DNA from: Microgenomates group bacterium Gr01-1014_16
GTDB taxonomy: Bacteria; Patescibacteriota; Microgenomatia; CAZETR01; Amesbacteraceae
Direction of reading: 5' to 3'
Length of the DNA: 42,440 bases
NCBI GenBank assembly: GCA_007376345.1
Contig: VMGA01000011.1
Span: 1-42,440, forward strand
Shown: positions 1 to 42,440 of the stretch, piece by piece
How positions within the stretch are numbered: the first letter of the stretch is position 1
Layout of the letters: each line of letters starts with the position of its first letter
Position numbers and translations under genes: made by a program
Notes under the pieces: generated by a model
The model's input: the letters and a program-made list of their open reading frames with translations, nothing else
Told to the model about the DNA's origin: nothing
Databases searched by the model: none

Positions 1-1392
1 GCCGGCCTCAAAGTCGAGCGCATCATCAACGAACCCACAGCCGCCGCCCTGGCTTACGGTTTAGACAAAAAATCTGCCCATACAGTTGCTGTTTATGACC
101 TGGGCGGAGGCACTTTTGACATCTCCGTTTTGGAACTGGGCGACGGCGTGTTTGAAGTCAAGGCCACCAACGGCGATACCCACCTTGGTGGCGACGACTT
201 CGACGCGGTCATTGTGGATTGGATCGTAGGCGAGTTCAAAAAAGAGCACGGCGTGGATCTCAAAAAAGACTCCCAGGCCTTGCAACGGATTAGGGACGCT
301 GCCGAGAAAGCCAAAATCGAGCTTTCATCTACCTCTGAAGTTGAGATTAGCCAACCATATATCACTCAAAAAGACGGCGCACCCCTTCATCTCACTCTCA
401 AGCTCACCCGGGCCAAGCTTGAATCAATTGTCGACGATCTCATCCAAAAAACTATTGCTCCGGTCAAAGCCTGTCTCAAAGACGCTAAAAAGGACATTAA
501 AAATATTGACGAAGTAGTCATGGTCGGCGGCATGACCCGCATGCCCAAAGTTATCGAGGTGGTCAAAAAATACTTCGGCAAGGAACCCAATCGTTCCGTC
601 AATCCTGACGAAGTCGTCGCCGTCGGCGCCGCTATCCAGGGCGGTGTGCTTACGGGTGACGTCAAAGACGTCGTTCTTCTGGATGTCACCCCCCTCACCC
701 TGGGTCTGGAAACTCTCGGTTCCGTTGCTACTCCTCTTATCGAAAGAAATACCACTATTCCCACTTCCAAGTCCCAGATCTTTTCCACCGCTGCCGATAC
801 CCAAACTTCCGTGGAAATCCACGTCCTCCAGGGTGAGCGTCCCATGGCCAGCGACAACAAAACCCTCGGCCGGTTTATTTTAGACGGCATTCCTCCCGCT
901 CCTCGCGGCATTCCCCAGATCGAAGTCACCTTCGACATCGACGCCTCCGGGATTTTGAAAGTCTCTGCCAAAGACAAAGCCACTGGCAAGACCCAGCACA
1001 TCACCATAACTAACTCCACCAATCTCGACGAAAAAGAAGTCGAGCGTATGCGCAAAGAAGCTGAAATGCACGCCGCCGAAGACTCCGAGAAAAAAGCCAA
1101 AATAGAGGCCAGAAATCAGGCCGATTCTTTAATCTTTACTGCTGAAAAAACGCTCAAAGAAGCAACTAAGGCCCCGGATGACCTTAAAAAACCAGTTGAA
1201 GAGAAAATCCAAGCTCTCAAAGATATTTTAGAAGCCGGTACCAAAGAAGACCTCGAATCCAAAACCAAAGACCTCATGGACTCCCTCCAGGCCTTAGGTA
1301 CCAGCATGTACCAACAGCAAGATCAAACTCAAACTCCTCCCACAGACCAACCCGCAGACAAGAAACCCGAAGAAGGCGAAGTGGTTAACTAG
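1..1392 (+). CDS. dnaK: Chaperone DnaK (Hsp70), 5' truncated by window edge
   Basis: Frame is open from base 1 ([24 protein letters not shown]...[38 protein letters not shown]); Hsp70 signatures; ORF track begins only at internal Met 130. Confidence 0.97.
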
Positions 1393-2185
1393 ACCATCTG
1401 GCGAAAATACCGGCGGGGAGAATTCGGCCCTTGGAAGTTTCCTTTAGTCCCAGCTCCCCAAACTCCACTTCTTGCCCCATCACATCGGATAATAAATTCC
1501 CCAAAGCCACGTTGGACAGATCTGCCGTATAGGCGTTGATTAGAAAGAGTTGCGGGGCGGGGGACAACAACTCCTTACATTCCCACACCAACTTCGAAAT
1601 ACCGTCTTCAAATTTCCACACCTCCCCCGACGCCCCCCGCCCGAATCTCGGCGGATCCATAATGATTCCGTCGTATTTCGTTCCCCGTTTAATCTCCCTT
1701 TTCACAAATTTCACCACGTCATCCTGGATCCACCTGATTTTATCTTTCACCCCGGTCAACTGCGCGTTCTCTCCCGCCCACATCATCGCCGGTTTTGAAC
1801 TATCCACATGCGTCACCTGCGCCCCAGCCACCGCCGCCGCCATCGTTGCTCCTCCCGTATACGCAAACAAATTCAGAATTTTTATTGGATCTTGAATCTT
1901 GAATCTTGAACATTGCTGGCGAAGCCATTCCCAATTAACTGCTTGTTCCGGAAACACCCCCGTGTGTCCAAAATTAGTTATTTTCAACTTAAATTTTAAT
2001 TCTTTATAACTTATCACCTGCTCTTCCAAATTACCTTTGTTTTCCCAAATGCTTGGATTTCCCTTTCCCCAAATTGCTCGCGGTTCCCACCTGGAAACTA
2101 TCGAGCTTCCCCACCTTTCCAATTTCATCCCCTCCCCGGCATCAATTAGTTCGTAATCCCTCCACCCGTCCGGGCAAATCATCAT
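1385..2185 (-). CDS. Class I SAM-dependent methyltransferase, RlmI/RlmK-like rRNA methyltransferase family
   Basis: [28 protein letters not shown] motif and [13 protein letters not shown]; start overlaps the rpsK stop. Confidence 0.85.
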
Positions 2186-2523
2186 ACTCTTCTTCTTTTC
2201 GAAGCTCTTGGTCCGTTATGCGGCAGGGGAGTAATGTCTGCGATCAACTTCATCCTCATTCCGGCGGCTTTAATCGCCCGCAGCGCCGCCTCCCGCCCCG
2301 CCCCCGGTCCCTTCAAAAACACTTCCACCTCTTTTATTCCCGCCGCCTGGGCTTTTCTAATCGTCGCTTCTACCGCGGTTGTAGCCGCAAACGGCGTCGC
2401 CCTTCTGGCCCCCTTAAATCCGGCCGCCCCCGCCGACCCCCAGGCCACCGTATTTCCACCGGTGTCCGTAATAGTCACCAGCGTATTATTAAAGGTCGCC
2501 GTGATATAAACTTTTCCGTCCAT
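2182..2523 (-). CDS. rpsK: 30S ribosomal protein S11 (short N-terminus)
   Basis: [23 protein letters not shown]...[13 protein letters not shown]...[17 protein letters not shown]. Confidence 0.97.
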
Positions 2524-2526
2524 AGT

Positions 2527-2937
2527 TTATTTTTTAACCTCCTTTTTAGCCGTATCAGTCTTAGCCATTGCCTCTTTCTTTAGGGCTCCGATCGTCACCC
2601 TCTTGCCTCTCTTGGTCCTGGCGTTGGTCCTGGTTCTCTGTCCACGCGCCGGCAGTCCCTTGGCATGCCGCATTCCCCGGTAGCTGCCGATTTCCCGCAG
2701 CCTGGCGATATTTTGCCGCACCTCTTTCCTCAAATCCCCCTCCACTTTCATGGCGTCAATCAGCTTTTGCAGTCTGGATATTTCCTCTGCTGTCAGCTCC
2801 GCCACTCTCTTTCCCGGGTTTACTTTAGCTTGCTCCAAAATAGGTTTAACGTTCAGTCTGCCCACCCCATAAATATAACCCAACCCTATATCCACTCGCT
2901 TTTTTTCCGGAATATCTACTCCCGCAATTCTTGGCAT
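2527..2937 (-). CDS. rpsM: 30S ribosomal protein S13
   Basis: MPRIAGVDIPEKKRVDIGLGYIYGVG...GLPARGQRTRTNARTKRGKR. Confidence 0.97.
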   Translation of the reverse strand: MPRIAGVDIPEKKRVDIGLGYIYGVGRLNVKPILEQAKVNPGKRVAELTAEEISRLQKLIDAMKVEGDLRKEVRQNIARLREIGSYRGMRHAKGLPARGQRTRTNARTKRGKRVTIGALKKEAMAKTDTAKKEVKK

Positions 2938-2940
2938 ACT

Positions 2941-3054
2941 CTATCCCTGCCTCTGCTTATGCTTCGGGTTAATGCAAATAACAAAAAGTGTCCCCTTGCG
3001 CTTCACAATCCGGCAATTCCGGCATCTTGATCGAACTGATGCTTGAACCTTCAC
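2941..3054 (-). CDS. rpmJ: 50S ribosomal protein L36 (GTG start; absent from ORF track)
   Basis: Reverse-strand translation (V/M)[36 protein letters not shown], 37 aa, between infA and rpsM; CxxC zinc-ribbon pattern. Confidence 0.95.
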
Positions 3055-3057
3055 TTT

Positions 3058-3297
3058 TTATTTTATTTTATAAGTAATTCTTCCCTTAGTTGGATCGATT
3101 GAGGAAATATCGCACTTAACCTTGTCCCCCGGCAGCAGCCTTACCCAATTGATGCGCATTTTTCCAGACAGCGTACACAGTACCAGCTTGTCTACTATTT
3201 CCGTTTGCGGGGCCTGGGTAATTTTTACCCGAAAAATAGTGTTCGGCAGGTTTTCCACTACGATCCCCGAGGCTTCAAATACGGAAGAGTTACTCAT
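3058..3297 (-). CDS. infA: Translation initiation factor IF-1
   Basis: S1/OB-fold IF-1 pattern EASGIVVENLPNTIFRVKI...LSGKMRINWVRLLPGDKVKCDIS...KGRITYKIK. Confidence 0.95.
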   Translation of the reverse strand: MSNSSVFEASGIVVENLPNTIFRVKITQAPQTEIVDKLVLCTLSGKMRINWVRLLPGDKVKCDISSIDPTKGRITYKIK

Positions 3298-4049
3298 CAG
3301 CTTTGGGTCAAGACTACCGGACCGGTACGGGTCACGGCCACCGTCTCCTCAAATAGCCCTGATATCTTACCATCCCTGCTCACAATTGTCCAACCGTCAT
3401 CATTTTTATACGCCACTTCAAATTCTCCCTCATTGTACATGATCTCAATTGCCAGCACCATCCCCGGAACAATCTTGGGCGAATGCTCGTATTTGCCTAC
3501 CGTAAAACAGGGAATTGCCGGTTCCTCATGTAAATATTTCCCTATTCCATGGCCGGTCAGCGCCCGCACCGCGCTATAGCCAGCCGTCTCCACCGTCTGT
3601 TGCATCGCCCGGGAAATATCGGCAATTCTTTTCCCGGGCCGTGCCTGGGCAATGGCCAGCTGCAATGCGTCTCTCCCCACCTGCAAAAATTTCTTGTATC
3701 TGTCTCCCAACTCTATTGTTACCGAAGTATCTGTGTGAAACCCCTTGTAATACAAGCCCAGATCTATGCCTACTTTGTCTCCGTTTTTAATTCTATACGC
3801 CCCCGGCATACCATGAACGACCACATCATTAATGTTTATACAGGTTGCGTGATGATACCCCCGCACCATCTTAAAAGACGCTTCCCCTCCGGCCTTTTCA
3901 ATTAGCTCATCGACCAATTTATCTAACTGCGCCGTCATCATTCCGGCTTTGACCGCTTTAACCCCCTCATCCCTAATCTTCGCCAACTTCTTCCCCCCCT
4001 CCGCCATAATCTCAATTTCCCTCGGAGTCTTAAGGGTCATTTTATCCAT
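3297..4049 (-). CDS. map: Methionine aminopeptidase type I
   Basis: YHHATCININDVVVHGMPG, DLGLYYKGFHTDTSVT, TGHGIGKYLHEEPAIP. Confidence 0.96.
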   Translation of the reverse strand: MDKMTLKTPREIEIMAEGGKKLAKIRDEGVKAVKAGMMTAQLDKLVDELIEKAGGEASFKMVRGYHHATCININDVVVHGMPGAYRIKNGDKVGIDLGLYYKGFHTDTSVTIELGDRYKKFLQVGRDALQLAIAQARPGKRIADISRAMQQTVETAGYSAVRALTGHGIGKYLHEEPAIPCFTVGKYEHSPKIVPGMVLAIEIMYNEGEFEVAYKNDDGWTIVSRDGKISGLFEETVAVTRTGPVVLTQS

Positions 4050-4684
4050 AGCTTATCTACGATATCTTCATGTATTTTATCGATCGCTCGTTCTCCATCA
4101 ATTTCTAAAAGAACTCCCTCTTGCTTGGCTTTCTCCAAAATCTGCTTTGTCCGCTCGCCAAACAACTCCAGTCTTCTTTTGATCGCCTCCGGCTGGTCAT
4201 CCTCCCTCTGCGTCAGTTTTCCCCCGCATTTATCACAAACTTCAGGGTTTTTCGGCGGGTTCGTTACTAAGTTAAAAATCTCCCCGCACTTCTCACATGT
4301 TCTTCTGGCAGATAACCTTCTTATTGATTCCTCCGGTGAAATATACAAATAAACCACCCAATCTATCTTTTTTCCGAATTTCATCAGCATGTCCTTCAAG
4401 TGGTCATATTGAGCCAAGCCTCTCGGGTATCCGTCAAACAAAAAGCCCTTTTCTTTATCTTGCTTATTGATATGATCCCAGGCAATCAGTCTCACAAATT
4501 CATCCGGTACCAAATCACCCTTATTCAAATATTCTTTTACGGTCTTTGCGTGTTGATTATCAGACTCGGCAATGCTTCTCAAAATCTTCCCCATCTCCAC
4601 ATAATTTAGTCCGTATTTTTGCACCAGCAAGTCCGCCTGCGTCCCTTTCCCGCTCCCCTGCGGCCCCAGAAGAATTATGTTCAT
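4037..4684 (-). CDS. adk: Adenylate kinase with Cys4 LID
   Basis: [17 protein letters not shown]-loop; [15 protein letters not shown]...CDKCGGKL. Confidence 0.97.
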
Positions 4685-5970
4685 ACCTTCAGAAATCCGT
4701 CATAACTTCGCACCAGAAGCTGGGACTGCAGAGATTTGGTGGTTTCCAAAACGACCGATACTACAATCAATATTCCGGTTCCTCCTATAGAAAGCGACGG
4801 AATGTTAAACGCCGACTGGGCAATATTGGGTAGGACCGCGATTGCTCCTAGAAACACTGCCCCCACTAAAGTAATTCTGTTTAATATTCCGTTAAGATAG
4901 GTGGCCGTCGATGTCCCCGGCCGGATACCCGGGACAAATCCGCCGTATTTTTTCAAATCCTCAGCAATTTTGTTCGGATCAAACACCACCGCCGTGTAAA
5001 AATATGTAAACCCGATGACCAGTACAAAATACACCGCACTGTACACCCACCCCGACGGGTCCATAATAGCCACGATCTGTTTAGCTGCCCCCGCCACGGC
5101 GGGATTGGGCAATCCTTCCAAAAACTTTCCCGCCATCGACGGTAAAAGTACCAACGATACCGCAAAAATTATGGGGATTACCCCAGCCTGGTTAACTCGT
5201 AGCGGCAGGTGAGTCGTCTGCCCCCCGTATTCCCGCCCGCCTCTGATCCTCCTGGCATACTGCACCGGGATATTGCGGGATGCTTCATTTATAAACACCA
5301 CCGTTGCCACAACCGCCAATCCCACCACCACAAACACTAGTAAATTCCCAATATTAAGGGTTTCCAGCGTGACCGCCGTTTGCGACAAAACCACCGGTAA
5401 CCGCCCCACGATTCCGGCAAAAATCATCAGCGATATCCCGTTACCCAGCCCGTATTCGGTAATTAGCTCCCCCAGCCAGACTGTAATCACTGTTCCCGCT
5501 GTCATTGTAACCAGAAGCGCGATCATCTCAACTGGTCCCAATGTTCCGATCACCCGCTGGTTATGCAGCAGAAAGTACATCCCGATCCCCTGCAAAATGG
5601 CAATCGGCACGGTTAGCAGCCTTGTGTACTGATTGATTATTTCCCGGCCATACTCCCCCTCCTTTTGCATCTCCTCCAGTTTGGGATAAACCACGGCTAG
5701 TAGTTGCATGATAATCGAAGCGTTGATATACGGCCCCAGCCCCAGTGCTACCAGGGAAAAGTTAGCCAGCGTTCCCCCGGAAAAGATATCCAGCAGGCCC
5801 AATATCTGGCTGCCGGAAAACAGCTGTCGCAGCGCCACCCGGTCCACCCCCGCTACCGGCAAATGGGCCAGGAATCGGTACAAAAGCAATATCCCCGCCG
5901 TAAACAGGATCTTCCGGCGCAAATCCTTCGCCCCCCACACCTTCCTCCAAAATTCCACCAGCTTATCCAT
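4681..5970 (-). CDS. secY: Protein translocase subunit SecY
   Basis: Multi-[56 protein letters not shown]. Confidence 0.97.
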
Positions 5971-6019
5971 AACCCGCCTATTATAACCTCAAACTCACCC
6001 AAACCCAAGGTCAAAGCTG

Positions 6020-7108
6020 TCAGACCAGAACTCTCGCCTTCACATTTTCCCAACCCTCTTTAAACGCCTTATCATAAAGTGTTTTATTCCCATTTGGACC
6101 GTAGTCCCATCTTCCAGTATGAGAATCTGATCCCAAATTTACCGGGATTGCTCCGTCTTTTCTGTATTCTGGCTCATTCTCATAATGTCTAGCATGAGCC
6201 AGCTCTCTTAAATCTTGCTCAATCTGGGTAAATTTCTCCTCGACTTGCTGTTCAGTTAATCCCTCCTTTTTCCATTTGGCGCGAATATGACCCGCCAAAT
6301 CTGCCCCATACCCCCATGTTCTTAGTGAGTCAGAAGTTGTCATTCCCATGATCAATGAGTTCACCCTACTTTCTCTCCCAGCATTAGATTCCAAAAATGA
6401 AGTTATTCCCTCTTTCATTTTTGCTGCCCAAACCAAAAGTTCTTTTAATTCTTTTTCCTTAATTTTTCCATCCTCAGTATGTAACCAACTCGAAAGCTTA
6501 ACTCCGGTATTATACCCTCTATTTCTAAGTTCTTCGTCTTTTGCTTTTGCCGCCTCTTCGAACTCTCGTCTCAACACTGCCTGTTTCTCCGCTTCTTTTC
6601 TCTCCTTCTCTAATCGAGCTTGTTTCTCCGTTTCTTTTTTTACTCTCTCTTCTTCCTCCCTCTTTTTTCTTTCTGCATCGGCTTGTTGACGTTTCCTTTC
6701 AGCTTCTTCTTGACGTGCTCTTCTTCTCTCCTCGCTTTGTCTCTTTTCTTCTTCTCTCGCCATTCTCTCCCGTTCTGCCCTCAAAGCCTCGTCTCTTTTT
6801 CTTGCCTCTTCTCGCTCTTTATTCAACCGCTCTGATTCCTGCCGTTTCAAAGTTTCATCATATTGAGTTTTCTTGATTGGATCCGATAATTCATCTCTCG
6901 CTTTATTCAACTGTTGCATTAACTCCGTCCTAACCCCTTGTTGCAGTTGGTTTCCCTTATCGGGGTGGACTAATACCGCCATTTTTTTATATCCAGTTCC
7001 AACTTCAACCTTGCTGGCTGTCGGGGTAATCCCCAACCTTTGATAATGTGTCGGCGAAGATATCTTTTTCAGTCGAGGTTTTTCGTACATCAATCCACCT
7101 TCAGCCAT
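6020..7108 (-). CDS. J-domain protein with long charged coiled-coil region
   Basis: HYQRLGITPTASKVEVGTGYKKMAVLVHPDKGN (HPD motif) followed by a K/E/R-rich coiled coil and a unique C-terminal domain. Confidence 0.75.
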   Translation of the reverse strand: MAEGGLMYEKPRLKKISSPTHYQRLGITPTASKVEVGTGYKKMAVLVHPDKGNQLQQGVRTELMQQLNKARDELSDPIKKTQYDETLKRQESERLNKEREEARKRDEALRAERERMAREEEKRQSEERRRARQEEAERKRQQADAERKKREEEERVKKETEKQARLEKERKEAEKQAVLRREFEEAAKAKDEELRNRGYNTGVKLSSWLHTEDGKIKEKELKELLVWAAKMKEGITSFLESNAGRESRVNSLIMGMTTSDSLRTWGYGADLAGHIRAKWKKEGLTEQQVEEKFTQIEQDLRELAHARHYENEPEYRKDGAIPVNLGSDSHTGRWDYGPNGNKTLYDKAFKEGWENVKARVLV

Positions 7109-7117
7109 ATTCAGATT

Positions 7118-7153
7118 TTACTCCATTTTTCCACCCGCCTCGGTTATTTTCTC
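7118..7153 (-). pseudogene. Probable residual rplO 3' end fused onto the AAA ATPase reading frame
   Basis: EKITEAGGKME* versus L15 tail EKITKAGGKVEV* (8475-8513); 26/33 nt identical over the aligned codons by eye. Confidence 0.55.
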
Positions 7154-8413
7154 ATCTTCCAGATTTTCCAGTGGAATTGCCTTTAAATTTGAAGAGATTT
7201 CTAAAGATACGTTTTTAGTCAAAATCAACCCCGAAAAACCCTTTTTTTCAACAAATGCCTTTAGATACTTATAGTCGGACGGATGCAGCGAAGATTGATA
7301 TTTGACCTCAATCGCTAATTTCCTGTCCGGGATCACAAAATCCACCTCTTTCTCCCTTTGCCTGAAAATTCCCACCGATTTGCCGAGTCTCTGCCCCAGG
7401 ATTTGGGCGGCGTATGTTTCCGCCTGGAATCCTATGCCGGGAAAGGGGACGACCAGGCTCAAGAAATTAGGACTAGCAGGATAAATTTTCCGGGCTAATC
7501 GTGAAGTCGATCTGAAACTTCCGGCGGTATTTAAAAACTGCTTAACCAAAAGCGTGTCTTCTAGTAACTTCAAATATCTATGTAAAGTGGTTCTGGACAA
7601 ACCCAACTCTACTGCCAGCTTGGGAAACGCTATCACTTGTCCTGTATTCGGAATTAGCGACCAAAATAATCTCTCAAAATCCAGTTGATTTCTTACCCCC
7701 GCCGATTTGGGAATGTCAGTCTCGAGGACCTTACCGACCACCCAGTTTTTCAGATACTCAACCTTTTTTTCCGTGCTTGGCAGTTGTATCGCTTCAGGAA
7801 ACCCCCCGAAAGCCAGATAATCGGAAAAGTCTCCAGCCGGTTTTAGCCGCAGGTACTCCGAAAAACTTAATGGGGGTAATAAATGTTCAAACAGCCGCCC
7901 GGCCAGGCTTTCTTTAGCTTCCTGCCGGATAAACAAGCTGGAAGATCCGGAAACGACAAATTTTACTTTGTCAGACAGATCATAATACCGTTTAATAATG
8001 TTTTGCCAATAAGGCACAAACTGGATTTCATCAAAGAATATATAAATCTTGGCCGGCAAATCATACGGAGGATTGGTTAATCGCAAAACGTCGTTCAAAT
8101 AAGTTTGGATTACCTGATCCAAATAATCGATGTTTGCCTGAATCGTCGGTTCTTCAAAAGAAAAATAGCAGATAGATTTAGGGTCAATCCCCGAACTTAA
8201 CATTCCAGCAATTACTTGCCTAAGCATCGTACTTTTTCCGGTTCGCCGCAGCCCGATCAGGCTGGAAACCTGCCTTATTCCCAAAACCTCTTCCTTAAAG
8301 CTTACGAATAAATCCCTCTTTGGCAGCAGAGTTTCCGGCAGGACAAAAGTCCGATCTTGCCACCAAGGGTTTTGTAATCTTAATAAGTCGTTTATATCAG
8401 TCATTGGCATCAA
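7118..8413 (-). CDS. AAA ATPase with DUF4143-like C-terminal domain
   Basis: GLRRTGKSTMLRQV Walker A; KIYIFFDEIQFV Walker B; SGSSS; DFVIPDRKLAIEVKYQ nuclease-like C-terminal motif. Confidence 0.88.
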   Translation of the reverse strand: MMPMTDINDLLRLQNPWWQDRTFVLPETLLPKRDLFVSFKEEVLGIRQVSSLIGLRRTGKSTMLRQVIAGMLSSGIDPKSICYFSFEEPTIQANIDYLDQVIQTYLNDVLRLTNPPYDLPAKIYIFFDEIQFVPYWQNIIKRYYDLSDKVKFVVSGSSSLFIRQEAKESLAGRLFEHLLPPLSFSEYLRLKPAGDFSDYLAFGGFPEAIQLPSTEKKVEYLKNWVVGKVLETDIPKSAGVRNQLDFERLFWSLIPNTGQVIAFPKLAVELGLSRTTLHRYLKLLEDTLLVKQFLNTAGSFRSTSRLARKIYPASPNFLSLVVPFPGIGFQAETYAAQILGQRLGKSVGIFRQREKEVDFVIPDRKLAIEVKYQSSLHPSDYKYLKAFVEKKGFSGLILTKNVSLEISSNLKAIPLENLEDEKITEAGGKME

Positions 8414-8418
8414 ATGAA

Positions 8419-8437
8419 ACGTAATGTAACATTACGT
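8419..8437. promoter_or_regulatory. 19-bp palindromic operator candidate upstream of AAA ATPase
   Basis: ACGTAATGT-A-ACATTACGT, perfect 9-bp arms, located at about +1 of the promoter at 8443-8471. Confidence 0.6.
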
Positions 8438-8442
8438 CCCAA

Positions 8443-8471
8443 ACTATACCAAATATGAGTCAGATTGTCAA
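8443..8471 (-). promoter_or_regulatory. Sigma70-type promoter for AAA ATPase
   Basis: Minus strand TTGACA-N17-TATAGT, overlapping the 5' side of the rplO stop region. Confidence 0.7.
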
Positions 8472-8474
8472 TTT

Positions 8475-8909
8475 TTACACCTCAACCTTACCACCCGCTT
8501 TGGTTATCTTCTCGCCCGCCTGCTTGGACACTTTCACCTTAACAGTCAGCACCGCTTTAACCTCTCCGTTTCCCAGTATTTTCACCGGCCCTCTCTCCAC
8601 CAAGCCTCGTTTAATCAAATTCTCTTCTGTCACCGGGGTTTTTTCCGGCCAACTAGCCAAATCTTTCAGGTTTATTATCTCGGGATGGCCACCCCACGGC
8701 TTGAACTTGCCTCTTCCCCGCAGCATCGGTAACTTTTTCACAAAAGATTTTTTAGTTTTCGTCCCCTCAAATCCCAATCTCACTTTTCCCCTGGCCTTTT
8801 GCCCCTTTGTCCCTCTTCCTGTCGTATGCCCGCCTTTCCCGGATCCAATCCCTCTCCCGACCCTCTTTTTGGATCTGGTGACTGTTTTTGGTAAATTTGA
8901 AAGATTCAT
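8475..8909 (-). CDS. rplO: 50S ribosomal protein L15
   Basis: MNLSNLPKTVTRSKKRVGRGIGSGKGGHTTGRGTKGQKARGK. Confidence 0.97.
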   Translation of the reverse strand: MNLSNLPKTVTRSKKRVGRGIGSGKGGHTTGRGTKGQKARGKVRLGFEGTKTKKSFVKKLPMLRGRGKFKPWGGHPEIINLKDLASWPEKTPVTEENLIKRGLVERGPVKILGNGEVKAVLTVKVKVSKQAGEKITKAGGKVEV

Positions 8910-8910
8910 A

Positions 8911-9305
8911 TTATGAAAGCGGTTTTAATCTCCTCATTGCTTCTAAAGCCGCATACACGTTACTGGCTTTATTAGAAGTGCCCAGAATTTTGCCCACAAT
9001 GTCCCGAATTCCTGCCGCCTCGACCACAGCCCGTACTGCCCCCCCGGCGATAACTCCCGATCCCGCCGGCGCCGGCTTGAGTTTCAGCCGTAAAGTACCG
9101 CTTTTTTGACAGCCGAAGCCACATCCTTGGCTTTCCCCAGGCCCACCCCCACCCGGCCTTTTTTATCGCCGACGACAACCAGAGCCGAGAAACTGATTCG
9201 GTTTCCGCCTTTAGTTTTTTTGCTCACCCGGTTCACCTGGACCACTTTCTCTTCAAACTCTTTGGGTTCTTTCGGCATGTAATTCATGCGATTTGAATAG
9301 TTCAT
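8911..9305 (-). pseudogene. rpsE: 30S ribosomal protein S5 with internal deletion and frameshift
   Basis: N-part [55 protein letters not shown] (stop at 9084); C-part in another frame [60 protein letters not shown] ending 8911; about 25-28 residues between them are missing. Confidence 0.9.
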
Positions 9306-9307
9306 AT

Positions 9308-9550
9308 TTAGAATTCCAGGCCTCCTTTTCTAGCCGCCTCGGCCACGGCTTTTATCTGGCCATGATATCTGTGCAAACCGCGGTCAAACGTGACCTGGCT
9401 GATTTTAGCCTTTTTTCCTAGTTTGGCAATTTCTTCACCCACCGTTTCCGGCTTTGTCCCCCGCGTTCCGACTACCGTTTTTCCCAACTCGTCCACCAAT
9501 TGGGCGTAAATATACCGACTGGATTTTCGAACAACTAATTTAGTTCGCAT
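9308..9550 (-). CDS. rplR: 50S ribosomal protein L18 (short, 80 aa)
   Basis: [19 protein letters not shown]...[28 protein letters not shown]. Confidence 0.92.
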
Positions 9551-9553
9551 ATT

Positions 9554-10084
9554 CTACTTTGCCGCCACGGCTCCGGCTTTAGCGGCCTTGCCGGCTTTCT
9601 TAATTAACTTTTCACCTTCGTACTTAAATCCCTTATGCTTATATACATCAGCGGGTTTGAGCTTTCTTATTTTATCAGCTACTTCGCCAATTAGCGCCCG
9701 ATCCGCTCCCATCACAGAAATCTTGTTTTCTTTTACTTCAAAAGTAATTCCTTCCGGGGCATCTACACTTACCGGATGCGAAAATCCCAGAGCCAGCTGC
9801 AATTGCTTGCCTGTAACCTGAGCCCTGAATCCTGTACCCGATAGCTCCAGCGTTTTGCTCCATCCTTCACTTACCCCTTTGACCATATTAAATATCATTG
9901 TCCGGCTCATCCCTGTCATCTGGCTATCTCCCTCAATAACCACAAAATTGTCTTTAACCTGAACTACGGGCGGCAAAGCCGCCTCCAATTCTCCTTTCGG
10001 GCCTTTCACGGCTATTTGATTTCCAGTTACTGTTACAGTTACTGAAACTGGTATCTCGATGGGTTTTTTGGCTATTTTAGACAT
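9554..10084 (-). CDS. rplF: 50S ribosomal protein L6
   Basis: MSKIAKKPIEIPVSVTVTVTGNQIAVKGPKGEL...KPADVYKHKGFKYEGE. Confidence 0.97.
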   Translation of the reverse strand: MSKIAKKPIEIPVSVTVTVTGNQIAVKGPKGELEAALPPVVQVKDNFVVIEGDSQMTGMSRTMIFNMVKGVSEGWSKTLELSGTGFRAQVTGKQLQLALGFSHPVSVDAPEGITFEVKENKISVMGADRALIGEVADKIRKLKPADVYKHKGFKYEGEKLIKKAGKAAKAGAVAAK

Positions 10085-10099
10085 AGTGAGCCTGGCGAA

Positions 10100-10480
10100 C
10101 TACCATACTCGACAAATAATCTCCCCCCCCGTTTGCAGCTTTCTGGCTTTTTTATCAGACATCACGCCTTTGGGAGTCGTCAAAATATTTATTCCCAACC
10201 CCCCTAGGACTTTAGGTATTCTAGCTACGCTGCTATAAATCCTGGCCCCGGGCTTGCTCACTCTTCTGATTCCCGTCATTGCCGGCTCTTTATTCTTGTA
10301 TTTCAGCCCTACCTTGAGCGTCCTATCTTCCGCTTTCACCTTTTCTATATACCCCAACTCCGCCAATACTTCCGCCACCCGCTGTACTAAATTTGTTTTC
10401 GGTACATCCACTTCATCTAGTTTGGCCCGATAACCGTTCCTAATTCTGGTTACAAAATCTGATAGATGATCGTTTACCAT
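10100..10480 (-). CDS. rpsH: 30S ribosomal protein S8
   Basis: [20 protein letters not shown]...[12 protein letters not shown]...[20 protein letters not shown]. Confidence 0.97.
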
Positions 10481-10662
10481 GATGCTTTTTTTACTCCAGG
10501 TAATTCGCCTTTATGGGCCAGTTCTCTAAAACACAACCGGCACAAGCCAAACATCCGCATATAACTTCTGGGTCTGCCGCACAACTGGCACCGGTTGCGG
10601 TATTGCCCCGGAAACTTTAAGTATCCCTTTGCTTGTTTAACTATTTTAGATGTTTTAGCCAC
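10474..10662 (-). CDS. rpsN: 30S ribosomal protein S14, zinc-type; probable GTG start at 10662 rather than ATG 10683
   Basis: [62 protein letters not shown]; conventional N-terminus begins at the GTG. Confidence 0.93.
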
Positions 10663-11221
10663 TTTTCTTAAAAGGCATGCCAAGTAACTCTAATAATCGT
10701 TTGGATATTTTACTGTCTCCGCTTTGGGTAACTATAGTCATCTCCAACCCCCTGATTTTATCAATCTTGCCGTATTCAATCTCCGGAAATACAATCTGTT
10801 CCGAAATTCCCAGGGTATAGTTCCCGTTGGAATCAAAACTTTTGTCCGGTACACCTTGGAAATCCCGTACTCTCGGCAGGACAATATTGATCAGCTTTGT
10901 CAAAAAGTCATACATTCTTTTTCCTCTCAGTGTTACCGTCAAGCCGATCGGCGCCCCTTCCCGCAGCTTAAAATTAGCTATCGACTTTTTTGCTTTCGTC
11001 ACCTTAGCTTTTTGCCCGGTAATATCAGCCAACTGCGGGGCCACTTTATCAATTACCCCTTTATCATTGGCTCCTTCTTTTACTCCCATATTGACCACAG
11101 TCTTGAGGAGTCTCGGTATCGCCATCTTATTAGTAATCCCAAACTCCTCCATCAATTTGGGAACTGCGGTTTCCTGATAAACTTGTTTCAGGTTCATATT
11201 TCGTTTTTGCATTTTCGGCAA
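10655..11221 (-). CDS. rplE: 50S ribosomal protein L5
   Basis: [31 protein letters not shown]...[31 protein letters not shown]. Confidence 0.97.
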
Positions 11222-11493
11222 ATTCTCACCTTCTTTTCATTGTTAAATTTATAGCCTACTCGCGTTTGCTGTTTGCACTTGGGGCACACTAGAGCGACGT
11301 TGCCCACCGGTAGGGGACGGGCCAGGGTCACAATTTCCCCCGGCCGGCCTTCTCCCTGCGGCTTAACATGTTTTTTATATTGGTTCACTCCGGGAACGAG
11401 TACTTTATCAATCCAAGCTCTCTCCACTTTCCCTTCCCGACCTTTATCTTTTCCAGCAGTGACTTTTACTAAATCGCCTTTTTTGATTTTCAT
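11194..11493 (-). CDS. rplX: 50S ribosomal protein L24
   Basis: [23 protein letters not shown] plus CPKC...CRKC C-terminus. Confidence 0.96.
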
Positions 11494-11861
11494 AATACTT
11501 CTGTCGCCAAACTGGCAATTTTGTTGTAACCTTTTTCTTTAACTTCCCTGGCCACCGGGCCAAAAATTCTGGTCCCCCTTGGATCGCCAGTCTTTGGATC
11601 TATGATCACCGCGGCGTTGTCGTCAAACCTGATGTAGCTCCCGTCTTTTCGCCCCCATTCCTTTCTGGTTCGGACGATTACCGCTTTAACTATTTCAGAA
11701 TCCTTGACCGTGCCTATTGGGTCTGCCTGATCGACCACTGCCGTTATTACATCACCTGTATAAGCAAATTTTCGCTTCCACGCCCCGGGAATATTAATCA
11801 GCCGCAGCTTTTTAGCTCCGCTATTGTCCGCGGGGATAAGAATCGATCTAAGCTGTAGCAT
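11490..11861 (-). CDS. rplN: 50S ribosomal protein L14
   Basis: [22 protein letters not shown]...[29 protein letters not shown]. Confidence 0.97.
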
Positions 11862-12087
11862 TTTTAGTTATTTCAACAACTTTAAAAAATTTGGTTTTGG
11901 ACATCGGTTTAATTTCTTTCATCTTCACTGTATCTCCTAACTTAGACTTCAGCTCATCGTGAGCGTGGTATTTTTTGACTCTCCTCACGCGTTTATTGTA
12001 TTTGGGATGAGTTATTGTCCGAACCACTTCAACTACCACGGTTTTCTCCATTTTGTTCGAAATAACTTTACCGACTAATGTCTTCAT
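11848..12087 (-). CDS. rpsQ: 30S ribosomal protein S17
   Basis: [45 protein letters not shown]. Confidence 0.96.
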
Positions 12088-12093
12088 ATAGGC

Positions 12094-12297
12094 TTATTTT
12101 AACACAGTTAATATTCTGGCTAACTTTTTTCTCAAATTAAACACTTCTCTGACATTTCTGGTCTTTTTTACCGTTCTTTCCAACCGTATTTTGTTAATTT
12201 GTTGCCTGGTTTCCCTGGCGGACTTTTTCAGTTCCTCTGCCGTCATATCAACCAACTTTATTTCGGCTTTTGTCTTTTTTTGTGTTTTAGCGCTCAT
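12094..12297 (-). CDS. rpmC: 50S ribosomal protein L29
   Basis: [51 protein letters not shown]. Confidence 0.93.
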
Positions 12298-12701
12298 AGT
12301 TTTTCCACAAATTTAACGTCAAAAGGCAATTTCGCTCCTGCCCTGGCAAACGCCGCCACGGCCGCCTCCCGGCTTACGCCCGCGATCTCAAACAACACCA
12401 ACCCCGGTCGGACTACGGCCACATACCTGTCTATATCTCCCTTTCCCGAACCCATTCTTGTCCCCGCCGCTTTTTTGGTAACTGGTTTATCCGGGAACGC
12501 TCTGATCCACACCTTGCCTCCTCTTTGGACATAGTGGGTCACTGCCTTCCTGGCCGCTTCAATCTGTCTGGCTGTCAACCAGCCTCTTCCGACCGCCTTC
12601 AAACCAAACTCACCAAAAGCAATACCGGTGCCCCTTCCAGCCTCTCCCCTCATCCGCCCTCTGAATTGTTTTCTATATTTTTGTCTTTTCGGCTGTAGCA
12701 T
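12294..12701 (-). CDS. rplP: 50S ribosomal protein L16
   Basis: [53 protein letters not shown]. Confidence 0.97.
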
Positions 12702-12704
12702 ATT

Positions 12705-13364
12705 TTATGTTTTTTCTCCTCTATAAATCCAAACTTTAACTCCCACATAGCCGGATCTAGTCAACGCCGGAACCTGGGCATAATCTATGTCTGCCCGTAA
12801 TGTTTGCAACGGCAGTGATCCCAAATGATATGGCTCTCTCCGCGCTATTTCCGCCCCGTTAATCCTGCCGGCCAGTAGGACCTTGACTCCCTTCCCCCCG
12901 GACTGCATTACCCGCTCCATTGCTTTATTAGCCACTCTTCGCGGCGGCATCCGTTTTATAATCTGTTCAGCAATCCGTTTGGCCACCAAATATGCCCATA
13001 AATCGGGACTTTTGACCTCCTCAACCGGCATTTCAATTTTTGGCGTATTTTTATCTCCCGGCTTATAACCCAAAGTCAGATATATAAACTTCTTAAGTTC
13101 TTCCAATCCGGAACCCCCCCGGCCGATAACCACTCCGGGTCTAGTCACATAAATCATCACCTTCAGGCTTTTCAGAGACCTTTCAATTTCCACCCTGGCC
13201 ACTCCGGCTGCCTCGAGTCTCTTAAACAATGCCAGTCTCAATTTGACATCCTCAGCCAGATATTTGGTATACCTTGCCGGCTTGGTCGTAAACCATCGCG
13301 ACTTCCATCCGTCGGTCGGATTAATTTGTAGCCTAAATCCGATTGGGTTAATTTTTTGCCCCAT
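12705..13364 (-). CDS. rpsC: 30S ribosomal protein S3
   Basis: MGQKINPIGFRLQI...PGVVIGRGGSGLEELKK...GRINGAEIARREPYHLGSLPLQTLRADIDYA. Confidence 0.97.
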   Translation of the reverse strand: MGQKINPIGFRLQINPTDGWKSRWFTTKPARYTKYLAEDVKLRLALFKRLEAAGVARVEIERSLKSLKVMIYVTRPGVVIGRGGSGLEELKKFIYLTLGYKPGDKNTPKIEMPVEEVKSPDLWAYLVAKRIAEQIIKRMPPRRVANKAMERVMQSGGKGVKVLLAGRINGAEIARREPYHLGSLPLQTLRADIDYAQVPALTRSGYVGVKVWIYRGEKT

Positions 13365-13722
13365 TTGCCCCCTCCTTTAGCACAATTTCAATGTGAGATA
13401 ATTTTTTTCGTCTAATTCCCCTGTCAAATCTGGCACCGTGTGCGTGTACATCTGATTTTTTGGCAATCCTAGGCCCCCCCAAAATTTGGGCTGAAGCTAC
13501 TACCAAATTCGCCGGTGACATTTGAAAATTATTTTTGGCATTCCCCACCGCCTGTTGATACACATCTAAAATTGGTTTTGCCGCCCTTTGTGGCAGTAGC
13601 TTCAGCCTGGAAATAGCATCTTGGGGTGAAAGACCCCTTATGGCGTCCAGTACCAACCTCAACTTCCGTGGGCTGTTGTGTACAAAACTAGCCCTAGCTT
13701 TGACCTTTTTTGAATCTTTCAT
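13348..13722 (-). CDS. rplV: 50S ribosomal protein L22
   Basis: RASFVHNSPRKLRLVLDAIRGLSPQDAISRLKLLPQRAAKPI...HIEIVLKEG. Confidence 0.96.
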   Translation of the reverse strand: MKDSKKVKARASFVHNSPRKLRLVLDAIRGLSPQDAISRLKLLPQRAAKPILDVYQQAVGNAKNNFQMSPANLVVASAQILGGPRIAKKSDVHAHGARFDRGIRRKKLSHIEIVLKEGANGAKN

Positions 13723-13723
13723 A

Positions 13724-14014
13724 TTAAGTTTTATCCATAGTCCTCTTAACTATGGCTCCGTGGCCTTTAAAAGTTCTCGTCGGCGCAAACTCTCCCAATC
13801 TATGACCCACCATAGACTCGTTTATAAACACGTCCACGAATTTGTTGCCGGTATGTACTTGGAAAGTATGTCCCACAAACTCCGGCGGAATCTGGCTGGC
13901 CCTAGCCCACGTCTTTATCGGCCCTTTTACTTTGGCCACCTTAATCAATAATTTCTTGTCTATATATGGACCTTTTTTTGAACTTCTAGCCATATTACTT
14001 TCTTCTTTGGGCAA
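13724..14014 (-). CDS. rpsS: 30S ribosomal protein S19
   Basis: [19 protein letters not shown]...[39 protein letters not shown]-type pattern. Confidence 0.96.
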
Positions 14015-14819
14015 TTAACTTATTTGAATATTTGGATCTTGTCCGGGTTCTTTTTCCTCTGGCCGGCTTGCCCCACGGCGTTTTGGGGTTCATGCCCTCT
14101 CCGCTTCTTCCCTCCCCGCCGCCGTGTGGATGGCTTCTCGGATTTTGTGCGGTTCCCCGGACAGTAGGCCGGATGCCCCGATGCCGCTTTCTTCCGGCCT
14201 TGCCCCATTCTACGTTTTTCCATTCGGCGTTTCCGACTTGGCCGATGGTCGCGTACGCCTCCGGTCTGAACCGGCGTACTTCACCAGAAGGCAATTTTAC
14301 CAGAGCGTACTCATTTTCCAACCCCATTACCGTGGCCGCCGTTCCCGCGCCCCGTGCCATTTGGGCTCCTTTTCCCGGAATTATTTCCACCGCGTGTACT
14401 AGAGTACCAACAGGAATTGCCCGCAAAGGCAAGGCGTTACCGGCTGTTAAGGGGGCCGTTTCCCCGGCCGTTATTTTAGCATCTGTTGCCAATCCGTCCG
14501 GGGCTAAAATATACCTTCTCTCGCCATCGCTATATCTAACCAGCGCCAGGTTGGCTGACCGGTTCGGATCGTACTCCAACGCTTCGATTACCCCTACCAC
14601 GTCCTTTTTATCTCTTTTCCAGTCAATTTCCCGGTAATACCTCTTTTGCCTGCCTCCTTGGTGCCGCACAGTCACTTTCCCGCTGGCGCTTCTTCCCGAG
14701 TTTTTAGGCAATATCCAAGTCAGCCTTTTTTGCGGCCTGTCCCCGCTCATGTCAGAATAATCCACTGTGGACTTAAACCTCTGCCCCGGCGTCAATGGTC
14801 TGTAAATCTTCAGTCCCAT
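13995..14819 (-). CDS. rplB: 50S ribosomal protein L2
   Basis: [22 protein letters not shown]...[28 protein letters not shown]-type pattern, [30 protein letters not shown]. Confidence 0.97.
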
Positions 14820-15079
14820 AGCGAAATTTTTTGACCTTCTTTAAGTGTAACTATCGCTTTCTTCCAATCGCTTCTCACCCCCGTGTTTTGGGATTTGCCT
14901 TTTCGATATTCTTTCCCCGGCACAATCAAGGTCTGTATCTTGGTTACTTTTACCCCAAACGCCTTCTCCACTTCACCCTTAATTTGTGTTTTATTGTCTT
15001 TTATCCCCACCTCAAACGTAAACCGGCCCAGCTTGGCTTCCTTCATCGCTTTTTCGGTAATAATCGGCCTAATTAGCAT
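14810..15079 (-). CDS. rplW: 50S ribosomal protein L23
   Basis: MLIRPIITEKAMKEAKLGRFTFEVGIKDNKTQIKGEVEKAFGVKVTKIQTLIVPGKEYRKG. Confidence 0.96.
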   Translation of the reverse strand: MLIRPIITEKAMKEAKLGRFTFEVGIKDNKTQIKGEVEKAFGVKVTKIQTLIVPGKEYRKGKSQNTGVRSDWKKAIVTLKEGQKISLWD

Positions 15080-15599
15080 ATTTTTTCATTTCCTCCAAAG
15101 CTTTTGGTGTAATCATCAATTGCATATGGGCCATAATTACATAAGGGTTTAGGCTTCCGGCCGCCACTACCGTAATATTTTCCTTATTTCTTATTTCCCT
15201 TCTTATTTTTTCTTCTCCCGCCCCGATCACTACTAAAGTTCTTTTGCTCGCCTCCCCCAATTTTTCAAATACCTCCACCTTCTTTTCTTTCGCTTTTTCC
15301 GTGAGCGCTCCCAAAAGTGCCAACCGTCTCATTTTACGAGGAAGTATCAATTTATAATTTTGTCCCCCGGTCGGCCCGTGAGAAACGCCGCCCCCGACGA
15401 ACGTCGGGGCAGAATAAGCTCCATGTCTCGCCCGCCCCGTCCCTTTTTGCTTGTACATTTTGGCCGTGGTCTTGGCCACTTCGCTGCGGGTTTTGGTTTT
15501 GGCATTGGCTTTTCTTTGATTAAACAAATACACTCTCACCGCTTGAGCCAGCAAGGCCGGGGACACTTTTACGTCAAATAACCCTTTGGGCAATGTCAT
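15069..15599 (-). CDS. rplD: 50S ribosomal protein L4 (short N-terminus)
   Basis: TRSEVAKTTAKMYKQKGTGRARHGAYSAPTFVGGGVSHGPTGGQNYKLILPRKMRRLALLGALTEKA; ATGA overlap with rplC. Confidence 0.95.
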   Translation of the reverse strand: MTLPKGLFDVKVSPALLAQAVRVYLFNQRKANAKTKTRSEVAKTTAKMYKQKGTGRARHGAYSAPTFVGGGVSHGPTGGQNYKLILPRKMRRLALLGALTEKAKEKKVEVFEKLGEASKRTLVVIGAGEEKIRREIRNKENITVVAAGSLNPYVIMAHMQLMITPKALEEMKKYAN

Positions 15600-16008
15600 A
15601 TCTTTCTTACCTCCAATAGCCTGTTTTTAACTCCCGGCACGGATCCAACAACCGTAATTAAATCTGCATTAATATCTAAAATTCTCAACCCGCTTACACT
15701 TACTCTCTCATTCCCCATGTGTCCGGCCCGACGTTTCCCCTTATACACCCTGCCCGGCGTGGTCGTCGAACCGCTCGATCCTGGCGCCCTTTCTCTATCT
15801 GATTGCCCATGTGTCCGTGGCCCTCCGGCAAATCCGTATCTTTTCACCGCTCCCGCGAACCCCTTCCCCTTGCTCGTTCCGGATACCCGTACAACGTCTC
15901 CGATCTTTAATACTTCATCAATCTTAATCTCCGTCCCCGGTTCCAATTTCTCGTCCGTCCTTACCTCCCTAATCTTACCTCCAATTTAGCAAAAATAGTA
16001 TTAAGCAT
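15596..16008 (-). pseudogene. rplC: 50S ribosomal protein L3 with most of the N-terminal part missing and a frameshift
   Basis: C-part IREVRTDEKLEPGTEIKIDEVLKIGDVVRVSGTSKGKGFAGAVKRYGFAGGPRTHGQSDRERAPGSSGSTTTPGRVYKGKRRAGHMGNERV is L3; open only from 15985 without a standard ATG until 15946. ATG at 16008 gives MLNTIFAKLEVRLGR*, whose MLNTIFAK resembles an L3 N-terminus. Confidence 0.8.
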
Positions 16009-16031
16009 AAAAAAAGCGCCCGCCCAGGCGC
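16009..16031 (-). terminator. Rho-independent terminator between rpsJ and rplC
   Basis: Minus strand GCGCCTGGGCGGGCGCTTTTTTT (5-bp GC stem plus U-run). Confidence 0.7.
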
Positions 16032-16101
16032 ACTAATTTATTAATTAGCCAACCCTTACGGTACCGGAGCAATAGTTTGGCAATTCTCTCTGCCCACAGC
16101 T
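16009..16101 (-). ncRNA. Candidate ~93-nt ncRNA / rplC leader
   Basis: Bounded by promoter 16108-16136 and terminator 16009-16031; potential GCCAA...TTGGC and GGCA...TGCC pairings; no ORF. Confidence 0.5.
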
Positions 16102-16107
16102 TTCGCC

Positions 16108-16136
16108 ATTATATCAGCTTCACATCTTCACTTCAA
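16108..16136 (-). promoter_or_regulatory. Sigma70-type promoter inside the 3' end of rpsJ
   Basis: Minus strand TTGAAG-N17-TATAAT. Confidence 0.65.
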
Positions 16137-16401
16137 TATCCACTCCAGCCGGCAGATCCATATTTGATAGGGCTTCGATGGTTTTGGGGGTCGGATCGAT
16201 GATATCGATTAGTCTCTTGTGCACTAGCATCTCAAAATGTTCCCTGGCGTTTTTATCCACGTGCGGCGAAGTCGTGACCACCATCAGTTTCCGGTCGGTA
16301 GGCAAGGGGATGGGGCCAGCTACTTTGGCCCCGGTGTTTGTCGCCGTATCCAATATCTTAATGGCCGCCTCGTCGATGACGCGGTGGTCAAAACTGAGCA
16401 T
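16120..16401 (-). CDS. rpsJ: 30S ribosomal protein S10 (lacks usual N-terminal strand)
   Basis: [35 protein letters not shown]...[49 protein letters not shown]. Confidence 0.96.
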
Positions 16402-16407
16402 TGAACA

Positions 16408-17586
16408 TTAACTAATAATTTTGGTGACTACACCCGCGCCCACAGTTTTGCCTCCTTCGCGGATGGCAAACCTTAATCCTTCTTCCATAGCTACGGGCGC
16501 AATCAATTTTACTTTAATCTTGGCGCTGTCTCCCGGCATGACCATTTCTACTCCTTCGGGCAAGGTCACTTCCCCGGTCACATCAGTCGTCCTGATATAA
16601 AATTGCGGTCGATATCCGGAGAAGAAAGACGTATGCCGTCCGCCTTCCTCCTTCTTGAGGACATAAATCTCGGCATCAAACTCTGTATGCGGCGTAATCG
16701 ACCCGGGCTTGGCCAGCACTTGGCCTCTTTCCACCTGGTCTTTTTCAATTCCGCGCAGAAGCACCCCTACGTTATCTCCAGCCTGTCCTTCATCCAGCTG
16801 TTTCCTAAACATTTCCACCCCCGTGACTACTGTGGACTTGGTCGCCTTGAGACCCACAATTTCTATTGTTTCATTTATTTTTACTCTGCCCCGCTCGATT
16901 CTGCCCGTCACTACCGTTCCCCGGCCCTTAATCGAAAACACGTCTTCCACCGGCATCAAAAACGGCTTTTCCAGCTCCCGCACCGGCGTGGGGATAAAAT
17001 CGTCTACCGCCTTCATCAGCTCCAATATCTTCTCTTCTGATTTGGCGTCTCCTTCGGTGGCCTTGAGCGCCGATCCTCTGATAATAGGAGTTTTGTCTCC
17101 AGGATAGCCGTACTTAGTCAGCAATTCTCGGACTTCCATTTCGACCAGCTCCAACAGGGATTCGTCGTCCACCATATCGCACTTATTCATAAAGACCACA
17201 ATGGCCGGAACATTGACCTGTTTAGCCAATAAAATATGTTCTCTGGTTTGGGGCATTGGACCATCTGGAGCAGAAACTACCAAAATCGCTCCGTCCATCT
17301 GGGCGGCCCCCGTAATCATGTTCTTGATGTAGTCGGCGTGTCCTGGTGCGTCGATATGTGCGTAATGCCTTTTCTCCGTTTCGTATTCCTGATGCGACAG
17401 GTTAATAGTCACTCCACGCGCCTTCTCTTCCGGTGCCGAATCGATCTCATCATATTTCTTGGCTACAGCCATTCCCTTTTTGGCCAAAACCATCGTAATT
17501 GCCGAAGTCAGAGTTGTCTTCCCATGATCCACGTGCCCAATCGTTCCGATGTTGACGTGTGGTTTGGTGCGTTGAAAAGTAGCCAT
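16408..17586 (-). CDS. tuf: Elongation factor Tu
   Basis: [29 protein letters not shown]...[34 protein letters not shown]. Confidence 0.98.
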
Positions 17587-17637
17587 GTTTAAGCAAAAAG
17601 AATTTTATCCGATCTCAATTTCTTTTGCAAGTGTCAA

Positions 17638-17997
17638 TTATTTTTCACTCTTATCACTAGTTCTTTCGTTCAATATATTATTAAGTCTTTCTACTTGCTC
17701 TTCATCTAAGCGCCAAGAATCAGTAGTTTGTCTGGGATCAGGTGTACCTTGTAACCCTGATCTACCTAAGTAAACAACAGCATTTAATTTTCCGGTGGCA
17801 TCAATCCATGAACCATAAGATCCAGAAATATCTGTAGGGTCATTTCCTCGTCTAATTTTTCTATTGTCCAAGATTACTGCCGAAGCTTCTGCCTCTGGAA
17901 AACCCAATATTCTTCCCACATCTACATAACCTAAAGAGCCTTCTCGAATATTTCTGGAACCTTTGCCAGGCAAAAAACTATGTTCACCCATTTGCAA
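17638..17997 (-). CDS. Hypothetical protein
   Basis: 119-aa ORF in an accessory block, directly upstream of tuf on the same strand; no family recognised. Confidence 0.5.
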   Translation of the reverse strand: MQMGEHSFLPGKGSRNIREGSLGYVDVGRILGFPEAEASAVILDNRKIRRGNDPTDISGSYGSWIDATGKLNAVVYLGRSGLQGTPDPRQTTDSWRLDEEQVERLNNILNERTSDKSEK

Positions 17998-18009
17998 AGT
18001 TTATCATTT

Positions 18010-18723
18010 CTATAAGTTCAAATAAGGCGACTTGATTGTCTTTAATAAATCAATTTCATTTTGACAAAAAGTTAACCCAAGCTCTTTTTTAAAGTTTTCG
18101 TCAAAATTATTACTCAAACTTATTTTATCTAGATCATTATTTCCGAACTCCTCATCGTTCATCAAACAACCCGGGGTTCTATTGTGGTTCAAACCCCAAA
18201 CGTGTCCTATCTCATGTAATATCGCCGCTTCCCACAACATATCTCCAGCTTTTCCGGCTTGTACAGAATCTACTACCCCTTGTAATATCACCGCTATTCC
18301 CTCATTTACTTTTGCGTATCCCCAACTGTCCTCACCCTCTATAAATCCAGCCATTACCACTTTTAAGGCTAATCTTCCAGACTCACAGTTTTCACTCACC
18401 CTATCTCTTACCCACTTGTCAGCTGCGGCTTTGTCGGGGAAAAAATAAAGTATCTTATTTCCGGTGTCTCTGGGTGCGGCAACTTTACTTATCTTCAAAT
18501 TAACATTATTCCATCCACCGAATTTTTTAATATCTTCAATCACCAATTCCAACACCTGTTTGTTAGGATAAAAATCTTCTCGACTTATCCAGCACACGTC
18601 CAGGGTATCAGGGTTGACCGGCTGCGACTTTGAAACAGGAGGTTTGAAATAATTCAGGCTCATCCACGCCAGAAGTCCGAGTCCCACGACCAGCGCTAAC
18701 CCTCCCCACGCTCTCTCACCCAT
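18010..18723 (-). CDS. Membrane-anchored zinc metalloprotease, metzincin-like
   Basis: N-terminal TM (GGLALVVGLGLLAWMSLNYF) and AILHEIGHVWGLNHNRTPGCLMND (HExxHxxGxxH plus downstream Met). Confidence 0.75.
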   Translation of the reverse strand: MGERAWGGLALVVGLGLLAWMSLNYFKPPVSKSQPVNPDTLDVCWISREDFYPNKQVLELVIEDIKKFGGWNNVNLKISKVAAPRDTGNKILYFFPDKAAADKWVRDRVSENCESGRLALKVVMAGFIEGEDSWGYAKVNEGIAVILQGVVDSVQAGKAGDMLWEAAILHEIGHVWGLNHNRTPGCLMNDEEFGNNDLDKISLSNNFDENFKKELGLTFCQNEIDLLKTIKSPYLNL

Positions 18724-18761
18724 GGCTCTATCATACTTTACGGAAGAGGTATAATTAAGCC

Positions 18762-19073
18762 ATGAATCTTTATAAATTTTCCGTCATCGTTACTCCCACG
18801 GTCGAAGACGGAGAAACTTATTATCAAGTATCCGTCCCTGTTCTTCCGGAAGTGATTACCTGTGGCGATTCATTAGAAGAGGCTGTATATATGGCTCAAG
18901 ACGCGCTGGAACTGGTAGTTCTTTCCCGGTTGGAAGAAGGGGAGAGTATTCCTTCGGATAAAAAACCCATCCGTCTTGAAAAAGGCTCAATCCTCAAAGA
19001 GGTGTTAGTGTCAGTAGTTCACGACGTCCATTCCACCCCGGTTACCGAAAATGTCAGATTTGCCTTCGCTTAA
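18762..19073 (+). CDS. HicB-family antitoxin
   Basis: FSVIVTPTVEDGETYYQVSVPVLPEVITCGDSLEEAVYMAQDALELVV. Confidence 0.75.
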   Translation: MNLYKFSVIVTPTVEDGETYYQVSVPVLPEVITCGDSLEEAVYMAQDALELVVLSRLEEGESIPSDKKPIRLEKGSILKEVLVSVVHDVHSTPVTENVRFAFA

Positions 19074-19167
19074 ACCCCGAAGTTCCAAAGACATCCGTAC
19101 CGGAACTCTTCACTCAATAATCCGGCAATCCGGATTAACTCTTGATGAATTCCTCTCCAAACGCTAA
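19051..19167 (+). pseudogene. HicA-family toxin remnant, core missing
   Basis: MSDLPSLKPRSSKDIRTGTLHSIIRQSGLTLDEFLSKR*: HicA N-terminus (LPSLKPR) joined directly to the C-terminus (SKDIxxGTLxSIIRQxGLTxxEFL); the GSHxxxRH segment is absent. Confidence 0.8.
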
Positions 19168-19252
19168 ATTCCCCTTGCCAATCCCGAAAAGATTTTATAC
19201 ACTCTACTTCCAGGGGCCACCATGACACCTGGACCAAAAAATTATTTCTATC

Positions 19253-19276
19253 AAGAGCCGAGAGGCTCTTTTTTTT
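19253..19276 (+). terminator. Intrinsic terminator / attenuator hairpin
   Basis: AAGAGCC-GAGA-GGCTCTTTTTTTT. Confidence 0.75.
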
Positions 19277-19299
19277 GACCCCGGAAAGGAGGTGAAATT

Positions 19300-19470
19300 A
19301 TGAGCCAGCATCCCGAAACTACCATTACAACCCAAAATGGTCAGGAGTTAAAAGCATTCGTGTTAGCCACGAGAGTGATCAATGGAATTGTCCATGCGCT
19401 GATTCACATCGGCCTACCTTTCCCACGATTGATTCCCGTCGACCAGTTGCCCGAATCGGAGACTAAGTAG
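19300..19470 (+). CDS. Small hypothetical protein, 56 aa (not in ORF track)
   Basis: Strong SD AAAGGAGGTG 7-8 nt upstream of ATG; MSQHPETTITTQNGQELKAFVLATRVINGIVHALIHIGLPFPRLIPVDQLPESETK*. Confidence 0.55.
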   Translation: MSQHPETTITTQNGQELKAFVLATRVINGIVHALIHIGLPFPRLIPVDQLPESETK

Positions 19471-19553
19471 CAGCCACCTTCCCGCTCTTGGTTATTATTC
19501 CTTCGGCGACGTTGCGAGGCACCTCCTCGCAGTGCAAAAGTTCCATGCGGTTA
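19463..19553 (-). pseudogene. Remnant of a second fusA 3' end
   Basis: MELLHCEEVPRNVAEGIITKSGKVAAT* versus the main EF-G tail [28 protein letters not shown]; readable nucleotide similarity to 21541-21630. Confidence 0.85.
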
Positions 19554-19561
19554 TGATGAAG

Positions 19562-20545
19562 CTATTCCGTCTTAGTCTCTCTATCGAGGCAGTCCTGGAT
19601 GTGTTTATCAAGTCTAGTAAATAAGCTTTGGCGAACGGGATTCCATGGGTGGTCGATCGGTGGCCAATTTTTACTCCAATAATATTCTTCGAATGTACCC
19701 TTGGTCCACTCTTCATCGGGTGCGAATTCTGAAAACTGCGGCGACGGATCAGATTTTCTGACTCTGTCTACAAGATCAGCTTTGTAATCCTTAAATCCTT
19801 GATCCTCATAATCGTATGGAAGTGGAATAGGGTGTGTGGAAGAATATTGTTTATAAAGTTGATAGTCAAGCATTTCCACAGCTCGCTTTTGCGCAATTAA
19901 AACATTTAGTTCTGTTTGTTCGCTTCTGACCATATGTGGGGGATAGTTGTCGACAAGATACAACTTGTCGGTAAGATCTCCCAGCTTCCTACCAATGACT
20001 AGATTGTGGAATTCTCCCCAATCCGTGTCGTAATGCAAAAGATCCGGAAAAAAAGAAATCCATTTTTTTGGGGATACGCCGAGCGATTGTGCTTTTATCT
20101 TGTAATACAAGTCTAGAGAGGCTTCGATTAACCTACCTAAGCTAGAGAAATGGTCGGGTGTAATTTCAGTTTCTAAATATTGGCTAAGTTCTTTTCCCTC
20201 AATCTTTTGTTGTATTTGGACAATAGCTTCTTGTCCAGTCTGGTCTTGCCCTAAGACGAGATGATATTTAGGAAGATATTGGCTGATTATTGGGTCACTG
20301 TCTAACAAACCCATGGTTCTTTTTACAGCTGTAATCCACTCTATTCCTTGAGGAAGGGAGTTTTTACCATCCACAATTTTTTCAAATGCTCTGCTGTCGG
20401 TTTGCTGGCCAATAACTTTGACCAACCATTCAGGATGGCCTGGAATCTCGACGATTCGGCTCATTTGCCCTAAGGGGAAGGGGGAATCAGGCATTTTTAT
20501 TTTAAAAGGAAGAAATTCTTCTGGTACCTTGTCTTGGAGTGGCAT
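19562..20545 (-). CDS. Hypothetical protein with possible divergent kinase-like fold
   Basis: 327 aa; SRIVEIPGHPEWLVKVIG..., HLVLGQDQTGQEAIVQIQQKIEG, DWGEFHNLVIG...KLYLVDNYPP loosely recalls the catalytic loop/DFG order of protein-kinase-like enzymes. Confidence 0.5.
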   Translation of the reverse strand: MPLQDKVPEEFLPFKIKMPDSPFPLGQMSRIVEIPGHPEWLVKVIGQQTDSRAFEKIVDGKNSLPQGIEWITAVKRTMGLLDSDPIISQYLPKYHLVLGQDQTGQEAIVQIQQKIEGKELSQYLETEITPDHFSSLGRLIEASLDLYYKIKAQSLGVSPKKWISFFPDLLHYDTDWGEFHNLVIGRKLGDLTDKLYLVDNYPPHMVRSEQTELNVLIAQKRAVEMLDYQLYKQYSSTHPIPLPYDYEDQGFKDYKADLVDRVRKSDPSPQFSEFAPDEEWTKGTFEEYYWSKNWPPIDHPWNPVRQSLFTRLDKHIQDCLDRETKTE

Positions 20546-20696
20546 GAGTGTGTTATTAGAGATAAGTTAAGATGTGTATGGAAACTGTCCATATTTTATC
20601 ATCAACCCCCGGATTTCTGACAAAATAATACGATTGTTCTCAAACCACGTTAATTTGGGTATCTGATCCCAGATCCGAAACAGCCTAAATTATGGA

Positions 20697-21521
20697 CTAA
20701 TTTCCTTCAGATTTCGATCGGCAATAATCTTTTATCAATGTTCTACTCAATCCAGGTGAATAGAAATTAATTCCCACTTCTTCCTCTTTAAATGCCATTT
20801 TTTTCCAACTTTTCGGCACTCGGCATATATACTTTTCTCCCGACCCCGATTCGTATTCAAATTCGCAGCCATTAAATATCTTCTGTGTTGACCCATCAAT
20901 CTTCACCGTTGCTGTGCCACATCTCAAGGGATAGGTGATCGTCTTCGCCTGGCATTTTTCAAAATCCAGAATGGCAAACTTGGCAAAAACCTTCTCATCC
21001 CAGGTAAAACTATTCAATATTCCGTCAAATTCCTTTTCACTATTATTAACTATTCCCCGAAATATATAAAATGCCTCCCCCCAGTCTATCACTGCTGTTT
21101 TTACTTTGTCTCCAGCTTTATATGGTCGATTAAAAAGTGGTTTTGTAAAGGTCACGGTTCCCTCAAAAATAAATCCACTATCTATGTCTTTAATCCGAGT
21201 ATCAACAAAATCATCGTCAATTTCTCTTTTTCTTTCCGCCAGTGACCTACTCGTTTCCTGATCGACACTTATTTGAAAATCTGGTACTTTGGCATACGCC
21301 TCTGTCCCCATATCTGTGGGGTTCATATCAATCCAACCCGAGTCGGTATATGGATTAAACCCTTCCCGATACCACCAGCCAGTTGGTAGCGTTAATCGTA
21401 ATCTCTCAAGCACTAGAGCTTGACTAATGGGGGCAATCGGGCAAACAGTCGGCTTAACGTCTTTATGTCTTATAACAAGAACTACTCCAACAATCACCAT
21501 TACCAGAAACAAGTACCTCAC
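20697..21521 (-). CDS. Hypothetical exported or membrane-anchored protein
   Basis: N-terminal hydrophobic segment MRYLFLVMVIVGVVLVI then a 250-aa soluble region. Confidence 0.6.
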   Translation of the reverse strand: MRYLFLVMVIVGVVLVIRHKDVKPTVCPIAPISQALVLERLRLTLPTGWWYREGFNPYTDSGWIDMNPTDMGTEAYAKVPDFQISVDQETSRSLAERKREIDDDFVDTRIKDIDSGFIFEGTVTFTKPLFNRPYKAGDKVKTAVIDWGEAFYIFRGIVNNSEKEFDGILNSFTWDEKVFAKFAILDFEKCQAKTITYPLRCGTATVKIDGSTQKIFNGCEFEYESGSGEKYICRVPKSWKKMAFKEEEVGINFYSPGLSRTLIKDYCRSKSEGN

Positions 21522-21533
21522 TCACTCATTTTA

Positions 21534-23683
21534 CTACGCTGCCGCTTGCACCTTTCCGCTTTTGGCAATTATTCCTTCAGCGATATTTCTCGGCACTTCT
21601 TCGTAATGCGACGGTTCCATATAATAGGATGCCCGACCTTGGGTTAGTGATCGCAGTTTGGTGGCGTAACCAGACAACTCGGCCAAAGGCACGTAAGCAT
21701 TAATAATAGTTAGGTGCCCTCTTTTATCCGTCCCCAATATTTGTGCCCGTTTAGAAAAATCGTCGGATCCGCCGCCTTAGCCGCGTGTTGGAATGCCAAA
21801 GACCCGGCAATCTTAAACGCCATTTCCGACGAGTCCACATCGTGGTACGTGCCGTCGTACAAAGTTATCCTTACGTCAACAGTCGGGAACCCGGCCAGCA
21901 CCCCGTTTTCCATCGCGTCCTTAATTCCTTTCTCAATCGGCCCGATAAACTCCTGTGGAATTGCTCCTCCCTTAATTTCGTCCACAAATTCATATCCCGC
22001 CCCCCGCGCTTGCGGCTCAATCTTGATATAACAATGCCCGTACTGTCCCCGGCCTCCGGACTGTCTGATATATTTTCCCTCGCCCTCGGCCAGTTTTTTA
22101 ACTGTCTCTTTATACGCCACCTGCGGTGCCCCGGTATTCGCCTCCACATTAAATTCCCGCTTCATCCGGTCCACGATAATTTCTAGGTGCAGCTCGCCCA
22201 TGCCCGAAATAATCGTCTGCCCCGTTTCGGGATTGGATTTGATTCTAAAAGTCGGATCTTCGTCCGACAATTTATTCAGGGCGTACCCCATCTTTTCCTG
22301 GTCATTTTTCGTCTTCGGCTCGATGGCCAGGGATATCACCGGCTCGGGGAAAGTTATGGATTCCAAAAGAATGGGGGCTGCTTTATCGCACAGCGTATTT
22401 CCGGTCGTCGTCTCTTTCAGTCCAACTAGTGCCACGATTTCTCCGGCATAAGCGGCATCGATTTCCTCCCTCTTGTTAGCATGCATGAGAAGCATCCGCG
22501 AAATCCGTTCCTCTTTTTGCTTAGAGGCATTCCACAAAGATTGTCCGGACTTGAGCATTCCCGAATAAATGCGTACATACGTCAGTCGGCCCACATGTTG
22601 GTCAGTTTGGATCTTAAAAGCCAGTCCGGCAAATTTCTCTTCATTAATAGTCTTTCTTATTTCTTCGCCTCCAGTGTGCGGGTTAGTTCCTTTGACATGG
22701 TCTAGGTCTACTGGAGAGGGGAGATATTCGACTATCGCGTCCAGCATTGGCTGCACGCCCTTATTTCGCAAAGATGCGCCGGAATAAACCGGAACCAGTT
22801 TATAGGTTATTACCGCCCGTCGCAGCGCCGCCTTCAATTCCTTAATATCCGGCTCATTCCCCGCCAAAAACTTTTCCAGCAGCGTATCGTCCGTTTCACT
22901 GATTTGCTCGATCAGTTTGGCCCGCCATTTTTCAACTACGTCCTTCATATCTGCGGGCACCTCTTCTGTAGTGTAGTTAATTCCCGTCTCATCTCCCCCG
23001 CCTGCATCGCTATGCCCGCTCGCAGTTGATACAGCGTTTCGGGCGAGCGAAGCATTGCGGGCAGGGTGCCAGATCAGGGCTTTTCGCTCCAACAATAAAA
23101 CCACTCCCTTAAATGTCTGCTCCGCCCCGATCGGGTACGCCATGACCGCCGGATTGGCCCCCAGTCTTTCGATAATCGCCTTGACCGTTCCCTCGAAATT
23201 TGCCCCCAGTTTGTCGTTTTTATTTACAAAAATTAGCCTTGGCACTTTATACTTATCCGCCTGCCGCCACACCGTTTCCGTCTGTGACTGCACCGTTTCT
23301 TCCGCGTCCAGTACCGTTACCGCTCCGTCTAGTACCCGCAAAGATCGTTCTACTTCCGCCGTAAAGTCCACATGTCCCGGCGTGTCGATAATATTTACCC
23401 GGTACGACTCATTTCCGACCGGCGAGTTGGGGTCGTTTACGGCCCAAAAAGTAGTTGTCGCCGCGGATACTATAGTGATACCCCGCTCTTTTTCCTGCTC
23501 CATCCAGTCCATCTGCGTGTTGCCTTCGTCGATATCGCCGATCTTGTAGCTCTTGCCGGTATAAAACAAAATCCGTTCCGTCGTCGTCGTTTTCCCAGCG
23601 TCGATATGGGCGATTATCCCAATGTTACGTACCCGATCCAACGGCACATCCCGGTTACTAGTCTTAATATCACTCGCAGCCAT
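21534..23683 (-). pseudogene. fusA: Elongation factor G, apparently frameshifted by a deletion near 21760
   Basis: N-part 21710-23683 ([24 protein letters not shown]...AAKAADPTI then frame loss); C-part 21534-21737 frame ([68 protein letters not shown]). Confidence 0.92.
23001..23065. repeat. Palindromic element inserted in frame in fusA
   Basis: Arms CCTGCATCGCTATGCCCGCTCGC and GCGAGCGAAGCATTGCGGGCAGG form an imperfect inverted repeat; encodes an extra [22 protein letters not shown] segment in EF-G. Confidence 0.75.
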
Positions 23684-23752
23684 ATCAAAAAAATACAGCC
23701 CTCAGGCTCCTTATCATTGTACCAAACTCTTCCTCATGATACAATCCGGCGC

Positions 23753-23947
23753 ATGAATCCCGAGGAGAAACAGGAGATTAAATATGCCGTAGGACTAACT
23801 GTTGAAACTCTTGCTGCATTAGCTTTTCTACTTGTAGCATTTGTTACCCCAGACCCATATTTAAAAGGATTTCTATCAGCCGGGGCACTTGAAGAATCAT
23901 CTAGGGGGCTTTACAGATTTTACAACCACAGAATCAAAGGAGTTTAA
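23753..23947 (+). CDS. Small membrane protein, 64 aa (true start downstream of the listed ORF start)
   Basis: ATG after a TACAAT-like -10; MNPEEKQEIKYAVGLTVETLAALAFLLVAFVTPDPYLKG... Confidence 0.5.
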   Translation: MNPEEKQEIKYAVGLTVETLAALAFLLVAFVTPDPYLKGFLSAGALEESSRGLYRFYNHRIKGV

Positions 23948-24011
23948 ACCCCATCTCCTCAAAATTCTTGTCGAAAGTGAAAACGGTTTTGATTTTTAGC
24001 TCCTTAAAGAT
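23934..24011 (-). pseudogene. C-terminal remnant of a PIN-domain (VapC-like) toxin
   Basis: IFKELKIKTVFTFDKNFEEMGFKLL* matches a PIN C-terminal strand/FDKxF pattern, directly after the antitoxin-like ORF. Confidence 0.6.
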
Positions 24012-24187
24012 CTATTCGTCAATTTTCTTATTTCTTTTGCAGTCTCCTCTTTAATCAACCTATTCGCCAGTTCCGAGAAAGTTACACCCTCATCCTTCGC
24101 CCACTTGTTCAAGTAACGAATGTCCTCTGCTTCTAACCACACATAACGTCTGTGTGTTTTTGTCTTCACATCTCCATTATAATACAA
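23996..24187 (-). CDS. Ribbon-helix-helix-like antitoxin candidate
   Basis: VKTKTHRRYVWLEAEDIRYLNKWAKDEGVTFSELANRLIKEE; TATTATAAT just upstream; start may be the internal GTG. Confidence 0.5.
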   Translation of the reverse strand: MYYNGDVKTKTHRRYVWLEAEDIRYLNKWAKDEGVTFSELANRLIKEETAKEIRKLTNRSLRS

Positions 24188-24197
24188 AACTCATTTC

Positions 24198-24223
24198 CCC
24201 CTCTCTTTGATTAAAGAGAGGGG
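24198..24223. repeat. Palindromic repeat copy 1
   Basis: CCCCTCTCTTT-GATT-AAAGAGAGGGG, perfect 11-bp arms, followed by ATGGGGGTGAG. Confidence 0.75.
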
Positions 24224-24259
24224 ATGGGGGTGAGTTAGAACCAATACCCATTGGTATCT

Positions 24260-24286
24260 TTAGCACTCCTGAGTTAGAATTGATAA
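24260..24286 (+). promoter_or_regulatory. Degenerate CIRCE (HrcA operator) upstream of dnaJ
   Basis: TTAGCACTC-N9-AATTGATAA versus consensus TTAGCACTC-N9-GAGTGCTAA; left half perfect, right half 6/9. Confidence 0.55.
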
Positions 24287-24292
24287 CACTAT

Positions 24293-25162
24293 ATGGCCAC
24301 CAAGCGTGATTATTACGACATTTTGGGCGTCTCCAAATCGGCATCCGACGCCGAACTCAAATCGGCATATCGAAAAATGGCCATGCAATGGCATCCTGAC
24401 AGAAACAAATCTCCAGATGCCGAGGCCAAATTCAAGGAGATCAACGAAGCCTATCAGGTTCTCTCCGATCCCAAGAAAAAGCAAACTTACGACCAATTTG
24501 GCCATTCTGCCTTTGACCCATCGGCCGGCGGCTTTGGTGGCCAGGGTGGCGTTCGCCAAGGTCCTTTCCAATATTATTATTCGTCTTCAGCTGGCCAAAA
24601 TCCATTTGGTGACATGGGTGGCTTTTCCGATCCCTTCGAAATTTTCGAGCAGTTTTTCGGGGGAGGCGGCAATTATGGCGGAGGTCGTCGTGCCACCAAA
24701 AAAACCCACTACTCTCTGCGCATTCCTTTCATGACTGCTGTCAAAGGTGGTGAAGAGGCCGTCACAATCGAAGGCAAAAAACATACTATCAAGATTCCCG
24801 CCGGCGCCGATACCGGTACGCATCTTCGTTTTACCGATTTTGACGTTACTTTTGAAGTCGAGCCTCATGCCCAATTCAAGCGCGATGGTGATGATATCTA
24901 TATTGATCGCGAAATTTCTTTCACTCTGGCGATTTTAGGGGGCGAAACCAATGTCACAACTCTGGACGGCAATTTAAAGCTCAAAATCCGCCCTGGCACT
25001 CAGCCCGGTTCCACTGTCCGCCTTTCCGGTCGCGGCGCCCCTCGCCTCAATTCGTTCAAGAGAGACGATCGCGGCGACTTTTACATCCGTCTCAAAATCA
25101 CCTTCCCCGAAAATCTCTCTAGAAGACAAAAACAACTCTTAGAAGAATTTGAAAGAAATTAG
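24293..25162 (+). CDS. dnaJ: DnaJ/CbpA-type chaperone without zinc finger
   Basis: [34 protein letters not shown]; no CxxCxGxG repeats; C-terminal substrate domains. Confidence 0.92.
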
Positions 25163-25365
25163 TATCACCATAAAAACTCTTTGGAACTGTCATAAAAATG
25201 ACAATCATGGACATTTGTTCCCCTGAAAAGAATCTAGTCGCGCGGGGCAATGCAAAGGGCTTTCTGTATTCCACCATAAGCCGAACTTTCAAAAAAAAAG
25301 AACAAAAAACGGAAATTTTATGGGTCTATATTTGCTAAAATCATGGCAAAATATCGTAACGCAAC

Positions 25366-26769
25366 ATGAAAGATAGATACCATCAACATCTAGAAGACGA
25401 GCCCAATAAAGAACAGAAAAAATTGTCTGAGGAAATTACGATAATCAATCCTCCACTATTCTCTCATGATGGCCATTTGAGTGCTGGCCAATTGGTTTCC
25501 ATCACATTGGTTGACGTAACTTACAGATATTTTAGAGATAAAGCCAAGGTTACAAATTATGCTTCTCGTGCCTACAACGTCCAAGGTAAACCGGCAGAAA
25601 GCGAAGAAACATCAAACACTGATCTAATAACATTTGTTAAAGACGCCAATGTAAGAACGAGTAAACTAGCTGAACAAATAGAGCAGGAAAAAGAAAAACT
25701 GGGAGTACTCGGTTCTGGATTTGAGTTTGTTGACTCGAGTAAATCTTCACAGGCGACAGCTCAAAAAAGATTCATCGATTTATGCGAAAAAGGATTGATA
25801 TTTAGAAACGGTCGCCGTTTCTTTTTGAATTCTGATTTGGCGGTAAAAACCCACGATATGACCAAAGTAATCGAAACCATCGAGTTTCATCCTAAAAACC
25901 TTAAAAACACAATAAACCAACTCTTGAATGATGCAGTTACACCCATAGAATTAACGAAAGACAGACTTTTTGCCACCCCACTCCCAATACATGTCTGTGG
26001 TAAGTGTGATGTTGACTTCATGTCAAGTGATGTGTCTTTTCCTATTGATCCAAGAGTAAATCCGGCAGAATGCCTTAACTGTCACCACATTTCCGTCAAT
26101 GATCCTAGAGACACTCTCGCTCCACTATTTGATTTGACCCAACAAGGACACTATTTATCACCCGACCACTCTGGCACGGTGGTTCAAATTTGTGGCAGAA
26201 ATGTTTTAACTAAATATATCTTTTTTTCTTTGTTAATTAATACTGCTCTTGACGGAAGACCTCCTTTTGATGTTTTAATCACCCACGGATTTCTCAACGA
26301 CCAAAATGGCAAAAGGATGGCAAAATGGAACGAAAATATGGTCTTTGTTAATGAACTACTTAACCAGTTTCACCCAGATGCGATTAGGTTCTCGATCCTA
26401 AAAACTTTAAGCCTAAATGACAATTCAAGCAATTTTGACCAGAGACAGCTTGAATATGGACAAAAGTTCATTTACAAAATCGGAAATTTAAGAAAGCTTT
26501 TTAAGCTAAATAACATTAACTTGGCGGAAACACCATTAGATGAGGCCTTTTTCAGTAAATATCAAAGATTGATGGAAAGATTTGACTACAAATTAGCCTT
26601 TACGCTTACTGAAAAATATCTATCTACAATCAGTTCTGATGTCGCCCGCGGGAGGGAGAGTGGAATGGTAGACATGCAAGACAAGTCGATCAGATACAAA
26701 ACTGCGATATTGGCACTACAACCATTCCTACCAAACATAACTGGACAATCCATCGCCGAATTATTTTGA
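25366..26769 (+). CDS. Divergent stand-alone class I aminoacyl-tRNA synthetase-like protein (MetRS/LeuRS-like)
   Basis: INPPLFSHDGHLSAGQLVSITLVDVTYRYFRDKA (HIGH-like), CGKCDVDF...CLNCHH, HGFLNDQNGKRMAKWNENMV...FHPDAIRFSILKTL (KMSKS-like). Confidence 0.7.
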   Translation: MKDRYHQHLEDEPNKEQKKLSEEITIINPPLFSHDGHLSAGQLVSITLVDVTYRYFRDKAKVTNYASRAYNVQGKPAESEETSNTDLITFVKDANVRTSKLAEQIEQEKEKLGVLGSGFEFVDSSKSSQATAQKRFIDLCEKGLIFRNGRRFFLNSDLAVKTHDMTKVIETIEFHPKNLKNTINQLLNDAVTPIELTKDRLFATPLPIHVCGKCDVDFMSSDVSFPIDPRVNPAECLNCHHISVNDPRDTLAPLFDLTQQGHYLSPDHSGTVVQICGRNVLTKYIFFSLLINTALDGRPPFDVLITHGFLNDQNGKRMAKWNENMVFVNELLNQFHPDAIRFSILKTLSLNDNSSNFDQRQLEYGQKFIYKIGNLRKLFKLNNINLAETPLDEAFFSKYQRLMERFDYKLAFTLTEKYLSTISSDVARGRESGMVDMQDKSIRYKTAILALQPFLPNITGQSIAELF

Positions 26770-27552
26770 CCCCATTTTTATCCAGTCCAGAATTTTGCTC
26801 AAAGAGCTAGTGGTTTGTAGTCCATAAAAAGATAAATGACCAGCATTCGGTACTAGCAAAAACTCGCTTTCCTTGTTCTTTAAGTCATCAAAAAACCTCC
26901 TTGTTTTATAAACCGAGATTGTCTTGTCTTCTTCACCGTGAACCAGAAAAAGTTTTTTCGGGGAAAGCTCTTTTATGTATTTGATGGGGTTCATGTCAAT
27001 TTTCCCTTCCAACAACTTTTTCCAATCCCGCAATTCAAAGTCGTAGGCTCGACCGTAACCTCGTTGCAAGAACTCGCCCAAGTTAGTTAGGTCTTGTTCC
27101 TCCCGCTTGTCTTTACCCTGCGTGGAAAAATCAATTACCGGGGCGATGGCAATTGCTCTGTTGACATTTTGGCTTCTAGCCGCACTAACCAAAGCCACTG
27201 AACCTCCAAAACTCGAACCGAACAAAATGACTTCATCAAAATCAAATTTGATGAGAGAGTTATCGTAGGCGCTTACCAAAGATCTTTCCTTTTTTAAATG
27301 ATCAATCACCTTCAAAATGTCATCTACGGGAGAATGATTCAAAAACTTCCCATAGCTTTCCCAAGTACCCTCATACTTCGGGTGTACACAAATAAAGCCC
27401 TCTTGAGTAAAATATGAGAAAAGCTCGTAATTCTCTGGCTGTCCAGGGAGTCCAGAACAGGCGATAATAATTTTCTTCTGAGGCTCTGAGCTAGGGAGGC
27501 TAAAGAGACAGTGAATCTTATCAATATACGACCGATACATTATCATATGCAT
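26761..27552 (-). CDS. Alpha/beta hydrolase
   Basis: ILFGSSFGGSVALVSAA nucleophile elbow; LFLVHGEEDKTISV; NAGHLSFYG. Confidence 0.8.
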   Translation of the reverse strand: MHMIMYRSYIDKIHCLFSLPSSEPQKKIIIACSGLPGQPENYELFSYFTQEGFICVHPKYEGTWESYGKFLNHSPVDDILKVIDHLKKERSLVSAYDNSLIKFDFDEVILFGSSFGGSVALVSAARSQNVNRAIAIAPVIDFSTQGKDKREEQDLTNLGEFLQRGYGRAYDFELRDWKKLLEGKIDMNPIKYIKELSPKKLFLVHGEEDKTISVYKTRRFFDDLKNKESEFLLVPNAGHLSFYGLQTTSSLSKILDWIKMGSK

Positions 27553-27560
27553 TAAATTAA

Positions 27561-28484
27561 ATGAAAATTAAAAAACACTCTTACATTCTATCAAAAAACG
27601 GATTCATTTTATGCGTTTTGGCAAATATTGGCAATTATTACTTGGGCGAGATTTTGTATGGTTTACTTCCCCAAAAGAATACCTCAATTAAATATATTGA
27701 TGGTAAGAAATTTTTCAAGTATTGGTCAATTCAAAACAAAAACAAAAAACTTAAAGGGAAAGTGGGCGAACCAACCAAATATGACCAATACTATAAAACT
27801 GTTTCTGCTATTTACGGAAGCTATTCCTATGATCATACACTAATTGGTAAAGTTTTTAGAGTTGAAAAAGACGAGATAGAAAAAATCTGGATTCCAGTTA
27901 ATTTTGAAAGCCTTGGAGTTAAACAGAAGCCTTATATCGAGAAACTCTCTAATTTTTTGTCCATTGACCCTGAAAATATTGACGTTGCTGGTTCGAACAT
28001 GCTCGACCAAAATATTTTAAGTAACAATGATTTTGATATCGTCCTTAATACTAAAGAGTCATCACAACGGATGGTTAGCATGATTCGAAAGTTGACATCA
28101 GATCCCCTGTATAACGAAGAAATAAGACCAAACAATATCCATCATCGAAGATTCATATTGAATTCTGTAAAGATTTGTTCCTTTGGGTCATCGGAAGATG
28201 AAAATATTTTTGAGGACTCTAAATATACTTTGATAAGCCAAAGTAAGAAAAAAAAAGCCAGAGTTATCGACGATTCTGAGTCACTCTTATCCCCTTCCAA
28301 ATATAAAATTTTAGTTGACAACAAAGAAAGTTATTTTATCAGCTACCATGTTGGTCATACGGCCTTATTCAAAAAAGATGATTTCATTGAATTTGAAGCT
28401 CCATTGTTTGATTTTAAAATCAAAAACAAAAACGTCTCTGCCTATGTTTGTCCTATTGAAGGCACATGGGTCGCTATTTTTTAG
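27561..28484 (+). CDS. Putative nucleotidyltransferase-like protein
   Basis: DVAGSNMLDQNILSNNDFDIVLN recalls the GS...DxD NTase pattern. Confidence 0.5.
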   Translation: MKIKKHSYILSKNGFILCVLANIGNYYLGEILYGLLPQKNTSIKYIDGKKFFKYWSIQNKNKKLKGKVGEPTKYDQYYKTVSAIYGSYSYDHTLIGKVFRVEKDEIEKIWIPVNFESLGVKQKPYIEKLSNFLSIDPENIDVAGSNMLDQNILSNNDFDIVLNTKESSQRMVSMIRKLTSDPLYNEEIRPNNIHHRRFILNSVKICSFGSSEDENIFEDSKYTLISQSKKKKARVIDDSESLLSPSKYKILVDNKESYFISYHVGHTALFKKDDFIEFEAPLFDFKIKNKNVSAYVCPIEGTWVAIF

Positions 28485-28488
28485 ATCA

Positions 28489-29313
28489 CTAATTCGCTTT
28501 TGAGAATACGAAGATGTTATCCTCTTGCAGAAAAGCTCCTTTTTTCCGTTTAACATATTTAATAACACTGTCCTTGATTTTCTCATCGAGGTCAATCCAA
28601 GGATAATTCAAGTAGAATTCCATTATTGCTACAAAATCTTGTTCGTCTTTAAAAATAGGAATACGAAGCTTTGATTTAGACTTAAACTTAATAGTTTTAT
28701 AACCCTCTTCGTTTAGCTGAACTAGACCTTTTTCAATCACCTGACTTGTTTTTGCTCTAAAAACCCCAAAAATTCCTTTTTTGAATTTGGTTTTAAAATG
28801 GAAAACATCGTCTTTACCTCTTAGTGTGAAAATTAGTGACCCACCACCTTTTAATAAAAACAACATATTTCTAATTTCCAAGAGATAATTATCGATATTG
28901 AAGTGGTAAAGATGAGTTGCAAAAATAAAATCGAATTTTTTTCTGACCTTAAATTCTTCCCATCTGTCATTCACAAAAAAAGGTCTTAATTGTGCAGTTT
29001 TTGGAAAATTATTTTTTAGAGCATTCATTAGATCAACGCTGGGTTCAAGCAAGGTAATTGATATTTTTGTCGACTTTCTCTGATCAAGCAACTTTTTAAG
29101 TACGTTATTTAGAAAAGCGCCTTCTCCAGCGCCAATATCAAGTACTGATATTTCCCCTGAAAAACCATTTGGAATTCGTTCTCTTAGTATTTTTAAGTAC
29201 TTTTTAGCCAGTTTGTTTTTCTCATTTGTATATCTTAAAAAGGTTTCAAAAGGAGTCTCCCGGTTATTTTTAGTTCTATACTCGTAACCTCTTCCTGGTA
29301 AAAGCATAGTCAA
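28489..29313 (-). CDS. SAM-dependent methyltransferase
   Basis: VLDIGAGEGAFLNNVLKKLL motif I, ITLLEPSVDLM motif II. Confidence 0.8.
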   Translation of the reverse strand: MTMLLPGRGYEYRTKNNRETPFETFLRYTNEKNKLAKKYLKILRERIPNGFSGEISVLDIGAGEGAFLNNVLKKLLDQRKSTKISITLLEPSVDLMNALKNNFPKTAQLRPFFVNDRWEEFKVRKKFDFIFATHLYHFNIDNYLLEIRNMLFLLKGGGSLIFTLRGKDDVFHFKTKFKKGIFGVFRAKTSQVIEKGLVQLNEEGYKTIKFKSKSKLRIPIFKDEQDFVAIMEFYLNYPWIDLDEKIKDSVIKYVKRKKGAFLQEDNIFVFSKAN

Positions 29314-29319
29314 GATTTT

Positions 29320-29583
29320 ACCATCGACAAAGCTATTCCTTTTACCCTAGCCATTTTAGGCGGGGAAACCAATGTTAATACGTTAGACGGAAATCTCAAA
29401 CTCAAAATCCGCCCCGGAACCCAACCTGGTCCGACGGTTCGCCTCTCCGGTCGCGGCGCCCCTCGCCTGAGTTCATTCCGAAAATCCGACCGCGGCGACT
29501 TTTATATCAGGTTGAAAATCACCTTCCCCGAAAACCTCACTCGCCGCCAAAGACAGCTTCTGGAAGAATTCGAGCGTAGCTGA
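29320..29583 (+). pseudogene. Remnant of a second dnaJ 3' end
   Basis: [86 protein letters not shown] parallels dnaJ residues at 24910-25162; no start codon. Confidence 0.93.
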
Positions 29584-29622
29584 TATAATCCTCTTCGGCA
29601 TGACCTTTTTCTTGCCGATATT

Positions 29623-30672
29623 ATGCAAAAAAAAACCGGCGCCAGATCCGAATTTTCCGCTGCCCTGCACCAGGTGGCTAATGAACGAAACCTCGACCCC
29701 GAGGTAGTTGTCGATGCGATTAAGCAGGCCATTTTAGCCGCTTTCAAAAAAGACCACCCAGAATCCCATTCCGAAGAAGAAGTTTACGACGTCTCCTTAG
29801 ATTCCGGTACGGGTGAAGCCCGGATTCACGACTCTGCTAAAAAAGATATTACCCCTCCCGGCTTTGGCCGTATCGCCGCCATGACTGCCAAGCAGGTCAT
29901 TTTGCAAAAAGTCCGCGAGGCCGAAAAGTCCAACGTCATCGGTGAATGCGAAAAGCGCTTAGGAACCCTGGTTAGCGGCACGATTATTAGAATTATCGGC
30001 GGGGAAGTTGTAGTGGAAATCGATGCCGGCAAACTTGGCCGTATCGAGGCCGTCATTCCTCGCGACCAACAGGTTGCCACTGAGGATTATCGTCTCAATC
30101 AGCGCCTGACGTTTTTAATGCATAGCATCCGGGACTCCCTCCGCGGCCGCGAAGTGGTCGTCTCCCGAGCCGACCCTAATCTCATTAAGGAGCTCTTCCG
30201 CCGCGAAGTTCCCGAAGTCAACTCCGGAGCCGTCGAAATCAAAGCCATCGCCCGCGATCCCGGCTCACGGACCAAAATTGCCGTATACTCCAACCAATCC
30301 GGCATTGACCCGGTAGGTAGCTGCGTCGGCCAAAAAGGTGTCCGTGTCCAGGCCGTCATCTCTGAAATCAACGGCGAAAAAATCGATATCACCCAGTTCA
30401 GCGATGATTTGGAAAAATTCGTCGCCTCCGCTCTGGCCCCCGCCACCGGCTTAACCGTCAAAATCAACGCCAAAAAAGAAGTGGCCGAAGTTACCGCCCC
30501 CGCCGACCAACTTTCCCTGGCCATCGGCCGCGAGGGTCAAAACGCCAAGCTCGCCGGCCGCCTATGCAATCTCCACATCGATATCAAAGGCACTTCCGAG
30601 CGCAAAGAAGACACAGTTTCCAACGATGACAAACCACAAATCTCAGATCCCAATGACCAACCATCTGTATGA
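29623..30672 (+). CDS. nusA: Transcription termination/antitermination protein NusA
   Basis: VVVDAIKQAILAAFKKDH...DPVGSCVGQKGVRVQAVISEINGEKIDI; LAIGREGQNAKLAGRL. Confidence 0.94.
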   Translation: MQKKTGARSEFSAALHQVANERNLDPEVVVDAIKQAILAAFKKDHPESHSEEEVYDVSLDSGTGEARIHDSAKKDITPPGFGRIAAMTAKQVILQKVREAEKSNVIGECEKRLGTLVSGTIIRIIGGEVVVEIDAGKLGRIEAVIPRDQQVATEDYRLNQRLTFLMHSIRDSLRGREVVVSRADPNLIKELFRREVPEVNSGAVEIKAIARDPGSRTKIAVYSNQSGIDPVGSCVGQKGVRVQAVISEINGEKIDITQFSDDLEKFVASALAPATGLTVKINAKKEVAEVTAPADQLSLAIGREGQNAKLAGRLCNLHIDIKGTSERKEDTVSNDDKPQISDPNDQPSV

Positions 30673-30717
30673 AATCGGTATTTTTTTGGAAATTGTGATT
30701 CGAGATTTGGATAATTG

Positions 30718-30745
30718 TTTAGGATTTAGAATTTAGAGTTTAGTA
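30718..30745. repeat. Heptamer tandem repeat TTTAGNN x4 upstream of infB
   Basis: TTTAGGA TTTAGAA TTTAGAG TTTAGTA. Confidence 0.7.
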
Positions 30746-30750
30746 TCTAT

Positions 30751-32079
30751 ATGTTACAAAATAGACCGCCAGTAGTAGTCATTTTGGGTCACGTCGATCA
30801 CGGCAAAACCACTCTATTGGATTATCTCCGCAAATCCAACGTTGCAGCTAGGGAAGCCGGAGGAATAACCCAGCACATTAGGTCTTTCCAGTTAAACGGC
30901 ATTACATTTATAGATACGCCGGGGCACGAAGCTTTTGTCGCCATGCGCTCTCGTGGCTCAAAGATTGCCGATTTTGCGGTCTTAGTCGTCGCCGCCGACG
31001 ACGGCGTTATGCCCCAAACCAAACAATCCATCGAATTTATCCGTCAGTCGGGTATTCCTTTCCTTGTCGCTATCAACAAATCCGATTTGCCAGCGGCCGA
31101 TCCGGACAAGGTTAAAACCCAGCTTACCGAATACGGCGTTGTCGTGGAAGAATTGGGCGGCGATGTTCCGGCTATTGCAATTTCGGCCAAAACAGGCCGG
31201 GGCTTGCCGGAATTGCTTGAGCTGCTTGAGCTGCTTGCGTCTATGAATCCTCCCCAGGCCGATCCGACCGGATCGCTGGAAGCCATAGTTTTGGAATCCC
31301 GCCTCGATCCCCAAAAAGGCCCTCTGGCTACCGTCATTGTCAAAAACGGGACATTAAAAATCGGCCATGGTATCCGCGCGCTGCTCAACTCCGATGGCCA
31401 AAATATTACAGAAGCTCTTCCTTCTACGCCTGTCGAAGTTTTGGGTCTAAAGACAGTCCCGGAAGTAGGATCGGTACTTGGTGCAAATACTGTCCCATCA
31501 ACCCAGCAGCCATATAGCCATAAAGCCATTGAACCATTACTTAATATCATCCTCCGCACCGACTTTGCCGGATCCCTTGAAGCCATCATAAATTCCCTAC
31601 CCAAAGAAATTAATATTTTGCATTCCGGTACCGGCAATATTACTGAGTCAGATGTCGATCTCGCCAAGACTTCAGGTGCTCACATCGTCGGCTTCAACAT
31701 CAAAGCCACTTCGTCAGTGGCCAAATTAGCCGAGGTCGAAAAAGTCCCCGTTCACCTGCACAAAATTATTTACCAACTCATCGACGAGACTGTCAAACTC
31801 ATCACCAAGCCTGTTGTAGATAAAGTTTTGGGTCAGGCGGACATAATTGCCGAATTTAGCATGAATTCTGACCATGTAGCCGGCTGCCGAGTCACCTCCG
31901 GTGTTATCAATAAATCAGCCAAAATTCGCATAGTTCGCACGGGTCTTGTTTCCAAAATTAAATCTCTCAAATCCGGCAAATCAGACGTTTTATCTGCCAA
32001 ATCCGGCGTCGAATTTGGCGCCGTATTCAGCCCTTCTGTTGACTTTAAAATCGGTGACGCTATAATAGCCTTCGAATAA
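30751..32079 (+). CDS. infB: Translation initiation factor IF-2 (short form)
   Basis: [38 protein letters not shown]...[11 protein letters not shown]-terminal IF-2 domains. Confidence 0.95.
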
Positions 32080-32083
32080 AACT

Positions 32084-32956
32084 ATGGGTCAGCCGGACAT
32101 TACCCCCCTTTTCACCCTTGTTACTTCGTCACAGTCTTTTGCCCTCCTGTTACCCCAAAACCCGGCTTTCGATGCCGTTTCCTGCGCCCTCTCTCTCAAA
32201 TTATGTCTGGAACAATCCGGCAAATCTGTTCTCGTCGCTTGCCCCGATTCTATCACTGTCGAATTCAATCGTTTGGTGGGCATCGATTCGATCACATCTG
32301 TTTTCTCCGGTCGCAATTTAATTATTTCTTTCCCCGCCCAAACTGAGCATGTGGACAAAATCAATTACCAGATCGAAAGCGGTGTTTTGCGCCTGGTTGT
32401 CTCCCCCAAGCCCGATTCTCCCGCCATCGATCATACTCGTCTCCAATTCATCTCCGGCGGCACCAGCTCCGACGTCATCATTACTATAGATGTAGACCAG
32501 CTCTCCCATTTGGGCCACATTTACGAAAACAGCAAAGATACTTTCCACGGCAATCAAAAATTAGTCTCCCTCTCCCGGGCCGTCCCCGCCCAAAATTACA
32601 CTCCCCACCAGATCTATGATCCGGTGGCGGTATCTTTAGTCGAAACCACAGTCTATATTATTGATTCTCTCGCCTTGCCCCTCACTACCGACGCCGCTTC
32701 AAATCTGCTTCTTGCTCTGGAGCAAGCCACTCAAAACTTCCAGCACATCGGTATTACCGCCGCCACTTTTGAAACCGCCGCCCGGCTCCTTAAATCCGGC
32801 GCCCGCCGCCATCATGACCAGATATCTGCTTCGCAGTTTCCAACTGGTGCTATTCCCCAATCTATAGGCACTTCCGAATCCGTCCAGGAAATCAAATCCA
32901 CTCCTCCCTCCGACTGGATGTCCCCCAAGGTTTATAGGTCCCCCATGTTGCAGTAA
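32084..32956 (+). CDS. DHH-phosphoesterase-like protein, motifs degenerate
   Basis: FALLLPQNPAFDAVSCALSLKLCLEQSGKSVLVAC; position after infB; DHH motif not intact. Confidence 0.5.
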   Translation: MGQPDITPLFTLVTSSQSFALLLPQNPAFDAVSCALSLKLCLEQSGKSVLVACPDSITVEFNRLVGIDSITSVFSGRNLIISFPAQTEHVDKINYQIESGVLRLVVSPKPDSPAIDHTRLQFISGGTSSDVIITIDVDQLSHLGHIYENSKDTFHGNQKLVSLSRAVPAQNYTPHQIYDPVAVSLVETTVYIIDSLALPLTTDAASNLLLALEQATQNFQHIGITAATFETAARLLKSGARRHHDQISASQFPTGAIPQSIGTSESVQEIKSTPPSDWMSPKVYRSPMLQ

Positions 32957-32969
32957 AGATTTTTTCTGG

Positions 32970-33064
32970 TATACTTCATCCAGTTCAAGAGAAATTAACG
33001 TCAGCTGGTTGGGAAGACCTTCTCGCTTTCGCCCTATCTCTTGCATTTTTTGTGCAATTAAAAT
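32970..33064 (+). promoter_or_regulatory. Structured rpsO 5' leader candidate
   Basis: TATACT -10 at 32970; CAAGAGA (32986-32992) pairs with TCTCTTG (33037-33043) enclosing further hairpins, then U-rich run. Confidence 0.45.
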
Positions 33065-33334
33065 ATGGCCCTCGACACCACCGCCAAACAAGACGTCATC
33101 GAAAAATTTGCCCAAGCCAAAGGCGATACCGGTTCGCCGGAAGTCCAGGTGGCCCTGCTGACCGAAAAAATCGCCAAATTAACCGAGCATCTTAAAGAAC
33201 ACAAAAAAGATAATCACTCTCGTCGGGGTCTGATCAGTATGGTTAACAAACGCCGCAGATTACTCCACTACTTGCAAAAGAAAGACGTCAAACGTTATAA
33301 TGACCTCATCAAAAAATTAGGCCTATCGAAGTAG
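33065..33334 (+). CDS. rpsO: 30S ribosomal protein S15
   Basis: [54 protein letters not shown]. Confidence 0.97.
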
Positions 33335-33363
33335 TTCTTCTTGACTTCTTCGGAAAAGAGTAA

Positions 33364-35538
33364 ATGAAAATTACCAGTAAATCCATTGAATTGGCAGGAC
33401 GGACCCTGACGCTTGAGGTCGGCAAATATGCCCAACAGGCCACGTCTGCAGTTTACTCCCGTTATGGCGACACTTCCTTATTGGCGACTGTAGTTGCAGG
33501 CCAGGAAGATTCCAAAAAAGATTATTTTCCTCTTTCAGTGGAATATCAGGAACGTCTTTACGCCGGTGGCCGGATCAAAGGTTCCCGCTGGGTCAAGCGC
33601 GAAGGCCGTCCCACCGACGCAGAGGTCTTATCCGCGCGTTTGATCGACCGTTCCATTCGTCCCCATTTTCCCGCGTCTTTCAAAAAAGAAGTTCAGGTAA
33701 TTATTACTGTTTTGTCGGTGGACACCAAAAACGACGCCGATGTTTTAGGCATTATTGCCGCTTCCGCCGTCTTGGCCGTTTCTCCCATTCCTTGGAACGG
33801 CCCCGTCGCCGCCGTCCGCATGGGTCTGCTAGACAACCAATTGGTAGTCAATCCCGAAAATGGCAATCGCCAAGGAACCGAACTTGATTTGGTTGTTTCC
33901 AGCACCGCCAATTTAATTTGCATGCTCGAAGCCGGCGCCAAGCAAGTCCCCGAGGATTTGATGTTCACCGCTCTCGAAACCGCCCACAAAGCCAATCAGG
34001 AAATCAACAAACTCATTACCGACCTTACCGAAGCGGTAGGGCTAGATAAGTTCAACTTTAAAGAGCCGGAATTCAATTCCGAACTTGTTGCCCAAATTAG
34101 CCGCGACGCCAAAGATTTGCTCGCCGACTATGTTTCTTCCGCTTCTACCAAAGAAGGAGTAGATATTGGCGCCGCCATTTCCCAGCTTTCCCAATCGGTT
34201 GACGACAAACTTAAATCTCAGGTTCCTCTAATAATTGAAGAGCTTCTGCACAAAACAATTCGCCAAAACATTTTAGAAAAATCAAGACGCCCTGATGGTC
34301 GCAAGTTGGACGAGATCAGGCCCTTGAATATCGAAGTCGGCGTCTTACCCCGCGTCCACGGCTCCGCAATATTCCAGCGCGGCCAAACCCAGGCCCTTGT
34401 CGTAGCTACGCTTGGCGCCCCATCCCTGTCCCAATCTCTGGAATCAGCCGAAGGAGAAGAGCAAAAACGATTTATGCTGCATTACAATTTTCCTCCGTTT
34501 TCAACCGGCGAAACCGGCAGATTAGGATCCCCCGGCCGTCGCGAAATCGGCCACGGCGCTCTGGCCGAGCGGGCCCTAGTCCCCGTTATTCCCCCCGAAA
34601 CCGAATTTCCTTACGCTATCCGCGTCGTTTCCGAAATCTTGAGTTCCAATGGCTCCACATCTATGGCCAGTACTTGCGGCTCCACAATGTCTTTAATGGA
34701 TGCTGGGGTACCACTGTTAGCCCCCGTCGCCGGAATTTCTATCGGCAAAGTCGACGATGTTCTACTCACTGATATTATCGGTCTGGAAGATCATCACGGC
34801 GACATGGATTTCAAAGTCGCCGGAACACAAACAGGTATTACTGCCATCCAGCTCGATGTCAAAGTTCCGGGTCTGACTCTGGAAGTCTGCAAAGAAACCC
34901 TAGCTCGCGCCCACTCCGCCCGCATGTTCATTATGGATGCCATGTTAAAAATCTTATCTACTCATCGTCCCCAGCTCTCCAAATTTGCTCCCAAAATTAG
35001 CACGGCCATTATCCCGGTCGACAAAATCGGCGAACTCATTGGCCCCGGCGGCAAAAATATCAAAAAACTCATGGCAGATAACAGCGTGACCATCGACGTC
35101 AACGACGACGGCTCGGTTTTCGTTTCCGGTACTGATGATGCCGGTGTCACCAACGTTCTCTCCTATCTCCAGGCCATGGGCAAAGAAGTCGTCGTCGGCG
35201 AAGTTTATGAGGGCCTGGTTGCCAATATTATGCCCTTCGGCGCTTTTGTAAATATTTTGCCCGGCCGTGACGGCTTGGTTCATGTTTCCCAAATGGCCGC
35301 TGGTTTTGTTTCCGATCCCAGCACGATTGTCCAGATGGGTCAGACAGTTCGCGTTTGGGTAACCGAAGTAGATGCGACTACCGGCAAAATCGGCTTATCT
35401 ATGCTCTTCGACGATGCAGGTCAACCCCTAGTCAAAGCCCGCGAACCTCGCGAAGCCCGCCCTCCTCGCCACGACTCATTTTCAGCCCCGATGCGGCGTG
35501 GTTTCGATCGCGATCGCGCCCCTCGCCGCAGATTCTAA
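33364..35538 (+). CDS. pnp: Polyribonucleotide nucleotidyltransferase
   Basis: PNPase domains, FMLHYNFPPFSTGETGR, KH and S1 domains (IGELIGPGGKNIKKL), RG-rich tail. Confidence 0.97.
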   Translation: MKITSKSIELAGRTLTLEVGKYAQQATSAVYSRYGDTSLLATVVAGQEDSKKDYFPLSVEYQERLYAGGRIKGSRWVKREGRPTDAEVLSARLIDRSIRPHFPASFKKEVQVIITVLSVDTKNDADVLGIIAASAVLAVSPIPWNGPVAAVRMGLLDNQLVVNPENGNRQGTELDLVVSSTANLICMLEAGAKQVPEDLMFTALETAHKANQEINKLITDLTEAVGLDKFNFKEPEFNSELVAQISRDAKDLLADYVSSASTKEGVDIGAAISQLSQSVDDKLKSQVPLIIEELLHKTIRQNILEKSRRPDGRKLDEIRPLNIEVGVLPRVHGSAIFQRGQTQALVVATLGAPSLSQSLESAEGEEQKRFMLHYNFPPFSTGETGRLGSPGRREIGHGALAERALVPVIPPETEFPYAIRVVSEILSSNGSTSMASTCGSTMSLMDAGVPLLAPVAGISIGKVDDVLLTDIIGLEDHHGDMDFKVAGTQTGITAIQLDVKVPGLTLEVCKETLARAHSARMFIMDAMLKILSTHRPQLSKFAPKISTAIIPVDKIGELIGPGGKNIKKLMADNSVTIDVNDDGSVFVSGTDDAGVTNVLSYLQAMGKEVVVGEVYEGLVANIMPFGAFVNILPGRDGLVHVSQMAAGFVSDPSTIVQMGQTVRVWVTEVDATTGKIGLSMLFDDAGQPLVKAREPREARPPRHDSFSAPMRRGFDRDRAPRRRF

Positions 35539-35545
35539 TCAGAAT

Positions 35546-36088
35546 ATGTCCAATTCACTCCTTGCCCAATCGGCAAAATTAAAAAAACAAGCCGATAAAA
35601 TACTCTTCAAATCAGATTTAGTAAAAATTCTGGAAAAGTTTGGGAAAGTTGAGTTTACCGGCAGCTACAATTACGATTTAATACTCAATCCGGATATCGA
35701 CCTGTATTTGGTCGTTGATGAACCAAACAAAAAAATTACCCAGGACTTAGTCAATCAATTTATAGATCAAGGTTTTTGGAACCGCATCAAATACGCCGAC
35801 TTCGTAAATTTTCCTTATCCAAACGCTCTGGAATCATTAAACAAATCTTTTTATATCGGTCTAAAAGCAAATATTAACGATCTTGAATGGAAAGTTGATA
35901 TTTGGATTGTTTCCGCAAAACAATCAGAAGATTTTAGATATCCTTGGATCAAACAAAAATTAGATGCCAATACAAAATCAATAATATTAAATTTAAAAAA
36001 CGATCCCAATCGGGGATCGATAACCTCATTTGCCATTTACGACGCAGTTTTAAATAATGGTGTCACTTCAATAGAAGAACTCAAGTAA
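35546..36088 (+). CDS. Nucleotidyltransferase-domain protein
   Basis: FTGSYNYDLILNPDIDLYLVVDEP (GS...DxD); start at ATG 35546 preferred over 35498. Confidence 0.65.
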   Translation: MSNSLLAQSAKLKKQADKILFKSDLVKILEKFGKVEFTGSYNYDLILNPDIDLYLVVDEPNKKITQDLVNQFIDQGFWNRIKYADFVNFPYPNALESLNKSFYIGLKANINDLEWKVDIWIVSAKQSEDFRYPWIKQKLDANTKSIILNLKNDPNRGSITSFAIYDAVLNNGVTSIEELK

Positions 36089-36126
36089 TACTTGACATAA
36101 GATCTTACATACAATATCATGTATTC

Positions 36127-36405
36127 GTGAACTTACTTCCTCACATGGTTTCGGCTTCTGACTTACAGCGCGATTCGGCTCGGATTATCAGCCTGGCCAT
36201 GTCCGGTGACGACCCGGTATTTGTAGTCAAAAACAATAGACCCCAGGCGGCAGTTATCAACTTAAGAAGACTTAAATATTTAATAGATAAAACCACCGAT
36301 TGGGAAACAAGGGATGCCTTAGAAGCAATTAGAATTGGTGAAAAAGAGCTTAAGCAAGGTAAATTAAAGTCAACCACGGATTTTTCGGAGTTTTTAAATG
36401 ATTAA
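36127..36405 (+). CDS. Phd/YefM-family antitoxin
   Basis: SASDLQRDSARIISLAMSGDDPVFVVKNNRPQAAVINLRRLKYL; overlaps the RelE-like ORF. Confidence 0.75.
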   Translation: MNLLPHMVSASDLQRDSARIISLAMSGDDPVFVVKNNRPQAAVINLRRLKYLIDKTTDWETRDALEAIRIGEKELKQGKLKSTTDFSEFLND

Positions 36406-36667
36406 ACGATTTCGTTACTCCTCTCTCTTCGAGAAAAAACTTCGGTCTTACACCAAAGAGCAAAGACAGGAAATAATAGCGGAGATTGAAACATTTGCTC
36501 AAGACCCATTCGCAATACATCTTCGCACCCATCCCCTCCGACCTCCAATGGCCGGCCAATATTCATTCTCAATATTCCCGAATTTACTCATCACTTTTCG
36601 TTTCTTAAAGCCCGATCATTCTGAAGTAATATTTTACGATATCGGAGGTCATGAGATATATAAATAA
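36398..36667 (+). CDS. RelE/ParE-superfamily toxin
   Basis: RFRYSSLFEKKLRSYTKEQRQEIIAEIETFAQDPFAIHLRTHPLRPPMAGQYSFSIFPNLLITFRF...DIGGHEIYK. Confidence 0.75.
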   Translation: MIKRFRYSSLFEKKLRSYTKEQRQEIIAEIETFAQDPFAIHLRTHPLRPPMAGQYSFSIFPNLLITFRFLKPDHSEVIFYDIGGHEIYK

Positions 36668-36693
36668 TCTCCTTCACAGTGTAAACTAATGCT

Positions 36694-37734
36694 ATGGACG
36701 AGCTAACAGCGGATATTCAAAAGCTCCAGGATCAGGTCAATGCCGCATCATTGCCGGCCGATCTCAAAGAAAAAGTCGACGGCATGTTGAGCCGGCTTAC
36801 CCGCCAGTTCAAATCCGGCGGCTCCGTTCCGGAGTTCGACCAAACTGCCCATTATGTGGACTGGATTACCCACTTACCTTGGAACACAACTACCAAAGAT
36901 ATTTTAGATCTCAAACACACCGGGGCGGTTCTGGATTCTCACCACTATGGCCTGGAAGATCTAAAGCAGCGTATTCTCGAATACGTTTCTGTCTTAGTCC
37001 TCAATGAATCAAAAAACAATATTTATCACGCCCCGATATTATTGTTAGTTGGTTTGGTGGGCACCGGCAAAACTACCCTAGCCGCCAGCATTGCCGAAGC
37101 CCTGGGTCGCAAATTTGTCCGTATTCCCTTTGGCGGCATGAGCTCGGCTTTAGATTTGCGCGGCCAGTCCCGCGTCCATCCCGAGGCCGAACCCGGCCAA
37201 ATTATCAAAAATATCCGCCGGGCCGCCGTCAAAAACCCGGTTATTCTTCTGGATGAAATCGACCGCATCTCTCCTTCCGCTCACGGCGAAATCATGGGCG
37301 TCTTAGTAGAATTGCTAGATCCCGAGCAAAACGCCACTTTTGTTGATCATTATATCGATCATCCTTTCGATCTTTCCCAGGCTCTGTTTATCGCCACTTC
37401 CAATAATACGACCAATATTAGTACTGCCGTCATGGACCGGCTCGAACCTCTGACTATGCCTTCTTATTCCGACCAAGAAAAAATTGTTATCGCAAAAAGT
37501 TACGTCTTGCCCAAGACTATTAAAAACGCCGGCTTGCCGGAAAATGCGCTCAAGATCGATGACGCCGTCTGGCCCAAAGTCGTCCGTCCCCTTGGCTTCG
37601 ACTCCGGAATTAGAACTCTGGAGCGGACCATCGAAGGCATGGTGCGCAAAACCTCCAAAATGCTCGTCGAAGGCCAAGGTCAGCAATTCGTCGTCACCGA
37701 AGCCAATTTAAAGCAATTCCTCCCCACATATTGA
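36694..37734 (+). CDS. Lon-like AAA+ protein lacking LON N-domain and protease domain
   Basis: HYVDWITHLPWNTTTKDILDLKHTGAVLDSHHYGLEDLKQRILEYV; LLVGLVGTGKTTLAASIAEALGRKFVRIPFGGM; NPVILLDEIDRIS; ends without a Ser-Lys peptidase domain. Confidence 0.85.
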   Translation: MDELTADIQKLQDQVNAASLPADLKEKVDGMLSRLTRQFKSGGSVPEFDQTAHYVDWITHLPWNTTTKDILDLKHTGAVLDSHHYGLEDLKQRILEYVSVLVLNESKNNIYHAPILLLVGLVGTGKTTLAASIAEALGRKFVRIPFGGMSSALDLRGQSRVHPEAEPGQIIKNIRRAAVKNPVILLDEIDRISPSAHGEIMGVLVELLDPEQNATFVDHYIDHPFDLSQALFIATSNNTTNISTAVMDRLEPLTMPSYSDQEKIVIAKSYVLPKTIKNAGLPENALKIDDAVWPKVVRPLGFDSGIRTLERTIEGMVRKTSKMLVEGQGQQFVVTEANLKQFLPTY

Positions 37735-38234
37735 TGAAAATTGCCGTTCTCTCCGATACTCACGATCATATTTGGAACTTAAATAAAGCTCTTCAATTAA
37801 TTAAAGAGCAGAAATGCGAGTGCCTAATTCACTGCGGCGATTTCTGCGCGCCCTTTACCGCCGCCATTTTATCTACAGCCGGACTTACGGTTTATGCGTG
37901 TTTTGGCAACAATGACGAAGACCAATACGCCATTGCCAAAAGATTAAAAGCCGCAGAATTTTTTTCGATTGGCCAGGAATTTGGCGAAATAGAGCTAGAT
38001 TCCAAAAAAATCGCCTTCTGCCATTATCCCAAACTCGGTGAATTATTAGCAAAAACGGGGGGTTATTCCGCCGTATTTCATGGTCACACCCACGAGGCTT
38101 ATCAAAAACAAGTTAGCAAGACGCTTTTAGCCAACCCCGGCTCCGTCTGCGGCATCATCGGCGGCAAACCCTCCCAAGCTTCCTTTGGTCTCTATAATAC
38201 GGAACTTAATTCATTTGAATTGATTAACCTCTAA
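37731..38234 (+). CDS. Metallophosphoesterase, YfcE/MJ0936-like
   Basis: MKIAVLSDTHDH, CLIHCGDF, GNND, VFHGHTHEAY. Confidence 0.88.
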   Translation: MMKIAVLSDTHDHIWNLNKALQLIKEQKCECLIHCGDFCAPFTAAILSTAGLTVYACFGNNDEDQYAIAKRLKAAEFFSIGQEFGEIELDSKKIAFCHYPKLGELLAKTGGYSAVFHGHTHEAYQKQVSKTLLANPGSVCGIIGGKPSQASFGLYNTELNSFELINL

Positions 38235-38260
38235 AACATCTATTTACCATACTCTGTAGT

Positions 38261-38836
38261 ATGGTAATTAATAAACATATGTCTACAAAAACAATTAAAA
38301 CTGAGGTCAATCAATTCAGCCGAATTTTGGATACATTTCCTGAAATTCGATATTTGGGTGACCCCGTTTTACGAGCTAAGACTAGTGAAGTAAGCTTGAA
38401 AGAAGGAACTGAAATCGGAAAAAAACTTGGAGATACTCTGATTAATTATCGGAAACTGGTTGGTTACGGCCGGGGATTGGCAGCTCCCCAAATCGGTCTG
38501 AGTAGATCTGTATTTGTCACCTACGTTAATGATGAAGTCCAAACATATATCAATCCCCGTATTATTAAGTTTTCAGACGAGAAAAATTTATACCGTGAAC
38601 TCTGTCTCAGTTGTGTAATGATGTGGGCAGACGTCAAAAGATATGCCAGCATAGTTATGCAATGGACGGATTCTAAAGGCCAACTTCAGGAGCAGGAAGC
38701 GACCGGCACTTTGGCCAGGCTGTGGCAGCATGAAGAGGCCCATCTCCGGGGCATTCCCAATTTAGACCGGGCGGAACCGGGAACCATGGAATTTGCCTTA
38801 TCCGATCCGCTGCAGGAAAAACTTAGGCTGGTATGA
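38261..38836 (+). CDS. def: Peptide deformylase family
   Basis: GRGLAAPQIGL, ELCLSC, WQHEEAHLRGI. Confidence 0.82.
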   Translation: MVINKHMSTKTIKTEVNQFSRILDTFPEIRYLGDPVLRAKTSEVSLKEGTEIGKKLGDTLINYRKLVGYGRGLAAPQIGLSRSVFVTYVNDEVQTYINPRIIKFSDEKNLYRELCLSCVMMWADVKRYASIVMQWTDSKGQLQEQEATGTLARLWQHEEAHLRGIPNLDRAEPGTMEFALSDPLQEKLRLV

Positions 38837-38857
38837 CCACTGATCAAAAAACTAAAG

Positions 38858-38886
38858 TTGGAAAAGTTGGCAAGTTGTTATATAAT
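38858..38886 (+). promoter_or_regulatory. Sigma70-type promoter
   Basis: TTGGAA-N17-TATAAT. Confidence 0.65.
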
Positions 38887-38901
38887 GTAACCACTAAAAC
38901 C

Positions 38902-38935
38902 CTCCACGTCTGCGCAAGTACACGTGGAGTTTTTT
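38902..38935 (+). terminator. Intrinsic-terminator-like hairpin in leader of NYN gene
   Basis: CTCCACGT-N12-ACGTGGAG followed by TTTTTT. Confidence 0.65.
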
Positions 38936-38942
38936 GTTTCTT

Positions 38943-39476
38943 ATGATAAGCAACAAAGATAGCGCCCTAATCTTAGTAGACGGTAGCAACTTCTATTACA
39001 AACTCAAGGATTTAAGTCTAGAACAAGAAAAATTTGATTTCACAAAATTTTCCGAATGGCTGTCGGAAACGAAAAAATTTAAAGTAATTTATTATGTGGG
39101 GGCTGTCCGGCAAGAGCCTAAAAATGCCAAAAGTAAGATCTTATATGCAAAACAAAGGTCCTTCCTTTCTCAGCTCCAAAAGCAAGGAGTTAATGTTGAA
39201 TTAGGGTACATAATGAAGTCAGACGGGTATCATGAGAAAGGAGTCGATGTAAAAATCGCTACAGACCTACTTGTTGGTACTTACGAGAACCTATTCACTA
39301 AAGCATTTCTGGTTAGTTCTGATACAGACTTGCTTCCTGCAGTAGAAAAAACCATTTCAAAAGGTAAATTAGTAGAATTCGTCGGATTTGCACATCTACC
39401 CAGTTATGCCTTAATTCGTAAATGTTCGTCTTCTCGACTCCTCCACAAAGAAGACCTCATGAAATTTAATTTATGA
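38943..39476 (+). CDS. NYN-domain (LabA/DUF88-like) putative RNase
   Basis: ALILVDGSNFYYKLKD, EKGVDVKIATDLLVGTYE, AFLVSSDTDLLPAVEKTI. Confidence 0.8.
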   Translation: MISNKDSALILVDGSNFYYKLKDLSLEQEKFDFTKFSEWLSETKKFKVIYYVGAVRQEPKNAKSKILYAKQRSFLSQLQKQGVNVELGYIMKSDGYHEKGVDVKIATDLLVGTYENLFTKAFLVSSDTDLLPAVEKTISKGKLVEFVGFAHLPSYALIRKCSSSRLLHKEDLMKFNL

Positions 39477-39892
39477 AAATTTTAGAGATTTACGCCAAAT
39501 ATAAGATTCCTCCTCAGCTTCAAACTCACCAACTGCGAGTGGCAGCTGTGTCCAAACTAATTTGCAACAACTTGAAAAATTTTTCCGAAACAGAAATAGT
39601 TGTAAAAAATTCTTTAAACAACAATTTACCTTTAAAAATTTGTGCGTGTTGTGATTTTAGGGTAACACCGCATGCTGTAACTTCTTTGCGGGAGAGATTG
39701 GATGAAGCCAGAGCTCGTTGTAATAACAACCTTAAAATGATTCAAAGTGACCCGGAAAAATTTGAGGCCGCCAGAGCTGCCTTGATCAACATAGAAAAAG
39801 AGATATTTTCATCTAGCTCCATCAAACCCGAAGATATAAACGATGAAAGCGCCCGAGATGTTATTGAAGATTTAAAATCAATGGATATTTGA
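39473..39892 (+). pseudogene. HD-domain protein lacking the catalytic core
   Basis: N-part ILEIYAKYKIPPQLQTHQLRVAAVSKLICNNL...ETEIVVKNSL and C-part LKICACCDFRVTPHAVTSLRERLDEAR...SIKPEDINDESARDVIEDLK look like an HD-phosphohydrolase; the LHDxG core is absent. Confidence 0.6.
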
Positions 39893-39899
39893 CCAATTT

Positions 39900-39922
39900 C
39901 CCTCTCCTAATCTAGGAGAGGG
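39900..39922. repeat. Palindromic repeat copy 2
   Basis: CCCTCTCCTA-ATC-TAGGAGAGGG, followed by ATCAAGGGTGAG; resembles copy 1 at 24198-24223. Confidence 0.7.
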
Positions 39923-39945
39923 ATCAAGGGTGAGGTATTAAAATT

Positions 39946-40584
39946 ATGACCATATCAGAAAAGCAACAACAACTAAATAAAATCGCCGAGGAAATTAAAG
40001 CCTTCAAAGGCCTCGAAATTGCTAAAAATTCCACCCATGCCGTTCCTGGCGAGGGCGATCCGAATGCTCAAATAATGATGGTGGGGGAGGCTCCGGGCCA
40101 GCTGGAAAACTCCACCGGTCGGCCTTTCGTCGGCCAGTCCGGTCAACTGATGCGCAAAACTTTGACCGAAACCACCGGCATTACGCCGGAAGAAGTTTTC
40201 ATTACAAATATTGTAAAATTCAGGCCGCCGGACAACCGCGATCCCACACCAGATGAGATCGAAGTTTGTCGCGATTGGCTCGATCGCCAGATAAATATTA
40301 TCCAGCCCAAAATCATCTGCACCCTGGGCCGTTTCAGTATGGCCAAATTTATTCCCGACGTGTCTATCAGCCGCGTCCACGGCCAGCCCCGTTTCGTCGA
40401 GTTTTTGGGTCAAAAATATATTATATTTCCCATGTATCACCCTGCCGCGGCCCTAAGAGGTACAACCGTTCTCAACGAATTTAAGCAGGATTTTGTAAAA
40501 TTAAAGAATATGTTAAATCCGGTTTCGATGCCCCAAAATATCCCTGAAGAAAAGCCAATAATCACTCAACCTAGCCTTTTTTGA
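39946..40584 (+). CDS. Type-4-like uracil-DNA glycosylase superfamily, Fe-S ligands mostly lost
   Basis: MMVGEAPGQLENSTGRPFVGQSGQLM, ITNIVKFRPPDNRDPTPDE, IIFPMYHPAAAL. Confidence 0.85.
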   Translation: MTISEKQQQLNKIAEEIKAFKGLEIAKNSTHAVPGEGDPNAQIMMVGEAPGQLENSTGRPFVGQSGQLMRKTLTETTGITPEEVFITNIVKFRPPDNRDPTPDEIEVCRDWLDRQINIIQPKIICTLGRFSMAKFIPDVSISRVHGQPRFVEFLGQKYIIFPMYHPAAALRGTTVLNEFKQDFVKLKNMLNPVSMPQNIPEEKPIITQPSLF

Positions 40585-40585
40585 T

Positions 40586-42268
40586 ATGCAATTTCACCAA
40601 AATACTAAACCTGAAAACTCTCTAAAAATTTTATCTTTGGGAGGCTTTGGCAAAGTCACTTCCAACATGTTCGTTTACGAATACGGCCCGGATATTTTAT
40701 TGGTCGACTGCGGCATGGGCTTCCCTTCGGAAGACATGTTGGGCATAGATATTCTTATCCCCGATATTTCCTATCTCAAAAACCAACTAGGCAAAATCCG
40801 CGGCCTGGTTCTCACCCACGGTCACGAGGACCATACCGGCGCTCTGCCATATATCCTGCCCCAACTGGGCCGTATTCCGGTTTATGGGAGTAAGCTCACC
40901 GCTAATTTGGTCATGGAAAAACTGGCCGAATACGAAAATATTCCCAAACAGGTAAATATTTTAGAACCAGGAACACCCCTCAATCTCGGAAAATTCATTG
41001 TCGAATCGGTCCGCGTTTCCCACTCCATTCCCGACGCTACCAATTTGCTTATCCAAACTCCTGCGGGCACTGTTTACCACGGCAGCGATTTCAAATTTGA
41101 CTTCACTCCGGTCGACGGCGTCCAGCCGGAAGTCGGCCGCATTGCTGCCGCCGGAAACAGGGGTATAAATTTGCTGTTATCGGATTCTCTGGGCAGTGAA
41201 CGGGCCGGTTACACCCCTTCGGAGAAATCTTTGGAGGATATGTTTGAGCGCGAAATCTCCAAATGCGCCGGCAAGTTTATCGTCACCACTATGAGCAGCA
41301 ACATTAGTCGCTGGCGCCAGGCCGCCGAAGCCGCAGTACGTCACGGCCGCCGGATCGCCATTTTAGGCAAATCCATAGACAGAAATATCACTGTCGCCTC
41401 CCGCTTGGGTTATCTCAAAATTCCCGGCTCTGTCCTTTTGGAACCCAAAGAAATAAAACGTCTCCCGCCCAAAAACGTCTGCCTGTTGGTTGCCGGTTCC
41501 CAGGCCCAGCCTGGGTCGGCTCTGGAACGGATTGCTACCGGCGAGCATTCCGATGTCAAACTTATGCCCGGCGACAAAGTCGTCTTCTCTTCCGATTACA
41601 TCCCCGGCAATGAGTCCGCGGTCCAATCGCTCATCGACACTCTCTCCCGTCTCGGCGCCACCGTCATTTATTCCAATATTACTGACAATCTCCATGTATC
41701 CGGCCACGGTTCCCGCCAGGACCTGCTTTTAATGATGGCTCTTACCCGTCCCAAATATTTAGTCCCCATCGGCGGCACGTACCGTCACATGGTTCAGTAT
41801 TCGCTTTTGGCTCAGGGCATGGGTTATTCCCCGGACAAAGTTTTGCTTCCGGCGTATAACCAGTCGATTTTAGTTTCTCCGGACAGCGTGTCGCTTGGCC
41901 CGGTCACCGATATCAAAAATATTATGGTCGACGGCCTGGGGATAGGCGACGTCGGCCACGCGGTTTTGCGGGACCGCAAACTTCTGGCCGAAGAAGGAGT
42001 TGTTGTCGCCGTCGCCGAAATCGACCAGAACAATTACAGCAATTTAATCAATCTGGAGATCATCAGCCGCGGCTTTGTTTTTGACAAATATTATTCCCAC
42101 CTTCTCGCCGAGGCCACTACCCAGGTCAAAAATGCCTTCACCAAAAAATCCGGCCACATCGATTCCGATCGTTACGCCCGCCAGATAATTATTGACATCT
42201 TGGAGCACTTCTTCTTCGACCGCACCCACCGCCGCCCCATGATCCTGCCGGTTGTAGTTGAGGTATAA
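40586..42268 (+). CDS. rnj: Ribonuclease J
   Basis: VLTHGHEDHTGALPYIL, HSIPDATNLLI, HGSDFKFDFTPVDG, VSGHGSRQDLLLMMALTRPKYLVPIGGTYRHM. Confidence 0.93.
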   Translation: MQFHQNTKPENSLKILSLGGFGKVTSNMFVYEYGPDILLVDCGMGFPSEDMLGIDILIPDISYLKNQLGKIRGLVLTHGHEDHTGALPYILPQLGRIPVYGSKLTANLVMEKLAEYENIPKQVNILEPGTPLNLGKFIVESVRVSHSIPDATNLLIQTPAGTVYHGSDFKFDFTPVDGVQPEVGRIAAAGNRGINLLLSDSLGSERAGYTPSEKSLEDMFEREISKCAGKFIVTTMSSNISRWRQAAEAAVRHGRRIAILGKSIDRNITVASRLGYLKIPGSVLLEPKEIKRLPPKNVCLLVAGSQAQPGSALERIATGEHSDVKLMPGDKVVFSSDYIPGNESAVQSLIDTLSRLGATVIYSNITDNLHVSGHGSRQDLLLMMALTRPKYLVPIGGTYRHMVQYSLLAQGMGYSPDKVLLPAYNQSILVSPDSVSLGPVTDIKNIMVDGLGIGDVGHAVLRDRKLLAEEGVVVAVAEIDQNNYSNLINLEIISRGFVFDKYYSHLLAEATTQVKNAFTKKSGHIDSDRYARQIIIDILEHFFFDRTHRRPMILPVVVEV

Positions 42269-42276
42269 TCAAATCA

Positions 42277-42363
42277 ATGGGCTTACTTAAAAAAATTTTT
42301 TCAAGAGAATCTCCAGTTAGTGAAGAAGAGATTTCAAATACAGCAGGAGTTACGCACCCGTAA
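42277..42363 (+). pseudogene. Truncated ORF interrupted by a putative mobile element
   Basis: MGLLKKIFSRESPVSEEEISNTAGVTHP*; frame ends within CAGGAGTTACGCACCC. Confidence 0.35.
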
Positions 42364-42440
42364 ATTAGACCTGTGTATCTGGTGAATGTATACTATTATC
42401 AGTGGAAAACAGTCTACTGCCCAAATTTGTCGAAGTATAT
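42344..42440 (+). mobile_element. Possible left end of an insertion sequence with partial transposase (from 42386)
   Basis: CAGGAGTTACGCACCC resembles an IS terminal inverted repeat; followed by ATGTATACTATTATCAGTGGAAAACAG (MYTIISGKQSTAQICRSI...). Confidence 0.35.

Follow-up and report, generated by a model that had tools for sequence, protein, structure and literature searches.

What can a protein that resembles a class I aminoacyl-tRNA synthetase (aaRS) do in a bacterium that already has canonical enzymes of this class, when its gene lies outside any operon of translation genes? The question is raised by P0001 of the Microgenomates group bacterium Gr01-1014_16, which is encoded in a stretch of 42,440 nucleotides (contig VMGA01000011.1; the window). 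The initial annotation, made from the letters alone, had taken the gene for a degenerate class I aaRS paralogue recruited to chemistry outside translation. That it is a divergent paralogue of this recruited or degenerate kind is borne out by its profile matches and by the host genome (1.03 Mb, 94.8% complete), which carries canonical ValRS, IleRS, LeuRS, MetRS, and CysRS separately on other contigs, so that metG, valS, ileS, and leuS are all accounted for.

The gene occupies positions 25366-26769 of the forward strand, exactly as annotated, and is an intact open reading frame of 467 codons with no in-frame stop. The other five frames over the same interval contain 14-48 stops each, and GC by codon position is of the coding type (GC1 0.45, GC2 0.33, GC3 0.35). 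P0001 is a relative of the class Ia aaRSs, with a homology far above chance: it matches the Pfam model PF00133 (tRNA-synt_1) at 2.2e-14, above the cut-off, and PF09334 at 7.8e-8, and by its catalytic-domain match and class I fold it belongs to the class I aaRS superfamily. The best NCBIfam profile is PRK13208, archaeal-type ValRS (1.3e-26; 93.1 bits vs a cut-off of 738), and the ValRS model TIGR00422 gives 60 bits against a cut-off of 612. Lower in rank follow PRK05729 ValRS and IleRS (50 bits), then the MetRS profile metG, which at 36.4 bits lies under the Val and Ile models, and archaeal LeuRS with 27 bits; all the Val, Ile, Met, and Leu scores are far under the cut-off of each family. Two half-profiles, for which only canonical ValRS from this phylum served as input, each match P0001 independently, the N-terminal half at residues 14-152 (i-E 1.2e-5) and the half after the CP1 domain at residues 195-462 (3.3e-17).

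Class Ia enzymes for Val, Ile, and Leu are normally tied to a CP1 editing domain. P0001 lacks this domain (about residues 180-365 of ValRS), and pre-CP1 FIDLCEKGLIFRNG adjoins post-CP1 RRFFLN and FHPKNLK directly; the junction lies at residues ~134-159 (25765..25842) in alignment A4 and in the phmmer alignment. The zinc-knob-like CxxC/CxxC insert that had been noticed at the outset is present as a CxxC-(21)-CxxC knuckle (C211, C214, C236, and C239; 25996..26082, alignment A4), with all four cysteines retained, and it sits after CP1 at the same site as in archaeal-type ValRS; it is thus a Val/Ile-type knuckle and not the one of MetRS. The helical C-terminus of anticodon-binding type (26476..26766), also foreseen in the annotation and seen both in A4 and in an AlphaFold2 model, is internally shortened and stops at QPFLPN, where canonical ValRS has HPFMPF and then a C-terminal tail. 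The model, with A4 as input, has pLDDT 72 and pTM 0.73 and is weakest at residues 67-85 and 248-269; the input rows are ValRS, so that the fold is partly imposed and the model shows compatibility rather than blind proof. An earlier AlphaFold2 model (A2) was poor (pLDDT 53) and was discarded. When the retained model is compared with the PDB by Foldseek, the best 50 matches listed are all class Ia synthetases (3e-15). By E-value the list is led by MetRS and Mycoplasma LeuRS, both compact, and the lead of MetRS is presumably due to its similarly short length. An identification as MetRS from this ranking was rejected, because sequence and knuckle position favour Val/Ile and because, among the matches listed, the highest TM-score to the query (0.75) belongs to the ValRS structure 1gax.

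The catalytic motifs of valyl-tRNA synthetase, HIGH and KMSKS, are absent from P0001, which has SAGQ and RMAKW in their places. In alignment A4 and the table of conserved columns, the HIGH position falls in HLSAGQ (residues 37-42; 25474..25491) and corresponds to S39-A40-G41-Q42. The GHLSAGQ of the annotation covers this position, but the histidine of its GHL stands two residues before the motif and is no HIGH histidine; both HIGH histidines are replaced, by S39 and Q42, and G41 is retained. The amino-acid-binding loop GxDxxGxP(x)E reads AYNVQGKPAE (residues 69-78; 25570..25599), with N71 in place of an Asp that occurs in all Val, Ile, Leu, and Met rows compared. The KMSKS-like site, located correctly at KRMAKW but to be read as R317-M-A-K320-W321 within GKRMAKWNEN (residues 315-324; 26308..26337), keeps only K320: the serines have become A319 and W321, and the glycine that follows the motif has become glutamate. 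The Trp/Ser pocket positions are replaced as well. The extent of this loss can be expressed by the 36 columns that are conserved in >=85% of 46 Val and Ile enzymes. Of these, 15 are retained in P0001 (P30, G41, D50, R54, G113, P266, G315, K320, D338, R341, N374, D392, A411, P453, and P456), and they are mainly structural, while LeuRS retains 22-28 and MetRS 21-25. By this measure LeuRS and MetRS, which have other specificities but working sites, keep more of the Val/Ile pattern than P0001 does.

As a separate observation, the resident ValRS (L001) and LeuRS (L003) carry HTGN and HVGN at the HIGH position; the second histidine is already variable in the lineage. The HIGH variant of TrpRS is TIGN.

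From which enzyme does P0001 descend? Its best pairwise match is an archaeal-type ValRS (77 bits, 23.5% identity over 336 aa), and its nearest sequences, L103 and L104, are ordinary archaeal-type ValRS with 20-24% identity to it. Since the resident ValRS is of bacterial type and these nearest matches are archaeal, a simple duplication of the resident valS is unlikely. In the trees P0001 stands alone outside all clades, on a terminal branch of 4.0-4.9 changes per column vs a median of 0.45-0.5. AU tests, the resolution of which is limited by this long branch, give p 0.23 for a grouping with archaeal-type ValRS, p 0.22 with bacterial-type ValRS, and p 0.547 with MetRS, and in every AU test completed no placement of P0001 was rejected. 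The profiles and the position of the zinc knuckle point to the Val/Ile side. That P0001 might be the only metG of the genome and an ordinary member of the MetRS clade fails in its first half, because the canonical MetRS of the host is encoded on contig C29; for the second half there is the p value of 0.547, with the long branch behind it.

No orthologue of P0001 came up in whole-genome protein searches of the 13 other family members, of phylum samples, and of samples from three classes; within the phylum, the genome searches number about 1,370, with overlaps between the sets. The searches recovered the gene itself where its genome was included and otherwise longer canonical enzymes only, the three best matches (L013, L103, and L104) being full-length ValRS of 726-827 aa. 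There was likewise no orthologue in phage, plasmid, and viral collections. Pattern and tblastn scans of the genome and viral collections with P0001, which are weak in that they need short near-exact peptides, gave none either, nor did scans steered to GKRMAKW and YNVQGKPA by an artificial alignment (A3), which share this weakness. In the plasmid collection there are two weak IleRS-like matches. H2 (NZ_CP040452.1, 281433-282116, a Halomonas replicon) is a weakly aaRS-like region where no gene is listed, and probably it is an ordinary IleRS that the PLSDB table omits.

The surroundings of the gene suggest how it may have arrived. Beyond the island, the window carries ordinary housekeeping genes (ribosomal proteins, SecY, Adk, EF-Tu, EF-G, nusA, IF-2, and pnp), without RNA genes, tRNA genes included, anywhere within it. 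P0001 belongs to an AT-rich island of 4.2 kb (25163..29332) with four genes on alternating strands, a GC content of 32-41% per gene vs about 48-54% in the flanks, and no counterpart between dnaJ and nusA in relatives, several of which have nusA close behind dnaJ with nothing between. The composition and this interval in the relatives uphold the early description of a stand-alone gene in a block of cargo. The left edge of the island is an intact dnaJ (24293..25162, forward strand). The right side of the island borders on another dnaJ 3' end (29334..29582, forward strand), which is in frame and shares 77% DNA identity with that of the intact gene. Downstream of this stump come the ancestral junction AGCTGATATAATC and then nusA, and because the identical sequence is found at the dnaJ/nusA junction of genome G001, the stump is the native end of dnaJ. 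From this follows that either the intact dnaJ was completed by incoming DNA, or a second copy arrived with the island. The duplicated end would fit a scenario in which foreign DNA entered dnaJ by homology-assisted insertion, and the island shows how such lineages can acquire foreign genes while the core gene is kept.

The other cargo consists of an alpha/beta hydrolase similar to prolyl oligopeptidase/S33 (26761..27552, reverse strand), a SAM-dependent methyltransferase (28489..29313, reverse strand), and a 307-aa protein (27561..28484, forward strand) with no match in Pfam, NCBIfam, PHROG, or PADLOC. In the latter, GSNMLDQNILSNNDFDIV, of the form GS-x(11)-DFDIV, resembles by eye a nucleotidyltransferase motif. 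A reading of the four genes as one operon or pathway was rejected on account of the alternating strands, and the neighbours suggest no pathway for P0001. No cupin, lysine N-hydroxylase, or carrier protein is found beside it among the island genes, and PADLOC gives no anti-phage defence match for P0001 itself.

The reading that we put forward, with middling confidence, is that P0001 is a horizontally acquired, non-charging pseudo-synthetase of Val/Ile type, which would most likely still bind the acceptor end of tRNA, an aminoacyl-tRNA, or a nucleotide. A Val/Ile-type class Ia paralogue would have been acquired by horizontal transfer, would have lost its CP1 editing domain and its C-terminal tail, and would then have diverged at about ten times the rate of its relatives. 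What P0001 retains is the Rossmann core together with the CxxC/CxxC knuckle, the lysine of the KMSKS loop, and the helical tRNA-side domain, while replacement of the residues for activation of ATP and amino acid would have turned the protein into a pseudo-synthetase, perhaps a regulator or an aminoacyl-tRNA-dependent transferase. P0001 is not expected to charge tRNA for translation, because the genome carries the canonical enzymes. Normal activation of an amino acid is unlikely, because the HIGH histidines, the Asp that holds the amino group, and the KMSKS serines are all lost; from these residues and the enzymology of class I we infer that adenylation has probably gone. Some activity may nevertheless persist, because some class I enzymes work with an altered HIGH motif, as the HxGN of the resident ValRS and LeuRS illustrates. 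By analogy, core, knuckle, lysine, and helical domain, which contacts tRNA in relatives of P0001, would suit a protein that binds tRNA, aminoacyl-tRNA, or a nucleotide, but a retained lysine and a family fold fall short of proving any ligand, and binding of tRNA or aminoacyl-tRNA, like any transfer, is speculative. In a more specific version, which we consider quite improbable, P0001 would be an editing-free class Ia enzyme that activates no amino acid itself and takes aminoacyl-tRNA from the canonical synthetases as donor at a rebuilt site (S39, Q42, N71, K320, and W321), a transfer route independent of the cyclodipeptide synthases.

How do other explanations fare with the same observations? 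The gene could be a passenger in decay, a transferred fragment of a ValRS or IleRS without function in its host, the reading frame of which happens to be unbroken still. The loss of catalytic residues, the extreme branch length, the truncations at CP1 and at the C-terminus, the lack of an orthologue in any collection searched, and the position among unrelated genes on alternating strands in an AT-rich island would all be expected from decay. Yet 467 stop-free codons with coding-type codon positions would not, nor would the retention of conserved glycines and prolines, of Asp and Arg in the helical region, and of the four knuckle cysteines. Both halves of the protein still match their own profiles, and a clean loss of CP1 alone looks like an older, tolerated architecture. 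On balance we regard decay as rather unlikely, yet as a serious rival.

If P0001 were instead a recruited amino-acid ligase, which despite its altered motifs still forms an aminoacyl-adenylate and hands this on to a small molecule or a protein, precedents would exist in MshC (PMC9736012) and in the cupin/MetRS-like Spb40 (PMC10445470). K320 and G41 are retained, resident ValRS and LeuRS have altered HIGH motifs, and a methyltransferase and a hydrolase are among the adjoining genes. However, in MshC the ligand contacts are made by residues of HIGH and KMSKS (PMC9736012), while P0001 has lost both HIGH histidines and has Asn for the Asp of all Val, Ile, Leu, and Met enzymes compared. As its neighbours moreover are not co-directional and include no carrier protein, cupin, or hydroxylase, a ligase is improbable. 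Very improbable is an unusual working aaRS, such as a back-up enzyme, an antibiotic-resistant one, or one for a non-standard amino acid. Extra aaRS copies that confer resistance are known (PMC9437257), the class I core is there, and MetRS exemplifies an editing-free class Ia enzyme, but the loss of conserved positions exceeds that between different specificities, the C-terminal tRNA-binding part is shortened, and the window contains no tRNA genes.

Paralogues resembling aaRSs are already known, and P0001 is a singleton variant of them. Its position of the CxxC/CxxC knuckle and its helical C-terminal motifs are shared with archaeal-type ValRS (PRK13208; L103, L104, and L014-L018), but these enzymes have about 790-830 aa vs 467 for P0001, which has neither CP1 nor the C-terminal tail and has lost HIGH, the amino-acid-binding Asp, and the greater part of KMSKS. 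LeuRS-I of Sulfolobaceae is likewise an extra class Ia paralogue beside a normal enzyme with a proposed non-charging role; its CP1 is disrupted, and it binds tRNA and cannot aminoacylate (PMC9437257). LeuRS-I still forms leucyl-adenylate (PMC9437257), however, while in P0001 the adenylation residues are gone and CP1 is wholly absent. SbzA, an IleRS-like aminoacyl transferase that moves Ile from Ile-tRNA (PMC6331615), uses a class Ia core of Ile/Val type, like that of P0001, outside translation, but it has only slightly modified HIGH and KMSKS motifs, an editing domain, and a biosynthetic cluster, all of which P0001 is without. The cyclodipeptide synthases have a class I-like fold in which HIGH was lost and a conserved Ser gained in the active-site loop (PMC2922099, PMC12945691); P0001 likewise has a class I fold without HIGH and a serine at this loop, but they resemble TyrRS and TrpRS cores, and the likeness to S39 is merely positional. 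None of these three, LeuRS-I, SbzA, or the cyclodipeptide synthases, is near enough to lend P0001 a function. The parallel that the initial annotation had drawn, to MetRS-like domains in hydrazine-forming enzymes, is not supported, although P0001 may carry out some new chemistry. A class I core recruited outside translation is indeed exemplified by Spb40/AzsN with its MetRS-like domain (PMC10445470) and by MetRS paralogues (PMC2922099). These derive from MetRS, however, and have a cupin and a lysine N-hydroxylase as neighbours or fusion partners; for the paralogues, the two are invariable companions (PMC2922099). P0001 falls on the Val/Ile side by its profiles and knuckle position and has neither partner beside it. 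With a class Ia Val/Ile/Leu core kept, CP1 dropped, and the active site rebuilt, P0001 offers a test case for what this core can do apart from charging. Should it bind aminoacyl-tRNA, it would lengthen the short list of repurposed aaRS cores, and this in bacteria that shed genes.

The dnaJ-nusA interval holds other, unrelated open reading frames in G003, G005, and G012, and it likely serves the family as a hot spot for insertions. Unrelated reading frames of this interval in other genomes of the family lie at L068 (14259-15818), at L069 (11961-15392, a DUF559 gene among them), and at L070 (2728-3681).

Elsewhere in the window, two reading frames of 327 and 274 aa (19562-21521, reverse strand; GC about 40-42%), with no Pfam match, lie between a HicB-like gene and EF-G. 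An AT-rich reading frame of 196 aa (35498-36088, 35% GC, no Pfam match above cut-off) overlaps the end of pnp and contains the nucleotidyltransferase-like motif GSYNYDLILNPDIDLYLV. It is followed by a weak match to a Phd/YefM-like antitoxin (36127-36405), with which it may form a toxin-antitoxin pair.
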